DNA of 64,000 bases. Source: Halorubrum sp. Hd13 (GTDB lineage: Archaea > Halobacteriota > Halobacteria > Halobacteriales > Haloferacaceae). The stretch lies in NCBI RefSeq assembly GCF_002252755.1, contig NZ_NHOY01000096.1, forward strand, positions 1 through 64,000, written 5' to 3'. Positions 1-64,000 of the stretch are shown piece by piece. The notes beneath the pieces were generated by a model. The model was not told the origin of the DNA. It ran no database searches and worked only from the letters and a program-made list of their open reading frames with translations. The translations under genes and the position numbers were made by a program. How positions within the stretch are numbered: position 1 is the stretch's first letter; every line of letters begins with the position of its first letter.

Positions 1-35
1 AGCTTATCTGAACACGAGGGTTCGGCGCGGGCATG

Positions 36-46
36 GGTTTAAAAAG
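36..46 (+). promoter_or_regulatory. TATA-like box of the first gene
   Basis: An A/T-rich run (GTTTAAAAAGG) lies about 27-30 nt before the ATG at 70. This is the spacing expected of an archaeal TATA box driving a leaderless transcript. Confidence 0.5.
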
Positions 47-69
47 GACCGAGCGAGTACGACCCTCCG

Positions 70-393
70 ATGGCAGCACGCCCACCCGGCGGCGGTTCCT
101 CAGAGCCCGACGCGATCGAGTTCGGCATCGCCGTGCTCGATGAGCGGGTCGAGGAGGCCGGCGTCTCGTTCCCCGCGACCGACGAGGAGATCGTCGACGC
201 GCTCGAGGACGGCGCGATTCCGTACGACGCCAAGGGCCGCACGATCCGAATCTCCGAGGCGCTAAACGAGGTGCCACAGACCCGGTTCGAGAACGAGACC
301 GAATTTCTCGACGCGCTGTACCCGGTGTTCGACCGCAAGCGTCGGGAGGGCGGCGGCTTCCTCACCAGCCTCCGCGACGCGCTCCCGTTTTAA
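70..393 (+). CDS. conserved acidic hypothetical protein
   Basis: 107 residues, strongly acidic, with no membrane segment or signal peptide. The N-terminus is Gly/Pro-rich and the C-terminus carries a basic patch (DRKRREGG) followed by FLTSLRDALPF. I do not recognise a domain. The start at 70 is supported by the TATA-like run about 27-30 nt upstream. It converges with the PRC-barrel gene with only 4 nt between the two stops. It is probably a small haloarchaeal protein of unknown function. Confidence 0.7.
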   Translation: MAARPPGGGSSEPDAIEFGIAVLDERVEEAGVSFPATDEEIVDALEDGAIPYDAKGRTIRISEALNEVPQTRFENETEFLDALYPVFDRKRREGGGFLTSLRDALPF

Positions 394-397
394 TCGG

Positions 398-703
398 CTA
401 CGCGGACTGGCCGATCTCGGCTTCCTCTTCGTCGTCGCCGCCGGTGTCGAGCCGTTCGATGATGTCGTTGATCAGCACGACGTCGCCGACGGCGCGTACC
501 CACCGGTACGGGACGATGACGCCCGTGTTCCTTTCGACGCGCCCGGCGAACAGCTCGTGGTTGAGCTGCGCGAGCGCGAGTCCGGTCACCGCCTGCGCGT
601 CTAGATCGAGGCGCACGTCCTCGATCTCGCCGACGAAAACGCCGTTGTTCGAGTACACCTCACGACCGACGAGCGACGTGATCTCCTGTGGGGCCGCGTT
701 CAT
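398..703 (-). CDS. PRC-barrel domain protein
   Basis: 101 residues. Residues about 8-85 form one PRC-barrel: the pattern LVGREVYSNNGVFVGEIEDVRLDL is the typical opening beta-hairpin and VPYRWVRAVGDVVLI the closing strands. Such stand-alone PRC-barrels are common in haloarchaea and are thought to bind RNA or protein partners (the fold is shared with RimM). The C-terminal tail is acidic. A TTAATAGG box lies about 28 nt upstream of the ATG on the minus strand, which supports this start. The partner is unknown. Confidence 0.85.
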   Translation of the reverse strand: MNAAPQEITSLVGREVYSNNGVFVGEIEDVRLDLDAQAVTGLALAQLNHELFAGRVERNTGVIVPYRWVRAVGDVVLINDIIERLDTGGDDEEEAEIGQSA

Positions 704-868
704 ATCACATACGGTCAGGAGCGCGCCTATTAAGCGTTCGTTGTCGAACGACGCCCGTCAGACGGGCGGCTCGGCGGTCGGGGGCGATGAGGCCGGCGGC
801 GAGGGTCGGCGAGGGCCAGCGAGGGTCGGCGAGCGTCGGAGACGACCCCGACCGCCCGTCCCGGCCGC

Positions 869-3103
869 TCACTCCCGCGGCGCGACCAGCTCCACGGGGT
901 GCATCGGCGCGTCGCCGAGCAGCGCGTCGATCTGCTCGGTACAGGAGGTGCCGGCGGCGACGACGGTGCGGTCGGTGTCGCCGAACTGCTCGCGGATAGG
1001 CTCGCCAACGTCCATGCTCAGCTCGTAGTAGTCGTTCTTGTAGCCGAACGAGCCGGCCATCCCGCAGCACTCGGTGTCGGAGACGCGCACGTCGTAGCCG
1101 AGCGCCTCCATCACCGCGGTGGCGTGCTCGCCCACGCCGATCGTCCGCGCCTGACAGTGCGGGTGGTAGGCGACGCGCTTGCCGGCCGCCACCGGGCCGG
1201 TGCCCTCGACCGGCGCGCGCAGGGCGGCCGGGTCCCCGCCGTTCTCCAGCAGGCCGAAGACGTACTCCATCACGTCGTAGCTGGCCGCGGCGAGCCGCTC
1301 GTGGGAGGTCTCCGGGAGGAACTTCTCGTACTCGCTCCGGAACATCGCGAGGTCGCTCGGCTCGATCACGACCACGTCGCGGCCGGCGTCGACGTGAGTC
1401 GCGAGCCCGGCGTACACGTCCTCGGCGGCCGACTCCGCCGTCGCGATCATCCCCTGCGAGAGCGGCGGGCGGCCGCTCCCCGGGAGGTCCGGGACCCGCA
1501 CGTGGACGCCGAGCGCCTCCAGCGCGCGCACGGCCGCCTTCCCGCGGTCGACGTCGACGTAGTTCGTCGCCGTGTCGGGGTAGAGCACGGCCTCGCGCTC
1601 GGCCTCGGCCGCCGGCACCCGGGCGCCGCCGCGGGCCGCGAACCAGTCGACGAGGGGCTCGCTCGCGAACTCGGGGAGGTCGCGGCGGCGGTCGATCCCG
1701 GCGACCCGCTCGGCGAGCGCACGGAGCGGCCCCGCGTCCGAGAGCCGGTTCGCGACCGGCGCGGTCCGGCTCCCCCACTTCGCCAGCGTCTCGTAGTTGC
1801 CGACGAGGCGGGTGGCCAGGTCGAGCCCGGCCGGCTCCTCGTCCGGGACCAGCTCCTCGAACATCCAGTCCGTCTGGCCCGGGTCGGCCTCGCCGCGGTT
1901 GATGCGGTCGCGGACGACCGTGTTGATCCACGGGATGTCGATCCCGACCGGACACGCCGGGACGCACCGCGAGCAGCCGGTACAGAGGTCGTTGAACTCG
2001 GCGGCGGTGTCGAGCCCCTCGATGCCGGCCTCCCACCCGGTCGCGATGCCGCCGGAGTAGGTCTCGCCGCCGAAGGCGTGGCCCCCGACGCTCTGGAAGT
2101 TCCCGCAGGCGTTCGAGCAGGCGGAACACCGGATGCAGTACAGCGTCTCTTTCAGCTGCTCGTCCTCGCGCATCTCCATCCGGCCGTTGTCGATGAGCAC
2201 GAGGTGGAAGTCGCGGTCGTCGCCCGAGCCGTCGGCGAGGGGCTCGTCGTCGCTCTCGAAGTCCGGCACCGGCGAGTCGACGGGCGGGGTCAGCGTGGAG
2301 ATGTACGAGGTCACGTCCTGCCCGGTCCCGGAGCGGCCGATGAGCTCGACGAACGGCGAGAAGTCCTCGACGGTCGGGACGAGCTTCTCGACGCCCGCGA
2401 CGGCGACGTGGGTGTCCGTCGCGCTCACCGTCTTCCGGGCGTTGCCCTCGCTGGTGACGAGCAGCATGGTGCCGGAGTCGGCGGCGACGAAGTTCGCTCC
2501 CGTCATCCCCACGTCGGCGCCCTCGACCAGCTCGCCGAGCCGCTCGCGGGCGAACATCGTGAGCTCCTCGGCGGTCTCCGGCGGGTCGTCGAGGTCGAAC
2601 CGCTCCGCGAACAGCTCCGAGATCCCCTCGCGGGACTTGTGGATCGCCGGCGCGACGATGTGCGAGGGCGCCTCGTCGGCGAGCTGGAGCACCCACTCGC
2701 CGAGGTCCGTCTCGATCACCTCCACGCCCTCGGCCTCAAGCGCCTCGTTCACCTCGATCTCCTCGGAGGTCATCGACTTCGACTTCACGAGGCGGTCGGC
2801 GTCGCGCTCCTCGGCGGTCAGCTCGGTGACGTACCGGTTCGCGTCCGCCGCGTCGTCGGCGACGTAGACGGTGCCGCCGTTGGCCTCGACGGACGCTTTC
2901 ACCTCGTCGATCAGCTCCGGGAGCCGAGCGATCGCGTCCTCCTTGATCTCGCGGGCCTCCGCCTTCAGCTCCTCGTAGTCGTCGAGCCGCCCCGTCGACT
3001 CGTACCGTCCCCGATTGAACCCGCGGGTGTTCTCGGCGACCGCGTCGCCCTCAGTCGCCATCAGCTCGCGGATGCGGTCCCCCTTGGCCGCGTCGCTACT
3101 CAT
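869..3103 (-). CDS. LutB-type iron-sulfur oxidase subunit fused to a CCG (LutA/GlcF-like) domain
   Basis: 744 residues. The N-terminal half is a LUD domain (about 60-290, with GMTGANFVAADSGTMLLV typical of LutB). It is followed by two 4Fe-4S cysteine clusters (CIRCSACSNAC and CTGCSRCVPAC, about residues 325-395). The C-terminal region ends in a cysteine-rich CCG domain (YHPHCQA, ECCGMAGSFG). In Bacillus, LutA, LutB and LutC together oxidise L-lactate; here LutA-like and LutB-like parts are one polypeptide. It overlaps the LutC-like gene by 8 nt, so they form one operon. Function in L-lactate or a related hydroxy-acid oxidation is inferred. Confidence 0.85.
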   Translation of the reverse strand: MSSDAAKGDRIRELMATEGDAVAENTRGFNRGRYESTGRLDDYEELKAEAREIKEDAIARLPELIDEVKASVEANGGTVYVADDAADANRYVTELTAEERDADRLVKSKSMTSEEIEVNEALEAEGVEVIETDLGEWVLQLADEAPSHIVAPAIHKSREGISELFAERFDLDDPPETAEELTMFARERLGELVEGADVGMTGANFVAADSGTMLLVTSEGNARKTVSATDTHVAVAGVEKLVPTVEDFSPFVELIGRSGTGQDVTSYISTLTPPVDSPVPDFESDDEPLADGSGDDRDFHLVLIDNGRMEMREDEQLKETLYCIRCSACSNACGNFQSVGGHAFGGETYSGGIATGWEAGIEGLDTAAEFNDLCTGCSRCVPACPVGIDIPWINTVVRDRINRGEADPGQTDWMFEELVPDEEPAGLDLATRLVGNYETLAKWGSRTAPVANRLSDAGPLRALAERVAGIDRRRDLPEFASEPLVDWFAARGGARVPAAEAEREAVLYPDTATNYVDVDRGKAAVRALEALGVHVRVPDLPGSGRPPLSQGMIATAESAAEDVYAGLATHVDAGRDVVVIEPSDLAMFRSEYEKFLPETSHERLAAASYDVMEYVFGLLENGGDPAALRAPVEGTGPVAAGKRVAYHPHCQARTIGVGEHATAVMEALGYDVRVSDTECCGMAGSFGYKNDYYELSMDVGEPIREQFGDTDRTVVAAGTSCTEQIDALLGDAPMHPVELVAPRE

Positions 3104-3644
3104 CGGCGGTCACCTCCGACGACACGGAGTCGCGTCCGCCGGCGTCGCCCTCCCGCAACAGCACCACGTGCACCTCCTTCGGTCCGTGTGCGCCGTGGAC
3201 GAGCCCGCCCATATCGGCGGTCGCGCTCGGCCCGGTCGCGAACACCACGTCGACCGACTCGTCGCGCGCCTTCGGGCCGAGCCACTCGAACGCGTCGGGC
3301 ATGTCCGGGACGAGATCGGCCTCGCGGAGGACGACGACGTGGCGGTCGACGAAGAGGCTCACCGGTTCCGTGCCGGCGGCGTCGGCCTCGATCGCGACGC
3401 TCCCGTACGCGGCGACCCCGAGCGACGCGTCGGTGACGCCGGTGTGGGCCGCGCGGAACTCGGCCGTGGTCGGGTCCGTCTCGATCCGGTCCGGAAGGGA
3501 GCCGGCGTCGAGCTCGACCCCGACCGCCGGGTCGCCGGCGGCCTCGTCGATCAGTTCCGCGCATTCGCTCTCGGTCCCCTCGGTCACGATCACGCCGAGG
3601 GAGTCGAGACGACGCTTGAACGTCGAGCGGTCGGCGACTGACAT
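3096..3644 (-). CDS. LUD domain protein, LutC-like
   Basis: 182 residues, near the usual LutC length. The LUD fold is indicated by TDPTTAEFRAAHTGVTDASLGVAAYGSVAIEADAAGTEPVSLFVDRHVVVLREADLV and by the end motif ATGPSATADMGGLVHGAHGPKEVHVVLL. LutC is the third component of the lactate-utilisation complex. It is the first gene of a two-gene operon with the LutB/LutA fusion (8-nt overlap). An ATATATAT box at 3663-3670 lies 19-26 nt upstream of the start. Confidence 0.88.
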   Translation of the reverse strand: MSVADRSTFKRRLDSLGVIVTEGTESECAELIDEAAGDPAVGVELDAGSLPDRIETDPTTAEFRAAHTGVTDASLGVAAYGSVAIEADAAGTEPVSLFVDRHVVVLREADLVPDMPDAFEWLGPKARDESVDVVFATGPSATADMGGLVHGAHGPKEVHVVLLREGDAGGRDSVSSEVTADE

Positions 3645-3818
3645 ACGTCATTATTCAACGGGATATATATGGGTGTTCCGCCGGCTCCCGCGCGTCGGTG
3701 ATTCCGGCGGCCGCCCCGTCGCTCGCCGCGGCGGGCGCTCGCGCTCCCGACCGGTTCTGGTTCCCGTCTGCTCTGCGGGGTCAGGGGATTTTTCATAGTT
3801 CGACCGTGAAGGTTTCTC
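3645..3818. promoter_or_regulatory. divergent promoter region of the hydroxy-acid oxidation locus
   Basis: 174 bp between two divergently transcribed genes of related function. A clear TATA box (3663-3670) serves the minus-strand LutC operon. A weaker T-rich run near 3787-3793 may serve the plus-strand gene at 3819. I see no long inverted repeat. Confidence 0.5.
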
Positions 3819-6800
3819 ATGGCAACTAACACGCCGGACCCGGACCCGCGGGACGGGGGGGACTTCGACTACACCGGGGGCGAGACCGAGCGTCCGGAGC
3901 TCGTGGCCGCGCTCGAACGCCGAGTCGACGGTGACGTGCGGTTCGACGACTACTCGAAGCGGCTCTACGCGACCGACGCCTCGGCGTACGAGGTGACGCC
4001 CATCGGCGTCGTGATGCCCGAATCGACCGCGGACGTGGCGGCGGTCCAGGAGTACTGCTTCGCCGAGGGGATCCCCGTGCTACCGCGGGGCGGCGGCACG
4101 TCGCTCGCCGGGCAGACCGTGAACGAGGCGGTCGTCCTCGATCTCACGGACTCGATGGACTCCGTGCTCTCGACCGACCCGGACGCGGCGACGGCCCGGG
4201 TCCAGGCGGGGGCGTACGTAGGCGACCTCAACGCGGCGGTCGAGCCGCACGGGCTGAAGTTCGCGCCCGACCCGGCGTGGCGCGACAAGTCCGCGGTCGG
4301 CGGCGCGATCGGTAACAACTCCACCGGCTCGCACTCGCTGAAGTACGGGAAGACGGACCACTACGTCGAGGAGGCCGAGGTCGTGCTCGCGGACGGGACG
4401 GTGACGACCTTCGGCGAGGTCGCCGTCGACGACCTCCGCGAGTCCGCCGACGTCGACGCCGACGCGCTCCTCCCGCGGATCCACGCCGAAACCGTCCGGA
4501 TCCTCGACGAGGAGGCCGACGAGATCGACGAGCGCTACCCCGAGATGAAGCGGAACGTCTCCGGCTACAACCTCGATCGGCTGCTCGCCGAGCACCGCGG
4601 CGAGTACGGCGAGGCGGGCGTCGTCAACCTCGCTCGGCTCATGGCCGGCAGCGAGGGGACGCTCGCGACCGTCACCGAGGCGACGGTCTCGCTCGTCGAG
4701 ATCCCCCACACGAAGGCGGTCGCGCTGCTGACGTACGACGACCTCCTCGACGCGATGGAGGACGTGGCGCCGATCTTAGCGCACGACCCCGCCGCCGTCG
4801 AGGTGATGGACGACGTCCTGCTGGGGCTCGCCGCCGACACGCCGGAGTTCGCCGACGTCGTCGGGATGCTGCCCGAGGGGACGAGCTCCGTCCTCCTCGT
4901 CGAGTTCTACGCCGAGGGCGACGCGGACGGGAAGCAGAAGGTCGCGGACCTCGTCGCCGACCGGGTGGGCGCGACCGACGACCGTCCCCGGCCCGAGACG
5001 GAGTCGAACCCGAGCGAGGGCGCCGCCGACGTGACGAGCCAGCCGCGCCGCGCGGTCCACGCGATGGAGGCGCACGACGCCGAGCAGCGCGACCGGTTCT
5101 GGAAGATGCGCAAGTCCGGGCTCCCGATCCTCCTCTCGCGGACCACCGACGAGAAGCACATCTCCTTCATCGAGGACTGCGCGATCCCGCCGGAGCACCT
5201 CCCCGAGTACACCCGCGAGTTCCAGGAGATCCTCGAGGACAACGGCACGTTCGCGACGTTCTACGCGCACGCCGGCCCCGGCGTGCTCCACATCCGGCCG
5301 CTGATCAACACGAAGGAGGTCGACGACGTCGAGGCGATGGTCGACATCGCCGACCGCGTCACCGACGCCGTGGTCCGGCTCGGCGGGTCGGTCTCCGGCG
5401 AGCACGGGGACGGGCACGCTCGGACCCAGTGGAACCGGAAGCTGTACGGCGACGAGCTCTGGGGGTCGTTCCGCGACCTCAAGACCGCGTTCGACCCCGA
5501 CTGGCTGCTCAACCCCGGGAACGTCTGCGGCGACTTCGACATGAGCGAGAACCTCCGGTTCGACTCGGAGTACGACTACGACGCCGGCTTCGACCCCGCG
5601 ATGGAGTGGGCCATCGACAACGGGATGCAGGGGATGGTCGAGCTCTGTCACGGCTGCGGCGGCTGTCGGGGGCCACAGGAGACGACCGGCGGGGTGATGT
5701 GTCCGACGTACCGCGCCTCGGAGGAGGAGATCCAAGCGACTCGCGGCCGAGCGAACATGCTTCGGGGCGCCATCTCGGGGGATCTGCCCGACGACCCCAC
5801 CGGCGACGAGTTCGTCACGGAGGTGATGGACCTCTGCGTCGGCTGTAAGGGGTGTAAGGTGGACTGCCCGAGCGGCGTCGACATGGCGAAGCTGAAGGCC
5901 GAGGTCGAGCACGCCCACCACGAGGAGCACGGGATCGACCTGCGGACGCGACTGCTCGGCAACTTCGAGTCGCTCGCGCCGCTCGGCTCGAAGCTCGCGC
6001 CGCTCTCGAACCTCCCGGGGAAGATTCCCGGCGCCGGTCTCGTCATGGAGAAGGCCCTGGGAATCGCGAAGGAGCGCGACCTGCCGACGTTCCGCTCTGA
6101 GACGCTGACGGACTGGTTCGAGGCCCGCGGCGGCGCCGGCGTTCCCCGCGACGAGGCCGACCGCGAGGTCCTCCTGTTCCCCGACGTGTACACCACCTAC
6201 ACGAACCCCGGCGCCGGGAAGGCCGCGGTCCGGGTGTTGGAGGCCGCGAACTGCCACGTCGAGATCCCGGACGTCGACGGGAGCGGGCGCCCGCCGCACT
6301 CGAAGGGGATGCTCGACGAGTCGCGCGCGGCGGCGAGAGACGCCGTGGAGACGCTCGCGCCCGAGGTCAGCGACGGCCGCGACGTGGTCGTCGTGGAGCC
6401 GACCGACGCCGTGATGCTCCAGTCCGACTACCACGACCTGCTCGACGGCGACGCCAGCGACGTGCCGGACGCCGACGTGGCGACCGTCTCGGAGAACACC
6501 TACGGCGTCATGGAGTACGTCGACGCCCACCGGCTCGACGAGGCGATCGACCTCGACGCCCCCACGGAGTCGCTCACGTACCACGGCCACTGCCACCAGA
6601 AGGCGACGAAGAAGGACCACCACGCGGTCGGCGTGCTCCGCCGCGCGGGCTACGGCGTCGACCCCTTGGACTCCTCCTGTTGCGGGATGGCGGGCTCGTT
6701 CGGCTACGAGGCCGAGCACTACTCGATGAGCAAGGCGATCGGCCGGATCCTCTTCGACCAGGTCGCGGAGAGCGACGGCGACGCGGTCGTCGCCCCCGGC

Positions 6801-6890
6801 GCCTCGTGCCGGACGCAGCTGAAGGAGCGCGACGCCGGCGCCCCGGAGCCGCCGCACCCGGTGGAGAAGCTCGCGGCCGCGCTGGCGTAA
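3819..6890 (+). CDS. FAD-linked oxidase / iron-sulfur fusion (D-lactate or glycolate dehydrogenase, GlcD-GlcF type)
   Basis: 1023 residues. Residues about 60-240 are an FAD-binding type 4 domain (VLPRGGGTSLAGQ), followed by the FAD-oxidase C-terminal domain to about 570 (GSVSGEHGDGHART). Then come two 4Fe-4S clusters (CHGCGGCRG at about 610, CVGCKGCKVDC at about 673) and a CCG domain (YHGHCHQK, SCCGMAGSFG near 950). This is GlcD and GlcF in one chain, as in large D-lactate or D-2-hydroxyglutarate dehydrogenases. It lies divergent from the LutBC-like operon, so a D-hydroxy-acid substrate feeding the quinone pool is likely. The exact substrate is not determined. Confidence 0.87.
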   Translation: MATNTPDPDPRDGGDFDYTGGETERPELVAALERRVDGDVRFDDYSKRLYATDASAYEVTPIGVVMPESTADVAAVQEYCFAEGIPVLPRGGGTSLAGQTVNEAVVLDLTDSMDSVLSTDPDAATARVQAGAYVGDLNAAVEPHGLKFAPDPAWRDKSAVGGAIGNNSTGSHSLKYGKTDHYVEEAEVVLADGTVTTFGEVAVDDLRESADVDADALLPRIHAETVRILDEEADEIDERYPEMKRNVSGYNLDRLLAEHRGEYGEAGVVNLARLMAGSEGTLATVTEATVSLVEIPHTKAVALLTYDDLLDAMEDVAPILAHDPAAVEVMDDVLLGLAADTPEFADVVGMLPEGTSSVLLVEFYAEGDADGKQKVADLVADRVGATDDRPRPETESNPSEGAADVTSQPRRAVHAMEAHDAEQRDRFWKMRKSGLPILLSRTTDEKHISFIEDCAIPPEHLPEYTREFQEILEDNGTFATFYAHAGPGVLHIRPLINTKEVDDVEAMVDIADRVTDAVVRLGGSVSGEHGDGHARTQWNRKLYGDELWGSFRDLKTAFDPDWLLNPGNVCGDFDMSENLRFDSEYDYDAGFDPAMEWAIDNGMQGMVELCHGCGGCRGPQETTGGVMCPTYRASEEEIQATRGRANMLRGAISGDLPDDPTGDEFVTEVMDLCVGCKGCKVDCPSGVDMAKLKAEVEHAHHEEHGIDLRTRLLGNFESLAPLGSKLAPLSNLPGKIPGAGLVMEKALGIAKERDLPTFRSETLTDWFEARGGAGVPRDEADREVLLFPDVYTTYTNPGAGKAAVRVLEAANCHVEIPDVDGSGRPPHSKGMLDESRAAARDAVETLAPEVSDGRDVVVVEPTDAVMLQSDYHDLLDGDASDVPDADVATVSENTYGVMEYVDAHRLDEAIDLDAPTESLTYHGHCHQKATKKDHHAVGVLRRAGYGVDPLDSSCCGMAGSFGYEAEHYSMSKAIGRILFDQVAESDGDAVVAPGASCRTQLKERDAGAPEPPHPVEKLAAALA

Positions 6891-7014
6891 GCGGCGCCGG
6901 CGTCGGTGGTGGTCGCGTCGACGTGGGCTACGGCGGCGTCAAGCTCGGCTGCCGCGTTGCCCTCGCCGGTGGCTACGGGGCGCCCGCGGGCGGCTCGGTC
7001 GGTCTCGACGCGCC

Positions 7015-7224
7015 TCACCCCGCGTTCGAGCGCACGTTCGCCGTGACGAGGGCGATCAGGTACGAGAACGCCGGGAACGTCACCGCGACCACCGCGAGAA
7101 ACGCCGGATCGAGTCCGGCAGGGTCGTCGGAGAGCCACCCGGTGTACTGGAGGACGGCCAGCGTGAGGACCACGACCGCCGTGTTGAGCGCGTACTCGGG
7201 GAGCGAGGGGCTCGGGAACCGCAT
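7015..7224 (-). CDS. small two-helix membrane protein
   Basis: 69 residues with two hydrophobic helices (about 12-30 and 39-61) separated by a short acidic loop (SDDPAGLD). It has no recognisable domain and no catalytic motif. It lies 21 nt downstream of the stop of the gene at 7246-8241 on the same strand, so it may be cotranscribed. The reading frame and composition look coding, but evidence is limited to hydrophobicity and position. Confidence 0.6.
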   Translation of the reverse strand: MRFPSPSLPEYALNTAVVVLTLAVLQYTGWLSDDPAGLDPAFLAVVAVTFPAFSYLIALVTANVRSNAG

Positions 7225-7245
7225 ACACCCGGCTGGCGCCGCCGC

Positions 7246-8241
7246 TCACTCAACGCTTTCGACGCGGTCCCGCTCGCGCTCGCGACGTCGCCCTAGCACC
7301 CGCTTGAACCCCTTCCCGGGACCGCCTTCGATAGGCCACCCCCTCGTTCGCCACTGGGGCGGTTCGGGCGAGAACTCCGGGCAGGAGCCCGAACACTCCC
7401 GCGCGGTCGGAACCTTCTCCTTCGCGGCGCAGTGCGGGACGAGCGACCGCCCCTCGCGGCGGAGCTCGAAGTGGCGGCAGTCCGGGCGCATCGTCTCGTG
7501 GTACGAGCGCCACCCCTTCCCGTAGGCGCGCTCGGCGATCTCCACGCGGAGGGTCTCCGTCTCGGGGTCGCGACGCTCGTCGCCTGCGGGCGCGAGGTCG
7601 CTCGGGTGCCACGCCACGCTCGCCGCGTCGGCGCGGACGCCGTCGGAGAAGTCGGTCGCGAGGATCCCGGCCTCGACCGGCATCTCGCGGAGCAGCGCGG
7701 GCTCGACGCGCTCGCCCGTCGTCTCGGTCGCGAGCCACGCCTCGTCGGCGAGGGCGGTGTCGACGTCGTGGGCGAGCTGGTCGGCGAGCCGGTCGGCCGC
7801 CGAGCGGTCCAAGTCGGGCTTGTTCTCGACCGCGACGATCCGGTCGACCCAGTCCGGGTACGGCCGCTTCCGGCGGAGCTGGATCCGGTTGTTCCGCCGG
7901 CGTTTTTCGATCAGGTCGCGGCCCGCGGCGCGGTGGACCGCCCGCCGGACGTAGCGCCACGGGTAGCCGGGGTGCGGGAGCGCGTCGCGGTACCACGACC
8001 ACTCCGCCGGCGCGTGGCGGACGACGTGGAGGAGGTCGGAGTCGATGGCCCGCTCGCCGAAGGCGCGCCGAACCGCGAACGCGGCGGGGTCGACCTCGAT
8101 CACGACCGTGTCCCAGCGGCGCTCCTTCGTGCCGAGCTGCCGGGCGACGATCGCGGGTCGCGGGCCGCCGCTCGGGTGCCACGCCAGCTCGGCGTACCGG
8201 CAGACGAGGAGCTCGTAGCCGAATTCGGCGTCCGGAGTCAC
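7246..8241 (-). CDS. haloarchaeal protein, DUF5787-like; possible PD-(D/E)XK Fe-S nuclease
   Basis: 331 residues. I associate it with a haloarchaeal family catalogued as DUF5787, with moderate confidence. The sequence reads PD at 129-130, then eight residues, then ENK at 139-141, matching the PD-(D/E)XK nuclease core. A helix of the RLADQLAHDVDTAL type follows, as in such nucleases. Five cysteines have a Cas4/AddB-like distribution: one near the N-terminus (C14) and four near the C-terminus (C255, C271, C283, C287). That pattern suggests an iron-sulfur or zinc site. The nuclease role is my inference; the family is uncharacterised as far as I know. The C-terminal tail is Arg-rich. Confidence 0.72.
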   Translation of the reverse strand: MTPDAEFGYELLVCRYAELAWHPSGGPRPAIVARQLGTKERRWDTVVIEVDPAAFAVRRAFGERAIDSDLLHVVRHAPAEWSWYRDALPHPGYPWRYVRRAVHRAAGRDLIEKRRRNNRIQLRRKRPYPDWVDRIVAVENKPDLDRSAADRLADQLAHDVDTALADEAWLATETTGERVEPALLREMPVEAGILATDFSDGVRADAASVAWHPSDLAPAGDERRDPETETLRVEIAERAYGKGWRSYHETMRPDCRHFELRREGRSLVPHCAAKEKVPTARECSGSCPEFSPEPPQWRTRGWPIEGGPGKGFKRVLGRRRERERDRVESVE

Positions 8242-8346
8242 GACTTCGGTAGTGCGGCACCAGTTAAAAGCGAACCGCCCGCGTTATCGCTCTGGCGTCG
8301 GTCGCCCGCTCGGACGGGGTCGACGGCCTCGATGCGGCGGAACCGC

Positions 8347-8793
8347 TCAGACGTAGTCGCCGGATTCCTCGTCCTTCCGCTCGTCGAGGTAGTCGTGAGC
8401 GTCCTCGAGGATCTCGCGGGGCCCGTTCTGGGTGATCGTGTTGAGCGCCTGGTCGTAGTCGCGCCACTGCAGGTCTCGGTGCTCGTTCGAGATCTCGGCG
8501 CTCGCCTCGAACGAGCGCGCGATGAACAGGTGAACCGTCTTGTGGATGGTGTTACCGTTCGCCTCGAACACGTAGTCGTACTCCTTGCGGAAGCCGTCGA
8601 TCAGCCGGAAATCCTCGATTCCGGCCTCCTCCGACACCTCCCTGATCGCCGTCTGCTGGAGCTCCTCGTCCCCCTCGACCCCGCCTTTGGGGAACTCCCA
8701 GTCCCCCGGTCGGCTCTTCAGGAGGAGGTACTCCCGTTCGCCGCGGGTGTCGCGGAAGAGGATGGCTCCGGCACTGGTCGCTTCGACCGTCAT
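8347..8793 (-). CDS. NUDIX hydrolase, bis(5'-nucleosyl)-tetraphosphatase type
   Basis: 148 residues from the ATG at 8793; longer upstream in-frame sequence has non-coding character and overlaps the next gene. The Nudix box is complete (GGVEGDEELQQTAIREVSEEAGI), and the protein opens TSAGAILFRDTRGEREYLLLKS, typical of Ap4A hydrolases. These cleave diadenosine tetraphosphate to ATP and AMP. A TTAAGGG run lies about 20-30 nt upstream of the start. It is divergent from the uS10-like gene. Confidence 0.9.
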   Translation of the reverse strand: MTVEATSAGAILFRDTRGEREYLLLKSRPGDWEFPKGGVEGDEELQQTAIREVSEEAGIEDFRLIDGFRKEYDYVFEANGNTIHKTVHLFIARSFEASAEISNEHRDLQWRDYDQALNTITQNGPREILEDAHDYLDERKDEESGDYV

Positions 8794-8953
8794 TAGCGTC
8801 AGGTAAGCAAGCACCCTTAAAGAGCGTGTCGGACTCGCGAACGCCGCGGCGGGCGTCGGAGCGGCCGATCGGGGCCGACCGCCGTCGGTCCCGGGCTCCG
8901 CGGGTAGATGCGCTTTTACCCCTCCGCCGACGATGGGCTGACGACCCCCAGCC

Positions 8954-9286
8954 ATGACATTCGTCACGAAACTCTCCTTCGCCTCCGGCGACCGCGACGT
9001 GCTCGCCGAGACGGTGGCGGACCTCAAGTCGACGCTCGAACGCAAGGGCGCGGAGTGTAAGGGCCCGCACGCCACGCCCGCCGAGACCGTCCGCGTCCCG
9101 CTGTATAAACAGCTCCGCGCCGGCGACGAGTTCTCGCCGTGGAGCTACTCGGTGTACAAGCGCTCGATGGAGATCCACGGCGCCGACGACGTCGCCCGCG
9201 AGGTCGTCGGCCGCGACTTCCCCGACTCGATCCACGTCGAGGTCGAGGTCGACCAGAAGAAGCCGCTCGGCCACCGCCGGGACTGA
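8954..9286 (+). CDS. uS10/mL48-like ribosomal-protein family protein
   Basis: 110 residues resembling small-subunit protein S10: FVTKLSFASGDRDVLAETVADLKSTLERKGAECKGPHATP matches the S10 pattern, and YKRSMEIHGADDVAREVVGRDFPDSIHVEVEV matches its C-terminal half. It is not in a ribosomal operon, so it is probably the second, divergent S10 homologue seen in haloarchaea rather than the ribosomal rps10. A TTTTACC box lies about 35 nt upstream. Whether it joins ribosomes is unknown. Confidence 0.82.
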   Translation: MTFVTKLSFASGDRDVLAETVADLKSTLERKGAECKGPHATPAETVRVPLYKQLRAGDEFSPWSYSVYKRSMEIHGADDVAREVVGRDFPDSIHVEVEVDQKKPLGHRRD

Positions 9287-9397
9287 TTTTATACGGGCGG
9301 CGGCCTCGCGGTTCGGTCCTCGTCGGCGACCGCGACGGCCGCGGCCCGTCGGTTCCGCCACGGGATCTTTTAAGCCCGCGCGAGGCCACACACGCCC

Positions 9398-10678
9398 ATG
9401 AGCGCGCTCGAATCCGACGCCTACCGCGAGTTCCGCCGCGACCTCCACCGCCACCCCGAGCCCGCGTGGCGCGAGTTCTACACCACCGCCCGGATCGTCG
9501 AGGAGCTCAGGCAACGAGACCTGACCGAGCTGCACGTCGGCCGCGACGCTCTCGCGACCGAAAACCGCATGAACGTCCCCGACGACGACGAGCTCGCCGC
9601 GTGGGAGCAGCGCGCCCGCGACGCCGGCGCCGACCCCGACGTCGTCGACGAGCTCTCCGGGGGGTACACCGGCTGCGTCGCCGTCGTCGAGCGCGGCGAC
9701 GGTCCCGTGATCGGGCTCCGCGTCGACATCGACGCGCTGCCGATCCGCGAGTCCGAGGACGCCGACCACGCCCCCGTCACCGAGGGGTTCCGCTCGGAGC
9801 GCGAGGGGTTCATGCACGCCTGCGGCCACGACGCCCACGCGACGATGGGGCTCGGGACGCTCGACGCGGTGCTCGACTCCGACTTCGCGGGCACGCTGAA
9901 GGTGTTCTTCCAGCCCGGCGAGGAGCAGGTGGCGGGCGGGAAGCCGATGGCCGAGTCCGGCCACCTCGACGACGTCGACTACCTGTACGCGGTCCACGTC
10001 GGCCTGGATCACCCCTCCGGCGAGGTCGTCTGCGGCGTCGACGGATTCCTCGCGGTCCGGCACTTCCTCGCCGAGTTCACCGGGGCGCCGGCCCACGCCG
10101 GCGCGCGACCGGAGCAGGGACGCAACGCCGTCCAGGCGATGGCGGCGGCGGTCCAGAACCTCTACGCGATCCCCCGCCACGCCGACGGTCCGACCCGGGT
10201 GAACGCCGGGCTCGTCGGCGGCGGCACCGCGACGAACATCATCCCCGAGGAGTCGTACGTCGAGGGGGAGCTCCGGGGCGCGACGACGGAATTGGCCGCG
10301 TACATGTCCGACCACGCCGATCGGATCCTGGAGTCGGCCGCCGCGATGCACGACTGCGAGGTCGACGTGGCGACGAAGGGAGAGGCCCCGAGCGCGACCA
10401 GCGACGACGCGCTCGCCGGGATCGTCGGCGGGGTCGCCGGCGAGACCGCGGGCGTCACGAGCGTCGTCGACAGCGACGACCTCGGCGGCTCCGAGGACGC
10501 CACCTACCTGATGCAGGCGGTTCAGGAGAACGGCGGGCTCGCCTGCTACGTCGGCGTCGGCACCGACCATCCGGGCGGCCACCACACGAGCACCTTCGAC
10601 GTGGTCGAGGGCGACATCGCGATCGGCATCGACGTGCTGAGCGGGGCGATCCTGCGGGTCGCCGAGACGCGTCCGTGA
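9398..10678 (+). CDS. M20-family amidohydrolase
   Basis: 426 residues of the AbgB/HipO-like amidohydrolase group of peptidase family M20. Metal ligands are visible in MHACGHDAHATMG (about residue 137 on) and FFQPGEEQVAGGKPM, and in the C-terminal GTDHPGGHHTSTFDV. The HRHPEPAWREF opening is diagnostic. The lid domain (about 205-315) contains FTGAPAHAGARPEQGRNAVQA. Such enzymes hydrolyse N-acyl amino acids or peptide-like amides in the cytoplasm; the substrate is not predictable. A TTTTAAG box lies about 30 nt upstream of the ATG, supporting this start. Confidence 0.9.
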   Translation: MSALESDAYREFRRDLHRHPEPAWREFYTTARIVEELRQRDLTELHVGRDALATENRMNVPDDDELAAWEQRARDAGADPDVVDELSGGYTGCVAVVERGDGPVIGLRVDIDALPIRESEDADHAPVTEGFRSEREGFMHACGHDAHATMGLGTLDAVLDSDFAGTLKVFFQPGEEQVAGGKPMAESGHLDDVDYLYAVHVGLDHPSGEVVCGVDGFLAVRHFLAEFTGAPAHAGARPEQGRNAVQAMAAAVQNLYAIPRHADGPTRVNAGLVGGGTATNIIPEESYVEGELRGATTELAAYMSDHADRILESAAAMHDCEVDVATKGEAPSATSDDALAGIVGGVAGETAGVTSVVDSDDLGGSEDATYLMQAVQENGGLACYVGVGTDHPGGHHTSTFDVVEGDIAIGIDVLSGAILRVAETRP

Positions 10679-10829
10679 GGCCGACGCGGCGCGCCGACGC
10701 GTGACGGTCGCGACCGGCCGCGCTCGTCGCCGCGACCGCTGCCGCGATCGCCGAGGCGGGCGGCTCGCACCGGGTGCGATCGCTTCCTCCGGCGGTAGGT
10801 TTAGGCGCCGCGAACCCCTCGTTCGAGGC

Positions 10830-11108
10830 ATGGAGGCCGCCCTCTGGTACGTGCTCACCGGCACCCGCGGCGGCCCGAACAGGGTCCGGATACTCACGGC
10901 GATCGACGACCGGCCGCGGAACGCGAACCAGCTGGCCGAGCACCTCGACCTGGACTACACGACGGTGCGGCACCACCTCGACGTGCTCCGCGAGCACGAC
11001 GTCGTCGAGCGCACGGGCGACGGCTACGGCACGGTGTACTACCCGACCGAGGGAACCCGGCGGCACTGGGACCTCGTCGAGGAGATCGCCGACGGGCTCC
11101 CGGTATGA
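10830..11108 (+). CDS. winged-helix (ArsR-like) transcriptional regulator
   Basis: 92 residues from ATG 10830; upstream in-frame sequence is Arg-rich and does not look coding. The winged-helix core is clear: RVRILTAIDDRPRNANQLAEHLDLDYTTVRHHLDVLREHDVVERTGDGYGTVYYPT. GGTTTAGG sits about 30 nt upstream as a candidate TATA. The next gene, a small membrane protein, starts 47 nt downstream on the same strand. The two probably form an operon in which the regulator may respond to membrane or redox state (inference). Confidence 0.88.
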   Translation: MEAALWYVLTGTRGGPNRVRILTAIDDRPRNANQLAEHLDLDYTTVRHHLDVLREHDVVERTGDGYGTVYYPTEGTRRHWDLVEEIADGLPV

Positions 11109-11155
11109 CTGCGACGACCCCTCGCGACCGCGACGGCGCGCCCGGGGTGTGAGCG

Positions 11156-11458
11156 ATGGAGTGGGTCGACGTCGCGCGCGTCAGCGTCGCCGTCAACGTC
11201 GCGATGCTGTCCGCGCTCACGTGGGTGTGGGCGCGGAACTACCTCGCGTTCCGCTCGAAGCACTCGATCGGCCTCGCGGCGTTCGGCGCCGTGCTGTTGG
11301 CGCAGAACGCGCTGTCGCTGTACTTCTACCTGTATCACCCCGTGTTGGCCGGGTGGTTCGCGACCGACATGCCGTCGCTCGCGTGGCGGGCGAACGTCGT
11401 CGTCCACGTGTTCCAGACGGTCGCGCTGGCGTTTCTGATGTGGGTGACGTGGGACTGA
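11156..11458 (+). CDS. three-helix membrane protein paired with winged-helix regulator
   Basis: 100 residues with three predicted membrane helices (about 5-25, 38-60, 80-98). Aromatic residues cluster near helix ends (LYFYLYHP). I recognise no domain. Pairs of a short winged-helix protein and a small integral membrane protein recur in haloarchaea, and the adjacency here suggests a joint regulatory role, which is inference only. Confidence 0.75.
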   Translation: MEWVDVARVSVAVNVAMLSALTWVWARNYLAFRSKHSIGLAAFGAVLLAQNALSLYFYLYHPVLAGWFATDMPSLAWRANVVVHVFQTVALAFLMWVTWD

Positions 11459-11500
11459 ACGCGCGGCCTCGGAGGGGTACCGGCCGGTCGACCGGCCCGC

Positions 11501-12871
11501 TCAGTACTTCGCGTCGGCGCCGGTCGTCTCGTAGATCCGGTCCATGATCGCGTCGCGCTCGCCGGTCCAGTTCGCCATCGCCGCCGGGCTGGTCGGGTAC
11601 GACTCGTAGTGCGCGAGCAGCTCGTCCGCGAGCGACTTCGTCTGGTAGAAGTTCCGTATCGTCCCCCAGTAGCCGAAGCTCTTGACGGCGGCCTTCAGCT
11701 TCAGCCCGAACGACATCGACGTGGAGCCCTCGTACAGCGCCTCCGCGAGCTTCTCGCCCGGGAGGGCGGCGAGCAGCCCCATGAGGTCGTCCACGTCGAC
11801 CGCGGTCGAGAGCACGTTGTACACGTCGAGCCCGGCGTAGCGCCCGCCGAAGTGGTCCATCACGCGGGTGTTGTACCGCCAGAGGTTCTCCTCGCTGACG
11901 TCGCCGTCGGAGACCGCCTTCACGGCCTGTTCGCCGGCGTACTTGCCCGCGTACGCCGCCCCGGCGATGCCGCCGCCGGTCGTCGGGTTGACGTGGCCCG
12001 CGGCGTCGCCGACCGCCATGTACCCCGGCGCGACCGCCGAGTCGTACGGGCGGCGGGTCGGGAGCGCGGCGCCGAGCTTATCGCGGACCTCGGCGCCCTC
12101 GAACTCGGGGCGGTCCCGGAGGTCGCGCTTCAGCGCCTCGACGAGCTGCATCGGCTCCTCGTTCATCTGGAACCCCAGCCCGGCGTTGATCTCGGTGCTG
12201 GTCCGCGGGAAGTACCAGAGGTAGCCGGCGGCGCGGTCGGTCGCCTTGAAGACGAGTGCGTCGTCCCACTCGACCGGCTCCGGCACCTCGACGATCTCGC
12301 GGTACGCGGAGCAGAACTGCGAGTAGCGCACGTTGGTGTCGAACGTCGTCCCCTCGAAGTCCGCCTTGTCCTGGAGCAGCGACAGCGACCCGGCGCCGTC
12401 GATCACGAGGTCGGCCTCGTAGGTGACGGGCTCGCCCGCCCGCTTCGCGCGTAGTCCCGTGACCCGCCCGTCGACGGCCTGAACCACGTCGTTGATCACG
12501 GTGTCGTAGTGGAACTCCACGCCCGCGTCCTCGGCGCCCGCGATGATCCGGCGGCCGTACTCCCAGCGGTCGATGACCGCCAGCTCGCCGGGCACGGGGA
12601 TCTCGAGGACCGTGTCCTCCTGCGGGATCTCGAACCGGCCGTGGTCGACGCCGGTGTTCGTGAACGCCGGTTCGAGCCGCTCTTTCGGGATGGCTTCCGG
12701 GAAGGCGTCGGCGCCCTTCAGGGCGTCGCCGCAGGCGATGTGGCCCGCCTCTTCCTCGTCTTTCCGCTCGACGATGACGACGTCGAGCCCCTCGTTCGCG
12801 ATCGTCGCAGCGGCGTAACAGCCGGCGGTCCCGGCGCCGGCCACGACGACGTCGTACTCGTCGATGGTCAT
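11501..12871 (-). CDS. geranylgeranyl reductase family protein (digeranylgeranylglycerophospholipid reductase-like)
   Basis: 456 residues. The dinucleotide-binding motif is VVVAGAGTAGCYAAATIA (about 8-25), and the second FAD motif is GDAAGHVNPTTGGGIAGAAYAGKYAGEQA (about 290-318). The central FPRTSTEINAGLGFQM region is typical of the archaeal GGR family. These flavoenzymes saturate isoprenoid chains of membrane lipids or quinones. It is monocistronic and divergent from the small gene at 13051. A second, shorter family member occurs at 42819. Confidence 0.87.
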   Translation of the reverse strand: MTIDEYDVVVAGAGTAGCYAAATIANEGLDVVIVERKDEEEAGHIACGDALKGADAFPEAIPKERLEPAFTNTGVDHGRFEIPQEDTVLEIPVPGELAVIDRWEYGRRIIAGAEDAGVEFHYDTVINDVVQAVDGRVTGLRAKRAGEPVTYEADLVIDGAGSLSLLQDKADFEGTTFDTNVRYSQFCSAYREIVEVPEPVEWDDALVFKATDRAAGYLWYFPRTSTEINAGLGFQMNEEPMQLVEALKRDLRDRPEFEGAEVRDKLGAALPTRRPYDSAVAPGYMAVGDAAGHVNPTTGGGIAGAAYAGKYAGEQAVKAVSDGDVSEENLWRYNTRVMDHFGGRYAGLDVYNVLSTAVDVDDLMGLLAALPGEKLAEALYEGSTSMSFGLKLKAAVKSFGYWGTIRNFYQTKSLADELLAHYESYPTSPAAMANWTGERDAIMDRIYETTGADAKY

Positions 12872-13050
12872 GTCACGTGGGTCGTTCCCCCGGTGGCAAA
12901 ACTCTTTGTTCCCGATTCGGTCCCCTCGGAACCGACACGAGGGACGGGAGCCGACGCTCGGTGGCGGATCGCGATCGGGACCGCTCCCGGTGAGCGGCGC
13001 TCCCCCGTCCGGCCCTCGTTTTTAACGGACGTGCGCCCCTGAAGCCGGTT

Positions 13051-13374
13051 ATGACCGGACTCGACCACGTCGACACGGACCGGCTCCGGGCGTGGCTCCC
13101 GGAGGTCCGCGAGGGGGAGACGACCGCCGCGACGATGCTCGCCGTCGCGTACGACGAGGGAATCGGGGCGGGCGAACTCGCCTCGTGGTACGGCCGGTCG
13201 ACCGAGTCGGTCGAGGAGACGATCGCGGCGCTCGACTCTCCCGACCAGGTCGCCGAGATCGCACGACTCGAAGGGGTCAACGTGGACGGGGTCGACCTCC
13301 CGTTCGCGGAGCTCGAGGAGCTTTCCGTCAGCGAGGCGGCGAGCGCGATCCGCGACCGCGCCGAAAGGGAGTGA
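13051..13374 (+). CDS. small haloarchaeal protein with HTH-like helices
   Basis: 107 residues, acidic and helical. LAVAYDEGIGAGELASWYGRSTESVEETIAALDS (about 30-68) has the spacing of a helix-turn-helix. The rest is a short acidic helical tail. A TTTTTAA run at 13018-13024 lies about 28 nt upstream, supporting the ATG. DNA binding is a guess from the helix pattern; no family is recognised. Confidence 0.65.
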   Translation: MTGLDHVDTDRLRAWLPEVREGETTAATMLAVAYDEGIGAGELASWYGRSTESVEETIAALDSPDQVAEIARLEGVNVDGVDLPFAELEELSVSEAASAIRDRAERE

Positions 13375-13396
13375 CCCGCGGACCGCGACGCCGGCC

Positions 13397-14497
13397 TCAC
13401 TCCTCCGTCTCGTAGTGCTCGCCGGCCGCCTCCGGGAGCCGCGTCCGACCGACCAAGGCGAGGACGAGGATGACCACCACGAACGGGGTGATCCGGATGA
13501 GCTGGCGGGGGATCCCGATCCCCTGGAGTTGGAGCACGGTCTGGACCGCGTCGAGCCCGGCGAACAGCATCGTCGAGAGGAACGCCCCGACCGGGTTGTA
13601 GTTCCCGAACAGGTACGCCACGATGGCGATGAACCCCTTCCCGTTGACCATCGTCGGGCCGTTGCCGGTGAACTGGCCGAGGTCGAGCGACAGCGCCGCG
13701 CCGCCCATTCCCGCGAGCACGCCCGAGATCAGCACCGCCGCGTACCGGACGCGGGTGACGCTCACGCCCGCGGTGTCGAGCGCCTTCGGGTTCTCGCCGC
13801 TCGCGCGGATCCACCGGCCGAACGCCGTCCGCTCGAAGACGTACCACGAGCCGAAGACGGCGGCGAACAGCATGTACACCGACGGCGAGGCCGAGAAGAG
13901 CGCGCCGAAGAACGGGATGTCGGCGAGCACCGGCACCGTGATCGACGGCGACGTCGCCACGGTCGGCGTGTTCGGGCTGCCGTAGATCACCTGCGAGGCG
14001 AACGGGGCGAGCCCGAGCGCGATGAGCCAGACCGCGAGCCCGGCGATGATCTGGTCCGCGCGGAACCCGATCGTCACGACGGCGAACAGCGCCGCGAGCA
14101 GCGTGCTCGCGACCACCCCGCCGGCGAAGCCGACCCAGACCCCGCCGGTGAGGTCGGCGACGTAGATGGCGCTGAACGCCGAGATGATCAGGAGCCCCTC
14201 CAGCCCGATGTTGATCACGCCCGACTTCTCGGCGAAGATCCCGCCGAGGGCGGCGAACGCGATGGGCACGGAGAGCCGCAGCGCCGCCGCGAGCGTGTTC
14301 CGGCTCGTGAGCGCGTCCGAGAGCGTCCCGGCGATCGAGTCCGGGAACAGCAGCCCGGCGATCAAAAGCGCGACGACCGCGGCGACCGTCACGCCGGCGA
14401 CGAGCGCCCGCGTCGTGTAGCGGTCGAGGAAGCCCGCTCCCTCGGCCTTCCCGGCGGCGGTCCCGGAGTCGGTGCGGTCCGCGGGCGCGTCACTCAT
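13397..14497 (-). CDS. ABC transporter permease (BMP/nucleoside-type), second subunit
   Basis: 366 residues from ATG 14497, which overlaps the upstream permease stop by 8 nt; a GTG at 14506 would add three residues. About nine hydrophobic helices are visible. The motif GLEGLLIISAFSAIYVADLTGG and the N-terminal IFAEKSGVINIGLEG are hallmarks of the branched-chain/BMP permease family (Bacillus NupQ-like). Last gene of the four-gene importer operon. Confidence 0.9.
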   Translation of the reverse strand: MSDAPADRTDSGTAAGKAEGAGFLDRYTTRALVAGVTVAAVVALLIAGLLFPDSIAGTLSDALTSRNTLAAALRLSVPIAFAALGGIFAEKSGVINIGLEGLLIISAFSAIYVADLTGGVWVGFAGGVVASTLLAALFAVVTIGFRADQIIAGLAVWLIALGLAPFASQVIYGSPNTPTVATSPSITVPVLADIPFFGALFSASPSVYMLFAAVFGSWYVFERTAFGRWIRASGENPKALDTAGVSVTRVRYAAVLISGVLAGMGGAALSLDLGQFTGNGPTMVNGKGFIAIVAYLFGNYNPVGAFLSTMLFAGLDAVQTVLQLQGIGIPRQLIRITPFVVVILVLALVGRTRLPEAAGEHYETEE

Positions 14498-15737
14498 CGG
14501 CCTCACCCCCCCGGTCGCCGTCGGTGCCGCCGTCGGTCGCGACCGCCTTCGGCTTCGATCCCGCGCCCGGCAGCCCGCGGGCCAGAAGCCGGAAGAACTC
14601 CGGCATCGCCACGAACAGGATGATGAGCCCGCGGAGGACCCCCACGAGCTGTGGCGGAACGTCGGTCGCGAACTGGACGACCGTCGTCCCGCTCTTCAGC
14701 ACGCCGAACAGCAGCGCGGCGATGCCGACGCCGAGCGGGTTGTTTCCGGCGAGGATCGAGACGGTGATCCCGTCGAAGCCGTAGGCGGGGATCCCCGTCT
14801 GGAACGTTCCGAGCACCATCATCACGTACATCGCGCCGGCGATGCCGCCGAGCGCGCCGGAGAGCGTCAGGCTCGCGACGACGGTGCGCTTGGCGTCGAC
14901 GCCGCCGTACTCGGCCGCCTCGGGCTGGACGCCGCTCGTCCGGACGTCGTACCCGAAGGCCGTGTGCTCGAGGACGTAGTACAGCGCGCCGACGGCGAGG
15001 AGCCCGAACAGCAGCGCGACGATCGAGAAGTCCTGGCGGCCGCCGAACAGCAGGGCCGGGAACTGCGCGAACTCCGGCAGCGGCACGGTCTGGTTCGCGG
15101 CGCTGTTCGGGTCCTTGAAGATCCCGCTGACCAGATACAGCGCGACCCCGGTCGCGATGAAGTTGAGCATGATCGTCGTGATCACCTCGTTGGCGTCGGC
15201 GTACGCCTTCAGCAGGCCCGGAACCGCGCCGTAGAGTCCGCCGAACACCGCGCCGACGAGAAGCCCGAACGGGATCAACACGACGGTGCCGAGGGTCCCC
15301 GACACGAGCGACGACGCCCAGAGGACGCCGAGCGCGGTCGCCAGCGCGCCGACGACCATCTGTCCCTGCGTCCCGATGTTGAAGATCCCGGCGCGGAACG
15401 CCAGCGCGACCGAGAGCCCGGTGAACAGAAGCAGCGTCGACTCCCGGAGCGTGACCGCGAACTGCCCGTTCGGCGACCAACTGCCGCTGAACGGGTCGCC
15501 GAGCGCTCCGAGGAAGAGGCGGTCGAAGACGACGACGGGGTCGTAGCAGAACCCGGTGCCGAAGTAGTACACCGCCTCGCCGGCGGTGCACGTCGTCATC
15601 CGACCGGCCACGAGCACCAGCACCGCGCCGATGAGCACGGAGAGGACGAGCGCCGCCGTGCTGATCAGGATCCGCTCGGTCGCTGACGCGTCGACGAGCC
15701 GAGAGAGCGCGTCCCGCGCGCGGTCGGCGGCGCTCAC
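14490..15737 (-). CDS. ABC transporter permease (BMP/nucleoside-type), first subunit
   Basis: 415 residues. A first helix (about 23-45) is followed by an external loop with two Cys (TTCTAGEAVYYFGTGFC), then about eight more helices. The conserved LAFRAGIFNIGTQGQMVVG motif identifies the NupP-like permease of BMP-dependent importers. It overlaps the ATPase gene by 4 nt upstream and the second permease by 8 nt downstream, so translation of the three is probably coupled. Confidence 0.9.
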   Translation of the reverse strand: MSAADRARDALSRLVDASATERILISTAALVLSVLIGAVLVLVAGRMTTCTAGEAVYYFGTGFCYDPVVVFDRLFLGALGDPFSGSWSPNGQFAVTLRESTLLLFTGLSVALAFRAGIFNIGTQGQMVVGALATALGVLWASSLVSGTLGTVVLIPFGLLVGAVFGGLYGAVPGLLKAYADANEVITTIMLNFIATGVALYLVSGIFKDPNSAANQTVPLPEFAQFPALLFGGRQDFSIVALLFGLLAVGALYYVLEHTAFGYDVRTSGVQPEAAEYGGVDAKRTVVASLTLSGALGGIAGAMYVMMVLGTFQTGIPAYGFDGITVSILAGNNPLGVGIAALLFGVLKSGTTVVQFATDVPPQLVGVLRGLIILFVAMPEFFRLLARGLPGAGSKPKAVATDGGTDGDRGGEADE

Positions 15738-17362
15738 GCGCGCTCACCGTCCGCGGCGTCCGTGAGCTCCGTCGGCGCGTCCGACTCCGTCTCCCCCGCG
15801 TCTCCGCCCTCCGACGCCGCCGGTCCCCCTCCGCCCCCGCCGTCGTCTCCCGGCCGCTCGCCGGCCATCAGCAGACCGAGCTCCTCCTCGGTCGTCTCGT
15901 CGGGGTCGACCACGTCGACGAACTCGCCCTCGTAGGCGACGGCCAGCCGGTCCGAGAGCCCCTGTACCTCCTCCAGCTTCGAGGAGACGAGGAGGATCGC
16001 CACGCCCTGGCGACGGAGCTCCAGCAGCCGCTCGTGGATGAACTCGATCGATCCGACGTCGACCCCTCGGGTCGGGTGGGAGGCGACGACGAGCTCGGGG
16101 TCGCGCTCGAACTCCCGGCCGACGATGAACTTCTGCTGGTTGCCGCCGGAGAGCGACTCCGCCTCGGCGTCGGCGTCCGGCGGTCGGACGTCGTACTCGT
16201 CGATGATCGCCTCCGCGTGCCCCCGCGTCTTCGGCCAGTCGATCCGACCGTTGGAGGCGAGCTCGCGGCCGTGCTGGCTCCCCAACAGTCCGTTCTCGAC
16301 CAGGTCGAACTCCATCACGAGGCCGCGGTCCTGCCGGTCCTCGGGGATGTACGCCATGCCGGCCTCAATTCGCTGCCGCCGCGAGGCGGTCGTGACGTCC
16401 TCGCCGCGGAACCGGATCTCGCCCGCGTCGGGGGTCCGAAGGCCGGTCACCGACTCGACGAGCTCTGACTGCCCGTTGCCGTCCACGCCGGCGATCCCGA
16501 ACACCTCGCCGGCTCGGACCTCGAACGAGACGCCGTCGACCGCGCGAACCCCGCGCTCGTCCTCGACGACGACGTCCGAGGCCGAGGCGACGACCTCGCC
16601 CGTCTCCGCGGTCCCGTGGTCGACGTCCAAGAGGACCTCGCGACCGACCATCAGCTCCGCGAGCTCCTCCTGGCTGGTCGCGTCCGCGTCGACGGTCCCG
16701 ACCTTCCGTCCGTCTCGGAGGACGGATATCTCGTCGGCCGCGCGCATCGCCTCGCCGAGCTTGTGGGTGATGAAGATGATCGTCTTGCCCTGTGAGGTGA
16801 GTTCGGTGAGCACGTCGAACAGCTCGTCGACCTCTTGGGGGGTCAACACGGCGGTCGGCTCGTCGAGGATCAGCGTGTCGGCGCCGCGGTACAGCGCCTT
16901 CAGGATCTCGACGCGCTGCTGCTCGCCGACGGAAACGTCCTCGATCCGCGCGTCGGGATCGATGTCGAACCCGTAGCGGTCGGCGAGGTCGACGACGGCC
17001 TCGCGCGATCCCGCCCGGTCGACGGCGAGCCCGCCCCACTTCCGCGGCTCGTTGCCGAGCGTGATGTTCTCGGTGACGGTCATCGGGTCGACGAGCATGA
17101 AGTGCTGGTGGATCATCCCGATCCCGGCGTCGATCGCGTCCCGCGGCGAGCCGAACTCGCGCGGCTCGCCGTCGAGCCGTACCTCCCCCGACGTCGGTTC
17201 GTAGAGGCCGTAAAGAACGTTCATCAGCGTCGTCTTGCCGGCCCCGTTCTCGCCGAGGAGGGCGTGGACGGTGCCGCGCTCGACTTCGAGGTCGACGTCG
17301 TCGTTCGCCACGACCCCGGGAAACCGCTTCGTGATCCCGTCGAGGTGGACGGCTGTGGCCAT
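15734..17362 (-). CDS. ABC transporter ATP-binding protein with two nucleotide-binding domains
   Basis: 542 residues with two ABC domains, as in sugar/nucleoside (NupO/RbsA-type) importers. The first has Walker A GENGAGKTT, signature VSVGEQQRVEI and Walker B LILDEPTAVL. The second has a degenerate Walker A (GVDGNGQSE) and the signature LSGGNQQKFIVGREF. A degenerate second Walker A is normal for this family. The C-terminus has a Gly/acid-rich tail. It lies between the binding protein and the two permeases. Confidence 0.93.
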   Translation of the reverse strand: MATAVHLDGITKRFPGVVANDDVDLEVERGTVHALLGENGAGKTTLMNVLYGLYEPTSGEVRLDGEPREFGSPRDAIDAGIGMIHQHFMLVDPMTVTENITLGNEPRKWGGLAVDRAGSREAVVDLADRYGFDIDPDARIEDVSVGEQQRVEILKALYRGADTLILDEPTAVLTPQEVDELFDVLTELTSQGKTIIFITHKLGEAMRAADEISVLRDGRKVGTVDADATSQEELAELMVGREVLLDVDHGTAETGEVVASASDVVVEDERGVRAVDGVSFEVRAGEVFGIAGVDGNGQSELVESVTGLRTPDAGEIRFRGEDVTTASRRQRIEAGMAYIPEDRQDRGLVMEFDLVENGLLGSQHGRELASNGRIDWPKTRGHAEAIIDEYDVRPPDADAEAESLSGGNQQKFIVGREFERDPELVVASHPTRGVDVGSIEFIHERLLELRRQGVAILLVSSKLEEVQGLSDRLAVAYEGEFVDVVDPDETTEEELGLLMAGERPGDDGGGGGGPAASEGGDAGETESDAPTELTDAADGERA

Positions 17363-17490
17363 TGGTCTAGTACCCTCTGGTTTGAGGGCGGGTGAATATG
17401 TTTGGATATGCTCCGGTCCGGGCGGTACACCGGACCGGAGTACCTGTCCCGAGCGCTACATCTCGGCGGGAACGTCGACGTCGCGCCGCG

Positions 17491-18651
17491 TTAGACCTCC
17501 GATGGGACGTCGATGTCGCCGGCGATGATGTCCTCGCGCGCGGTCGCGACCTCGTCCTGGACGTCGCTGGGGATCTCGGAGCCGAGCTGGTCGCCGTAGA
17601 CGAGCGCGACGCCCTCGTTGTCGAGGCCCAGCGCGACGTTCGAGCCCCCCGGGAACTCCTCGTCGACGGTCGCGTCGATCGCGTTGTAGACGGCCGTGTC
17701 GACGCGCTTGACCATGCTCCCGAGGATGACGTCGGCGTAGTCGGGGCGCGTGACCGACTGGTCGCGGTCGACGCCGATGGCGAACTTCTCCTGCTCCTGC
17801 GCGGCCTGGAAGACGCCGGTTCCGGTGTTACCCGCGGCGTGGTAGACGATGTCGGCGCCGCTGTTGTACATCGCGGTCGCCGCCTCGCGACCCGCCGCGG
17901 GGTCGTTGAAGCTCCCGGTGTAGTTGACGCTGACGTCGACGTCGTCGCTGCCGGCGGCGACGCCCGCCTCGAAGCCGGCCTGGAACTTCCGGATCAGGTC
18001 GGACTCGACGCCGCCGACGAAGCCGACGTTCGTGGAGTCGCCCGCAGTCGAGCCCGCGCCCGCCGAGAAGTCGCGGGTGGTGAGCAGGCTCGCCATGAGG
18101 CCCCCGAGGTACGATCCCTCGTGTTCCTTGAACGTGTAGCTCGCGACGTTGTCCGCGTCGACGACCGAGTCGACGATCATGAAGTCCTGGTCCGGGTACG
18201 ACTCGGACGTGTCTGACAGCGAGTCGGCCTGGAGGAAGCCGATACAGCACACCAGGTCGTAGTCCGGATCGGTCGACTCCGCGAACTGCTGCTGGAACGT
18301 GCTGAACTGCGACACCTCGTCGGGCTGGGCCTCCCGGAACGAGATGTCGAGCTCATCTTCCGCCTGTATCGCTCCCTGTTGGGCCTGGTCGTTGAACGAC
18401 CCGTCGCCGAGGCCGCCGGTCGCGTACACCATCCCGACGTTCGCCGCCGGGCCGCTCCCGCCGTCCTCGCCGTCGGACCCGTCCTCCGAGTCGTTGCCGT
18501 CCATCCCGTCGGAGCCGTCGGACCCGTCAGAACCGTCGTCGGAGCCGTCCGAGCCGTCGTCGCTCGGGCCGCCGCTGCAGCCCGCCAGGCCGATGAGGCC
18601 CGCTGCGCTTGCCGCCTTGACGAACCGCCGCCGATCGAGGTCGGATACCAT
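17491..18651 (-). CDS. BMP-family substrate-binding lipoprotein
   Basis: 386 residues from ATG 18651. A Tat-type signal (DRRRFVKAASAAGLIGLAGC) has its lipobox cysteine at residue 25. About 50 residues of Asp/Gly/Ser linker follow, then the BMP domain (NVGMVYATGGLGDGSFNDQAQQG; VCCIGFLQADSLSDTSE; YHAAGNTGTGVFQAAQE). BMP proteins bind nucleosides or related ligands outside the cell. An ATAAAT box (18680-18685 on the minus strand) lies about 30 nt upstream of the start. First gene of the importer operon. The ligand is not determined. Confidence 0.92.
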   Translation of the reverse strand: MVSDLDRRRFVKAASAAGLIGLAGCSGGPSDDGSDGSDDGSDGSDGSDGMDGNDSEDGSDGEDGGSGPAANVGMVYATGGLGDGSFNDQAQQGAIQAEDELDISFREAQPDEVSQFSTFQQQFAESTDPDYDLVCCIGFLQADSLSDTSESYPDQDFMIVDSVVDADNVASYTFKEHEGSYLGGLMASLLTTRDFSAGAGSTAGDSTNVGFVGGVESDLIRKFQAGFEAGVAAGSDDVDVSVNYTGSFNDPAAGREAATAMYNSGADIVYHAAGNTGTGVFQAAQEQEKFAIGVDRDQSVTRPDYADVILGSMVKRVDTAVYNAIDATVDEEFPGGSNVALGLDNEGVALVYGDQLGSEIPSDVQDEVATAREDIIAGDIDVPSEV

Positions 18652-18805
18652 GTCAGGTACAAGGGAGTGGGAACACGGCATAAATTCGTCGCTCTCGGCG
18701 CCCGAGAGCGGCCGTTCTCGGAGAAGGACGGAGGCCACGTCGCCGATTCGGTCGATCCGCCCCGCGTTTCAGCACCCCCCGGACGTGTCCGTGGCGGCCG
18801 GCGGG

Positions 18806-20371
18806 TTACGCGTTCTCGACCGCGGCCACCGCCTCGGCGACGACGCGCTCGACGTCGGCGATCAGGTCGGCGACGTCGTCGCTCTCGGCGTACACCCTGA
18901 CGTACGGCTCCGTGCCCGAGGGACGGACGAGCGTCCACGACGCGTCCGGGAACTCCAGGCGCACCCCGTGGTCGGTGTCCACGGTCGCGCCGGGGAACGC
19001 CTCCGGGAGCGCCGTCTCCAGCCGCTCCATCGCGCCGGTCTTGGCGTCGTCCGGGCAGTCGACGCTGGCCTTGCGGTACGGGCGCTCCGTGATCGGCTCG
19101 CGCAGGCCGTCGAGCCCCTCGTCGGCGACGAGTCGAGCGATCACGGCCGCCGAGGCGACGCCGTCGATCCACTCGCCGAGGCCGACGTGGATGTGCTTCC
19201 ACGGCTCCGCGGCGAAGACGACGCGGGTGTCGGTTCCAACTTCTCCGGCGGCGCCCGCCTCTCCGACCGCGCCCGCCTCTCCGAGGGCGCCCGCCTCGGT
19301 CGCGTCCGCCCGGACCGCGGCGATGCCCTCGTGGAGCGCGCCCAGGCGCACTCGCTCGACGCGCCCGCCCGCCTCGCGGACGCGCTCGTCGATCCGCCCC
19401 GAGGCGTTCGGCGTCGTGACGACCACGGGGTCGGCGGCGTCGCTCTCTCGCGTGTACCGCTCCGCGAGCATCGCGAGGACGGTGTCCTCGTGGACGACCT
19501 CGCCGTCGGCGTCGACGATGACGATCCGGTCTGCGTCGCCGTCGTGCCCGATCCCGAAGGCGAACCCCTCCGGGTCGTCGTTCCCGTCGCCCTCGCCGCC
19601 CTCGGCGTCGTCGTCGCTCACAGTCCGGCGGCCCGGGTCAGCGACGCCCTCGTTGGCGTCGGCCACGAACGCCCGGAGGTCGCGGAGCGTCTCCGGGGTC
19701 GGCTTGCTCCCACGGCCGGGGAAGTGGCCGTCGACGTTCCCGTTGAGCGTGACGACCTCGGCGCCCATCTCGCGGAGCGCGGTCGGCGTCGCCGGCGCGG
19801 CCATCCCGTTCCCGCAGTCCACCGCGACCCGGAGCCCGTCGAGCGGGGCGCCGAACCGCTCCGCGTACGCGCGGACGTCGGCGAGGTACCCGTCGAGCGG
19901 GTCGACGCGCTCCGCCTCGGTCCACGCGTCCCACGCCGCCGGCGGCGCCTCGCCCGCCACGCGCTCCTCGACGGCGCGCTCGGCCTCGCGGTCGAACTCG
20001 CTGCCGTCGCGGAACAGCTTGATCCCGTTGTCGGTCGGCGGGTTGTGCGAGGCGGTGAGCATGACTCCGTACCGCCCCCGCGAGGCGTGCGCGAGCGCCG
20101 GCGTCGGGAGCCGCCCCGCGCGCACAACGCGGACGCCGCCCGACGCGAGCCCCGACTCCATCGCCGCCGCGAGCGCGGGCCCGGTCACGCGACCGTCGCG
20201 GGCGAGCGCGATTTCGGCGGGGCGCGAGTCGTCCGCCGTCGACCCGTCTCCGTCGGTCTCAGCGTCCTGCCGTATCTCCGCCGCGACGGCGCGTCCCACC
20301 GCGAGCGCGAGCTCGGGGGTGACCCGCTCCGTCGCGCTTCCGCGGATCCCCGCGGTTCCGAACAGGTCCAT
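18806..20371 (-). CDS. phosphohexomutase (phosphoglucomutase/phosphomannomutase/GlmM family)
   Basis: 521 residues. Active-site phosphoserine loop MLTASHNPPTDNG (about 110), metal-binding loop GHDGDADR (about 275), and phosphate-binding motif RPSGTEPYVRVYAE near the C-terminus are all present. These enzymes interconvert hexose-1- and hexose-6-phosphates. The protein is longer than the usual 440-460 residues. Two low-complexity insertions explain this: an acid-rich loop near 245-260, and an Ala/Gly/Glu repeat encoded by an 18-bp tandem repeat at 19243-19296. Substrate specificity cannot be assigned. Confidence 0.9.
   Translation of the reverse strand: MDLFGTAGIRGSATERVTPELALAVGRAVAAEIRQDAETDGDGSTADDSRPAEIALARDGRVTGPALAAAMESGLASGGVRVVRAGRLPTPALAHASRGRYGVMLTASHNPPTDNGIKLFRDGSEFDREAERAVEERVAGEAPPAAWDAWTEAERVDPLDGYLADVRAYAERFGAPLDGLRVAVDCGNGMAAPATPTALREMGAEVVTLNGNVDGHFPGRGSKPTPETLRDLRAFVADANEGVADPGRRTVSDDDAEGGEGDGNDDPEGFAFGIGHDGDADRIVIVDADGEVVHEDTVLAMLAERYTRESDAADPVVVTTPNASGRIDERVREAGGRVERVRLGALHEGIAAVRADATEAGALGEAGAVGEAGAAGEVGTDTRVVFAAEPWKHIHVGLGEWIDGVASAAVIARLVADEGLDGLREPITERPYRKASVDCPDDAKTGAMERLETALPEAFPGATVDTDHGVRLEFPDASWTLVRPSGTEPYVRVYAESDDVADLIADVERVVAEAVAAVENA
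19243..19296. repeat. 18-bp tandem repeat inside the phosphohexomutase gene
   Basis: Three consecutive 18-bp units share the core GCGCCCGCCTCTCCG, giving a repeated Gly-Glu-Ala-Gly-Ala-type hexapeptide in the protein. The length keeps the reading frame. It looks like in-frame slippage within a surface loop. Confidence 0.8.
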
Positions 20372-20489
20372 ACCCGCGGTGTCGGCGGCCGTTCGTTAGA
20401 AGTCGTCGGTTGCGGGCCGTCGACCGCGGCCGCAACGCCTCGGGCGTCGGGCGTCGCGTTTAAGACCGCGGCGGGCCCACGCTCGGCGT

Positions 20490-20768
20490 ATGTCCGACCG
20501 CAGGCGAGCGCACGTGTACGTCTCGGGACGCGTGCAGGGCGTCTACTACCGTGCGACGACCCGCGACACCGCCCGCGAGAAGGGGGTCGACGGCTGGGTG
20601 CGCAACCTCGACGACGGGCGCGTCGAGGCCGTCTTCGAGGGACCGGAGGACGCGGTCCGGGAGACGGTCGCGTGGTGCGAGACGGGGAGTAAGGCGGCCG
20701 ACGTCGACGACGTCGACGCGACGTACGAGGAGCCGGAGGGGCTGGACGGGTTCGAGGTGCGGTGGTGA
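20490..20768 (+). CDS. acyP: acylphosphatase
   Basis: 92 residues. The phosphate-binding motif is RRAHVYVSGRVQGVYYRATTRDTA, with the catalytic Arg in GRVQGVYYR. The catalytic Asn lies in DGWVRNLDDGRVEAVFEG. It hydrolyses carboxyl-phosphate bonds such as acetyl phosphate. A TTTAAG box about 28 nt upstream supports the start. The gene is convergent with the zinc-knuckle gene. Confidence 0.95.
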   Translation: MSDRRRAHVYVSGRVQGVYYRATTRDTAREKGVDGWVRNLDDGRVEAVFEGPEDAVRETVAWCETGSKAADVDDVDATYEEPEGLDGFEVRW

Positions 20769-20830
20769 CCGACGAACGGTGACGGTTGGCTGCGCGAAGA
20801 CCGCTCGTCGCGCGAGGACCGCTCGCCGCG

Positions 20831-21292
20831 CTAGGGCGTGACCCGATCGCCGGGACGGTCGCGGACGCCCAGCTCCTCCAGCGCGCGCAACACCACGATC
20901 GCTTCGACGACGTCGCGCTCCTCGGTGTAGGGGTCGTCGACCGCGTCGAGCGTCGCCTCGGCCTCGGCCGCCAGCCGTGACTCCAGCTCGGTCTGATCGG
21001 TTTCGCCTTTCACCGCCGACAGCAGGGCCTCGTGGTCCTCGCGGAGGTCGAGCGAGACGTGCGCCGCGTTGCACCGCGAGAGCGGGTGGGCGTCCATCTC
21101 GATGGCGAGGTCGCTCACGAGCTCCCAGTCGTCGGCGCAGAAGCGGAGCGTCACCGTCTCGACCACGTCGCGCCACGAGATGGGGCCGCCGTTCTCCATC
21201 AGCGTGAGCGCCCGCGGCGGCACCGCGATCCGGGTGTGGGTGTCGTCGCGACCGCAGAGGCAACAGGGGGTGTTTTTCAGTCCGGCGTACAC
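20831..21292 (-). CDS. zinc-knuckle protein of unknown function
   Basis: 153 residues if the GTG at 21292 is used. That start includes the CCLCGRDD zinc-knuckle-like segment near the N-terminus; the next candidate (ATG 21199) would remove it. The middle of the protein (RFCADDWELVSDLAIEMDAHPLSRCNAAHVSLDLREDHEALL) has more Cys and His residues. The C-terminal half is helical and acidic. No family is recognised. A TATA-like TTATAAA on the minus strand near 21358-21366 lies upstream, giving a leader of roughly 40 nt. Confidence 0.65.
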   Translation of the reverse strand: MYAGLKNTPCCLCGRDDTHTRIAVPPRALTLMENGGPISWRDVVETVTLRFCADDWELVSDLAIEMDAHPLSRCNAAHVSLDLREDHEALLSAVKGETDQTELESRLAAEAEATLDAVDDPYTEERDVVEAIVVLRALEELGVRDRPGDRVTP

Positions 21293-21465
21293 GCGGATCC
21301 GTACGGACCGAGGGGACGTGTGCGTTTCGCCGGCGGGAGCCGGTGGCCGGCGACGCGGTTTATAAGAAGGGCGAACGCCGGCACTGACGGTTATAAAAAT
21401 GAGCAGTGCGGCGGCGCGTGCCTGTGAGCGGCCCCTCGGGCCGCGAACCGCGCGCGCGAGGGAGC

Positions 21466-21490
21466 CCGCGGCCGCCATTGGCGGCCGCGG
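21466..21490. repeat. perfect 11-bp hairpin with ATT loop
   Basis: The arms CCGCGGCCGCC and GGCGGCCGCGG are exact reverse complements, separated by ATT. It is one of four strong hairpins in the element at 21391-21650; three of the four have 3-nt loops. Confidence 0.85.
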
Positions 21491-21553
21491 CGAGGCTGGG
21501 GAGGCGCGAGGCTGCAGTCGAGGTGCGGTCGGGTGGGACTCAAAGGGGCAGTC

Positions 21554-21574
21554 GCCGGCGGCTCCGCCGCCGGC
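21554..21574. repeat. perfect 9-bp hairpin with TCC loop
   Basis: The arms GCCGGCGGC and GCCGCCGGC are exact reverse complements around TCC. It directly follows the GTGGGACTCAAAGGGGC box. Confidence 0.85.
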
Positions 21575-21638
21575 TCCAGAGGCGCGAGCCCTCGCGGTTG
21601 GGGCTTTGGGGGGTGTTCACCCTCGATCCATCAGCAAC

Positions 21639-21683
21639 CGCTTATAAACAAACGGCAGTGAAACCGAGTTTCACTTATAAGCG
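21639..21683. repeat. nested inverted repeat containing two TATA-like boxes
   Basis: An outer repeat pairs CGCTTATAA (21639-21647) with TTATAAGCG (21675-21683). Inside it, GTGAAAC (21658-21664) and GTTTCAC (21668-21674) flank CGA. The TTATAA cores could act as divergent TATA boxes, or the repeat could be an element boundary. Confidence 0.75.
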
Positions 21684-21706
21684 ATCGCCGACCGCGTCAC
21701 CGGATT

Positions 21707-22096
21707 CTACCCGCTACATTCGGCGAGCCACTCGTGGGCCCAGTCGTCGATCTCCTCGAAGACGGGCGCGAGCGACTCCCCCTTCGGCGTGAGGCTGTAG
21801 TACGTCGCCACCGGCGACTCCTCTTCGAGCCGGCGGTCGACGAAACCGGTCTCCTGGAGGTCGTCGAGCACGCGCGAGAGGGTCCGTGCGTTCGCGTCCG
21901 TCTCGCGCTTGAGCTCGTTGAACCGCGACTCGCCGTTCAACAGCTCGTGGAGGACGACGAGCCGCCAGCGCGAGCCGATCTGTTCGAGCGAGTCGACGAC
22001 GGGGCACGGGGTGTCCGGGGCGGACGCGTCGCCCGTCTCGGCCTGCGTCTCTGTCGTTTCCGCCAGATCGGAGCCGGCGAGGTCCTGCGATGACAT
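21707..22096 (-). CDS. HxlR-family (DUF24) transcriptional regulator, probable redox sensor
   Basis: 129 residues. The HxlR winged helix spans about 30-120 (CPVVDSLEQIGSRWRLVVLHELLNGESRFNELKRETDANARTLSRVLDDLQETGFVDRR). Cys31 lies just before the domain, where the sensing Cys of Bacillus YodB/CatR/HypR lies, and a second Cys is at 127. In those proteins, quinones or aldehydes modify the Cys and relieve repression. The gene is divergent from the DoxX gene and separated from it by 69 bp carrying repeated operator-like boxes. Autoregulation and control of DoxX-VOC-flavin reductase are inferred. Confidence 0.9.
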   Translation of the reverse strand: MSSQDLAGSDLAETTETQAETGDASAPDTPCPVVDSLEQIGSRWRLVVLHELLNGESRFNELKRETDANARTLSRVLDDLQETGFVDRRLEEESPVATYYSLTPKGESLAPVFEEIDDWAHEWLAECSG

Positions 22097-22165
22097 CGGT
22101 GTTACCTACTTACACTATTGTCCGGGAAGCGATAAATAGGTTACGTCCGTATACGTAGTTACACG
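22097..22165. promoter_or_regulatory. divergent promoter with two near-identical operator-like boxes
   Basis: TACCTACTTACAC (22103-22115) and TACGTAGTTACAC (22152-22164) match at 11 of 13 positions in the same orientation. The first sits 7 nt from the HxlR start and the second abuts the DoxX start. Between them, GATAAATA (22131-22138) lies about 30 nt before the DoxX ATG, a suitable TATA box for a leaderless mRNA. TACGT and ACGTA also form a short inverted repeat at 22142-22157. Confidence 0.65.
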
Positions 22166-22615
22166 ATGTTAGCTGAATTCACGACGCTACCGCTACAGAT
22201 CGACGCCCCGCTCGCGGGCGAACTGTTCCTTATCGGCCGGATCCTGTTCGGCGCGACGCTCGCGTTCATGGGCCTGAACCACTTCATGGACGTCGACACC
22301 ATGGCCGGTTACGCCGAGTTCAAGGGGCTCCCGGCGCCCCGCTTCTCGGTGGTCGCCTCCGGGCTCGTGCTCGTGCTCGGCGGGCTCGGAATCGTCGTCG
22401 GCGTCTTCCCCGTGCTCGCGGCCGGCGCGCTCGCCGCCTTCCTGCTCGTCTCGGCCGTGACGATGCACGACTTCTGGTCGGTCGACGACCCGGAGGAGAA
22501 GCAGAACGAGATGACGGGCTTCCTCAAGAACGTCTACGGCGCCGGCGCCGCGGTCGCGCTGCTCGCCGTCGGCGGCACCGCGTGGCCCTACGCGCTGGGG
22601 ATCGGCCTGTTCTGA
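22166..22615 (+). CDS. DoxX family membrane protein
   Basis: 149 residues with four membrane helices. GRILFGATLAFMGLNHFMDVDTMAGYAEFKGLPAPRF is the DoxX/CatD signature. DoxX proteins are small quinone-associated or redox membrane proteins. Bacillus CatD (YfiD) is encoded with a VOC dioxygenase and controlled by an HxlR-type regulator, the same arrangement as here. The operator-like box touches the ATG. Confidence 0.92.
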   Translation: MLAEFTTLPLQIDAPLAGELFLIGRILFGATLAFMGLNHFMDVDTMAGYAEFKGLPAPRFSVVASGLVLVLGGLGIVVGVFPVLAAGALAAFLLVSAVTMHDFWSVDDPEEKQNEMTGFLKNVYGAGAAVALLAVGGTAWPYALGIGLF

Positions 22616-22754
22616 ACGGCCCGGACCGCGCCGAACTGAACGCGACCGCGCCGTACTGAACGCGGCCGCGCCGAGCCGACCGTCCCGTCTTCTGACCGCG
22701 GTTCCGAGCCGCCAGTACCACTAACTGACTCCGCGACCACTCGATTACACGATC

Positions 22755-23237
22755 ATGACCGACGCCCCGCCCACCACCGGACTGCACCACGTGACGAACA
22801 TCTGCACCGACATGGACGAGACGGTCGCGTTCTACGAGGACGCGCTCGGCTGGCACACGGTCAAGCGGACCCAGAACTACGACGACCCGGGGACGCCCCA
22901 CTACTACTTCTCGTCCACGCCGGCGGGGGAGCCGGGGACCAACGTCACCTACTTCGAGTACCCGAACTCGCAGGGCGCGCCCGGCCCGGGCGCGAGCCAC
23001 CACTTCGCGTTCGGCGTCGCGGACGAGGAGACGCTCCGCGAGTGGCAGGCGCACCTCCGCGAACAGGAGGTGCGCGTCTCCGAGGTGAAAGACCGCACCT
23101 ACTTCAAGAGCATCTACTTCAGCGACCCCGACGGGCTCGTCTTCGAGCTGGCGACGGAGGGGCCGGGGTTCACCCGCGACGAGGAGGAGCCCGGCAGCGA
23201 GGAGATCGACCCGTTCGCCGAGGGGTACGAGAGCTGA
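22755..23237 (+). CDS. VOC-family (glyoxalase/ring-cleavage dioxygenase-like) protein
   Basis: 160 residues, one VOC module pair: TTGLHHVTNICTDMDETVAFYEDALGWHTVKRTQNYDDPGTPHYYFSS and GASHHFAFGVADEETLREWQAHLREQEVRVSEVKDRTYFKSIYFSDPDGLVFELATEG. The His and Glu residues at the usual metal-binding positions are present (HH near 11-12, HH near 80, FELATEG). It matches the N-terminal half of ring-cleaving dioxygenases of the LinE/MhqO type. The flavin reductase start follows its stop directly, so the two genes are an operon. The substrate is probably a quinone or catechol (inference). Confidence 0.88.
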   Translation: MTDAPPTTGLHHVTNICTDMDETVAFYEDALGWHTVKRTQNYDDPGTPHYYFSSTPAGEPGTNVTYFEYPNSQGAPGPGASHHFAFGVADEETLREWQAHLREQEVRVSEVKDRTYFKSIYFSDPDGLVFELATEGPGFTRDEEEPGSEEIDPFAEGYES

Positions 23238-23891
23238 ATGGCGGACGAGCGCTTCGCTGACGACCGCCCCGACGACGACCCGGTGACCGAGGCGACCGGG
23301 GCCTCTCACCGCAGCGGCGAGCCGGACGCCTTCGGGTCGCCGTACCGCCTGCTCTCAACCGCGGTGACGCCGCGCCCGATCGCGTGGGTCTCCTCGCGGG
23401 GCCCGGCCGGCGAGAACCTCGCGCCGTACAGCTTCTTCAACACCGTCGCGATCGACCCGCCGGTCGTCGCGTTCTCGCCGGTGGCGACCGCGGCCGACCC
23501 GAAGGACACGCTCGCGAACGCCCTGGAGACGGAGGCGTTCGTCGTCAACGTCGTCACCGAGGACGTCGTCGAGGCGATGAACGCGTCGAGCGCGACGCTC
23601 GAGGCGGGGGAGAGCGAGTTCGATCACGTCGGGATCGACCGCGCGCCGTCGGCGCGCGTCGACGCGCCCCGGGTGGCCGCGGCGGCCGTGAGCCTGGAGT
23701 GCCGGCTGTACGACGCCGTCGAGATCGGCACCTCGACGCTGGTGCTCGGCGAGGTCGTGTACGCCCACGTCGCCGAGGCGGCGCTTACCGACGGGGCGAT
23801 CGACGTGGACCGGCTCGACACGGTCGGCCGGCTCGCCGGCGGCTGGTACGCGAGCACCGACGACCGGTACGAGCTGGAGCGGCCGCCGTAG
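23238..23891 (+). CDS. flavin reductase domain protein
   Basis: 217 residues. The FMN-binding flavin reductase-like domain begins YRLLSTAVTPRPIAWVSSRGPAGENLAPYSFFNTVAIDPPVVAFSP (about 35-80). The ATG follows the VOC stop with no gap, indicating translational coupling. Such proteins reduce FMN or quinones with NAD(P)H. Together with the VOC and DoxX proteins this suggests detoxification of quinone-like electrophiles. Confidence 0.9.
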   Translation: MADERFADDRPDDDPVTEATGASHRSGEPDAFGSPYRLLSTAVTPRPIAWVSSRGPAGENLAPYSFFNTVAIDPPVVAFSPVATAADPKDTLANALETEAFVVNVVTEDVVEAMNASSATLEAGESEFDHVGIDRAPSARVDAPRVAAAAVSLECRLYDAVEIGTSTLVLGEVVYAHVAEAALTDGAIDVDRLDTVGRLAGGWYASTDDRYELERPP

Positions 23892-23950
23892 CGCGGCGCC
23901 GTCGCAGTTCGGTCGCTCTCGTCCGCTCGACGGACTCCCCTCGCAGTCCG

Positions 23951-24469
23951 CTAGCCCTCGGTCTCGTCCTCCACGAGCGCCGCGAACCGGTCGAGCGCGC
24001 GCCGACAGACCGGGACGTACCAGGCCGCGGCGATCGGCACCTCGACGACGACGCGGCTGCGGTCGGACGCCCCGGCGTAGCTGTCGACGCGGTGGCCGGT
24101 CGCCGGGATCCCGGCGACCCGCCAGTCCCAGCGCCGCCCGTTGCACGCGGTCACGCGGAACGGGACCCACGCGCCGCCGACCCGGACCCGTCCCCTCGTC
24201 CCCCGAGTCACGTAGCGGTCGTCGCTCTCGACCGCGTCGATCGCCGGCCCCCAGTCCGGCCAGGTGCGGGTGTCGCGGAGGGCCTCGGCGGCGACCGACG
24301 GCGCGACCGCGACGTCGCGACCCACGGCGAGCGTCGTTCCCTCCCGGACGACCGTCGACGCGGACTCGCCGCCGGACCCGCTCGGGCCGCAAAGCCCTTC
24401 GAGGTCCAAACCCCCGTCGAAATCGAAACGTCCGTCCGATTTATCGTTCGAACGAGACCGGTAATTCAC
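23951..24469 (-). CDS. SRPBCC (START-like) domain protein
   Basis: 172 residues. The N-terminal 45 residues are polar and low-complexity. From about 48, GRDVAVAPSVAAEALRDTRTWPDWGPAIDAVESDDRYVTRGTRGRVRVGGAWVPFRV fits the SRPBCC fold used to bind hydrophobic ligands. It is convergent with the flavin reductase gene. An in-frame start further downstream at the valine of VVREGTTLAV cannot be excluded. The ligand is unknown. Confidence 0.75.
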   Translation of the reverse strand: MNYRSRSNDKSDGRFDFDGGLDLEGLCGPSGSGGESASTVVREGTTLAVGRDVAVAPSVAAEALRDTRTWPDWGPAIDAVESDDRYVTRGTRGRVRVGGAWVPFRVTACNGRRWDWRVAGIPATGHRVDSYAGASDRSRVVVEVPIAAAWYVPVCRRALDRFAALVEDETEG

Positions 24470-24512
24470 GATCCGTCAAAGGATCTCGTCGTAGTTAAGC
24501 CGACGTATATTA

Positions 24513-24528
24513 ATACCTTAAATGGTAT
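24513..24528. repeat. short inverted repeat between divergent genes
   Basis: ATACC and GGTAT flank a 6-nt A/T spacer, in an A/T-rich gap between the SRPBCC gene and the microprotein gene. It could be an operator or a transcript hairpin. Confidence 0.4.
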
Positions 24529-24590
24529 CAGGACTCATTATCTCTTTCCACGAAGGGTTAATACGGGGATCATCGCTAGAGTAGTCCAAT

Positions 24591-24710
24591 ATGGCAGACG
24601 ACCGCGACACCATGAAAGACGTCTCGCACACTGCACCGCACGACACATCGGCCAAGCGGGTCTGGGAACGAGGCCGAGGCCCGGTCGAGGAAGAGGAAGA
24701 AGAGGAGTAA
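24591..24710 (+). CDS. 39-residue microprotein with polyglutamate tail
   Basis: ATG 24591 to TAA 24710, giving MADDRDTMKDVSHTAPHDTSAKRV, then WERGRGPVE and a run of glutamates. A TTAATA box at 24558-24563 lies about 28 nt upstream, right for a leaderless transcript. The sequence is unusually ordered for a chance ORF, and I have the impression that a similar HTxPHDTSAxRVWERGRGPV protein recurs in haloarchaea. The role is unknown. It lies 136 nt before the DUF21 gene on the same strand. Confidence 0.72.
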   Translation: MADDRDTMKDVSHTAPHDTSAKRVWERGRGPVEEEEEEE

Positions 24711-24846
24711 CGCACCGACACCGACTGCCCAGTTCTGACGACGCGGCCGATCAGCGGCGCGTCGTACGCCGAATCGGGAGCGGAGCGACCCTGAGCCTAT
24801 CGCGCCCGGCCGACACCCTCTTTGAGGTCGTTTTTAAACACATCGT

Positions 24847-25362
24847 ATGGTCGGAGTCGCACTCGGGTTGGCCGGGATCGTCGCGGTAACGGTGCTACTG
24901 GGATTCAGCGCGTTCTTCTCGAGCTCTGAGACCGCGATCTTCTCGCTTCCGGCGGAGTGGTTCGAGCGGCAGGCCGACTCGGACGACCCGCGGGGACACG
25001 TCCTGAAGGAACTCTACGACGACCCCCATCGACTGCTGGTGACGCTGCTCGTCGGTAACAACGTCGTCAACATCGCCATCTCGAGTATCGTGACCGTTCT
25101 GGTCGCCAGCCACCTCCCCTCCGGCGCCGCGGTCGTGGTGACGACCGTCTGTACGAGCGTTCTCGTCCTCGTGTTCGGCGAGATCGTCCCCAAGGCGTTC
25201 GGCCTCGGAAACGCCGAGACGTGGTCGCTGCGGATCGCGTCGCCGGTCCGACTCGTCGAGCGCGTCCTCTCGCCGCTCATCACGTTGGTCGACGGGATCA
25301 GCCGTCGGATGAACGCGTACATCAGCGGCGACGCGAACATCGAGAAGCCGTACACCGACTGA
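24847..25362 (+). CDS. DUF21 (CNNM) membrane domain protein without CBS domains
   Basis: 171 residues. The hallmark FSAFFSSSETAIFSLP (about 20-37) and LVGNNVVNIAISS (about 65-77) define the DUF21 transmembrane domain, and GEIVPKAFGLGNA the third conserved block. Three to four helices are visible. Related CorC/CNNM proteins export Mg2+ or Na+ and carry cytosolic CBS domains, which are absent here. This is a stand-alone transport domain, a form known in haloarchaea. Confidence 0.9.
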   Translation: MVGVALGLAGIVAVTVLLGFSAFFSSSETAIFSLPAEWFERQADSDDPRGHVLKELYDDPHRLLVTLLVGNNVVNIAISSIVTVLVASHLPSGAAVVVTTVCTSVLVLVFGEIVPKAFGLGNAETWSLRIASPVRLVERVLSPLITLVDGISRRMNAYISGDANIEKPYTD

Positions 25363-25537
25363 CGCGGACGAACCGTCGGGACTTCTCGGCCGCCGGGGCG
25401 TCGATGTCGACCCGCGGCTTCCGACGGTCCGAGCGGTTCCGCTCCGGTGCCGCGAGCGACGCGGCTCCCTCGGTTCCGTTCTCGCGGGTGATAGCCGCGG
25501 AGGTGGGTTTAACCCGGCCCGCGGACGACCGGTCTCC

Positions 25538-26581
25538 ATGATCGAGGTGGCGGGGTTGCGGAAGACGTACGGCGACTTCGCGGCCGTCGTCGACAGCGAC
25601 TTCTCCGTCGAGGAGGGGGAGGTGTTCGGCATCGTCGGCCCGAACGGCGCGGGCAAGACGACGACGCTGAAGGTGCTCGCCGGGCTCGTCGATCCCACCG
25701 AGGGCGACGTCGAGGTCGCCGGCTACCCTTCGGACGACCCGGAGATGCGACGGCGACTCGGCTTCCTCCCCGAGGAGTCGCCCCTGTACGAGGAGATGAC
25801 GCCGCTGTCGTACCTGCGCTTCTTCGCCGACCTGTACGACGTGCCGCGCGACGTCGCCGACGAGCGCATCGCGGCCGCGCTCGACCGGCTCGAACTCGAC
25901 CACCGCGAGCGCCGGCTCGGCGACATGTCGAAGGGGATGAAACGCAAGGTCGCCATCGCGCGGTCGCTGGTCAACGACCCGGACGTGCTCGTGTACGACG
26001 AGCCGGCCTCGGGGCTCGACCCGGTGACGACGAACTCCGTGCTGGAGTTCACCCGCGAGCTCCGCGCCGCCGGGAAGACCGTCGTCTTCTCCGCGCACAA
26101 CCTCTACCACGTCGAGTCCGTCTGCGACCGCGTCGTCGTGATGAACGAGGGGCGAATCGTCGCCCGCGGGAGCGTCGACGGGATCCGCGAGCGACACGGC
26201 GAGACGACGTACCACGTGTTCACCGACGTCGCGCCCGCCGCGACCGACCGGTTGACCGCGGCCGTCGGCGACACCGACGCCGCGACCGAGGAGGTCGGCG
26301 ACCGGTTCCGCACCGCCGTCCCGGACATGGACGGGGTCGAGGCGGTCCGGGCGGCCGCCGCGGAGGCGGGCGGCGAGGTGGTCGACATCCGCACCCGAGA
26401 GCCGAGCCTGGAGGACGTGTTCCTCGACATCGTCGGTCGGCCGATGCCCGGCCGGTACACGGGCGGCGGCGGGGCGGTCGCGGACGGGAACGCGGGAGAC
26501 GGCGACGAGGGGGGCGACGGCGGCGAGGGAGACGGCGGCGACGCGAACCGACCCGCCGAGCCGCGGGAGGGGGTCGAGTGA
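25538..26581 (+). CDS. ABC transporter ATP-binding protein, NatA-like
   Basis: 347 residues. Walker A is GPNGAGKTTTLK (about 35), the signature segment is DMSKGMKRKVAIARSL (about 145) and Walker B is VLVYDEPASGLDP. The ABC-2-associated C-terminal segment runs to about 305. A Gly/Asp-rich tail of about 40 residues follows. GTTTAACC lies about 28 nt before the ATG. The permease gene starts inside its stop (4-nt overlap), so the two are translated together. It powers the two permeases that follow. Confidence 0.93.
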   Translation: MIEVAGLRKTYGDFAAVVDSDFSVEEGEVFGIVGPNGAGKTTTLKVLAGLVDPTEGDVEVAGYPSDDPEMRRRLGFLPEESPLYEEMTPLSYLRFFADLYDVPRDVADERIAAALDRLELDHRERRLGDMSKGMKRKVAIARSLVNDPDVLVYDEPASGLDPVTTNSVLEFTRELRAAGKTVVFSAHNLYHVESVCDRVVVMNEGRIVARGSVDGIRERHGETTYHVFTDVAPAATDRLTAAVGDTDAATEEVGDRFRTAVPDMDGVEAVRAAAAEAGGEVVDIRTREPSLEDVFLDIVGRPMPGRYTGGGGAVADGNAGDGDEGGDGGEGDGGDANRPAEPREGVE

Positions 26582-28623
26582 TCGACCGCCTCGGGAGGGT
26601 TCTCCGGGTCGCCCGCTGGGAGGTCGCTCGCGCCGGGGGCGGCGTCGACCGCCGGACGTTGCTCGCGGCGCTCGCGCTCCTGCTCGTCGCCGGCGCCGTC
26701 CTCGGTGGGGGGCTCGCGGTCGGCGCCGTGGGGCTCGACGTCGACCGCGACGTGTACCGGGTCGCCGTCGACGGCGACTCCCCGTACGCGGACGCCGTGG
26801 ACGAGGCGCCGGCGCTGACGCCGGTCCCCGTCGGAAGCGCGACGCTCGGTGAGACGGCGGATCTCGTCGTCCTCGACGTGGGGCGGGGGGAGTCCGGTGC
26901 GGTCGAGACAGTCGCCGTCCGCGCCAGCGACACGCGGAAGGGCGAGGCCGCGGCCGCCGAGTTCCGCGAGGCCGTCGAGGCGCACAACGAGCGGCTGATG
27001 GCCGACGAGGAGAACGCGACCGCCGCCTTCCCCGTCGCCGTCACCCTCCGGTACGTCGGCCGGACGAGCGCGCTCGACGACGGCTCGACGCTCGGGGAAG
27101 CGAGCGACGGCTCCGGCGGTGACGACGGCTCTGACGGCGACGACGGTTCGGGCGGCGACGACGGCTCTGACGGCAGGGGTGGTTCGGGCGACGGGAGCGG
27201 AAGCGACGGGACCGACGGGGACGACGACGCCGGCGGGGGGACGGGTGACGCCGCGCTCGACGGCGGCGCCTCGGGCGACGGGAGCGGAAGCGACGGGACC
27301 GACGGGGACGACGACGCCGGCGGGGGGACGGGTGACGCCGCGCTCGACGGCGGCGCCTCGGGCGACGGGTTCGCGGTGCCGTCGGTCGGCGGCGGGACGT
27401 TCGGCGCCGACACGGCGGGCTCGCCCGGATCGATCTCGCCGCCGTTCCCCTTCGTCTCGCTGCTCCTGGCGTTCGTGTTCCTCGTCCCGATGAACTTCCT
27501 CATCCAGGCGTACGGCTCGTCCGTGCTCGACGAGCGCACGAACCGGCGGGGGGAGCCGCTGCTCGTCACGCCGCTCTCGCCGGTGGACATCGTCGCCGGG
27601 AAGACGCTCCCGTACGTCGCGGCCGCGCTCCTCGTCACGACCGTCATCGCGGTCGCCGTGGGGGGCGGCGCCCTCTCGGTGATCGCCGTGCTGCCCGTCG
27701 CCCTGACCTTCCTCGCGGCCACGTTCGTCGGCGCGATGTTCGCGCGGTCGTTCAAGGAGCTCACCTTCGTCACGGTCGGCGTCAGCGTGCTCCTCACGAC
27801 GTACGCGTTCGTCCCCGCCGTCTTCACCAACGTGACGCCGGTCGCGCTGGTGTCGCCCCTGACGCTCGTCGTCTTCGACCTGCAGGGCGAGGCCGTCTCG
27901 GTCGGCGAGGCGCTCTTCTCGACCGGGCCGATGGCGCTCGGCGCCGCGCTCCTGTTCGGCCTCGGGCTCGGGGTGTACCGCGAGGAGGACATGTTCACCC
28001 AGAAGCCGGTGACGCGGAAGCTCCTCGACGCGCTCGCGGTGCGGCTCTCGGCGGTCGACGACGCCGGACTCGCCGACCTCGCCGACCGCCGGCGGCTCCG
28101 CGCGCTCGGCTCGGTCGCGTTCCTCACCGCCTGCGCGATCCCCTTCGTCTTCGTCGTGGAGCTGCTGGCCGTCGCGACGCTGTTCGCGCTTCCGGTGACG
28201 GTCTCGGTCCCCGTCCTCCTCGTGACCATCGCCTTCGTCGAGGAGGTCGCCAAGAGCGTCGGCCTCTACGCCGGGTTCGAGCGCGGCGTCTTCGCCCGGA
28301 CCGACCGGGTCGCCGTCGCGGTCGGGCTCGCCTCCGCGGTCGGCTTCTTCCTCGCCGAGAAGGCCACGGCGGTCGTGCAGGCGGTCGGCCTCACCGAGCT
28401 GTACGTCGGTCGAGCGGCGTTCGGGAGCGTCGCCGGCGTCGACGGGCTCTCCCCCGTCGCCGCCGCGGCGCTGCTGTTCGCCCCTCTCCTGCTCCACGGG
28501 TTCGCCACGACCGTCGCCGCGGTGGGCGCGAGCCGGGACCGGACGGCGTACGCGCTCACGCTGGCGCTGGCGACGCTGCTCCACGCCGCGTACAACTTCG
28601 GGGTGGTGAGCGTTCATGGGTGA
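26578..28623 (+). CDS. ABC-2 type permease fused to a PrsW-like intramembrane protease domain
   Basis: 681 residues. The N-terminal part has a helix at about 28-50, an external domain to about 165, an Asp/Gly-rich linker (about 168-264) and a bundle of helices at about 290-465, as in NatB/ABC-2 permeases. The C-terminal part (about 510-681) has the PrsW metalloprotease motifs: EEVAK (555-559), FLAE (591-594), H640 and HAAYN (669-673). PrsW cleaves within the membrane in Bacillus anti-sigma control. GTG start at 26578 overlaps the ATPase stop. Proteolytic activity is inferred from the motifs. Confidence 0.85.
   Translation: MIDRLGRVLRVARWEVARAGGGVDRRTLLAALALLLVAGAVLGGGLAVGAVGLDVDRDVYRVAVDGDSPYADAVDEAPALTPVPVGSATLGETADLVVLDVGRGESGAVETVAVRASDTRKGEAAAAEFREAVEAHNERLMADEENATAAFPVAVTLRYVGRTSALDDGSTLGEASDGSGGDDGSDGDDGSGGDDGSDGRGGSGDGSGSDGTDGDDDAGGGTGDAALDGGASGDGSGSDGTDGDDDAGGGTGDAALDGGASGDGFAVPSVGGGTFGADTAGSPGSISPPFPFVSLLLAFVFLVPMNFLIQAYGSSVLDERTNRRGEPLLVTPLSPVDIVAGKTLPYVAAALLVTTVIAVAVGGGALSVIAVLPVALTFLAATFVGAMFARSFKELTFVTVGVSVLLTTYAFVPAVFTNVTPVALVSPLTLVVFDLQGEAVSVGEALFSTGPMALGAALLFGLGLGVYREEDMFTQKPVTRKLLDALAVRLSAVDDAGLADLADRRRLRALGSVAFLTACAIPFVFVVELLAVATLFALPVTVSVPVLLVTIAFVEEVAKSVGLYAGFERGVFARTDRVAVAVGLASAVGFFLAEKATAVVQAVGLTELYVGRAAFGSVAGVDGLSPVAAAALLFAPLLLHGFATTVAAVGASRDRTAYALTLALATLLHAAYNFGVVSVHG
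27184..27369. repeat. perfect 87-bp tandem duplication within the ABC permease linker
   Basis: Two identical 87-bp units (27184-27270 and 27271-27357), followed by 12 bases of a third (27358-27369). The unit encodes 29 residues of Ser/Gly/Asp-rich linker and preserves the frame. Lack of any difference between copies suggests a recent duplication. Confidence 0.95.
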
Positions 28624-29698
28624 CGCGGAGCGCCGCGGGGGGACCGCCGGACGAAGCAGCCGACTGACCATCGCCGGTCGCGAGCTCGCGGGCCTGAGCG
28701 CGGAGAAGACGATCCTGCTGGCGGTCGCGATACAGCTGTTCATCGCCGCGTTCTCGTCGTTCCTCGTGGTCGGGCTCGTCTCGATGTACGACCCCGGCGC
28801 GCTCGGCGGCGCGGAGGTGGAGGTGGCCGGCGCGGGCGACGCGGTGAGCGATCTCGAGCGAGCCGCGAGCGAGGTCGACGGGGCGTCCGTCACGCGCTAC
28901 GAGGACGCGGGCGCCGCGCGGCTCGCGTTCGAGCGCAACGCCGCCGACGCGGTGGTGGTCGCCGATCGGAACCACGAGGGGCGGATCGTCGCGCGCGTCA
29001 CGGCGCCGGACGCGACCGTCGAGACGACCGTGATCGTCGTCCAACTCCGCGAACTGCTCCGGACGTACGAACTGAACGAGCGCGCCGACCGGACCGCGTA
29101 CCTGACCGAGTCGCCGCTCCCGCTGCCCGAGCGGACCGGCTCCAGCCCGTACTTCACGTTCACCTACACCGTGTTGATCCCGGTGTTGGTGTTCCTCCCC
29201 GTCTTCATCTCGGGGTCGCTCGTAGTGGACTCGATCACCGAGGAGATCGACGAGGGCACCCTCGAACTGCTCCGGGTCGCCCCGGTCACGCTGGGGGAGA
29301 TCATCGACGGGAAGGCGCTCGCGGCGGTCGCGATCGCCCCCGGACAGGCGCTGTTGTGGCTGCTGCTTCTCCGCGCGAACGGCACGCCAGTCGCCAACGT
29401 CCCGTCGATCCTCGCGCTGATGACCGCGCTGACGACGCTCGTCGTCGCGCTGGCGGTCGCCATCTCGGCGCTCGCGCCCGACCGCCGGGCCGCGCAGTTC
29501 CTCTACTCTATCGGCGTGCTCGTTCTGTTCGGCGGCGCCACGGCGATGGCCGGAGGGCCGGCGAACGCGGTCGCGCGGCTCGCGATCGACAGCGCCGACG
29601 CGAGGACGACCGCCCTCGTCGTCGCCTACGTCGCCATCGCCGCGGTCGCGTACGCCGGGGTCAGGCGGCTGGTCGCGGCGAACGGGTTCGGGGACTGA
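28616..29698 (+). CDS. ABC-2 type permease, NatB-like
   Basis: 360 residues with a cytoplasmic N-terminus (LTIAGRELAGLSAEKTILLAVAIQLFIAAFSSFLVVGLV), one helix, an external domain (about 55-180) and five helices at about 185-350. FISGSLVVDSITEEIDEGTLELLRVAPVTLGEIIDGKALAAVAIAPGQALLWLLLL is typical of ABC-2 permeases. It overlaps the PrsW-fused permease by 8 nt. It is the second half-transporter of the same operon. The substrate is unknown (Na+, drug or antibiotic export are the usual roles). Confidence 0.9.
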   Translation: MGDAERRGGTAGRSSRLTIAGRELAGLSAEKTILLAVAIQLFIAAFSSFLVVGLVSMYDPGALGGAEVEVAGAGDAVSDLERAASEVDGASVTRYEDAGAARLAFERNAADAVVVADRNHEGRIVARVTAPDATVETTVIVVQLRELLRTYELNERADRTAYLTESPLPLPERTGSSPYFTFTYTVLIPVLVFLPVFISGSLVVDSITEEIDEGTLELLRVAPVTLGEIIDGKALAAVAIAPGQALLWLLLLRANGTPVANVPSILALMTALTTLVVALAVAISALAPDRRAAQFLYSIGVLVLFGGATAMAGGPANAVARLAIDSADARTTALVVAYVAIAAVAYAGVRRLVAANGFGD

Positions 29699-29782
29699 GG
29701 GACCGGCGCACCGCGATCCCGAAAAGTTAGAAAAATAATAGTTTTTAGGTCCCGCGCGGTCGTCGTGGAACGCGGTGATCAC

Positions 29783-30736
29783 ATGTCTTCGCCGTCAGCG
29801 GTCGACGCGTTCCCCGGATTCGTCGCGCTCGACGCGCTAGCGGTGCTCGAGGGAGAGCGCCCCGGTGCCAGCGTCCAGCTGACGGAGGGGTACTTACACG
29901 GCCAACAGCGGATGCTGGAGGCGATTGACCGCCCCGACGTCACCGACGACCGGGTCGACACCTGTCAAGAGTCCCGGCGGATCTGGGGGGACCTCCACGT
30001 CGACATCGGCTCTCGTACCGAGGGGAACCTCCGAGAGGCGTCGACCCGTCTCCGCGACCTACTCCGCGGGCTCCCGGAGGTCCGGTATCTCAGGGATCGG
30101 TACCCGGAGACCTGTTTCGTCGTTCCGGAGTGGCTCCGGACGCCGGGCGAGGTCCAGTACGGGGCCAGAGTGTACTTCTTCGCCGACGAGGCGCCCGCGC
30201 CTGACGAGATCCTGGATCGAAACATCCGGGCCGTGCTGGACGAGTCGCCGGGAGCGTTCGACCGGTATCTGGGCTCGCTCCACGGCTATCCGGAGTGCTG
30301 TGTCGACTACTACGCGGGGGCGACGCGGTCGCCGACGGCCGAATCGCCGGAAGCGAGGTCGATCGCTCCGCTCGCGGATATCGTGGACGAGGAGCGGGTA
30401 CACGGAGGGGCTCCCTCGTCGTCGTCCGTCACCGAGATACTGCCGGGGTTCTTCGAGCGCCCGCAGAGCTACGCCTTCTTCGCGCACGCGTTCTACCCGG
30501 AGCCGGAGTGTGACGCGGCGCGGCGGACCGGCGTCTCGATATACGAGACGCTCGCCGAGAGCCTCCCCGAGTCGCTGGTCCGGGACTACTTCCGGGTTAA
30601 TTTCGGCTGGTCGTACCTCCTCGAGAGATCGGCCCGACGACGAGTCGACTGCGTCCCCGAACCGGGAGCCTTCGGGCGTGAGCACGCGTTGCTGTATCTC
30701 CCGCTGCAGATACTGCTGGAGACCGGGGTCTACTGA
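29783..30736 (+). CDS. GYPECC-motif protein, DUF483-like
   Basis: 317 residues from ATG 29783, which has a GGTGA ribosome-binding match 4 nt upstream; a GTG at 29765 is the alternative start. The AAAAATAATA box at 29731-29740 is the likely TATA. The distinctive motif is HGYPECCVDYY (Cys172-Cys173), which I associate with the DUF483 family of archaea. The double cysteine suggests metal binding. There is no membrane segment. The gene stands alone after the ABC operon. The role is unknown. Confidence 0.7.
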   Translation: MSSPSAVDAFPGFVALDALAVLEGERPGASVQLTEGYLHGQQRMLEAIDRPDVTDDRVDTCQESRRIWGDLHVDIGSRTEGNLREASTRLRDLLRGLPEVRYLRDRYPETCFVVPEWLRTPGEVQYGARVYFFADEAPAPDEILDRNIRAVLDESPGAFDRYLGSLHGYPECCVDYYAGATRSPTAESPEARSIAPLADIVDEERVHGGAPSSSSVTEILPGFFERPQSYAFFAHAFYPEPECDAARRTGVSIYETLAESLPESLVRDYFRVNFGWSYLLERSARRRVDCVPEPGAFGREHALLYLPLQILLETGVY

Positions 30737-30765
30737 GACGGACGTCGGCACCCGGGTCGATTCGG

Positions 30766-30836
30766 CGCTCGCCGGTCCGAATCACCGCTCGCCGGTCCGA
30801 ATCACCGCTCGCCGGTCCGAATCACCGCTCGCCGGT
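30766..30836. repeat. 20-bp tandem repeat covering the TRIC gene stop
   Basis: CGCTCGCCGGTCCGAATCAC is repeated exactly three times (30766-30825), with 11 bases of a fourth copy. The stop codon of the gene at 30822-31514 lies within the third copy. The repeat separates two convergent genes and may result from replication slippage. Confidence 0.9.
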
Positions 30837-31514
30837 AACGCGGTCGGCGAGGCGCTGGACCCACCCGGCGGTCGGTAGCTGCCAACCGTACGCGACCGCG
30901 ACCAGTCGGGTCCCGACGGTCACCGCGGCGCACGCGCCGGCGGCGAGTCCGCCGAGGCCGCCCGGCGCACCGAGGCCGCCGAGCGCGCCGACGGCCCAGT
31001 ACGCGCTCCCGCCCAGCACCGCGCAGCTGGCGTAGAAGTCGTCGAAGAGGATGAAGGGCGCGCGGTCGAGGAGGACGTCCGCGAACGCGCCGCCGCCGGC
31101 CGCGTTGATCGTCGCGACCGCGACGACGCCGAAGGCGGACACGCCGGCGTCCGTCGCGACGATCGCGCCGGCCGTGGCGAAGGCGGCGAGGCCGACGGCG
31201 TCGGCCGCGAGCGTGATCGGGTGCGTGTCCGGCGATTCGAGGACGACGCTGAGGGCGATCGCCAACCCGACGCCGACGAGTCCGAGCGCGATCTCGACCG
31301 GCGACTGGAGGGCGAGCGGGACCCGGTTCACGAGCAGGTCGCGCGTCACCCCGCCGGCGAACGCCATCGCCAGTCCGACGATCGCGACGCCGAACAGATC
31401 GAACTCCTCCCGGATCGCCTTCGTCGAGCCCACGAGGGCGAACGCGACCAGGCCGACCGTGTTCATGACGGCGAACGGGTCGCCGAACAGGGTCGACGCG
31501 AGCCCCCCCGTCAC
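30822..31514 (-). CDS. TRIC/UPF0126 trimeric cation channel-like protein
   Basis: 230 residues from GTG 31514, whose GTGA overlaps the stop of the upstream DUF2797 gene by 4 nt. Two repeats of three helices are visible. Each contains the conserved block typical of the family: NTVGLVAFALVGSTKAI with GGVTRDLLVNRVP, and LAAFATAGAIVATD with GGGAFADVLLDRAP. Prokaryotic TRIC proteins are K+-permeable channels. The C-terminus ends at the 20-bp tandem repeat. Confidence 0.9.
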   Translation of the reverse strand: MTGGLASTLFGDPFAVMNTVGLVAFALVGSTKAIREEFDLFGVAIVGLAMAFAGGVTRDLLVNRVPLALQSPVEIALGLVGVGLAIALSVVLESPDTHPITLAADAVGLAAFATAGAIVATDAGVSAFGVVAVATINAAGGGAFADVLLDRAPFILFDDFYASCAVLGGSAYWAVGALGGLGAPGGLGGLAAGACAAVTVGTRLVAVAYGWQLPTAGWVQRLADRVTGER

Positions 31515-32263
31515 TCCCCGAAGGCCCCCAGGCTCGACTGCAGCTCTCGGCCCGCCGCCTCGTCGGTGAGCTCGCGGCCGACCAGCTCGCGGGTGTCGAC
31601 CGCGTACGTGGACCCGCCGCGGTCGAGCACCAACACCCGCCCCTTCCAGCCGCGCACGGTCCCGGCCGCCATCGTCTCCGCGACGGGGCGTTCGTCGAGG
31701 TCGAGCCCGTAGTCGAACGCGAAGCGCTCGATCGGGTCGAAGCGTTCGAGGAGCGCCGCCCACGCCGACTCGTCGACCGCGCGGCCGAACCCCGCGAGCT
31801 TCGTCGGCACCCGAACCCGGTCGACGAGGTCGTCGCGGTCGGCCAACTCGGCCTCCACCTGTCGGGCGACACGCCCGTCGGGCAGGGTTCTGACGTGCGC
31901 GGCCCGGTCCGCGCCCTGCTCGCGGAGCCGCGTCTCCAGCCGCCACAGCCGCGTCACCCCGACCTTCAGCACGTCGGGGGCGAACGCGGCGAGGTAGAGC
32001 GCGTGCTCCTCGTGACAGTCCATCTCGTCTTTCAGACACGTGCCCGTGCACCGCGCGCACACCCAGACGCCCCCGTGGGCGTCGCAGTAGGGGGCATCGG
32101 AGGCGTCGCAGGCGACGTGCTCGCCGTCGTGGACGGTCCCCGCGCAGCGGCGGTCGCCGAGCCCGTAGGCGAGCTCCGTCCCGGCGGTCGCCTCGACGAA
32201 CTCGACCGCGCCGCCGCTGGCGACGTAGAGCCCCTCGCCCGACTCGTAACCCACGACTTGCAC
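31511..32263 (-). CDS. DUF2797 zinc-binding protein
   Basis: 250 residues from GTG 32263; sequence further upstream overlaps the divergent CBS gene in another frame. The N-terminal cysteines (RRCAGTV, HVACDASDAPYCDAHGG, VWVCARCTGTCLKDEMDC) make one or two zinc sites. HALYLAAFAPDVLKVGVTRLWRLETRLREQGAD is the DUF2797 (GIY-YIG-like) motif. No function is established. It is translationally coupled to the downstream TRIC gene. Confidence 0.85.
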   Translation of the reverse strand: MQVVGYESGEGLYVASGGAVEFVEATAGTELAYGLGDRRCAGTVHDGEHVACDASDAPYCDAHGGVWVCARCTGTCLKDEMDCHEEHALYLAAFAPDVLKVGVTRLWRLETRLREQGADRAAHVRTLPDGRVARQVEAELADRDDLVDRVRVPTKLAGFGRAVDESAWAALLERFDPIERFAFDYGLDLDERPVAETMAAGTVRGWKGRVLVLDRGGSTYAVDTRELVGRELTDEAAGRELQSSLGAFGE

Positions 32264-32381
32264 GCGCCCCCGTACGGGGAGCCGCGACTTATGCGCGTCG
32301 TCGGCGGAGCCCGAGACGGACGCGACCCGGGAGGCACCGGCGCAAGAGTCAACACTCTTCGAGCCTCCTAGACGATCTTTG

Positions 32382-32816
32382 ATGATGGACTCTGACGACC
32401 CGCTCGCGGACGTCTTCGTCGCGAACGTCATGACCGAACCGGTCGAGACGATCGACCCCGAGGCCTCGGCGGCGACGGCGGCCGAACGACTGATCGAGTC
32501 GGACATCGGCTCGATTCTGGCGGGCGCCGAGTCGCTGCCGCCGGACGGCATCCTCACGGAGTCCGACTTCGTCCGCCTCGCGGCCGAGGGGCGTGATCCC
32601 ACGGCGACGACCGTCGGGGAGTGTATGAGTTCCCCCGTGATCACGGTGCGCCCGTCCGACTCGATCGGGGAGGCGGCCCGGACGATGGCCGACCGCAACG
32701 TCAAGAAGCTTCCCGTCGCCGAGCCGCAGACCGACGGGCTCGTCGGGATCGTCACCACGACCGACGTGGCGAGGTACGTCCCGATCCACGAGTTCCACCC
32801 GGAGGAGACGGAGTGA
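32382..32816 (+). CDS. CBS-domain protein with tandem CBS pair
   Basis: 144 residues (ATG at 32382, another at 32385). Two CBS motifs: VANVMTEPVETIDPEASAATAAERLIESDIGSILAGAESLPPDGILTESDFVRLAAEG and VGECMSSPVITVRPSDSIGEAARTMADRNVKKLPVAEPQTDGLVGIVTTTDVARYV. Such pairs bind adenine nucleotides (AMP, ATP, or SAM) and usually regulate a partner. It is divergent from DUF2797 over about 118 bp. No partner is obvious nearby. Confidence 0.92.
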   Translation: MMDSDDPLADVFVANVMTEPVETIDPEASAATAAERLIESDIGSILAGAESLPPDGILTESDFVRLAAEGRDPTATTVGECMSSPVITVRPSDSIGEAARTMADRNVKKLPVAEPQTDGLVGIVTTTDVARYVPIHEFHPEETE

Positions 32817-32895
32817 GCGACCAGAGACGGCCGAACCTCGCGCCGGTCGCGGACCGGCCGCGGTCTTTATTCCGTGTCGCGTGCGATCGCCCCGC

Positions 32896-33267
32896 ATGAT
32901 CGACGCCGCGCTCGCGACGGACGAGGGCGACGAGGGGGTCGACCTCGCGCTCACCGTGACGAACGATGCCGAGGACCCGGTCACGCTCCGGTTTCGGACC
33001 GGTCAGCGCGCCGACTTCGCGGCCTTCGAGTCCCCCGCCGCCGACGCGGCGGGCGACCCCCGTCGGAGCACCGCCGGGCCGGTCTGGCGACACGGCGAGG
33101 GCCGGGCGTTCACGCAGGCGCTCGGCACCGAGACGCTGGCGCCGGGCGGGTCGGCGACGTACGAGGGGACGTGGCGGAGCCCGCGACCGGGCGTCTACCT
33201 CGTCGTCGGGACGCTGACCGCAGAGGAGCACGACGCGGAGGCGACCGCGACGGTCACGGTCGGGTGA
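32896..33267 (+). CDS. BsuPI-like proteinase-inhibitor-domain protein
   Basis: 123 residues from ATG 32896, with TCTTTATT about 30 nt upstream. The immunoglobulin-like fold is suggested by LTVTNDAEDPVTLRFRTGQRADFAAFE and LAPGGSATYEGTWRSPRPGVYLVVGTLTAEEHD, characteristic of the BsuPI/intracellular proteinase-inhibitor family. No signal peptide is present. Function here is unproven. Confidence 0.72.
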   Translation: MIDAALATDEGDEGVDLALTVTNDAEDPVTLRFRTGQRADFAAFESPAADAAGDPRRSTAGPVWRHGEGRAFTQALGTETLAPGGSATYEGTWRSPRPGVYLVVGTLTAEEHDAEATATVTVG

Positions 33268-33284
33268 CGTCCGGCGGGCGCACC

Positions 33285-35165
33285 TCAGTCCGAGTCGGCG
33301 CCGTGGACCGCCTCCTCGACCGCCGCCGCGAGCCGCTCGCGCGTCCGGTGGCTCGACTCGGCGTCGGTCCGGACCTCGATCAGGTGCGAGCCGTCGGCGT
33401 CGCGGGCCCGCTCGCACGCCGACACGAGCTCCGCGGCGGTCTCGGCGGGGTCCCCGACCGCCTCGGGCCTCGCGTCGATCCGCGCGTACGCCAGCCCGTG
33501 GAGGTCGGCCATCGGCTCGAACTCGATGCCGTGCGGGGTCTTGAACGACTCCGTGAACGGCGGCTCGAACGACTCGATCGGCAGGGCGTGGAAGATCCCG
33601 CCGCCGTCGTTGTTGATCAGCACGACCGTCGCGTCGACGTCGCACCGGTCGAGCGCGAGCAGGCCGTTGGCGTCGTGGTACAGCGCCAGGTCGCCCACGA
33701 CGAGGGTGAGGTCGTCCGTCGTCGCCGAGCCCGCCCCGAGCGCGCTGGAGACGATCCCGTCGATCCCGCTGACCCCACGGTTGCCGAGCGCGGTGACGCT
33801 CGCCGTCGTCGGCCCGACGAACCGGTCGAGGTCGCGGACGGGCATCGAGTTTGAGACGAACAGCGTCGCCGGGTCGGGGAGCGCGTCGGCCACGGCGCGG
33901 AGCGCGTCGCCCTCGTGGAAGCCGGCCGGGTCGCCGTCGGCCGAGAGAGCGTCGCCGCCCTCGCTCCCGGTCGCGGCTCGCTCTCGGTCGTGTATCTCCC
34001 GAGCGACGCGGTCGGCCTCCTCCCACTGCGCTCGCCAGTCCGGGTCGCCGCCGCCACCGCCGGCGAGCCGCGAGAGGCGGGCGCAGAGCCGGCTCGGCTC
34101 GGCGACGACGAGGTCGGTCGCGGCGAACTCCGCCTCCCGCCAGCGCCCCGCGGGGTCGACCTGATACTGGTCGGCGCCGGTCCCGGCGAGGTACTCGCGG
34201 AGGTTCTTCGAGGTGGGCGACGCGCCGAGGCGGAGGACGACCTCGGGGTCGGCCCACTCGGTCGCCGGGTCGGACCCCCCGGCGTCGTCCCCGGCGACCG
34301 ACGCAGAGAGGTACGCGTCGTACGCCCCGATCACGGGCGCGACGCGGGTGTGACCGCCGTACCGGACGTTCGAGAGCGGGTCGGCGAGCACCGGGAACCC
34401 GGTCGCGTGCGACAGCGCCGTCACCGACTCCGCGTCGAGGCCGGGCGGGTCCGCGGGGCCGGCGACGATCAGCCCGCGGTCGACCACCGAGAGTTCGTTC
34501 GCGAGCGCGCGGAGCTCGTCGTCGCCCGGCTCGGGCGATCCCGGCGTCACGTCGACGTAGGGGCCGTCGCGACCGGCCGCGGAGACCGGGTCGAGGTCGG
34601 CGGGCACGTCGCCCGGCACCCGCGTCGGCTCCAGCGGCTTCTTGAACGGGACGTTGAGGTGAACCGGGCCGGGGTCGGCCCCCTCGGCGGTCGCGACGGC
34701 TCGGCCCACGGTGGTCCGCAGCGATCGGAGCGCGCGGTCGTTCGGCGCCGGCTCGGGGAGGTCCTTATAAAAACGGACGGCGTCGCCGTACAGCTTCTCC
34801 TGATCGGCGGTCTGGTTCGCGCCCGAGTCGCGCAGTTCCGGCGGGCGGTCGGCCGTGAGCGCGAGCAGAGGGACGCGGGCCTGGCTCGCCTCCATCACGG
34901 CCGGGTGGTAGTTGGCGGCGGCGGTGCCGGAGGTGCAGATCAGCGGCGTGACGCTCCCCGTCCGCCGGGCGCGGCCCAGCGCGAAGTAGGCGGCGGAGCG
35001 CTCGTCCAGCTGCGAGAAGACGCGGAGGTCGTCGCGGTCCGCGGCGGCCATCGTCAGCGGCGTCGATCGGCTGCCCGGGGAGACGACGACGGCGTCGACG
35101 CCCGCGGCGACGAGCTCGTCCACGAGCGCCCCCGCCCACAGCGCGTTCCGGTTCGGCGCGGTCAT
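33285..35165 (-). CDS. menD: 2-succinyl-5-enolpyruvyl-6-hydroxy-3-cyclohexene-1-carboxylate synthase (MenD)
   Basis: 626 residues from ATG 35165 (a GTG two codons upstream is possible). The TPP-enzyme N-terminal segment VVSPGSRSTPLTMAAADRDDLRVFSQLDERSAAYFALGRA is typical of MenD, and NNDGGGIFHALPI lies in the C-terminal TPP-binding region. MenD joins isochorismate and 2-oxoglutarate in menaquinone biosynthesis, the main haloarchaeal respiratory quinone. A TATTTAAATA box lies about 25 nt upstream. No other men genes lie in the window. Confidence 0.95.
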   Translation of the reverse strand: MTAPNRNALWAGALVDELVAAGVDAVVVSPGSRSTPLTMAAADRDDLRVFSQLDERSAAYFALGRARRTGSVTPLICTSGTAAANYHPAVMEASQARVPLLALTADRPPELRDSGANQTADQEKLYGDAVRFYKDLPEPAPNDRALRSLRTTVGRAVATAEGADPGPVHLNVPFKKPLEPTRVPGDVPADLDPVSAAGRDGPYVDVTPGSPEPGDDELRALANELSVVDRGLIVAGPADPPGLDAESVTALSHATGFPVLADPLSNVRYGGHTRVAPVIGAYDAYLSASVAGDDAGGSDPATEWADPEVVLRLGASPTSKNLREYLAGTGADQYQVDPAGRWREAEFAATDLVVAEPSRLCARLSRLAGGGGGDPDWRAQWEEADRVAREIHDRERAATGSEGGDALSADGDPAGFHEGDALRAVADALPDPATLFVSNSMPVRDLDRFVGPTTASVTALGNRGVSGIDGIVSSALGAGSATTDDLTLVVGDLALYHDANGLLALDRCDVDATVVLINNDGGGIFHALPIESFEPPFTESFKTPHGIEFEPMADLHGLAYARIDARPEAVGDPAETAAELVSACERARDADGSHLIEVRTDAESSHRTRERLAAAVEEAVHGADSD

Positions 35166-35223
35166 TGCCACCGCTTGGTGGTCGATATTTAAATACTCCC
35201 GCGGGTCGGCCTGGCCGGATTCG

Positions 35224-36189
35224 TTATACCCGGTCCAGCCGCGAGAGCCCGTGCCACACCGCGTCGACGAGGCGGTCCTCGCCCTCGCCCTCGGCGTCCT
35301 CCCAGCCGCGGGCGATGGCGTCCTCCAGCACCGGCACGGGGTGATTCTCGAAGTTGTTCATCCCGCGGAACGTCTCCAGCGCCTCGCGGTGGGGCTCGCC
35401 GAAGGCGTCGCCCTCGGCCGCCTCGCTCCCGGCCGCGTCGCCCTCGGGCGCATCGCTCTCGTCGAGGAACCCGAGGTCGGCGAGCGTCGCCGCGACGGCC
35501 GCGGCCGCCTCGCCCGTCAGCTCCCGGGTCTCGTCGGGCGCCTCGCGCTCCAGCAGGGTGACGTCGTACAGCTTGAACACCCGCTCGAGCTCGTCGATCG
35601 GGCCGTCGTGGTCGTCGACGCGCACGTCGATCCAGCGGTCGTTCCGGCCGTCGTACCCGCCCTCGGGCTTCGCGACGTACAGCGCCGCCGACTGCTCGCC
35701 GCGCTTGTCGCCGCCAGCCTCGTTGCCGGCGTGGAGCGCGGCGATGAGCCGCTCGGGGAGGCCGCCGTCCGTCTCCTCGAACGCGTCCGCCATCGCGGTC
35801 AGCGTCTCGGCGTTCTCCAGGATGTTGCCCTGCACGGTGTAGCCGTCGCCCTGCAGGTCGCCGGCGTAGTCGTGGCACTCGTCGCCGGTGAACGCGGCCG
35901 GCTCGCCGTCGAGGCCGACGACGCCGACCTGTCGGGAGGGCGCCTCGTCGTCCGCGCTCGTGAGCGCGTCGACGACCGCCTCGGCGTCGCGGCCCTCCCG
36001 GAGGCGGTCGAGGCCGTCGGGGCCGTAGGCGACGTTCGCGAAGCTCTGCGTGGCGACCGCGCCGGCGTCCGCGCTGACGAACGGGACGACGGCGCCGACG
36101 CTGACGAACTTCGACTGGACCGCGACGCCGACGGCGTCGGTCTCCGGGTCGCGGGCGGCGATCGAGAACGTCGAGGGACGAGGTGGCAT
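35224..36189 (-). CDS. DUF1028 family protein (Ntn-hydrolase-like)
   Basis: 321 residues from ATG 36189. The N-terminal FSIAARDPETDAVGVAVQSKFVSVGAVVPFVSADAGAVATQSFANVAYGPDGLDRLREG is the DUF1028 signature. An Ala/Glu/Asp-rich linker (about 250-275) leads to a C-terminal helical extension (REALETFRGMNNFENHPVP). The family has an Ntn-hydrolase-like fold but its function is not established. It is monocistronic and divergent from grpE. Confidence 0.88.
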   Translation of the reverse strand: MPPRPSTFSIAARDPETDAVGVAVQSKFVSVGAVVPFVSADAGAVATQSFANVAYGPDGLDRLREGRDAEAVVDALTSADDEAPSRQVGVVGLDGEPAAFTGDECHDYAGDLQGDGYTVQGNILENAETLTAMADAFEETDGGLPERLIAALHAGNEAGGDKRGEQSAALYVAKPEGGYDGRNDRWIDVRVDDHDGPIDELERVFKLYDVTLLEREAPDETRELTGEAAAAVAATLADLGFLDESDAPEGDAAGSEAAEGDAFGEPHREALETFRGMNNFENHPVPVLEDAIARGWEDAEGEGEDRLVDAVWHGLSRLDRV

Positions 36190-36346
36190 GCGGATACACG
36201 GATCGACGGCCGCCCTCATAAGTTCGGTCGGGTCGTCCGGGCGGTCCGCCCCTCGTCGACGTCGGCGTCGCCGACGCCGCGCCCCGCGCCGCCGCTCGCG
36301 GTCGCGTTCTGCAACGCTTATGCACGCCGACCGACTTCGATCGGGT

Positions 36347-37051
36347 ATGAGCGACGACGACGCCGTCGACGTCGAGGTCGAGTCCTCCGACGACGCCGCG
36401 GCCGACGCGGCGAGCGCGAACGGAACGGCGGAGGCGACCGCCGGGGAAGCGAGCGGCGAGCCGGCGCGCGGGACCGACGCGGAGAGCGACGTGACCGACG
36501 CCGAGGCCGACGCGGACCGCGAGGCGCTGGCCGCCGCCGTCGCCGAGCACGACGAGGCGCTCGCGCGGGAGGTCGCCGAGCTGGAGGCGGAGCTCGCGGA
36601 GACGCGCGCGGACCTCCTCGAGACCGAGGAGGAGGTCGAGGAGCTGACGAGCAAGCTCGCCCGCGTGAAGGCGGACTTCAGCAACTACAAACAGCGCGCG
36701 AAGCGCAAGCAGGACGAGATCCGCGAGCGCGCGTCCGAGAAGCTCGTCGAGCGGATCACCCCGGTCCGCAACGACCTCCTCCGCGCGCTCGACCAGGAGG
36801 CGGGGAGCGATCTCCGCCCCGGCGTCGAGTCGACGCTGGAGAAGTTCGACGAGGTGCTCGCCGAGGAGGGCGTCGAGCCAATCGCGCCCGACCCGGGCGA
36901 CGAGGTCGACCCGTCCCGCCACCAGGTGATGCTCCGCGTCGAGAGCGACCAGCCCGAGGGCACCGTCCACGAGGTGTACGAGCCCGGCTACGAGATGGGC
37001 GACCGCGTCGTCAGCGAGGCGAAGGTCACCGTCAGCGCCGACGGGTCGTAG
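36347..37051 (+). CDS. grpE: GrpE nucleotide-exchange factor
   Basis: 234 residues from ATG 36347; the next upstream ATG at 36320 would add a poorly conserved tail. About 60 acidic residues lead into a coiled coil (about 75-125) with the GrpE core SKLARVKADFSNYKQRAKRKQDEIRERA and the beta-wing SRHQVMLRVESDQPEGTVHEVYEPGYEMGDRVVSEAKVTVS. It exchanges nucleotide on DnaK. dnaK and dnaJ are not adjacent, unlike in many haloarchaea. Confidence 0.95.
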   Translation: MSDDDAVDVEVESSDDAAADAASANGTAEATAGEASGEPARGTDAESDVTDAEADADREALAAAVAEHDEALAREVAELEAELAETRADLLETEEEVEELTSKLARVKADFSNYKQRAKRKQDEIRERASEKLVERITPVRNDLLRALDQEAGSDLRPGVESTLEKFDEVLAEEGVEPIAPDPGDEVDPSRHQVMLRVESDQPEGTVHEVYEPGYEMGDRVVSEAKVTVSADGS

Positions 37052-37078
37052 TCGACGGCCCGGGCCCCCGTCCCGTTT

Positions 37079-37930
37079 TCACTCCTCGCTTGCGTACCGG
37101 CCCGCGATCTCGTCGAGCCCCGCGTCCGGCTCGGCGGCGTGGGGCACCGACAGCGGCGAGACCGACACCTCGCCGTCGACGACCGCCCGCCTATCGGTGC
37201 CGATCGGGTCGGGCACGTCCTCGGGCGTCATCCGCCCCCAGATCGGATCGGAGATGGCGACGCCGCCGTTGCCGTCGGAGGTCGCCTCCATCCCGTACCA
37301 CTCGGACGGCGTGGTGACGCGCATCGGCGCGGGGTCGACGGCGCGGTCCGAGCCGCCGGGGTCGGCCGCGACCGGCTCCGAGCCGCCGTCGGCCTCGGCC
37401 GACGCCGCCATCGGCGCGTTGACGTTGAGGTAGTCGGCCCGCTCGAAGGCGCCCGCCGCCGGGGCCTCGTTGACGAGGAACCGCGTGGCGCGCACGGCGT
37501 GCGCGAACGACGCCGGCGGCAGGTCCCGCTTCCACCAGTCGTCGCCGCCCGGCACGTACATCGACGTCGCGATTCCGGGGACGCCGAAGAAGGCGCCCTC
37601 GACGGCCGCCGAGACGGTCCCGGACCGTCCGAGCGTGTACGCGCCGAGGTTGGCGCCCTCGTTGCACCCGGCGACCACGAGGTCGGCGTCCGGGACGAGC
37701 TCGTCGAGGCCGGCGACGACGCAGTCCACGGGCGTCCCGTCCACAGCGTACCCCAGCTCGTGCTCGCGGACCTCGACGTCGGCGGAGATGGCGCGCCCGA
37801 TCGAAGAGCGGTCGCCGGTCGGCGCGACCGCGACCACGTCGTAATCGGCCGCGAGCGCGTCGTACAGCGCGCGGAAGCCGACGGCGTCGACGCCGTCGTC
37901 GTTCGTCAGTAGGATCCGCTCGACGCTCAT
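37079..37930 (-). CDS. surE: 5'/3'-nucleotidase SurE
   Basis: 283 residues from ATG 37930. The SurE metal-site motif ERILLTNDDGVDAVGFRAL is at the N-terminus, followed by APTGDRSSIG and VVAGCNEGANLGAYTLGRSGTVSAAVEGAFFGVPGIATS. It dephosphorylates nucleoside monophosphates. A Gly/Asp-rich insertion lies near 190-220. It is convergent with grpE and divergent from the coiled-coil gene. Confidence 0.94.
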   Translation of the reverse strand: MSVERILLTNDDGVDAVGFRALYDALAADYDVVAVAPTGDRSSIGRAISADVEVREHELGYAVDGTPVDCVVAGLDELVPDADLVVAGCNEGANLGAYTLGRSGTVSAAVEGAFFGVPGIATSMYVPGGDDWWKRDLPPASFAHAVRATRFLVNEAPAAGAFERADYLNVNAPMAASAEADGGSEPVAADPGGSDRAVDPAPMRVTTPSEWYGMEATSDGNGGVAISDPIWGRMTPEDVPDPIGTDRRAVVDGEVSVSPLSVPHAAEPDAGLDEIAGRYASEE

Positions 37931-38037
37931 ACCAGTACATCGGGCGGTTCGGACAAAAGCCCACCGTCGGCGGCGGGCTGTCGGCGCCGCCGCGCCGAAC
38001 GGAAAAGCCCACGTATCCCGGGGCCCCATCGTGCGAC

Positions 38038-38400
38038 ATGGGATTCGGGGACACGGCCAAGAAGATCCAGACGCTCGCCGACAAGGCCGAGCGCACGTAC
38101 CAGAAGATCAACGAGCTCCGCAACGAGGTCGAGGAGACCCAGACGACCGTGGTCGACACCTCCGAGCGCGTCCAGCGGCTGGAGAACGAGATGGCCGAAC
38201 AGCGGGCCGTCCTCGACACCGTCGCGCGCGAGGTCGGCGTCGACTTGGAGAGCGTCAGCACCGAGGCGCACATCACCGAGGCGGAGCGCGCCGCCGCGGA
38301 GAGCTCGCCCGGGAGCGCGACCGGGGGCGCCGGATCGGCCGAGAGCGACGGCGGCGAGCCGGGGGACGCGACCGACGGGGCGAGCGAGGACGCGGCGTAA
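38038..38400 (+). CDS. coiled-coil protein, DUF5798-like
   Basis: 120 residues. A continuous coiled coil runs over about 5-65 (AKKIQTLADKAERTYQKINELRNEVEETQTTVVDTSERVQRLENEMAEQRAVLDTVAREVGVD), followed by an acidic Gly/Ala/Ser tail. I associate the coiled-coil part with haloarchaeal DUF5798. It is probably a small oligomeric scaffold; the function is unknown. Its start lies about 108 nt from surE on the opposite strand. Confidence 0.78.
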   Translation: MGFGDTAKKIQTLADKAERTYQKINELRNEVEETQTTVVDTSERVQRLENEMAEQRAVLDTVAREVGVDLESVSTEAHITEAERAAAESSPGSATGGAGSAESDGGEPGDATDGASEDAA

Positions 38401-38403
38401 CCC

Positions 38404-39018
38404 CTATTCGGCCGGTTCCGCCGTCTGGTCGGCCGATTTCTCTCCGTCGGCGGCCCGCGACACCACCTCGGCCGGCACGCCCGCGACCGTCGTTTCCGGC
38501 GGGACGTCGGCGGCGACGAGCGAGTTCGCGGCGACCTGCGCCCCCTCGCCGACCGTGACGCCCGGGAGGACGACAGCGCCCGCCCCGATCATCGCGCCCT
38601 CCTCGACGACGACGTCGCCGAGTCGGTACTCGTCGCTGAGGAACTCGTGGCACAGCAGGGTCGCGTCGTAGCCGACGATCGCGTCGTCGCCGACGGTGAT
38701 CCGCTCCGGCCAGAACACGTCGGGCGTCGACTCCAATCCCCACGCGACGCCGGTCCCGACCGCGACGCCGATCCGCCGCAGCAGCCAGTTCTTCAGCCGC
38801 AGGCTCGGGCAGACCCGCGCGAGCACGATCACGACGTAGTTCCGGACGACGACGAGCGGCGACTTCGCGTCCGGCCACGACCACAGCGAGTTCCGCGGGC
38901 CGGGCGTCGCGTGGCGGTCGAGTCGCTCGGTCCGGGAGTCGTCCGCCGCATGGTCGGCCGCGGTCGCGCCCGCGGCGTTCGTCGGTTCGGCCGCCGCGCC
39001 ACCGTCCTCGTGAGTCAC
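38404..39018 (-). CDS. left-handed beta-helix acyltransferase
   Basis: 204 residues if GTG 39018 is used. Hexapeptide repeats of the LbetaH fold are clear: ITVGDDAIVGYDATLLCHEFLSDEYRLGDVVVEEGAMIGAGAVVLPGVTVGEGAQVAANSLVAADVPPETTVAGVPAEVV. An amphipathic helix region (VVVRNYVVIVLARVCPSLRLKNWLLRRIG) precedes it. It resembles WcaF/maltose O-acetyltransferase enzymes that acetylate sugars. The acceptor is unknown. It lies on the same strand as purD, about 50 nt downstream. Confidence 0.88.
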   Translation of the reverse strand: MTHEDGGAAAEPTNAAGATAADHAADDSRTERLDRHATPGPRNSLWSWPDAKSPLVVVRNYVVIVLARVCPSLRLKNWLLRRIGVAVGTGVAWGLESTPDVFWPERITVGDDAIVGYDATLLCHEFLSDEYRLGDVVVEEGAMIGAGAVVLPGVTVGEGAQVAANSLVAADVPPETTVAGVPAEVVSRAADGEKSADQTAEPAE

Positions 39019-39067
39019 GAGGGCCCGTTCGGGCGGCTCCGGTAAAAGGGTCGCTGACGGGGGCGCG

Positions 39068-40351
39068 CTACTCCCGCAGCTCGTCAATGTGTTCGATCCG
39101 CCGCTCGACGAGGTCGGCCGTCCCGACGTCGTGGCGGATCCGGAGCCCGTCGCCGGCGGCAGAGAGCCCGTCTTCGGCCTGTCGCTCGGCGGCGGCGATC
39201 GAGTCGCCGCGGCCCACGACCGCGAACGAGCGCGAGGTGGTCGTGTACAGCCCGTCGTCGCGCTCGTCGACGCTGGCGTAGTAGAGCAGCGCGTCGCCGA
39301 CGCTCTCCTCGTCGACCGCGATCCGCGCGCCCGCGTCGGGGTCGACCGGGTAGCCGTCCGGCACGGCGTACTTGCAGACGGTCGCCTCGCCCGAGAAGGC
39401 CAGTTCGGGGAGCGCGCTGCCGTCGCGCGCGGCCGTCAACACGTCGACGAAGGGGGTATCCAGCACCGGCAGCGCGTTCATCGCCTCCGGGTCGCCGAAG
39501 CGCGCGTTGAACTCGACGACCTTCGGCCCCGCGTCGGTGAGCATGAACTGGCCGTAGAGGACGCCCTTGTAGTCCGGGAGCGCGTCGACGACCGCCTCCA
39601 GCACGTCGACGGCGGCCTCGTAGTCGCCGTCGTCCATGAACGGGAGCGAGCGGCCCGTGTCCGAGTACGAGCCCATCCCGCCCGTGTTCGGGCCCTCGTC
39701 GCCCTCGTAGGCGCGCTTGTGGTCCTGCACCGCGGGCGTCGTCCGGACGTCGCCGTTCGCGACGAACGCCTGGACCGTGAACTCCTCGCCGACCAGGCGC
39801 TCCTCCAACACGACGCGGTCGTAGCCGGAATCCCGGAGGTACGCCTTCGCCTCCTCGGCGGTCACCTGATCGCCGATCACCTTCACGCCCTTCCCGCCCG
39901 TGAGCCCGGCCGGCTTCACGGCGAGGTCGCCGTCGGCCGCGTCGATGTAGTCGCAGGCGGCCTCCGTGTCGTCGAACACCGCGTAGTCGGGACAACCGGG
40001 GATCGACGCCTCCTCCATGAACTCGCGCTGGTACGCCTTGTCCGTCTCCAGGCGCGCCTCCGCGGCCCGCGGGCCGAACGCGTACACGCCGGCGTCGTCG
40101 AGCGCGTCGGCGACCCCCGCCGCGAGCGCCGACTCGGGACCGATCACGGCGAGGTCGGCGCCGACGTCGGTCGCGTAGTCGGCGACGGCCTCGGCGTCGG
40201 TCTCGTCGATCGACTCGAACCCCTCGGCAAGCCGTCGGATGCCCGGGTTCCGGTTGCTCGCGCAGGCGTACAGCGCGCAGTCGTCGGCGACCGCGCGGGC
40301 GATCGCGTGCTCGCGTCCGCCGCCGCCGACGAGGAGTACGGTCTCGGTCAT
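39068..40351 (-). CDS. purD: phosphoribosylamine-glycine ligase (PurD)
   Basis: 427 residues from ATG 40351. MTETVLLVGGGGREHAIARAVADD opens the ATP-grasp fold; KPAGLTGGKGVKVI and EFNARFGDPEAMNALPVL are the ATP-grasp and glycine-binding motifs. Step 2 of purine biosynthesis: phosphoribosylamine + glycine + ATP to GAR. Downstream is the acyltransferase gene on the same strand. Upstream it is divergent from the thioredoxin-domain gene, across an A/T-poor 142-bp gap. Confidence 0.96.
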   Translation of the reverse strand: MTETVLLVGGGGREHAIARAVADDCALYACASNRNPGIRRLAEGFESIDETDAEAVADYATDVGADLAVIGPESALAAGVADALDDAGVYAFGPRAAEARLETDKAYQREFMEEASIPGCPDYAVFDDTEAACDYIDAADGDLAVKPAGLTGGKGVKVIGDQVTAEEAKAYLRDSGYDRVVLEERLVGEEFTVQAFVANGDVRTTPAVQDHKRAYEGDEGPNTGGMGSYSDTGRSLPFMDDGDYEAAVDVLEAVVDALPDYKGVLYGQFMLTDAGPKVVEFNARFGDPEAMNALPVLDTPFVDVLTAARDGSALPELAFSGEATVCKYAVPDGYPVDPDAGARIAVDEESVGDALLYYASVDERDDGLYTTTSRSFAVVGRGDSIAAAERQAEDGLSAAGDGLRIRHDVGTADLVERRIEHIDELRE

Positions 40352-40493
40352 GCCCGACGGATACGTACATGGTAGTGTAAGCTTTACTTTCCACTCGCAC
40401 CGAGATAGCCATATACGTGGATCGTTTGCGGGAGCGACGCCCGAACCCGCCCCTCGTGTGAGGCTTTTTGCCTCGCCGGGGCGAACCGCGGGT

Positions 40494-42719
40494 ATGACAC
40501 AGCCGACGGAGCGGAACCGCCTCGACGACGAGGCGAGCCCGTACCTCCGACAGCACGCCGACAACCCGGTCCACTGGCAGCCGTGGGGCGACGAGGCGTT
40601 CGAGCGCGCCCGAGAGCACGACGTGCCCGTGTTCGTCTCCATCGGCTACTCCTCCTGCCACTGGTGTCACGTGATGGCCGAGGAGAGCTTCGAGGACGAG
40701 GGGGTCGCGGACGTCCTCAACGAGTCGTTCGTCCCGATCAAGGTCGACCGCGAGGAGCGCCCCGACGTCGACAGCACGTTCATGACCGTCTCACAGCTCG
40801 TCACTGGCGGCGGCGGCTGGCCGCTCTCCGCGTGGTGTACCCCAGAGGGGAAGCCGTTCTACGTCGGGACCTACTTCCCGCCCGAGCCGCGCCGGAACCA
40901 GCCCGGGTTCCGCGACCTCTGCGAGCGCATCGCCGACTCGTGGGCCGACCCCGAGCAGCGCGAGGAGATGGAGCGGCGCGCCGAGCAGTGGACGACGAGC
41001 GCTCGCGACGAGCTGGAGTCCGTGCCCGACGCGGGCGCGGCGGGCGACACGGAGGCGCCCGGCGCCGACCTCCTCGACGAGGCCGCCGCCGCCGCGGTCC
41101 GCGGGTACGACGACGAGTACGGCGGGTTCGGGAGCGGCGGCGCGAAGTTCCCGATGCCCGGGCGGATCGACCTGCTCATGCGCGCCTCCTCCCGGAGCGG
41201 CCGGGACGCCGCGCTCGCGGCCGCGACCGGGACCCTCGACGGGATGGCGCGCGGCGGGATGTACGACCAGATCGGCGGCGGCTTCCACCGGTACGCGACC
41301 GACCGGCGGTGGACGGTGCCGCACTTCGAGAAGATGCTGTACGACAACGCGGAGCTCCCGCTGGTGTACCTCGACGGGTACCGCCTCACCGGCGACCCGG
41401 CGTACGCCCGCGTCGCGAGCGAGACGCTGGGGTTCCTCGACCGCGAGCTCCGCCACGAGGCGGGCGGCTTCTTCAGCACGCTCGACGCGCGGAGCGCGCC
41501 GCCCGAGAGCCGGCGGGGTGACGCGAGCGGGAACGGAAGCGGTCACGCCGACGTCGAGGGCGCCTTCTACGTCTGGACGCCCGGCGAGGTCGACGCGGTC
41601 CTCGACGAGCCGGCCGCGTCGCTGGCGAAGGAGCGGTACGGGATCGAGTCGGGCGGGAACTTCGAGCGCGGCACGACCGTACCGACGATCGCGGCGTCGG
41701 TCGCGGCGCTCGCCGAGGACCGCGACCTCTCGGTCGAGGAGGTCCGCGAGCGCCTGACCGAGGCCCGCGTCGCGCTGTTCGAGGCGCGGGAGTCGCGCCC
41801 GCGGCCCGCCCGCGACGAGAAGGTGCTCGCGGCGTGGAACGGCCGAGCGGTCTCCGCGTTCGCGAGCGCGGCGGGCGTCCTCGGCGAGGAGTACGCCGCG
41901 ATCGCCCGCGAGGCGCTCGACTTCTGTCGCGACCGGCTGTACGACGCGGAGACGGGTGCGCTCGCCCGGCGGTGGCTCGACGGCGACGTCCGCGGCCCGG
42001 GGTACCTCGACGACCACGCGTTCCTCGCGCGCGGCGCGCTCGACGTCTACGCCGCCACCGGCGACCCGGAGCCGCTCGGGTTCGCGCTGGAACTGGCCGA
42101 GACGATCGTCGCGGAGTTCCACGACGCGGACGACGGAACGATCTACTTCACGCGGGACCCGGAGGCGGGCGAGGGTGACGGGACGGCCGGGGACGGCGAT
42201 GGGCCCCCCGCCGGCGACGGCGCCCTGTTCGCCCGCCCGCAGGAGTTCACCGACCGCTCGACGCCGTCGAGCCTCGGCGTGGCGGCGGAGACGCTGGCGC
42301 TCCTCGACGGGTTCCGGACCGACCGCGAGTTCGCCGCGGTCGCGGAGGCGGTGGTGACGACCCACGCGGACCGGATCCGGGCGAGCCCGCTGGAGCACGT
42401 CTCGCTGGTGCGGGCGGCCGAGCGCGTCGAGACCGGCGGGGTCGAGGCGACGGTCGCCGCCGACGCGGTGCCGGACGCGTGGCGCGAGACCCTCGGCGAG
42501 CGGTACCTCCCGGGCGCGCTCGTCGCGCCGAGACCGCCGACCGAGGCGGGGCTCGACGAGTGGCTCGACCGGCTCGACATGGACGAGGCGCCGCCGATAT
42601 GGGCCGGGCGCGACGCGGTCGACGGCGAGCCGACCGCCTACGTCTGCGAGGGTCGGACCTGCTCGCCGCCGGAGGCCGACCTCGACGCGGCGCTGGCGTG
42701 GCTGGCGGAGCGGCGGTAG
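40494..42719 (+). CDS. thioredoxin-domain protein (YyaL/DUF255 family)
   Basis: 741 residues from ATG 40494. The N-terminal thioredoxin-like domain has the conserved CHWCHVM motif (Cys near residue 58) followed by DREERPDVDSTFM. The rest is an (alpha/alpha)6-like domain containing MARGGMYDQIGGGFHRYATDRRWTVPHFEKMLYDNAELPLVYLDGY, typical of YyaL/spermatogenesis-associated proteins. Function is unknown; it is thought to be a redox or N-acyl-glucosamine-epimerase-like enzyme. The C-terminus carries Gly/Asp-rich insertions. Confidence 0.9.
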   Translation: MTQPTERNRLDDEASPYLRQHADNPVHWQPWGDEAFERAREHDVPVFVSIGYSSCHWCHVMAEESFEDEGVADVLNESFVPIKVDREERPDVDSTFMTVSQLVTGGGGWPLSAWCTPEGKPFYVGTYFPPEPRRNQPGFRDLCERIADSWADPEQREEMERRAEQWTTSARDELESVPDAGAAGDTEAPGADLLDEAAAAAVRGYDDEYGGFGSGGAKFPMPGRIDLLMRASSRSGRDAALAAATGTLDGMARGGMYDQIGGGFHRYATDRRWTVPHFEKMLYDNAELPLVYLDGYRLTGDPAYARVASETLGFLDRELRHEAGGFFSTLDARSAPPESRRGDASGNGSGHADVEGAFYVWTPGEVDAVLDEPAASLAKERYGIESGGNFERGTTVPTIAASVAALAEDRDLSVEEVRERLTEARVALFEARESRPRPARDEKVLAAWNGRAVSAFASAAGVLGEEYAAIAREALDFCRDRLYDAETGALARRWLDGDVRGPGYLDDHAFLARGALDVYAATGDPEPLGFALELAETIVAEFHDADDGTIYFTRDPEAGEGDGTAGDGDGPPAGDGALFARPQEFTDRSTPSSLGVAAETLALLDGFRTDREFAAVAEAVVTTHADRIRASPLEHVSLVRAAERVETGGVEATVAADAVPDAWRETLGERYLPGALVAPRPPTEAGLDEWLDRLDMDEAPPIWAGRDAVDGEPTAYVCEGRTCSPPEADLDAALAWLAERR

Positions 42720-42818
42720 GCGAGCGACTCCGGACCGGCGGTTCGAGTGCCTCTCGGACAGCCGGCGGCGCGAGTAAGCCGCGGCGTAATTATATGCGTC
42801 CGTCACGACGCTCCGTCC

Positions 42819-43919
42819 ATGCACGATTTCATCGTCGTCGGCGCCGGCCCCCCGGGCTCGCGGTTCGCCAGGCGGGCGGCCGAGGCCGGCCGCGACGTGG
42901 TCGTCTTCGAGAAGGGGACCGTCGGCGAGCCGCTGGCCTGCTCGGGCCACGTCTCCGACGACGTCTGGGCGTACGTCCCCGACGAGGCACGCGACCGGCT
43001 CCTCCAGAACCGCGTGTACGGCGCGCGGTTCCACGTGGGCGGCCCCGGCTCGAAGGCGCACCCATTTTATAAAGAACGGCCGGTCTCGAACGTGATCGAC
43101 CGCGTCGGGCTCGACCGGACCCTCGCCGACTGCGCGCGGGACGCGGGCGCCGACGTCCGCGAGGGGCACACCGTCCTCGACGTCGACGAGCGGTCGGATC
43201 GGGTCGCCGTCGAGGTCCGGACTCCCGACGGCGACGTCGAGACGGCGGAGGCCCGGATGGTCGCCGGCTGCGACGGCCCCACCTCTCGCGTGCGTCGATC
43301 GCTCGACCTCCCGGAGCCGGACGAACTGCTCCACGGCGTGCTCGCGTTCGACGACGCGCCCGACGCCGGCGACCTCGTCGACGTCCACCTCACCGCGCCG
43401 ACCTTTTTCGCGTGGCGGATCCCGCGGGGGGACGCCGGCGTCGAGTACGGCCTCGCGGCGCCCCCGAGCGACGACGTCACGGCGATGTTCGACCGGCTCA
43501 CCGACGCGTACGGCGCGACGACAGACCGGTTCTGCTCGGGGGCGATTCCGGTCGGGCCGCCGGACCGCGTCACGACGGACCGCGCGTTCCTGATCGGGGA
43601 CGCGGCCGCGCAGACGAAGCCGTTCACCGGCGGCGGGATCCTGTACGGGATGACCGCGGCCGACGTGGCCGCGGACGTCGTCGACCCGGCGGACCCGGCG
43701 ACGCTCGCCGACTACGAGGCCGGCTGGCGCGACGAGATCGGCCGCGAGATCCTGCTCGGAAAGGGGATCCGTCGGTGCTACTCGCTGCCGGAGCCGGTCC
43801 AGCGGCTCGGGCTGCGGGCGCTGTCGGGCGAGATCGGCGTCCACATGGACCGGCCGACCTCGTTCTTCTCGCCGGCGCACCTCCGTCGGCTGTTCTCGCG
43901 GAGCGACCCGCCGGAGTGA
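42819..43919 (+). CDS. geranylgeranyl reductase family protein, second paralogue
   Basis: 366 residues from ATG 42819; TAATTATAT at 42787-42795 lies about 27 nt upstream, a fit for a leaderless mRNA. FAD motif IVVGAGPPGSRFARRAAEAGRDVVVFEKG, GEPLACSGHVSD, and the second FAD motif GDAAAQTKPFTGGGILYGM are present. It is shorter than the paralogue at 11501 and differs in its central domain. Substrate could be lipid, quinone or carotenoid; undetermined. Confidence 0.88.
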   Translation: MHDFIVVGAGPPGSRFARRAAEAGRDVVVFEKGTVGEPLACSGHVSDDVWAYVPDEARDRLLQNRVYGARFHVGGPGSKAHPFYKERPVSNVIDRVGLDRTLADCARDAGADVREGHTVLDVDERSDRVAVEVRTPDGDVETAEARMVAGCDGPTSRVRRSLDLPEPDELLHGVLAFDDAPDAGDLVDVHLTAPTFFAWRIPRGDAGVEYGLAAPPSDDVTAMFDRLTDAYGATTDRFCSGAIPVGPPDRVTTDRAFLIGDAAAQTKPFTGGGILYGMTAADVAADVVDPADPATLADYEAGWRDEIGREILLGKGIRRCYSLPEPVQRLGLRALSGEIGVHMDRPTSFFSPAHLRRLFSRSDPPE

Positions 43920-43960
43920 GCCGGGACCGGTCGGGGAACCGCCGCGGCGGAGTCCGCCCG

Positions 43961-44419
43961 TTACTCGCCGACGACCTCGGCGAACGAGACGTTCTCGCGG
44001 ACGCTCGTGATCTCGACGGTCGGCTCGTCGCCCGGCTGGGAGTCGGGGACGATGACGACGTAGCCGCGTTCGATCTTCGCGATCCCGTCGCCCTTGTCGC
44101 CGAGCGTCTCGATCGTGACCTCGCGGACGTCGCCCTCGGAGACCGGCGGGCCGGCGGCGTCGGTCGGGGTTGTGCGGGCCGCGGAGGTGCCGGCACCGTT
44201 CCCCGCGACGTCCCGGTCCGGGGACGCGTTCGCCGCTGACTCGGTGGAAGCGGTATCCGCTCCTCCCTCTCGCTGTATCAATGCGACCCGATACGTCTCA
44301 CCGGGGGTGACCGTCTCGTGTTCTATCTCCGACGACGGGACCGTGACGACGTGGTCCCCGTCGCGCTCCTCGACTTCCCCGGTGAACAGACACGCGAGCG
44401 AATCGGTGATCTCGACCAT
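43961..44419 (-). CDS. TRAM-domain protein
   Basis: 152 residues from ATG 44419. The N-terminal 50 residues form a small beta domain (MVEITDSLACLFTGEVEERDGDHVVTVPS). A Thr/Ala/Ser-rich linker (about 55-90) leads to a TRAM domain: DVREVTIETLGDKGDGIAKIERGYVVIVPDSQPGDEPTVEITSVRENVSFAEVV. TRAM domains bind RNA, and stand-alone archaeal TRAM proteins act as RNA chaperones. It is divergent from the sugar-acid dehydratase gene. Confidence 0.92.
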   Translation of the reverse strand: MVEITDSLACLFTGEVEERDGDHVVTVPSSEIEHETVTPGETYRVALIQREGGADTASTESAANASPDRDVAGNGAGTSAARTTPTDAAGPPVSEGDVREVTIETLGDKGDGIAKIERGYVVIVPDSQPGDEPTVEITSVRENVSFAEVVGE

Positions 44420-44532
44420 GCGTGACGTTGCGAACACGGTAATGAAAAGGTCCCTATTATTACCCGCGGTGAAAACGCCGTCAGAGGTCGGTCGCAGCCG
44501 CGCGGATTCCCGCCCGGACACCCGCCGAACAT

Positions 44533-44540
44533 AAACGTTT
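44533..44540. promoter_or_regulatory. AAACGTTT palindrome in the dehydratase promoter
   Basis: A perfect 8-bp palindrome inside the ATAAACGTTTACC promoter segment, about 30 nt before the ATG at 44567. Its position at the TATA box makes it a candidate operator. Confidence 0.4.
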
Positions 44541-44566
44541 ACCCTGTTCCGAATGAATCGCCGGTC

Positions 44567-45805
44567 ATGAGCCGAAACTACGAGTCGCTCCACGATCCGA
44601 ACGCGGAGTACACGATGCGGGAACTCTCCGCGGAGACGATGGAGGTCACGGGCTCGCGCGGCGGTCGCCGCGACGTCGAGATCACGGACGTCCAGACGAC
44701 GATGGTCGACGGGAACTTCCCGTGGACGCTCGTCCGCGTGTACACCGACGCGGGCGTCGTCGGCACCGGCGAGGCGTACTGGGGCGCGGGCGTCCCGGAG
44801 CTGATCGAGCGCATGAAGCCGTTCGTCGTCGGCGAGAACCCCCTCGACATCGACCGGCTGTACGAGCACCTCATCCAGAAGATGTCGGGCGAGGGCTCGG
44901 TCGAGGGCGTCACCGTCACCGCGATCTCCGGGATCGAGGTCGCGCTCCACGACCTCGCCGGCAAGATCCTCGACGTGCCCGCCTACCAGCTGCTCGGCGG
45001 CAAGTACCGCGACGAGATGCGCGTCTACTGCGACTGCCACACGGAAGCGGAGGCGGACCCCGACGCGTGCGCCGACGAGGCCGAGCGCGTCGTCGACGAG
45101 CTCGGCTACGACGCGCTGAAGTTCGACCTCGACGTCCCCTCGGGGTTAGAGAAGGACCGCGCGAACCGCCACCTCCGCCCCGGCGAGATCCGCCACAAGG
45201 CGGAGATCGTCGAGAAGGTCACGGAGCGCGTGAAGGACGAGGCCGACGTCGCCTTCGACTGTCACTGGACGTTCTCGGGCGGCTCCGCGAAGCGCCTCGC
45301 GGACGCCATCGAGGAGTACGACGTGTGGTGGCTCGAAGACCCCGTGCCGCCGGAGAACCTCGACGTGCAGGAGGAGGTCACCAAGAACACGACCACGCCG
45401 ATCGCGGTCGGCGAGAACCGCTACCGCGTCACCGAGCTGCGCCGGCTCATCGAGAGTCAGGCGGTCGACATCGTCGCGCCCGACCTGCCGAAGGTCGGCG
45501 GGATGCGCGAGACCCGCAAGATCGCCGACGTGGCGAACCAGTACTACGTCCCGGTCGCGATGCACAACGTCGCCTCGCCGGTCGCGACGATGGCGGCGAC
45601 GCACGTCGGCGCCGCGATCCCGAACTCGCTGGCGATCGAGTACCACTCCTACGAGCTCGGCTGGTGGGAGGACCTCGTCGAGGAGGACGTCATCGAAGAC
45701 GGCTACATCGAGGTCCCGGAGAAGCCGGGCCTCGGCGTCACGCTCGACATGGACGCCGTCGAGGCGCATATGGTCGAGGGCGAGACGTTGTTTGACGAGG
45801 CGTAA
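44567..45805 (+). CDS. enolase-superfamily sugar-acid dehydratase (GnaD/XacD type)
   Basis: 412 residues. The enolase-superfamily barrel shows metal ligands in FDCHWTFSGG, WWLEDPVPPEN and AVGENRYR, and substrate residues in YDALKFDLDVPSG. The N-terminal DVEITDVQTTMVDGNFPWTLVRVYTDAGVVGTGEAYWG matches the haloarchaeal gluconate/xylonate/arabinonate dehydratases (Haloferax GnaD and XacD) as I recall them. Dehydration gives a 2-keto-3-deoxy sugar acid. Which substrate cannot be decided from sequence alone. Followed by hairpins. Confidence 0.87.
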   Translation: MSRNYESLHDPNAEYTMRELSAETMEVTGSRGGRRDVEITDVQTTMVDGNFPWTLVRVYTDAGVVGTGEAYWGAGVPELIERMKPFVVGENPLDIDRLYEHLIQKMSGEGSVEGVTVTAISGIEVALHDLAGKILDVPAYQLLGGKYRDEMRVYCDCHTEAEADPDACADEAERVVDELGYDALKFDLDVPSGLEKDRANRHLRPGEIRHKAEIVEKVTERVKDEADVAFDCHWTFSGGSAKRLADAIEEYDVWWLEDPVPPENLDVQEEVTKNTTTPIAVGENRYRVTELRRLIESQAVDIVAPDLPKVGGMRETRKIADVANQYYVPVAMHNVASPVATMAATHVGAAIPNSLAIEYHSYELGWWEDLVEEDVIEDGYIEVPEKPGLGVTLDMDAVEAHMVEGETLFDEA

Positions 45806-45820
45806 GCCGGATCGAGCCAG

Positions 45821-45864
45821 CAGCGCGGAGCGCTGCGTTGGTCGACTGAGCGAAGCGAAGTCGA
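45821..45864. repeat. two adjacent hairpins after the dehydratase gene
   Basis: CAGCGC-GGA-GCGCTG at 45821-45835 is followed by TCGACT-(11 nt)-AGTCGA at 45842-45864. They may form a transcript end or a small repeat; no T-run follows directly. Confidence 0.5.
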
Positions 45865-45956
45865 AGGGGCCGGCGCGCCGAGCGTCGGATCCGACCGATA
45901 TCGACGCCGGACATCTTGACAACCAAATAATATTTTATACCCGGACATGGTATACG

Positions 45957-46043
45957 ATGGCGGAGTCGACGACGCCCGAAGAGGAACGGCGGCAGCGTGC
46001 GGCGACCGCAATTCAGGAGGGCTCCGATCATGGACATCGATGA
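45957..46043 (+). CDS. possible 28-residue leader ORF overlapping the HTH gene
   Basis: ATG 45957 to TGA 46043 would give MAESTTPEEERRQRAATAIQ followed by eight residues. A TATA-like AATAATATTTTAT lies about 20-28 nt upstream. It overlaps the start of the HTH gene at 46030 in another frame. This may be a regulatory upstream ORF, or the transcript may simply start nearby and have an untranslated leader. Confidence 0.35.
   Translation: MAESTTPEEERRQRAATAIQEGSDHGHR
46015..46020 (+). promoter_or_regulatory. strong Shine-Dalgarno sequence
   Basis: AGGAGG lies 9 nt before the ATG at 46030. It supports that ATG over the GTG at 45997 and shows that this gene has a 5' leader, unlike most genes in the window. 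Confidence 0.75.
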
Positions 46044-46425
46044 CACTCCCGGCGACGAGTCGACGAGAACAGGGCTGAGGGAGGTCGCACTCTCGCACCG
46101 CTATCGATGGCGGCTGCTCTACTGCCTGTTCACGTATGCGAATCCGATGTGGCTCCCCGACGTCGCTCACCAACTCACGGTCTGGGACCGCGACGACGTC
46201 GACACCAGAGAGCGGCTCCGGATCTACAACGCGCTCTACCACGACCACGTGCCGCCGCTGCGAGAGGCGGACCTCGTGGCGTATCATCAGCCCGACGACG
46301 AGGTCGAGTTGGGGCCGGCGGCGGAGGCGGTCGAACCGGTCATCAGCGATCGGCTGGCGTCCGAGATCGACGACCTGCTGACAGCCGAGCGGACCGATAC
46401 GGACGTCGCCGATCCGGTGGACTGA
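46030..46425 (+). CDS. DUF7344-like winged-helix protein
   Basis: 131 residues from ATG 46030. ALSHRYRWRLLYCLFTYANPMWLPDVAHQLTVWD and RIYNALYHDHVPPLREADLVAYHQPDDEVELGPAAEAV have the shape of the haloarchaeal DUF7344 winged-helix group: two helices, a loop with acidic residues, and the H-x-PxL-x-EADLVxY-x-x-x-D motif. A transcriptional regulator is inferred; targets are unknown. It has a Shine-Dalgarno site and an overlapping small ORF. Confidence 0.82.
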   Translation: MDIDDTPGDESTRTGLREVALSHRYRWRLLYCLFTYANPMWLPDVAHQLTVWDRDDVDTRERLRIYNALYHDHVPPLREADLVAYHQPDDEVELGPAAEAVEPVISDRLASEIDDLLTAERTDTDVADPVD

Positions 46426-46511
46426 TCGTCCGGTTCGGCCGTCCGGCGGCGGGTCCGGCACGATACCGGTCCGCCGTCGAACGGCAGAATCGAACGCGAG
46501 ACGGATGTGCG

Positions 46512-47297
46512 TCAGGCCCGGGACGCCACCTGGTCCAGCCGGACCGGGTCGAGCCCCCGCCGGTCCAGCTCCGTCTCGATCTCGCGGAGCCGAGGCGCGA
46601 TCTCGTCCGGCTCGTGACTGTCGGTGCCGACGGTCACGCGCGCGCCGGCGTCGACGAGCCGGTCGAGGAACGCCGGAGCCGGGTGGAACGTCCCGTACTC
46701 GTCGAGCGCCCTACCGGCGTTGATCTCGGGGACGGTCCGCGACCCTCGGAAGGCGTCGGCGATCGCGGCGTAGTGGTCCTCGGTCGCGAACCCGCGGAGG
46801 TGCGGGTTCCGCTCGATCAGGTCCGGATGCGCGGCGACCGCGAACAGCTCCGAGTCGACGAGCGCGGTCAGCTTCTCGAAGTACCGCTCGACGAGCGCGC
46901 GCCGCTCCGACTCGGACTTGTCAGCGAAGTGCGAGCGAGCGTGGACGTTCGCGCCGTCCAGCTCGTGGACGCTCCCGACCGCGTAGTCGAAGTCGGCCTC
47001 GGCGAGGAAGTCGGCGATCGCCGCCTCGTGTGCGGGGTCGTAATCCATCTCCACGGCGTCGAACACGTCGACGTCGGCGTCCTCGCGGACCGCCTCGATC
47101 GCCTCCCGGCGCCGCTCGTACGTCAGGTCGAGGTTGAACCCGAGCGCCCGCTTGTACCGCTCCGCACCGGGCTCGGGCGAGACGTTGCAGTGGTCCGCGA
47201 ACCCGATCCCGTCGAGGCCCGCGTCCGCGGCCGCGTCCACCATCCACCGGAGGAACGCCCCGTCGGAGTAGTTCGTGTGGGCGTGGTAGTCGTGCAC
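46512..47297 (-). CDS. PHP-domain phosphoesterase (histidinol-phosphatase-like)
   Basis: 261 residues from GTG 47297. PHP metal motifs: HDYHAHTNYSDGA, GIGFADHCNVSPEPGAERYKRALGFNLDL, EMDYDP, AAHPDL, EINAGRALDEYGTFHPAP and VGTDSHEPDEI. Enzymes of this type hydrolyse phosphoesters (e.g. histidinol phosphate, or other small phosphates). The specific substrate is unclear. It is followed downstream by the convergent HTH gene. Confidence 0.87.
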   Translation of the reverse strand: MHDYHAHTNYSDGAFLRWMVDAAADAGLDGIGFADHCNVSPEPGAERYKRALGFNLDLTYERRREAIEAVREDADVDVFDAVEMDYDPAHEAAIADFLAEADFDYAVGSVHELDGANVHARSHFADKSESERRALVERYFEKLTALVDSELFAVAAHPDLIERNPHLRGFATEDHYAAIADAFRGSRTVPEINAGRALDEYGTFHPAPAFLDRLVDAGARVTVGTDSHEPDEIAPRLREIETELDRRGLDPVRLDQVASRA

Positions 47298-47359
47298 GCG
47301 ACGTCGTAGGTCGCGCGGCGACTCGTAGCTTCTGGTCGACGAGCGACGCCGGCGGCGAC

Positions 47360-48532
47360 TCAGTACCCAGTGCCCAGCGCCGAGTTCGCGACGAGCACGG
47401 CGAACGTGACGCCGAACAGGGCCGCCAGGATCGCGAAGGAGACGCCCCAGCCGAACAGGTCGGCCGCGAGCCCGACGCCGAAGGAGCCCGCCGAGCCGAT
47501 GACGGTGTAGACGGTCCGGACGAGTCCGAAGCCGGCGCCGCGCTCCGCGTCGCCGAGCGCGTCCATGAACCGCGGGTCGATGGCGGAGAAGAAGCTCGCG
47601 CCGGAGCCGGCCAGCAGCACCGCGACGGCGACGCCGACGAGCCCGGGACCGAAGACGAAGGCGGCGATACCGACCGCGCCGGCGAGCATCGCCGCGCCGA
47701 TGGCGACGTCGCGGCCCGCCCGGTCCGAGAGCCGGCCGAGCCCGACCTGCGCGACCGCCCGAACGACGAAGAAGGCGGAGAAGACGCCGGCCGCGAACGG
47801 CGGCGAGAACCCCCGGAACTCGACGAGGAACGTCGGGAGGAACGACATCACGCCCTGGACGACGTACGTGCCGGCCATCGCGATGAACAGCGGGAGGAGA
47901 ATGCTCGGCCGCGAGAGCAGCTCGACGAGGGGCGCGACCGCGAACCGGTCCCGCATCGGCTGGTCGGGGCGCCGCGGCTCGGTCGGGCGGACGCGCCACG
48001 CGAACAGCAGGAACACCGGCACGCCGACCAGCGCGGCCAGCGCGACCGCGGGGCGCCAGCCGTACCGGACGCCGACCCAGGCCGCGGCGACCGGGGCCAC
48101 GAGCCCGGCCAGCGGGCCGCCCGCGGAGTGGAGCCCGAACGCCGTGCCGATGTCGTCGAACGTCCGCGAGAGCAGCGTCGTCGCCACCGCGTAGTGGAGT
48201 CCGGCGACGAGCCCGAGGAGCACCGCCGCAACCACGAAGGCGGGGAAGACGGGCGCGAGCGCGAGCACCGCGCTCATCGCGGCTGTGCCGCCGACGGCGA
48301 CGAGGATGACCGTCCGCTCGCCGTGGCGGTCCGCGAGCACGCCGCTCGGGAACTGGGCGGCGCCGTACGCCAGCCACATCCCGGAGAGCGCGACCCCGAT
48401 GGCGGTGTTCGACACGGAGAAGTCGTCGACGATCAGCGGGACGACCGGGCTGATCGCCAGCCTGGCGAAGTAGGTCACCAGGAACGCGAGCATGCACAGC
48501 GACAGCACCGTGTGACGGTACTGCCAGCTCAT
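47360..48532 (-). CDS. MFS transporter
   Basis: 390 residues with about twelve membrane helices. The MFS signature between helices 2 and 3 is QFPSGVLADRHGERTVIL, repeated in the second half as VGLGRLSDRAGRDVAIGAA. The N-terminal RLAISPVVPLIVDDF also fits. No substrate can be assigned. Its stop is 62 nt from the PHP gene on the same strand, so they may be cotranscribed. Confidence 0.9.
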   Translation of the reverse strand: MSWQYRHTVLSLCMLAFLVTYFARLAISPVVPLIVDDFSVSNTAIGVALSGMWLAYGAAQFPSGVLADRHGERTVILVAVGGTAAMSAVLALAPVFPAFVVAAVLLGLVAGLHYAVATTLLSRTFDDIGTAFGLHSAGGPLAGLVAPVAAAWVGVRYGWRPAVALAALVGVPVFLLFAWRVRPTEPRRPDQPMRDRFAVAPLVELLSRPSILLPLFIAMAGTYVVQGVMSFLPTFLVEFRGFSPPFAAGVFSAFFVVRAVAQVGLGRLSDRAGRDVAIGAAMLAGAVGIAAFVFGPGLVGVAVAVLLAGSGASFFSAIDPRFMDALGDAERGAGFGLVRTVYTVIGSAGSFGVGLAADLFGWGVSFAILAALFGVTFAVLVANSALGTGY

Positions 48533-48640
48533 CCCGCTGTCACTGACAAGGGGTGGGTCCGGTCGGGGGTCAACGCTTTCGATTCCGGACGGAACCGATC
48601 CCGACTCACCCGCCGTCGGCCGCGGGCGCGCCGCTCGTCG

Positions 48641-49279
48641 TCACCCGACGGCGGCCGGGTCGACCCGGCTCCCGACCCACAGCAACGTGGCGAGAAGCCC
48701 GAGGACCGCGACCGGGAGGAACCACTGCACGACCGCGAGCAGCCCCGCGGAGGCCTGGACGCCGATCACCACGAGGAGCGTCGGACCGCAGCAGGCGAAC
48801 CCCGACAGGAGCCCGGGGAGCCCCGCGGCGGCGCCCGCCCCGGCGCCGATCCGACACGCCGCGGGGCCGCGCCAGGCGACGACGGAGACCGCGAGGGTGA
48901 CGCCGACGAGCGCGGCGAGTCCCAGCCCGATGGCGGCGTTGACGGGCGCGAACAGGTACTCGACCGGACCGGCCGCGACCAGCGCGACGGGCTCGTACTG
49001 GAACGGTCCGACTCGGCGGGTCAGGAGCGAGAGCGGGTCGCTCGCAACGGTGACGTCGACGACGGGCTCCGAGCCGGTCCGCGCGACCCCGGTGTCGCGG
49101 AGTCCGAGGTGACGCAGTCCCGCGGCGTACGCGAGGAGGTACGCGACTGCGACGACCACCGTCGTCGCCCGACCGTCGCGCCGACCGAGCGCCGCGCGGA
49201 CGGCGAACCCGGTCCGGCGGACCAGCCCGGCCGCCCACGCCGCCGGCGCCTCGGTCGGAGAGACGGACTCAGCGGCCAT
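48641..49279 (-). CDS. membrane protein with a MerT-like cysteine pair
   Basis: 212 residues from ATG 49279, overlapping the upstream DUF3179 stop by 11 nt. Helices lie at about 37-55, 103-130, 135-155, 160-180 and 185-205. The segment GLLSGFACCGPTLLVVIGVQASAGLLAVVQWFLPV resembles the MerT-type helix with paired cysteines and the following Pro. MerT moves Hg2+ into the cell. The translational overlap with DUF3179 suggests a joint role in metal or thiol chemistry (inference). Confidence 0.75.
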   Translation of the reverse strand: MAAESVSPTEAPAAWAAGLVRRTGFAVRAALGRRDGRATTVVVAVAYLLAYAAGLRHLGLRDTGVARTGSEPVVDVTVASDPLSLLTRRVGPFQYEPVALVAAGPVEYLFAPVNAAIGLGLAALVGVTLAVSVVAWRGPAACRIGAGAGAAAGLPGLLSGFACCGPTLLVVIGVQASAGLLAVVQWFLPVAVLGLLATLLWVGSRVDPAAVG

Positions 49280-50462
49280 ACCCCGCCTCCGTGTGCTCGC
49301 CGACGAACGCCGTCTCGGGGTAGAACCCCGCCCACGCGAACCACATCGCGTCGAGCGCGAGCACCGGCTCCAGCGGGAGGTCGCCCGCGGCGATCCCGCC
49401 GCCCTCGGAGCCGACCCGATAGGCGTCGCCGTCGGGCTCGACCCGGAGACCGTCCGGGTTGCGGTAGACGTGACCGGTCGAGAGCCCCGGGTCGGCGACG
49501 GCGACGACGTCGTCACCGTCCCCGCCGACCGAGCCGGTCAGGACCCGCTCCGAGAGCAGCGTCGCCTTGTCGAACGCGACGGCGCCGCGCTCGGTCCGCG
49601 CGCCGATCACGACCGACTTCGCGTGGCCCTCCTCGGGCGACGACAGCGGCCGGAACATGGTGCCGTCGCGGGCGTAGTAGCCGCCGAGCGGCGCGTAGCT
49701 CCCGTACGGGTCGGTCTCGTATCTCCGCACGTACCCGGTGTCGTCGGTCATGACGAGCGACTCCGGGTGGCGCTCGGCCCACGCCGCCGCCGTCGTCCAC
49801 ACGACGCGGAACTCGTCGAGCGTCTCGCCGCTCATCGGCCCGTCGATGGCCGTGGCGAGCATCTGCGGCCACCAGCTGTCGGTCGTCCGGTCGTACATGA
49901 TCAGGTTCGAGTTGACGAGTTGCCCCGACACCCCGAACGTCGCCTCGCCGCGGCGGAACCCCTGCGCCGTGCCGGTGAGCGGGCAGTAGGTGACCGCGAC
50001 CGGCTCGCCACCGATCTCGTCGTTGACGATCTCGTGGTGGGAGAGGACGTGTTGGGGGTACGCCTTCGCCTCCCCGTCGCGAACGACGCCGAACACCGGC
50101 ACCCCCTCGGCGTACGTCACGTCCGCGATCGGTTGGAACGACGGGTCGTCGATCGAGGGGATCCCGTCCTTCCCGACGCCGCCGCTGAGCGATTCCGTTA
50201 CCAGGGTTTCCGGATCGTACGCGAGGTGGTAGTCGGTATCGACGGTCGGCGGACCGTTCTCGCCGTCCGAACCGTCGCCGTCAGCACCGTCAGAATCGTC
50301 GCCGTCACCGCCGTCCGAACCGGCACCGCCGTTGCCGCCGTCACCGTCCGAACCGTCGCTCCCGTCGGCGGTATCGAGGACGCCGCCGCCGAGACAGCCG
50401 GCGACGCCGACGGTACCGATCGCCGCGATACCGGCCAGCGCCGACCGACGAGAGCGGTTCAT
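49269..50462 (-). CDS. DUF3179 lipoprotein
   Basis: 397 residues from ATG 50462. A Tat/lipoprotein signal (NRSRRSALAGIAAIGTVGVAGC, Cys23) is followed by a Gly/Ser/Asp-rich linker (to about 90). The DUF3179 domain includes GVVRDGEAKAYPQHVLSHHEIVNDEIGGEPVAVTYCPLTGTAQGF and SNLIMYDRTTDSWWPQM. It is surface-anchored outside the cell. The domain has a conserved YCPLTGTA cysteine and no established activity. It overlaps the MerT-like gene. Confidence 0.9.
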   Translation of the reverse strand: MNRSRRSALAGIAAIGTVGVAGCLGGGVLDTADGSDGSDGDGGNGGAGSDGGDGDDSDGADGDGSDGENGPPTVDTDYHLAYDPETLVTESLSGGVGKDGIPSIDDPSFQPIADVTYAEGVPVFGVVRDGEAKAYPQHVLSHHEIVNDEIGGEPVAVTYCPLTGTAQGFRRGEATFGVSGQLVNSNLIMYDRTTDSWWPQMLATAIDGPMSGETLDEFRVVWTTAAAWAERHPESLVMTDDTGYVRRYETDPYGSYAPLGGYYARDGTMFRPLSSPEEGHAKSVVIGARTERGAVAFDKATLLSERVLTGSVGGDGDDVVAVADPGLSTGHVYRNPDGLRVEPDGDAYRVGSEGGGIAAGDLPLEPVLALDAMWFAWAGFYPETAFVGEHTEAGYGR

Positions 50463-50537
50463 GCGCTCGCTTCGGCCTCGATAGTATAAAGATCGAAGCG
50501 CGGGTGTGAGACTCACACACAGCCGCGAGGGGCGTCC

Positions 50538-51101
50538 CTACCCGTTCTCTTCCGGGTGACTCCCGTCGACCGGGCGCTCGCGAAGCCGGTCCGCGACGGC
50601 GGCGCCCGCGGCCCGCGGGTCCGGCTGCGCGACGTCGACGGGGTCACCGACGGCGACGCGCCCGGGCTCGACGACATCGCAGCAGAGCCCGCCGCGGTTC
50701 CGCAGCGCGGACGCGAGCCCCGCCTCGCCGGCCAGCGACTCGACGTGCGCGCAGGGCGGGCGCCGCCGGGTCGGTCGCAGGCGCGCGCCCCCGACCGCGA
50801 CGGTCGCCTCCAGCAGGTCGTCCATCGCCGCTCCGAACCCCTCGACGACGACGTTCCGTCGGTGACGGCCGTCCGAGACGTCGACCCCGGTCTCCGCGCG
50901 GACCGCGTCGAGGGCCTCGGCGGCGACGAGGGTGACGGCGCAGCCGTCGAGCTGGAAGTGTCTGTCGCCTCGGCGGTATCGATCGCCCTCGACGCCGCCC
51001 GGGCGGATCGCGACGGTCTCCCGCAGTTCTGGCGGAGCCCCGCCCTCGGGCGCCGTGACCAGACTCCGGACGGTGCCGGTCGCCTCCTCGTCGCCGGTCA
51101 C
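50538..51101 (-). CDS. MOSC-domain protein
   Basis: 187 residues from GTG 51101, whose GTGA overlaps the upstream gene stop. The MOSC fold is indicated by LRETVAIRPGGVEGDRYRRGDRHFQLDGCAVTLVAAEALDAVRAETGVDVSDGRHRRNVVVEGFG and RRPPCAHVESLAGE with a Cys at the usual sulfur-carrying site. MOSC proteins handle sulfur for the molybdenum cofactor or detoxify N-hydroxylated compounds. Operon with the small membrane protein. Confidence 0.9.
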   Translation of the reverse strand: MTGDEEATGTVRSLVTAPEGGAPPELRETVAIRPGGVEGDRYRRGDRHFQLDGCAVTLVAAEALDAVRAETGVDVSDGRHRRNVVVEGFGAAMDDLLEATVAVGGARLRPTRRRPPCAHVESLAGEAGLASALRNRGGLCCDVVEPGRVAVGDPVDVAQPDPRAAGAAVADRLRERPVDGSHPEENG

Positions 51102-51493
51102 GGCGTCCCTCCGAGCAGCGACGGGTCGCCCGGCTTCAGCCACTCGCGGTGCGCGTAGTAGACGGCGGCGACCGGCGGCGCGACCAGCGCGGCGAGCGCG
51201 TACAGCCATTTGAACGGTCCGAAATCGGCGACGCCGCGCTCGTCCAGCGACAGCGCGTCGAGGAGGACCGCGGCGGTCGCGAGCGGCGCGAGGAGGTAGC
51301 CGTGGGCGAACGCGACGGCGGCGCCGGCCGGGGTGCCGGCCGAGAGCAGCGCCCAGTCGAGCGCGTAGAGGACGGTCCACCCGCCGGCGGCGACGGCGAG
51401 GACGAGGAGCCACGGGCCGTCGAACCGCCTGCCGGGCTGTTGGGCGGCCGACCCGTCGGGGTCGTCGGCCGGTGGTTCGGCGTGGGTGCTCAC
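51098..51493 (-). CDS. small membrane protein, coupled to MOSC gene
   Basis: 131 residues with helices at about 28-50, 55-80 and 95-113, a cytoplasmic polar N-terminus (MSTHAEPPADDPDG) and a short C-terminal tail (HREWLKPGDPSLLG). GTG start at 51493. Its TGA overlaps the MOSC start, so translation is coupled. The family is not recognised. Confidence 0.72.
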   Translation of the reverse strand: MSTHAEPPADDPDGSAAQQPGRRFDGPWLLVLAVAAGGWTVLYALDWALLSAGTPAGAAVAFAHGYLLAPLATAAVLLDALSLDERGVADFGPFKWLYALAALVAPPVAAVYYAHREWLKPGDPSLLGGTP

Positions 51494-51574
51494 GGCGGAA
51501 CTGGGCGCCCGACGATACTCAACGTTCGGGTCGCCTGCGGTTCGCGGGCGGTGTGCTCGCGACCGGGAACCGAC

Positions 51575-52492
51575 CTACTCGTCGAAGGTGCCCGCGGAGA
51601 GGTAGCGCTCGCCGCTGTCCCAGAACACGGTGACGACGAGCGGCTCATCGCCCTCGTACGCGCCCGTCTCGCGGAGCTCCGCGGCGACGTCCTTCGCCGC
51701 GAGGTTCGAGGCGCCGGAAGACTGTCCCGCGAGGATCCCCTCTTCGCGGGCGAGCCGGCGGCACTCGGCCTCGGCGTCGTCGATGTCGACCGTGTGGACC
51801 TCGTCGATCAGGTCGACATCGAGGTTCGGCGCGACGAACCCCGGTCCCATCCCCTGAAACGCGTCGCTTCCGGGCTCCCCGCCGGAGAGGACGGCGTTGT
51901 CGCTGGGCTCGACCGCGTCGATCCTGACGCCGGGGAACGCCTCGCGGAGCCGGCGGCCGATCCCGGAGAGGGTGCCGCCGGTCCCGACGCCGGCGACGAG
52001 CGCGTCGACGGTCCGGTCGCCGACCTGCTCGACCACTTCCTGACCGGTCGTCTCGTAGTGGGCCCGCGGGTTCGCGGGGTTCTCGAACTGGCGGAGCTGG
52101 ACCATCCCGGCCTCGGCCTCCAGTTCGTCCGCGCGCTCCTTGGCCGCGGAGATGTCGCCGTCGACGGTCTCGAGGTCGGCCCCGTACGCCCGCATGATGC
52201 GCCGGCGTTCCATCGACTTGCCGTCGGGCATCACGAGCGTCACGTCGTACCCCTTCACGGCGCCGACCATCGCCAGCCCGATACCGGTGTTGCCGGACGT
52301 GGGCTCGACGATCCCGTCGCCGGGCTCGAGATCGCCCGCCTCCTCGGCCGCCTCGACCATGTACCGCGCGGGGCGGTCCTTCGCAGAGCCGCCCGGGTTG
52401 CGCGACTCGACCTTCGCGGCCACCGTCGTCTCAGGCGGCGATTCGACCCGTACCAGCCGCGAGCCGAGTCCCACCAACACGTCGTCGTCCAT
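51575..52492 (-). CDS. cysK: cysteine synthase (O-acetylserine sulfhydrylase type)
   Basis: 305 residues from ATG 52492. The PLP lysine is K38 in ESRNPGGSAKDRPARYMV. EPTSGNTGIGLAMVGAVKGY binds substrate, and GVGTGGTLSGIGRRL and GQSSGASNLAA complete the fold. It makes cysteine from O-acetylserine (or a related donor) and sulfide. The stop lies 81 nt from the small membrane protein gene start. Divergent from the thioredoxin gene. Confidence 0.92.
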   Translation of the reverse strand: MDDDVLVGLGSRLVRVESPPETTVAAKVESRNPGGSAKDRPARYMVEAAEEAGDLEPGDGIVEPTSGNTGIGLAMVGAVKGYDVTLVMPDGKSMERRRIMRAYGADLETVDGDISAAKERADELEAEAGMVQLRQFENPANPRAHYETTGQEVVEQVGDRTVDALVAGVGTGGTLSGIGRRLREAFPGVRIDAVEPSDNAVLSGGEPGSDAFQGMGPGFVAPNLDVDLIDEVHTVDIDDAEAECRRLAREEGILAGQSSGASNLAAKDVAAELRETGAYEGDEPLVVTVFWDSGERYLSAGTFDE

Positions 52493-52577
52493 TGGGTCAA
52501 CGGACGGGACCGTCACTCAAATGCCCGACGGACCGCGGCAAAACGCGTGCGGCTCGCGGCGGGAGCCGATCGCCGCG

Positions 52578-52631
52578 CCGCGGGACGCGTTCGCGCCGTT
52601 CGTCCCGCCGCGGGACGCGTTCGCGCCGTTC
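52578..52631. repeat. 30-bp tandem duplication upstream of the thioredoxin gene
   Basis: GCCGCGGGACGCGTTCGCGCCGTTC occurs at about 52578 and again 30 bp later at about 52608. It sits in the 197-bp gap between cysK and the thioredoxin gene. Confidence 0.8.
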
Positions 52632-52689
52632 CCGGGACGCAGTTGCCACCGACGCGCGGTTTACAAGCCCTCCCGGCGTACCGAGGCGC

Positions 52690-53073
52690 ATGACGCTCGA
52701 AACGCTCGCGCCCGACGCGGCCGCCGGCGACGCGCTCGACGACGAGGTCCTGGCGGCACTCGGGTCCGACGACTACCGATTCAAGGTGTGGGGCGGCGAC
52801 TGGTGCGGCGACTGTCGGCGACAGCTCCCCGCGTTCGCGGCGGCGCTCGACGCCGCCGGCGTCCCCGACGACCGGATCGAGGACTTCCCGGTCACGAAGG
52901 GGCCGAACGGCAAGGAGGGCGACCGAGTCGAGGAGTACGGGATCGAGCTGATCCCGACCGTCGTCGTCGAAAGCGCCGACGGCGAGGAGCTCGCCCGCTT
53001 CGTCGAGGAGGCGGACGTCTCGATCGCGGAGTTCCTCGCGCGCGAACTCTCCGAGGCCGAGGCGAGCGCCTGA
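52690..53073 (+). CDS. thioredoxin-fold protein
   Basis: 127 residues from ATG 52690. The active-site pair is WGGDWCGDCRRQLPAF (Cys39, Cys42), followed by a thioredoxin-type helix; GIELIPTVVV has the cis-proline strand. The WCGDC pair fits the thioredoxin family with a Trp preceding the first cysteine. Divergent from cysK, with which it shares sulfur metabolism. The partner is unknown. Confidence 0.9.
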   Translation: MTLETLAPDAAAGDALDDEVLAALGSDDYRFKVWGGDWCGDCRRQLPAFAAALDAAGVPDDRIEDFPVTKGPNGKEGDRVEEYGIELIPTVVVESADGEELARFVEEADVSIAEFLARELSEAEASA

Positions 53074-53079
53074 GTCGGA

Positions 53080-53100
53080 CCCCCGGTCTTCTTTTCAGAT
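53080..53100 (+). terminator. T-rich terminator between convergent genes
   Basis: TCTTCTTTTC (53087-53096) follows the thioredoxin stop. A pyrimidine-rich run of this kind is sufficient for archaeal termination; no hairpin is needed. Confidence 0.4.
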
Positions 53101-53105
53101 TCGGT

Positions 53106-53702
53106 TCAGGCGTCCAGTTCAGCGACGATCCGCTCGCGGATCGCCCCGGCGTCCACGGGCGCCCACGCCTCGATGTCGTACGTCACGTCGGCGAGGACCT
53201 CCAGTCGGTCGGCGTCGCCCTCGCCGATCGCCGCGACGGCGTCCTCGGAGAGCCGCGCGCGGACCGCCTCCGAGAGCGCCTCGCGGTCCACGTCGCGCTC
53301 GGGCACGTCGAGGATGTGCGGGAGGTCCGCCGCGCCCTCCGGCAGCGAGGGGAACGCCGCGGGCCCGACCGCGAGGGCGACGGCGTCGGCGTCGAGCCTC
53401 TCGTCCGGGTCGACGACGTCCGCGAGGGCGCCGCCCGCGTCTCCCGACGTGTCGCCCGCCTCCGACAGCGCCGCGGGCGGCGCCGGGACCAGGGCGTACT
53501 CCGCGACGGCGACGTCGATGGCGGCGGCGATGGCGTCGCCGTCGACCTCCGTTCGCTGTTTAAACGCGAGTTCCGAGAGCGCCCGCGAGAGCTCCGCGCG
53601 GGTGAGCCATCCGAACAGGTCCACGACGCCGGCGAGGTCGTCCCGGGCGGCCACGCTGGGCGCGTCGGTCGCGGTGCCGTCGGGCCCGTCCGCACCCGGC
53701 AT
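53106..53702 (-). CDS. haloarchaeal protein, DUF7109-like
   Basis: 198 residues. The N-terminal half (DLAGVVDLFGWLTRAELSRALSELAFKQRTEVDGDAIAAAIDVAVAEYALVPAPP) and C-terminal half (LPHILDVPERDVDREALSEAVRARLSEDA) are helical and acidic; there is an Asp/Gly linker near 85-105. I associate it with a haloarchaeal DUF7109 family. Its start lies 4 nt downstream of the glycosyltransferase gene stop, so the two are probably an operon. Function is unknown. Confidence 0.72.
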   Translation of the reverse strand: MPGADGPDGTATDAPSVAARDDLAGVVDLFGWLTRAELSRALSELAFKQRTEVDGDAIAAAIDVAVAEYALVPAPPAALSEAGDTSGDAGGALADVVDPDERLDADAVALAVGPAAFPSLPEGAADLPHILDVPERDVDREALSEAVRARLSEDAVAAIGEGDADRLEVLADVTYDIEAWAPVDAGAIRERIVAELDA

Positions 53703-53705
53703 CCG

Positions 53706-54935
53706 TCAGTCCTCCCCCGGCGCCGGATCGATGGAGGGCTCCGTCGACGGCCGATGGCCGTTCCCCCTGACGTCGGCGTCGCCGAGCGCCCCGCCGGCCC
53801 GTGTCGCTCCGCCGCTCGTTTTGCCTCCCGCTTCGTCGGCCGCCGCCGCGAGGTCCGCCCGGGCCGCCTCGGCGACCTCGGCCGGCGTTACCGGCGCGTC
53901 GCGCCACGCCGGGAGGCGGGTGTCCGGCCCCGGCTCGCCGAGGGCGTCGGCGTACGTCGCCACCTGCGAGCGCTCGTCGGCGCGGTCGTAGTCGAGGCCG
54001 TTGAACGCGGCGTCGGTCTCGTACCCCGCGATCATCGCCTCGGCGGCCTCGCGGTAGCGGTCGCCGAGGCCGTCGTAGTCGATGGCCACGCCGCCGTCCT
54101 CGACCGCCCGGAGGGTCGCCTCGCCGACCGCCCGGCTCATGTCCGCGAGGCCGGTCGGGCCGTCGACGGAGCGGTGGTCGTGCTCGTAGCGGCCGAGATC
54201 AACCTGCGCGCTCCCCGCGAAGCCGGCGTGCGCGTACGCCTCGCCGAGCGTTCCGGCCTCCAGGCCCCACCCGCGCTGGACGCGGAGCTCGGAGACCAAG
54301 TCCGTCGTCGCCGCGAACTCCCCGGCGAGCGCGTATCGGAAGGCGTTGAGGTACTCGATCACGCCCGCCTCGCGGCGCTCGGTGGCGTCGGCGAGCGCGC
54401 GGACGAGCGGCCTGAAGAACAGCCTGAACAGCCGGCCGTACAACGCCCCGTCCTCGACGCGGGCGTAGTACCCCTTCGCGAAGGAGTGTCCGTTCGCGAC
54501 CGGGAACAGCAGTCGGTTGACGAACGACGGCGAGTACGTCTTCGTGTCGGCGTCGTGGACGACGACGTACTCCTCGTTCAAGGCTCGGCCGAGGCCGAGC
54601 CACACGTCCCGACCCTTCCCGCGGTCGCCGTCGAGCCCGCGGTCGGCGAGCAGGTCGTCGAGACGGGGGCCGCCGCACCAGAGCGTCTCCACGTCGATGT
54701 CGAAGCCGGCGAGCCACCGGGCGAAGGGACCGACGCGGTCGGCCGGGGCTCGGAGGGGAACGATAACGCGAGCGGGGTCGACCGTCTCAAGCGCCGAAAG
54801 GACGCGTTCGGCCGCGAGCGTTCCGTACTCGCGCTCCGTCATCGGCACCACGACCGCCGCCCGGCCGACGGGTGCGTCGGGCCGGTGGTCCGTCAACGCG
54901 TGCAGGGTGGTCACGCGCTCTTGGACGTACTCCAT
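53706..54935 (-). CDS. glycosyltransferase, glucosyl-3-phosphoglycerate synthase-like
   Basis: 409 residues from ATG 54935. The GT-A fold shows VVPMTEREYGTLAAERVLSALETV, a DxD motif in EYVVVHDADTKTYSP (about residue 130) and FAKGYYARVEDGALYGRLFRLFFRPLVRAL. RRLSEx-type loops are replaced by YLNAFRYALAGEFAATTDLVSELRVQRGWGLEAGTL. It resembles GpgS/mannosyl-3-phosphoglycerate synthase enzymes. Glucosylglycerate is a compatible solute, but that activity is not shown. The C-terminus is a low-complexity Gly/Ala/Asp tail. Confidence 0.82.
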   Translation of the reverse strand: MEYVQERVTTLHALTDHRPDAPVGRAAVVVPMTEREYGTLAAERVLSALETVDPARVIVPLRAPADRVGPFARWLAGFDIDVETLWCGGPRLDDLLADRGLDGDRGKGRDVWLGLGRALNEEYVVVHDADTKTYSPSFVNRLLFPVANGHSFAKGYYARVEDGALYGRLFRLFFRPLVRALADATERREAGVIEYLNAFRYALAGEFAATTDLVSELRVQRGWGLEAGTLGEAYAHAGFAGSAQVDLGRYEHDHRSVDGPTGLADMSRAVGEATLRAVEDGGVAIDYDGLGDRYREAAEAMIAGYETDAAFNGLDYDRADERSQVATYADALGEPGPDTRLPAWRDAPVTPAEVAEAARADLAAAADEAGGKTSGGATRAGGALGDADVRGNGHRPSTEPSIDPAPGED

Positions 54936-55033
54936 TATCAATGCACAGGAGCGGGAAAGCCTAAACAGGTGCGGTACCCGTGGTCCGTGCCGACACGCGA
55001 ACGGGGGTCGACGGGACCCGCTTCCCGCCGCGG

Positions 55034-56218
55034 TCACGCCGCCGGCTCCGCGTTCGCCGCGCCGCCCGGGACGCGACCCATGCGCGCCAAGGCGGCGTAC
55101 GCGACCACGACCGCGGCCAGCCCGCCGGCGAGCCCGAGGAAGACGGCGTCGTAGGCGACGCCGGCCTCGATCGCCTCGCCCACGGCCCACGAGCCGGCCG
55201 CCTGGGTCGTCATCATCCCGGCGGAGTAGACGGCGTACGCCGAGGCCCGGGACCCGTCCGGCAGCGACGCGAGGAGGAAGGTGTCCATCGCGGGGAACAG
55301 CATGTGGATGGCGAAGCCCACGGCGAGGCTGGCGGCGACGACGGCGACGACCCCGGAGACGGCGACGACGAGGACGACGCTCCCGATGAACGCCGAGACG
55401 ATCCCGAGCAGGTACGGCACGTGCGGGAGCCGGTCGGCCAGGTCGCCGGAGACCAGGAAGGCGGGGACGCCGGCCGCGAAGATCACCGTCAGGAGGTTCC
55501 GGGCGGTCGCCGGCGGGAGCCCCTTGTCGATCATGTACAGCTCGTAGAAGTTGAACAGGCCCTGCCAGACGAACCCCGTGAGCCCCATCAGCACGACGGC
55601 CGTCAGGATGAGCTTCCACTCGGAGAGCGCGCCGCCGACGAAGTCGGTGTCGCCCGCGCCGGCGTCGGGGAGGTCCGTCCGCGCGGCCAGGAGCACGAAG
55701 GCGGCAGTCGTCGCGGCCGCGGCGGCCGCGAGCCCGTAGAAGGCGAGCCGCCAGTCGTACCACAGCGCGACCGTGACCACCGGCGCGGCGGCGACCGCGG
55801 CGAGCTGGCTCGCGGTGCCGTGGACGCCCATCGCGCGGCCGACGCTGTCCGGGAACAGCTCGGAGACGAACGGGTTCGCGGCGACGAAGTAGACGCCGGA
55901 GGCCAGCCCGATCGCGAAGGCGGCGGTCATCAGCGTCGGCACGCCCGGCGCGAGCGCGACGCCGAGCGCGCCCAGCGTCAGCATCGCCCCCGAGGCCAGG
56001 ATGACGAAGCGACGGGAGAACCGCGTGAGCGCCCACCCGGCCGGGAGCCGCGGGGCGGCCGAGCCGAGCCACGCGAGCGTGACGATGAGGCCGGCGGTCC
56101 CCTCGCCGATCGCGAACTCGCCGACGAACTGCCCCACGAGGGGTGCGAACACGACGCGCGCGAAGTTGACGAGGAAGACCAGGGCGCACAGCGATCCGAA
56201 CAGCCTGGTCCGTGACAC
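55034..56218 (-). CDS. MFS transporter
   Basis: 394 residues with about twelve helices. The MFS signature is AAPRLPAGWALTRFSRRFVILASGA. N-terminal VNFARVVFAPLVGQFVGEF and the central FLVSGDLADRLPHVPYL also fit. The substrate is unknown. It is divergent from the small zinc-finger gene. The glycosyltransferase gene starts 98 nt downstream of its stop on the same strand. Confidence 0.9.
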   Translation of the reverse strand: MSRTRLFGSLCALVFLVNFARVVFAPLVGQFVGEFAIGEGTAGLIVTLAWLGSAAPRLPAGWALTRFSRRFVILASGAMLTLGALGVALAPGVPTLMTAAFAIGLASGVYFVAANPFVSELFPDSVGRAMGVHGTASQLAAVAAAPVVTVALWYDWRLAFYGLAAAAAATTAAFVLLAARTDLPDAGAGDTDFVGGALSEWKLILTAVVLMGLTGFVWQGLFNFYELYMIDKGLPPATARNLLTVIFAAGVPAFLVSGDLADRLPHVPYLLGIVSAFIGSVVLVVAVSGVVAVVAASLAVGFAIHMLFPAMDTFLLASLPDGSRASAYAVYSAGMMTTQAAGSWAVGEAIEAGVAYDAVFLGLAGGLAAVVVAYAALARMGRVPGGAANAEPAA

Positions 56219-56368
56219 GGGCGGTCTTCACGTCGCCCGGAGACAAGCGTTGCGAAAACGGGGCGCCGCGGGAGGTCGTGGCGTGTCGCACCGCGCCGAC
56301 GGGGAGTCGTCGCCGTCCGACTCGCGTCGTACGGGGTTTTTATACCCACACGCGACAAACCCGGATAT

Positions 56369-56539
56369 ATGAAATCGACGCGCAAGGGACTTCGCGACGG
56401 CGACCTGTTTAAGGACACCTACGAGCGACTGAACTGCGCCGACTGCGAGAAGGTATTAAAGAAGCAGAACGACCCCGACGAGGTGTTCTCGGTCCGGGTG
56501 TGCCCCGAGTGCGAGGCGACGTTCAAGGAGCTCCGCTGA
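56369..56539 (+). CDS. HVO_0758 family zinc finger protein
   Basis: 56 residues: ATG 56369 to TGA 56539. MKSTRKGLRDGDLFKDTYERLNC contains the first Cys. Two CPxC-type knuckles bind one zinc: C23-A-D-C26 and C45-P-E-C48. The sequence matches the HVO_0758 small zinc-finger family I recall from Haloferax volcanii. A TTTTTATAC box at 56337-56345 lies about 28 nt upstream. Haloarchaeal proteins of this kind influence stress and biofilm traits; the target here is unknown. Confidence 0.88.
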   Translation: MKSTRKGLRDGDLFKDTYERLNCADCEKVLKKQNDPDEVFSVRVCPECEATFKELR

Positions 56540-56643
56540 CGCGCGGTTCGGCCGCGACGAACCACCGCCCGAACGGGCCGCTTCGAGTTCCCGCGCCTCC
56601 AACTCTCTGTTTTCCTCCGTCCCGCTTCTCACCCGTCCCGCGC

Positions 56644-58011
56644 TCAGTCGGCCGACTCGACCGCGTCGTTCACCGACGCCAGCACGGGATCGACTTCGCC
56701 GGCGACCAGATCGATCCACCGGTACCCGGCGAACGCCTCGGCGACCGGGCGGGCCCCGGGAGTGGTCCCCGAGAGCACGGCGTCGTGCTCGTCGAACAGG
56801 GGGCGGACCTGCGCCCCGAGCCAGCGCGCCAGCGGGTTCGCGCTCGTCACGAGCCCCTCCATCGACTCGATCGCGTCGTCGCGCGCGTCGGCGACTGCGG
56901 CGGGGTCGGACGGGAACATCGTCTCTCCGTCCTCGATCCGCGCCGCGAGGGCGTCGAGCGCGCGCAGCCGGACCCGGGCGAGCGCCGTTCGGGTGAGCGA
57001 CGTGGCCGGGTGGTCCGGCGTCCAGTCGTCGATCGGGATCGGGTCGAACCAGAGCTCGTCGAAGGTCCGGTAGACCGCGCCGGACAGCAGCGAGACGCTC
57101 GGCGCGTCGCGCGGGACCGGCCGGTCGTCGAGGAACGCCTCGATACCGGGGCTCCGCCTGAGCCGCTCGGCCTCCTCTCCGTGAAGCGCTCGCAGCCGGT
57201 CGCCGATCGCGGCGCCGACCGCCTCCGCCGCCTCCCGGAGGGGCGTATCGACCGCTCGCGGCTCGGAGAGCGATCCCTCGTACCGGCGGCGGAGGTGCCG
57301 ACCGACCTCGACGTGCGACTGCACCCGCTCGACCTCGCCGACCGTCTCCCCGGCGCGAAGCGGGTTCGCGCTGGCCGCGATCTCACCCCCTCCGCCGACG
57401 AGGTCCCGCCGCCGGGCGGTGTCGAGCCAGCGCTCGATCGGGCCGTACACGGCGGCCCCGGCGAGCGGGTCCGACGCGGTTCCGGGGAGCGCGGCCAGCG
57501 TCTCCGCGGTCCGATGCCGGACCGTCCCCAAGCCCGCCGTCACTCCCTCCGGGTCGCCCTCGGTCGTCACGGCGGCCCAGGTGCCGACCGCGGTCGCGGC
57601 GTGGGCGCGCGCGGTCGCGAACCGCTCCGCCCGTCGAAGCGGCGTGAGCGACGCCTCGGGCGCCGGGAGCGCGTCGCGGGCGTCGTCGCGCCCCGCCGCG
57701 ATCTGCTCGCGGATCGCCCCGTTCGGGAGCGTCTCCGCCGTCAGCGGGTCGGGGACCGGTTCGAGCAGCCGGTCGACGCGGTCCGCGAACGCGGTCGCCG
57801 CCTCGCTCTCGATCGGCACGGGAACGAGCCGCGGCCGGTCGGGGACGGGAGTCTCGATCGCCCGCGACACTCCGGCCGTGTCGATCGACGGCGGGTCGTC
57901 CCAGAACTCTCCGCCGCGCCGGCGCCCGCCGTCGAGACAGCCGCCGAGCGCGAGCGCGCCGGCGGCCGCGGCGGCCCCGAGCGCCCCGCGGCGGGTGAGG
58001 CGGCGCGTCAC
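56644..58011 (-). CDS. Tat lipoprotein of unknown function
   Basis: 455 residues. Signal MTRRLTRRGALGAAAAAGALALGGC has twin arginines and a lipobox Cys at 25. The rest is helical with no recognised domain; segments such as RAERFATARAHAATAVGTWAAVTTEGDPEGVTAGL and RLRALDALAARIEDGETMF alternate with acidic loops. It starts inside the stop of the upstream lipoprotein gene (4-nt overlap), so the two are translated together. A surface-anchored partnership is likely (inference). Confidence 0.8.
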   Translation of the reverse strand: MTRRLTRRGALGAAAAAGALALGGCLDGGRRRGGEFWDDPPSIDTAGVSRAIETPVPDRPRLVPVPIESEAATAFADRVDRLLEPVPDPLTAETLPNGAIREQIAAGRDDARDALPAPEASLTPLRRAERFATARAHAATAVGTWAAVTTEGDPEGVTAGLGTVRHRTAETLAALPGTASDPLAGAAVYGPIERWLDTARRRDLVGGGGEIAASANPLRAGETVGEVERVQSHVEVGRHLRRRYEGSLSEPRAVDTPLREAAEAVGAAIGDRLRALHGEEAERLRRSPGIEAFLDDRPVPRDAPSVSLLSGAVYRTFDELWFDPIPIDDWTPDHPATSLTRTALARVRLRALDALAARIEDGETMFPSDPAAVADARDDAIESMEGLVTSANPLARWLGAQVRPLFDEHDAVLSGTTPGARPVAEAFAGYRWIDLVAGEVDPVLASVNDAVESAD

Positions 58012-58745
58012 GACCCGTCACCCCCGGTCTCGTCGGCGCTCGGTCCGGACGTTCCGGTATCCCCCAGCGCCGTGTCGGACCCCGGCACGGTCGCGTTCGC
58101 GTCGATCCGGTCGTACTCCGTCCCGACCGCTCGGCAGGGGGAGCGCCCGCTCGACCCCGAGCCGCTGAGCGGCGAGCGAAGCGCCGCGGGGAGCCGGAAC
58201 AGGAGCCCGACGGCGTCGCGCGTGTCGGCCTCGCAGGCCGCGTCGGGCGGCCGGAGCTCGCGGCAGTACTCGTACTCGACGTGGCCCGGCCGCCACGAGA
58301 CCGACCGGATCCGGTACCGGTAACACGACTCGATGCTGGCCGGTGCGACGAACACCGTCTCCGTCTCGTAGTCGGTGTCGTCGAGGAACGAGCGGACCCG
58401 CGCCCGCCCCTCGTCGGCGACGCCGGCGGCGACCGTCAGCTCGGCCGCCCGTTCGTCGCTCGTCACGAGTTCGCGGGAGAGCGGGACGGGGTCGACGTCG
58501 TCGTCGCCTCCCTCGGTCCCGGCGTCGTCTTCGGCGTCATCGCCTTCGACCGCGAGGTCGACGACGACGGCCTCGCCGCCGGGGTTCCGGGCCTTCAACA
58601 CCGTCGGATCGCCGTCACTGCCCGACCTCGACTCCGCGGACCGGGACGGGTCGCCGTCGTCGCTCGTCTCGGCGCCGAGGCAGCCGCCGAGCGCGAGCGC
58701 GCCGAGCGACGCGCTTCGGAGGAGGGCTCGCCGTGTGGGGGACAT
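58008..58745 (-). CDS. Tat lipoprotein, first gene of a lipoprotein pair
   Basis: 245 residues from ATG 58745. The signal MSPTRRALLRSASLGALALGGC has a lipobox Cys at 22. A Ser/Asp-rich linker follows, then a beta-rich domain with Cys residues (ESCYRYRIRSVSWRPGHVEYEYCRELRPPDAACEADTRD; GRSPCRAVGTEYDRI). Cys pairs could form disulfides outside the cell. Its stop overlaps the next gene start. No domain is recognised. Confidence 0.8.
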   Translation of the reverse strand: MSPTRRALLRSASLGALALGGCLGAETSDDGDPSRSAESRSGSDGDPTVLKARNPGGEAVVVDLAVEGDDAEDDAGTEGGDDDVDPVPLSRELVTSDERAAELTVAAGVADEGRARVRSFLDDTDYETETVFVAPASIESCYRYRIRSVSWRPGHVEYEYCRELRPPDAACEADTRDAVGLLFRLPAALRSPLSGSGSSGRSPCRAVGTEYDRIDANATVPGSDTALGDTGTSGPSADETGGDGS

Positions 58746-58809
58746 GGGCCCGCGTTGAACCGGTCCCGACAAACGTCTTGTGGCCGCCACGCTCCGGGCG
58801 GAGGGCGAG

Positions 58810-59922
58810 CTACTCGAACACCGCGTCGAACGCGGAGGCGCCGAGCGGGTCGAAGGTGCCGGCTGCGACGTTCTCGCGCACGTGATCCGCGTCGCTCGCG
58901 CCGACGAGCGAGGCGGTGACGCCCGGCGCGCTCCGCGCGAAGTTGAGCGCGCGCTGGGCCGGCGTCTCGCCGGAGAGGGTCGCGTCGACGTCGGCCGGGA
59001 TCGCGCCGGGCTCGGCGAGTTCCCCCTGTCCGATGCTCGCGCTCGTCACGACCGAAAGCCCGGCCTCGTGGGCGAACTCCAGCGTCGAGACGGGCTCGGC
59101 GTCGGCGCCGCCTCCCGGCGGGCGCTGGGTCCGCCGCGTGAACGCGTCCGCCATCGCGACGTTGAACGGGAGCTGGACCGCCTCGAACCCGTGGTCGTCG
59201 TCGGGGCCGACCGCCTCGCCGGCGGCCTCGGCCCGCGCGAGGACCTCGGCGAGCGAGAGGTACCGCTCGTGCTCTTCGGGGACGCGGAATGCGTCCCACG
59301 TGGCGACGCCGTAGGCGCCGACGTCCCCGGCCGCTCGCCGGCGCTCCAGCGCCTCGAAGGCGGCCTCCAAGCGGTCGTACACCGCCTCGCGGGAGCGAGC
59401 CGCGAGCTGGGTCTCGGGGTTGTGGACGTAGAAGAGGTCGACCGCGTCGAACCCGAGCCGGTCGAGCGAGCGGTCGAGCGACCACTCCAAGTACTCGGGC
59501 GCCATCGCGTGCGCGCCGTTCGCGAGCGCCTCGGCGTCGACCACCCCCTCGGCGAGGAAGCGGTCGCGGACGTACGCCGCGGGGTCGTCGGGGCGCTCGC
59601 CGTCGAACGGGAGGAATCCGCCCTTCGTCGCGACGACGACCGCGTCGCGGTCGATCGGCGACTCCCGGACCGCCTCCCCGACGACGCGCTCGGCTCGCCC
59701 GCACCGGTAGTTGACCGCGGTGTCGACGTGGTTCACCCCGGAGCGGAGCGCGAGCCCGATCGCCTCGCGGGAGGCGTCGTCGACGGCGGGGGTGGGCTCG
59801 CCGAGGTAGGTGCCGATGCCGACGCTGGAAGCCACGCCCGGCCCGAACCGACGGAAGTAGGTCCGCCCGAAGGCGTCGCCGAACCGGTCGCGGTAGGCCC
59901 AGAGCGCGTCGCGGGTCGCCAT
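58810..59922 (-). CDS. aldo/keto reductase
   Basis: 370 residues from ATG 59922. SSVGIGTYLGEPTP opens the barrel; RSGVNHVDTAVNYRCGRAERVVGEAVRE carries the catalytic Asp and Tyr. The catalytic Lys lies in VVVATKGGFLPF, and the His in FYVHNPETQ. A long lid region (RRAAGDVGAYGVATWDAF, QLPFNVAMAD) precedes the C-terminal NAD(P)H-binding segment (LVGASDADHVRENV). Many aldehyde and ketone substrates are possible. Divergent from dacZ. Confidence 0.92.
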   Translation of the reverse strand: MATRDALWAYRDRFGDAFGRTYFRRFGPGVASSVGIGTYLGEPTPAVDDASREAIGLALRSGVNHVDTAVNYRCGRAERVVGEAVRESPIDRDAVVVATKGGFLPFDGERPDDPAAYVRDRFLAEGVVDAEALANGAHAMAPEYLEWSLDRSLDRLGFDAVDLFYVHNPETQLAARSREAVYDRLEAAFEALERRRAAGDVGAYGVATWDAFRVPEEHERYLSLAEVLARAEAAGEAVGPDDDHGFEAVQLPFNVAMADAFTRRTQRPPGGGADAEPVSTLEFAHEAGLSVVTSASIGQGELAEPGAIPADVDATLSGETPAQRALNFARSAPGVTASLVGASDADHVRENVAAGTFDPLGASAFDAVFE

Positions 59923-60032
59923 GTTCGTCCGACAGGTGGCGCCGCGGGGAGAAAAGTCGCGCGGCGCGAGGCGAGTCCGCCGCGGGCGTCGCGTCACGCG
60001 CGTCTCGTGAGCCGGTAACGTGTCAGACGGAT

Positions 60033-60065
60033 GGACGACGGTGACACAACGACTATACGTCGTCC
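60033..60065. promoter_or_regulatory. inverted repeat over the dacZ promoter
   Basis: GGACGACG (60033-60040) and CGTCGTCC (60058-60065) are exact inverted repeats 17 nt apart. The CTATAC box (60053-60058) lies inside, about 27 nt before the dacZ ATG at 60083. It may be an operator. Confidence 0.5.
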
Positions 60066-60082
60066 GGGAGTCGAAACGGGCA

Positions 60083-60892
60083 ATGGCCTCGCTCACCGAC
60101 CACCTGTCCGATCTCGTCGAGGACGCGGACGCGGTGCTCCTGTTCTCGCCGACGAGCTCGTTTCACGACCGGTTTGAGGACGGCGACACGGATATCGTCG
60201 TCGTCGCCCCCGACAACGACGTCGACGCCGACACGTTCGTCGAGCTCCCCCTCCCGTTCGACAACGTGAAAGACCGGGTCCGGTTCGGGATCGAGGGCGC
60301 GATGGACGCCGACCTCGTCTCCGAGGGCGACGAGGTGGTCTGCATCGCGTCGGTCTTCGACGGGGGGTCGGACGCGGTGATCCGCGTCACCGTCGACGAG
60401 ACGGTCCACACGGGGATCTACGACCTGTTCGTCAACTCCCGGGCCGAGCCGAGCGTCATCCGCGACGTGTTCGAAGTCGCGATCGAGCTCGGACAGAAGG
60501 GGCAGAAGGGGAAGCCGGTGGGCGCGCTGTTCGTCGTCGGCGACGCGGGGAAGGTGATGAACAAGTCCCGCCCGCTGTCGTACAACCCGTTCGAGAAGTC
60601 GCACGTCCACGTCGGCGACCCCATCGTGAACGTGATGCTCAAGGAGTTCTCCCGACTGGACGGCGCGTTCGTCGTCTCCGACTCCGGGAAGATCGTCTCC
60701 GCCTACCGCTACCTCGAGCCGGGCGCGGAGGGCGTCGACATCCCGAAGGGGCTCGGCGCGCGCCACATGGCCGGCGGCGCGATCACTCGGGACACGAACG
60801 CGACCGCGATCGTGCTCTCGGAGTCGGACGGGCTCGTCCGTGCGTTCAAGGCGGGCGAACTCGTCTTGGAGATCGATCCGGAGGAGTACTGA
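60083..60892 (+). CDS. dacZ: diadenylate cyclase DacZ (c-di-AMP synthase)
   Basis: 269 residues from ATG 60083; the GTG at 60020 would add a non-conserved tail and lie before the promoter. The catalytic diadenylate cyclase motifs are LDGAFVVSDSGKIVSAYRYLEPG (DGA) and GARHMAGGAITRDTNATAIVLSESDGLVRAF (RHM in place of the bacterial RHR). DacZ condenses two ATP to c-di-AMP, and in Haloferax volcanii its level must be balanced and affects osmotic adaptation. Followed 6 nt later by an MscS gene. Confidence 0.93.
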   Translation: MASLTDHLSDLVEDADAVLLFSPTSSFHDRFEDGDTDIVVVAPDNDVDADTFVELPLPFDNVKDRVRFGIEGAMDADLVSEGDEVVCIASVFDGGSDAVIRVTVDETVHTGIYDLFVNSRAEPSVIRDVFEVAIELGQKGQKGKPVGALFVVGDAGKVMNKSRPLSYNPFEKSHVHVGDPIVNVMLKEFSRLDGAFVVSDSGKIVSAYRYLEPGAEGVDIPKGLGARHMAGGAITRDTNATAIVLSESDGLVRAFKAGELVLEIDPEEY

Positions 60893-60898
60893 CCACCC

Positions 60899-61687
60899 AT
60901 GCTCGCGGTACCGAACGCGCTGCGGGAGTTCGTGACGGGAGTCCCCGACAGGCTGTGGCTCGCCCTCTTCGTGATCGTCGTCGGGCTGGTCCTGGCGTAC
61001 GTCGTCGGGGTGATCAACCGCCGGCTGCTGACCCGCGCCGGCGTGCCGGAGGCGATCGAGGGGACCGCGTTCGAGCGAACCGTCCGCGAGTTCAACACGT
61101 CGACGGTGCGGATCTTAGCGCAGCTGTCCAGCTACTTCATCGTCGCCGTCGCCGTCATCGTCGCCCTCACCGTCGCCGAGGTCAACTACCTCGACCGGTT
61201 CTGGTCCTCGGTCGCCTCCTTCCTCCCGCGCCTCTTCGTCGCCGCGGTCGTCATGATCGTCGGCGTCGTCGTCGGCGACAAGGCGGAGCTGCTCGTCGCC
61301 GAGCGGCTCCGCGGAGTCAAGCTCCCGGAACTCGGCGTGTTGCCCCCGCTCGTCAAGTACAGCGTCGTGTACGTCGCCGCGCTGGTCGCGCTCGGACAGG
61401 TGGGCGTGCAGACGCTCGCGCTGGTCGTGCTGCTCGCCGCGTACGCGTTCGCGGTCGTGCTGTTCGCCGCGCTGGCGACGAAGGACCTCGTCGCGAGCGC
61501 GGCCGCCGGGGTGTTCCTCCTCCTCCGGCAGCCCTACGGCGTCGGCGACGAGGTGAAAGTCGCCGGCGAGCGCGGCATCGTCCAGGAGGTCGACCTGTTC
61601 GTCACCCACATCGAGGCGGACGGGGAGGACCACGTGATCCCGAACCACTCCGTGTTCCGCGACGGGATCGTCCTGATCCGGGAGTGA
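60899..61687 (+). CDS. MscS-family mechanosensitive channel, next to dacZ
   Basis: 262 residues with four or five helices. The MscS pore helix and following beta domain are recognisable: ASAAAGVFLLLRQPYGVGDEVKVAGERGIVQEVDLFVTHIEADGEDHVIPNHSVFRDG. It is shorter than E. coli MscS (286 aa) and has few C-terminal residues. It lies 6 nt after dacZ, so an operon is nearly certain. MscS opens under hypo-osmotic stress; c-di-AMP controls K+ and osmolyte systems in many prokaryotes. Confidence 0.92.
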   Translation: MLAVPNALREFVTGVPDRLWLALFVIVVGLVLAYVVGVINRRLLTRAGVPEAIEGTAFERTVREFNTSTVRILAQLSSYFIVAVAVIVALTVAEVNYLDRFWSSVASFLPRLFVAAVVMIVGVVVGDKAELLVAERLRGVKLPELGVLPPLVKYSVVYVAALVALGQVGVQTLALVVLLAAYAFAVVLFAALATKDLVASAAAGVFLLLRQPYGVGDEVKVAGERGIVQEVDLFVTHIEADGEDHVIPNHSVFRDGIVLIRE

Positions 61688-61804
61688 CGACGGCGGGCCG
61701 GGGTCGAGCGTGGGCCGCATGCTCCCGGTGGCGAGTCTCTGACCGTTCCCACGCCGTGGGAGTAGCTATCACGATATAACTGGCGGGCGGTCCGAGACGC
61801 AACT

Positions 61805-62464
61805 ATGAGCCACGACGACGCCGTCGCCTGCGAGGGGTGGGACGCGAGCGAGTGCGAGGGCACGGTCCACTGCCCGCCGCGGTGTCCGCGGTTCGTGGAC
61901 AAAGAGGGCGCCCGGTGGACGATCCGGCCGGCCGTCACGGAGGACGCCGCGCCGCTCGCCGAGATGTACGAGGGGTTCGAGACCGCGGACCGCGCGCAGG
62001 GGCTCCCCCCGGTGACGCGGGACCGCCGGGCGGAGTGGATCGAGTCGATGCTGCGCGAGGGGAGCAACGTGGTCGCCGAGCGCGACGGCGAGCTGTTCGG
62101 TCACGCGATGTACACGCCGACGGACGCGGCGCGTCCGGAGCTCGCCGTCTTCGTCCACCCGACTATGCAGGGACGGGGCGTCGGCACCGAGCTCTGCCGG
62201 CACGTGATCGCCGACGCCGCCGCCGGGGGTCGCGACGGACTCGAACTCCACGTCGAGAGCGGGAACCGCGTCGCGCGTCGCGTCTACCGGACCGTCGGGT
62301 TCGAACTCGCCGAGCGCCGCGGCGACCTCCGGATGGAGCTCGATCTGAACGACCCGATCGCGAGGGAGGTGCGCTGGCCGCCGCTCGCGCGGGAGGGCCC
62401 CGCGACGCCGGTCTCGGAGACGCCGTCGGACGCCGGTCGCTCTCCCGCCCCGGCCGACGACTGA
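61805..62464 (+). CDS. GNAT acetyltransferase with Cys-rich N-terminus
   Basis: 219 residues. The first 30 residues hold four cysteines (C9, C17, C23, C27) in a CEGWDASECEGTVHCPPRCPRF segment, probably a zinc site. The GNAT domain (about 37-180) has ELAVFVHPTMQGRGVGTELCRHVIADAAAGG and VESGNRVARRVYRTVGFEL, binding acetyl-CoA. The C-terminus is disordered. The acetylated substrate is unknown. Confidence 0.88.
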   Translation: MSHDDAVACEGWDASECEGTVHCPPRCPRFVDKEGARWTIRPAVTEDAAPLAEMYEGFETADRAQGLPPVTRDRRAEWIESMLREGSNVVAERDGELFGHAMYTPTDAARPELAVFVHPTMQGRGVGTELCRHVIADAAAGGRDGLELHVESGNRVARRVYRTVGFELAERRGDLRMELDLNDPIAREVRWPPLAREGPATPVSETPSDAGRSPAPADD

Positions 62465-62584
62465 CGCGGACGCGGCGCTGGCGACCGACCCGTCGAGTGC
62501 CGGACGGACCCCGCGCCGCCGGTCGCCTCGGCGACCCCCGCCACCGCAACCGTTAGGCCCGGCCGTCCCCAGGAACCGATAGCC

Positions 62585-64000
62585 GTGGAGGACGCCATCG
62601 AGTGGCTGCGGAACCGACCGTTCTACGAGGGACAGATCGCGGAGCACCGCCGGCTCCCCGCCCGCGAGCCCGCCTTCGGCGACGTCGACCTCTCGCCCCG
62701 GATGGCCGACGCGCTCTCGAAGCAGGGGATCGACCGCCTCTACCGCCACCAGACCGACGCGATCGAGGCGGTCCGCGACGGCGACGACGTCGTGCTCGCC
62801 ACCGAGACCGCGAGCGGGAAGTCGCTCGCGTACACCGTCCCCGCGTTCGAGGCCGCGATGGACCACGGGGGACGGACCCTCTACGTCGGCCCCCAGAACG
62901 CCCTGATCGCGGACCAAGAGGAGAGCCTGAGCGACCTCGCGCACGGGCTCGGCTTCGGGAGCGGGGTCTCCGTCGCGTCGTACACGGGCCGGCTCTCCCG
63001 GTCGGAGAAGCGGGCCGTGCGCGACCGCGAGCCGACCGTCCTGCTCTCGAATCCGGACATGCTCCACTACGCGCTACTGCCGTACGCCGGGCGGCTGTGG
63101 GAGTGGTTCTTCTCGTCGCTGGAGTACGTCGTGATCGACGAGGTCCACAGCTACCGCGGGGTGTTCGGCTCGCAGGTCGCCATGACCCTCCGTCGGCTCG
63201 CGCGGACCTGCGAGCGGTTCGGGTCGAGCCCCCGGTTCGTCTGCTGCTCGGCGACGATCAACAACCCCGTCGAACACGTCGCGGCGGTCACCGGGCGCGA
63301 CCCCGACGACATCGCCCTCGTCGACGAGGACGCGTCAGGACGGGGACCGCGAGACTGGGTGCTGTGGAACCCGCCGGAGTACGACGACGACTGGCAAGAA
63401 CGGGGGAGCGGCCGCCGGAAGTCGAGCCACACGGAGAGCAAGCGATTGTTCTGTGACCTCGTGACCGCCGGCGCCCAGACGCTGGCGTTCACCCGGGCGC
63501 GACAGACCGCCGAGCAGTACGCGACCGACAGCGCGAGCGACCTCCGCGACCGCGGCGAGCGCGAACTGGCGGGGAAGGTCGGGGCGTACCAGGCCGCCCT
63601 GACGAACGAGCGCCGACGGGAGATCGAGGCCGACCTCCACGCCGGCGAGCTGCGGGGCGTCTGGTCGACGAGCGCGCTCGAGCTCGGCGTCGACGTCGGG
63701 GGGCTCGACGCCGTCATCCTGGACGGCTACCCCGGCACGCGGATGTCGGCGTACCAGCGCGCGGGGCGAGCCGGGCGCGGCGACGACCCCGCGCTGGTCG
63801 TGATGGTCGGCGGCGAGGACCAGCTCGACCAGTACCTCATGCGCAACCCCCCCGACTTCTTCGAGGCGCCGCCGGAGGACGCCATCTGCGACCCCGAGAA
63901 CGGGCAGCTGCTCCCCGGGCACGTCGCCTGCGCGGCGGACGAGAGCTGGCTCTCGCCGGACGACGAGCGCTTCTTCGGCGAGTCGTTTCCGGGCGTCGTC
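62585..64000 (+). CDS. DEAD/DEAH helicase (Hrq1/DUF1998 type), truncated by window end
   Basis: 472 residues visible with no stop before the window end. GTG start at 62585. Helicase motifs: Walker A ETASGKS (about 77), DEVH (about 188), SATI, then motif IV-VI including STSALELGVDVGGLDAVILDGYPGT and QRAGRAGRG. The order fits SF2 helicases of the Hrq1/YprA group, whose full proteins are about 750-850 residues with a C-terminal DUF1998 domain. The latter part lies outside the window. A role in DNA repair is inferred. Confidence 0.9.
   Translation, partial: MEDAIEWLRNRPFYEGQIAEHRRLPAREPAFGDVDLSPRMADALSKQGIDRLYRHQTDAIEAVRDGDDVVLATETASGKSLAYTVPAFEAAMDHGGRTLYVGPQNALIADQEESLSDLAHGLGFGSGVSVASYTGRLSRSEKRAVRDREPTVLLSNPDMLHYALLPYAGRLWEWFFSSLEYVVIDEVHSYRGVFGSQVAMTLRRLARTCERFGSSPRFVCCSATINNPVEHVAAVTGRDPDDIALVDEDASGRGPRDWVLWNPPEYDDDWQERGSGRRKSSHTESKRLFCDLVTAGAQTLAFTRARQTAEQYATDSASDLRDRGERELAGKVGAYQAALTNERRREIEADLHAGELRGVWSTSALELGVDVGGLDAVILDGYPGTRMSAYQRAGRAGRGDDPALVVMVGGEDQLDQYLMRNPPDFFEAPPEDAICDPENGQLLPGHVACAADESWLSPDDERFFGESFPGVV

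Follow-up and report, generated by a model that had tools for sequence, protein, structure and literature searches.

An ABC-2 permease fused to a PrsW-type intramembrane protease domain in Halorubrum and other Halobacteriota

A three-gene locus in Halorubrum sp. Hd13 raises the question of whether one polypeptide is both a subunit of an ABC transporter and an intramembrane protease and, if so, what such a combination might do. The locus lies in a 64,000-nucleotide stretch of DNA, which we call the window. An earlier note, made from the letters of this stretch, had proposed that the middle gene joins ABC-2 permease helices to a PrsW-type protease. We therefore examined the two halves of the encoded protein, its genomic neighborhood, and its distribution.

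The operon and its permease half

All features of the three-gene operon described here lie on the + strand. The fusion gene (26578..28623) is an intact open reading frame of 681 codons with a GTG start, and its identification rests on the reading frame and on conservation among orthologues. It is preceded by the gene for a NatA/DrrA-like ABC transporter ATPase, a partner subunit (25538..26581; Pfam ABC_tran, 2.3e-30; DrrA1-3_C, 3.2e-8), and followed by that for a second, NatB-like ABC-2 permease, also a partner subunit (28616..29698; Pfam ABC2_membrane_3, 9.3e-14). The GTG start lies within the ATPase stop, giving a 4-nt overlap, and the 3' end of the fusion gene overlaps the start of the second permease by 8 nt; rereading the open reading frames thus reproduced the coordinates and both overlaps described in the earlier note. 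In a comparison of locus neighborhoods, the ATPase gene adjoined the fusion gene in nearly all haloarchaeal loci and the NatB-like permease gene did so in 93 of 94 loci. When these neighborhoods were searched for a conserved substrate gene, only the ATPase and the second permease were kept throughout. The locus neighborhoods also yielded no regulator gene linked to the operon and no conserved sorting-signal gene, and no conserved small precursor gene was found among neighboring open reading frames of at least 70 amino acids. About one locus in four also has an aldo/keto reductase gene downstream. The gene that follows the operon in the window (29765-30736) has a weak match to DUF483 over residues 165 to 194 (17.8 bits, below the cut-off) and a relative at the same place in one other locus (L018).

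In the whole-chain AlphaFold2 model (m5b09da552bdc), residues 1 to 160 (26578..27057) form a cytoplasmic elbow helix, TM1 (residues 25 to 47), and a small alpha/beta extracellular domain. Residues 160 to 285 (27055..27432) are an acidic Gly/Asp/Ser low-complexity extracellular linker that is disordered in the model. The length of this linker varies from 66 to 145 amino acids across haloarchaeal orthologues, and in the window it contains a perfect tandem repeat (27184..27369; 87 bp, 2.1 copies, 100% match), given which the linker may have expanded by recent duplication. Residues 292 to 466 (27451..27975) contain TM2 to TM6 of an ABC-2 permease according to Pfam and the predicted fold. The Pfam match of the window chain, to ABC2_membrane_3 (PF12698) at residues 292 to 423, is below the cut-off at 25.9 bits; a non-haloarchaeal orthologue (L243) matches the same family above the cut-off, at 38.6 bits. 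The predicted fold matched ABCA, ABCG, and NosY transporters, the best among solved structures being ABCA4 (residues 4 to 489, Z 17.6) and NosY (Z 16.1). The placement of ABC-2 helices at about residues 290 to 465 in the earlier note is thus supported by a subthreshold Pfam match together with the predicted fold, and the locus has the parts expected of an ABC-2 exporter permease: TM1, an extracellular domain, TM2 to TM6, and an adjacent ATPase.

Identity of the C-terminal domain

In the whole-chain model, a separate helical domain begins at about residue 504, after five ABC-2 helices. This domain (residues 504 to 681, 28087..28620; domain model m975922ded47b, pLDDT 91) has five to six helices and ends right after the helix that bears an HxxYN motif. 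To identify it, we compared a profile built from 82 orthologous domains with a profile of stand-alone haloarchaeal PrsW using hhalign, which gave a probability of 94 (E 1e-7) with four motifs in register. The controls for the same profile gave 0.2 for reversed PrsW, 3.4 for CPBP, 0.1 for the NatB partner, and 0.4 for the ABC-2 half. In agreement with this, the PrsW family PF13367 scored above its gathering threshold of 23.5 bits in 7/7 isolated haloarchaeal orthologue domains (30.0 to 38.7 bits), and it also matched many orthologues in whole-genome scans. The isolated domain of the window copy had no Pfam match, PrsW included, and PF13367 did not rise above the gathering threshold in the isolated domain of the non-haloarchaeal orthologue L243. 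The HMM check that the earlier note had proposed for the C-terminal region therefore favored PrsW in the orthologues, while the window copy itself fell below detection.

The domain carries the four motifs of the PrsW family in the expected order (EExxK, FxxxE, H, and HxxxN/D), on successive core helices. In motif 1, EEVAK (residues 555 to 559, 28240..28254), both glutamates and the lysine are invariant in 62/62 haloarchaeal orthologues (collected by searching with the full-length chain) and in 20/20 non-haloarchaeal ones. Motif 2, F590-x3-E594-K595 (28345..28362), is invariant, as is motif 3, H640 (28495..28497; 62/62 and 20/20). In motif 4, H669-A-A-Y672-N673 (28582..28596), the histidine and the tyrosine are invariant and the asparagine is present in 61/62 and 20/20. 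The residues invariant in the 62 haloarchaeal orthologues are E555, E556, K559, F591, E594, K595, H640, H669, and Y672, and all 20 non-haloarchaeal orthologues keep E555, E556, K559, F590, E594, K595, H640, H669, Y672, and N673; F591 is not conserved in the latter group. Across the whole domain, the only residues invariant in all 82 orthologues are P522 and those of the four motifs. Given this near-complete invariance of the key residues, the occurrence of the motifs is far beyond chance on the sequence comparisons. One set of 80 loci was fetched with the patterns of motifs 1 and 2, so that in this set independent evidence comes from motifs 3 and 4 alone. All the motifs quoted in the earlier note are at the positions it gave, but the second is better defined as F590-x3-E594, within FFLAEK (residues 590 to 595). 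From the helix ranges of the model, each of the four motifs would sit close to the midpoint of its helix, on four helices in a row. Positive charges fall in the loops predicted as cytoplasmic, following the positive-inside rule.

A search of the PDB by sequence profile returned no match, and a Foldseek search of the PDB with the domain model gave no significant one. In a VIA ranking, the model was closest to APH-1A (Z 11.2) and APH-1B (Z 10.8), followed by two chains of multipass-translocon/BOS complexes (Z 10.1); a Z of about 11 is below the level of about 13 under which caution is advised for helical bundles, and the ranking is suggestive only. It fits a PrsW/APH-1 superfamily, APH-1 having been related to PrsW in superfamily studies cited in PMC4602095. 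Rce1 was absent among the structural matches listed, which is uninformative either way. The PrsW family (PF13367, MEROPS M82; for example B. subtilis PrsW and the stand-alone haloarchaeal PrsW-like protein HVO_0408) has the same EExxK, FxxxE, H, and HxxYN order on successive helices. Most PrsW proteins have eight helices (PMC3482391), whereas the domain described here is fused to an ABC-2 permease and has about six. We did not treat the typical eight helices as defining. The five to six helices in the AlphaFold2 model correspond to the core that bears the motifs and a single kinked segment on its N-terminal side, and the outer helices of a typical eight-helix PrsW are absent.

Other identities were considered and rejected. 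PrsW is grouped with the glutamic-type Rce1/CPBP proteases, and a CPBP/Rce1-like domain (PF02517) would have EExxxR in place of EEVAK; no PF02517 match was found, and the hhalign probability was only 3.4. An ABC-2 or NatB identity, which would have undone the protease proposal had the region matched nothing else, received hhalign probabilities of 0.4% and 0.1%, respectively. HExxH, the motif of site-2 zinc metalloproteases, occurs nowhere in the 681 residues, and B. subtilis PrsW is a signaling protease that cleaves at site 1 (PMC9263693); the label "site-2-like" used in the earlier note is therefore wrong. Taken together, the profile comparison with its controls, the isolated-domain Pfam matches, the motifs, and their conservation across the phylum bear out an ABC-2/PrsW fusion on one chain. 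Judged by its sequence, the C-terminal domain is of the PrsW type, not CPBP and not ABC-2, and it is probably an active protease. In none of the fusions tried did full-length Pfam or NCBIfam scans detect the PrsW half, and the PGAP name of one orthologue is just "ABC transporter permease subunit." Because full-length hmmscan is silent and the PGAP label is generic, the protease half is easily missed.

Distribution and known relatives

The survey of haloarchaeal genomes for the same fusion, as the earlier note had suggested, returned a whole-chain match in 150 of 194 genomes, of which a few were weak and not orthologues. Haloferax elongans, Haloferax larsenii, and Haloferax marinum are among the carriers. 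A profile of the C-terminal protease domain matched 199 of 393 genomes across the Halobacteriota. All 20 non-haloarchaeal loci examined have the N-terminal region (residues 1 to 160), the ABC-2 half, the protease half, and the same partner permease; the chain is single in all but one (L241, a draft genome), whose parts are spread over overlapping reading frames. In all but two of these loci the ATPase gene lies nearby in the opposite orientation; in L241 it shares the strand of the fusion, and in the shortest locus none was seen. Because these genomes belong to non-haloarchaeal members of the phylum, most of them are presumably methanogens. Trees of both halves are compatible with a single split between the haloarchaea and the rest (support of 95 for the ABC-2 half; AU p of 0.62 for the protease half), the pattern expected from a single old fusion.

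The fusion was present in one copy per genome in the genomes tested individually. Among about 150 carriers, only two cases of a permease lacking the protease were seen, a deletion (G091) and a fragment (G184), and no intact unfused permease orthologue was seen in the genomes searched. In the natural deletion (locus L053 of G091, approximately 5851-8117), the permease ends near position 172 of 194 of the ABC-2 profile, the protease domain is gone, and the NatB match begins within the reading frame of the permease stub. Searches of plasmids found only one archaeal orthologue, the bacterial matches being distant ABC permeases. A 540-kb plasmid of Haladaptatus salinisoli (NZ_CP085330; L266, 4394-8173) carries the whole three-gene operon with the same 4-nt and 8-nt overlaps. 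A contig labeled as an uncultured Bacteroidetes metagenome-assembled genome (L223) has a haloarchaeal-type copy of the domain with 52% identity, and its label is probably a binning error. The genome from which the window was taken (G000) also encodes a separate stand-alone PrsW, and it has 15 Rce1/CPBP-like (PF02517) matches over many contigs, whereas the congeners searched have 2 to 8 each.

Several known systems resemble the fusion in part. NatAB/DrrAB/NosFY-type ABC-2 exporters also consist of an ATPase and permeases with the same transmembrane and elbow-helix layout, but here one permease bears a protease. The NCBIfam family NF041647 ("ABC transporter permease subunit/CPBP intramembrane protease") comprises bacterial fusions of the same design with a protease of the same superfamily, but it carries a CPBP domain where the window chain carries a PrsW domain. 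NF041647 did not match the window chain, and 0/60 genomes of the phylum scored above its 435-bit cut-off. No description of an ABC-PrsW fusion was found in the literature searched. A survey of archaeal fusion proteins gives ABC-2 transporters a prominent place, with proteases going unmentioned in its main text; the available text of two reviews of archaeal membrane proteases does not name the fusion protease; and the later of the two gives only HVO_0408 for PrsW in Haloferax volcanii. The joining of an ABC permease to a protease of this superfamily is therefore already known from NF041647 (CPBP), and the PrsW version appears to be new, since NF041647 is unmatched and no description of it was found in the literature searched.

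Proposed role and alternatives

We give about even weight to a model in which the three genes encode one complex whose protease cleaves membrane peptides and whose attached exporter removes the product. Such a complex would probably contain two ATPase copies, one NatB-like permease, and one permease with a built-in glutamic-type PrsW protease. Its predicted E555/E556-H640-H669 site, placed at mid-membrane, would most likely cleave hydrophobic or membrane-anchored peptides, with spent signal peptides, transmembrane stubs, or a secreted-peptide precursor as candidate substrates, and the ABC-2 exporter would then pull the cleavage product out of the membrane. The direction of export is assumed from ABC-2 relatives. 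We infer the coupling of cleavage to transport by analogy to EcsAB-RasP of Bacillus subtilis, for which this would be a one-chain parallel: there too an ABC transporter is functionally tied to an intramembrane protease, and loss of EcsAB blocks intramembrane proteolysis by RasP, a membrane-cleaning role (peptide removal) having been proposed (PMC2996298; also PMC7478892). Coupling is supported because the fusion holds a fixed place next to the second permease, in haloarchaeal and other lineages alike, because among the carriers seen a permease lacks the protease only in one deletion and one fragment, and because no other neighbor is conserved throughout. Against the model as a whole stand the lack of a linked precursor-peptide gene among the open reading frames searched, the window copy falling below Pfam detection of PrsW, the absence of the outer PrsW helices, and the fact that EcsAB and RasP are separate proteins, RasP being a site-2 metalloprotease unrelated to PrsW.

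The same observations bear on other readings. The ABC-2 part might sense an envelope signal or ligand and gate the PrsW domain, which would cleave a membrane-bound regulator, much as Bacillus PrsW acts in signaling at site 1 (PMC9263693). Tethering would be a natural route to such gating, but the operon has no linked regulator gene, and the nearly constant presence of the ATPase and the second permease favors transport, so we consider this unlikely. The cleavage of the anti-sigma factor RsiW in Bacillus, which the earlier note had invoked, does not carry over directly, because archaea, to our knowledge, lack sigma factors and hence sigma/anti-sigma pairs. Somewhat less likely still is a processing enzyme in the manner of Rce1 or myxosortase that trims a hydrophobic end, with the transporter moving either the lipid-linked product or the tail that is cut off. 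Rce1, which acts on CAAX proteins, and CPBP belong to the same fold superfamily, and myxosortase has been shown experimentally to be a CPBP sorting enzyme for MYXO-CTERM proteins (PMC11980579); the domain is nevertheless clearly closer to PrsW than to CPBP by hhalign, and the neighborhoods hold no conserved sorting-signal gene.

An inactive, purely structural C-terminal domain, comparable to APH-1 in gamma-secretase, appears very unlikely even though APH-1 chains are the solved folds closest to the model (Z 11.2 and 10.8), since all catalytic-motif residues are invariant, a constraint that a structural role would not impose. Bacteriocin clusters often contain CPBP proteases and ABC-2 exporters, which could hint at maturation and export of a halocin-like peptide or at self-immunity to one. 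This is the least probable of the readings: the fusion is usually single-copy and occurs in the majority of haloarchaeal genomes as well as in further lineages of the phylum, no conserved small precursor was seen among neighboring frames of at least 70 amino acids, and the pattern resembles housekeeping and not a variable weapon. Because the single copy is widespread and a precursor gene is not linked, the distribution argues for a general envelope function over a toxin or bacteriocin system.

The fusion is not a local oddity, occurring in haloarchaea and in many non-haloarchaeal members of the phylum, and it adds a protease beyond those named for archaeal membranes in the available text of two reviews. 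It may even represent a phylum-wide archaeal housekeeping machine, missed by standard full-length annotation, that clears membranes by cutting and extracting, with one chain cleaving peptides within the membrane and passing the product to its own ABC exporter, although we lean somewhat against so broad a role. Cooperation between an ABC transporter and an intramembrane protease has a precedent in the need of RasP for EcsAB, where the membrane-cleaning role is a proposal. In a natural, ancient, and nearly obligate fusion, such coupling is directly testable by point mutants in one gene. The catalytic residues, invariant in the relatives checked, together with the fusion itself, suggest a complex that cleaves a substrate within the membrane before transporting it.
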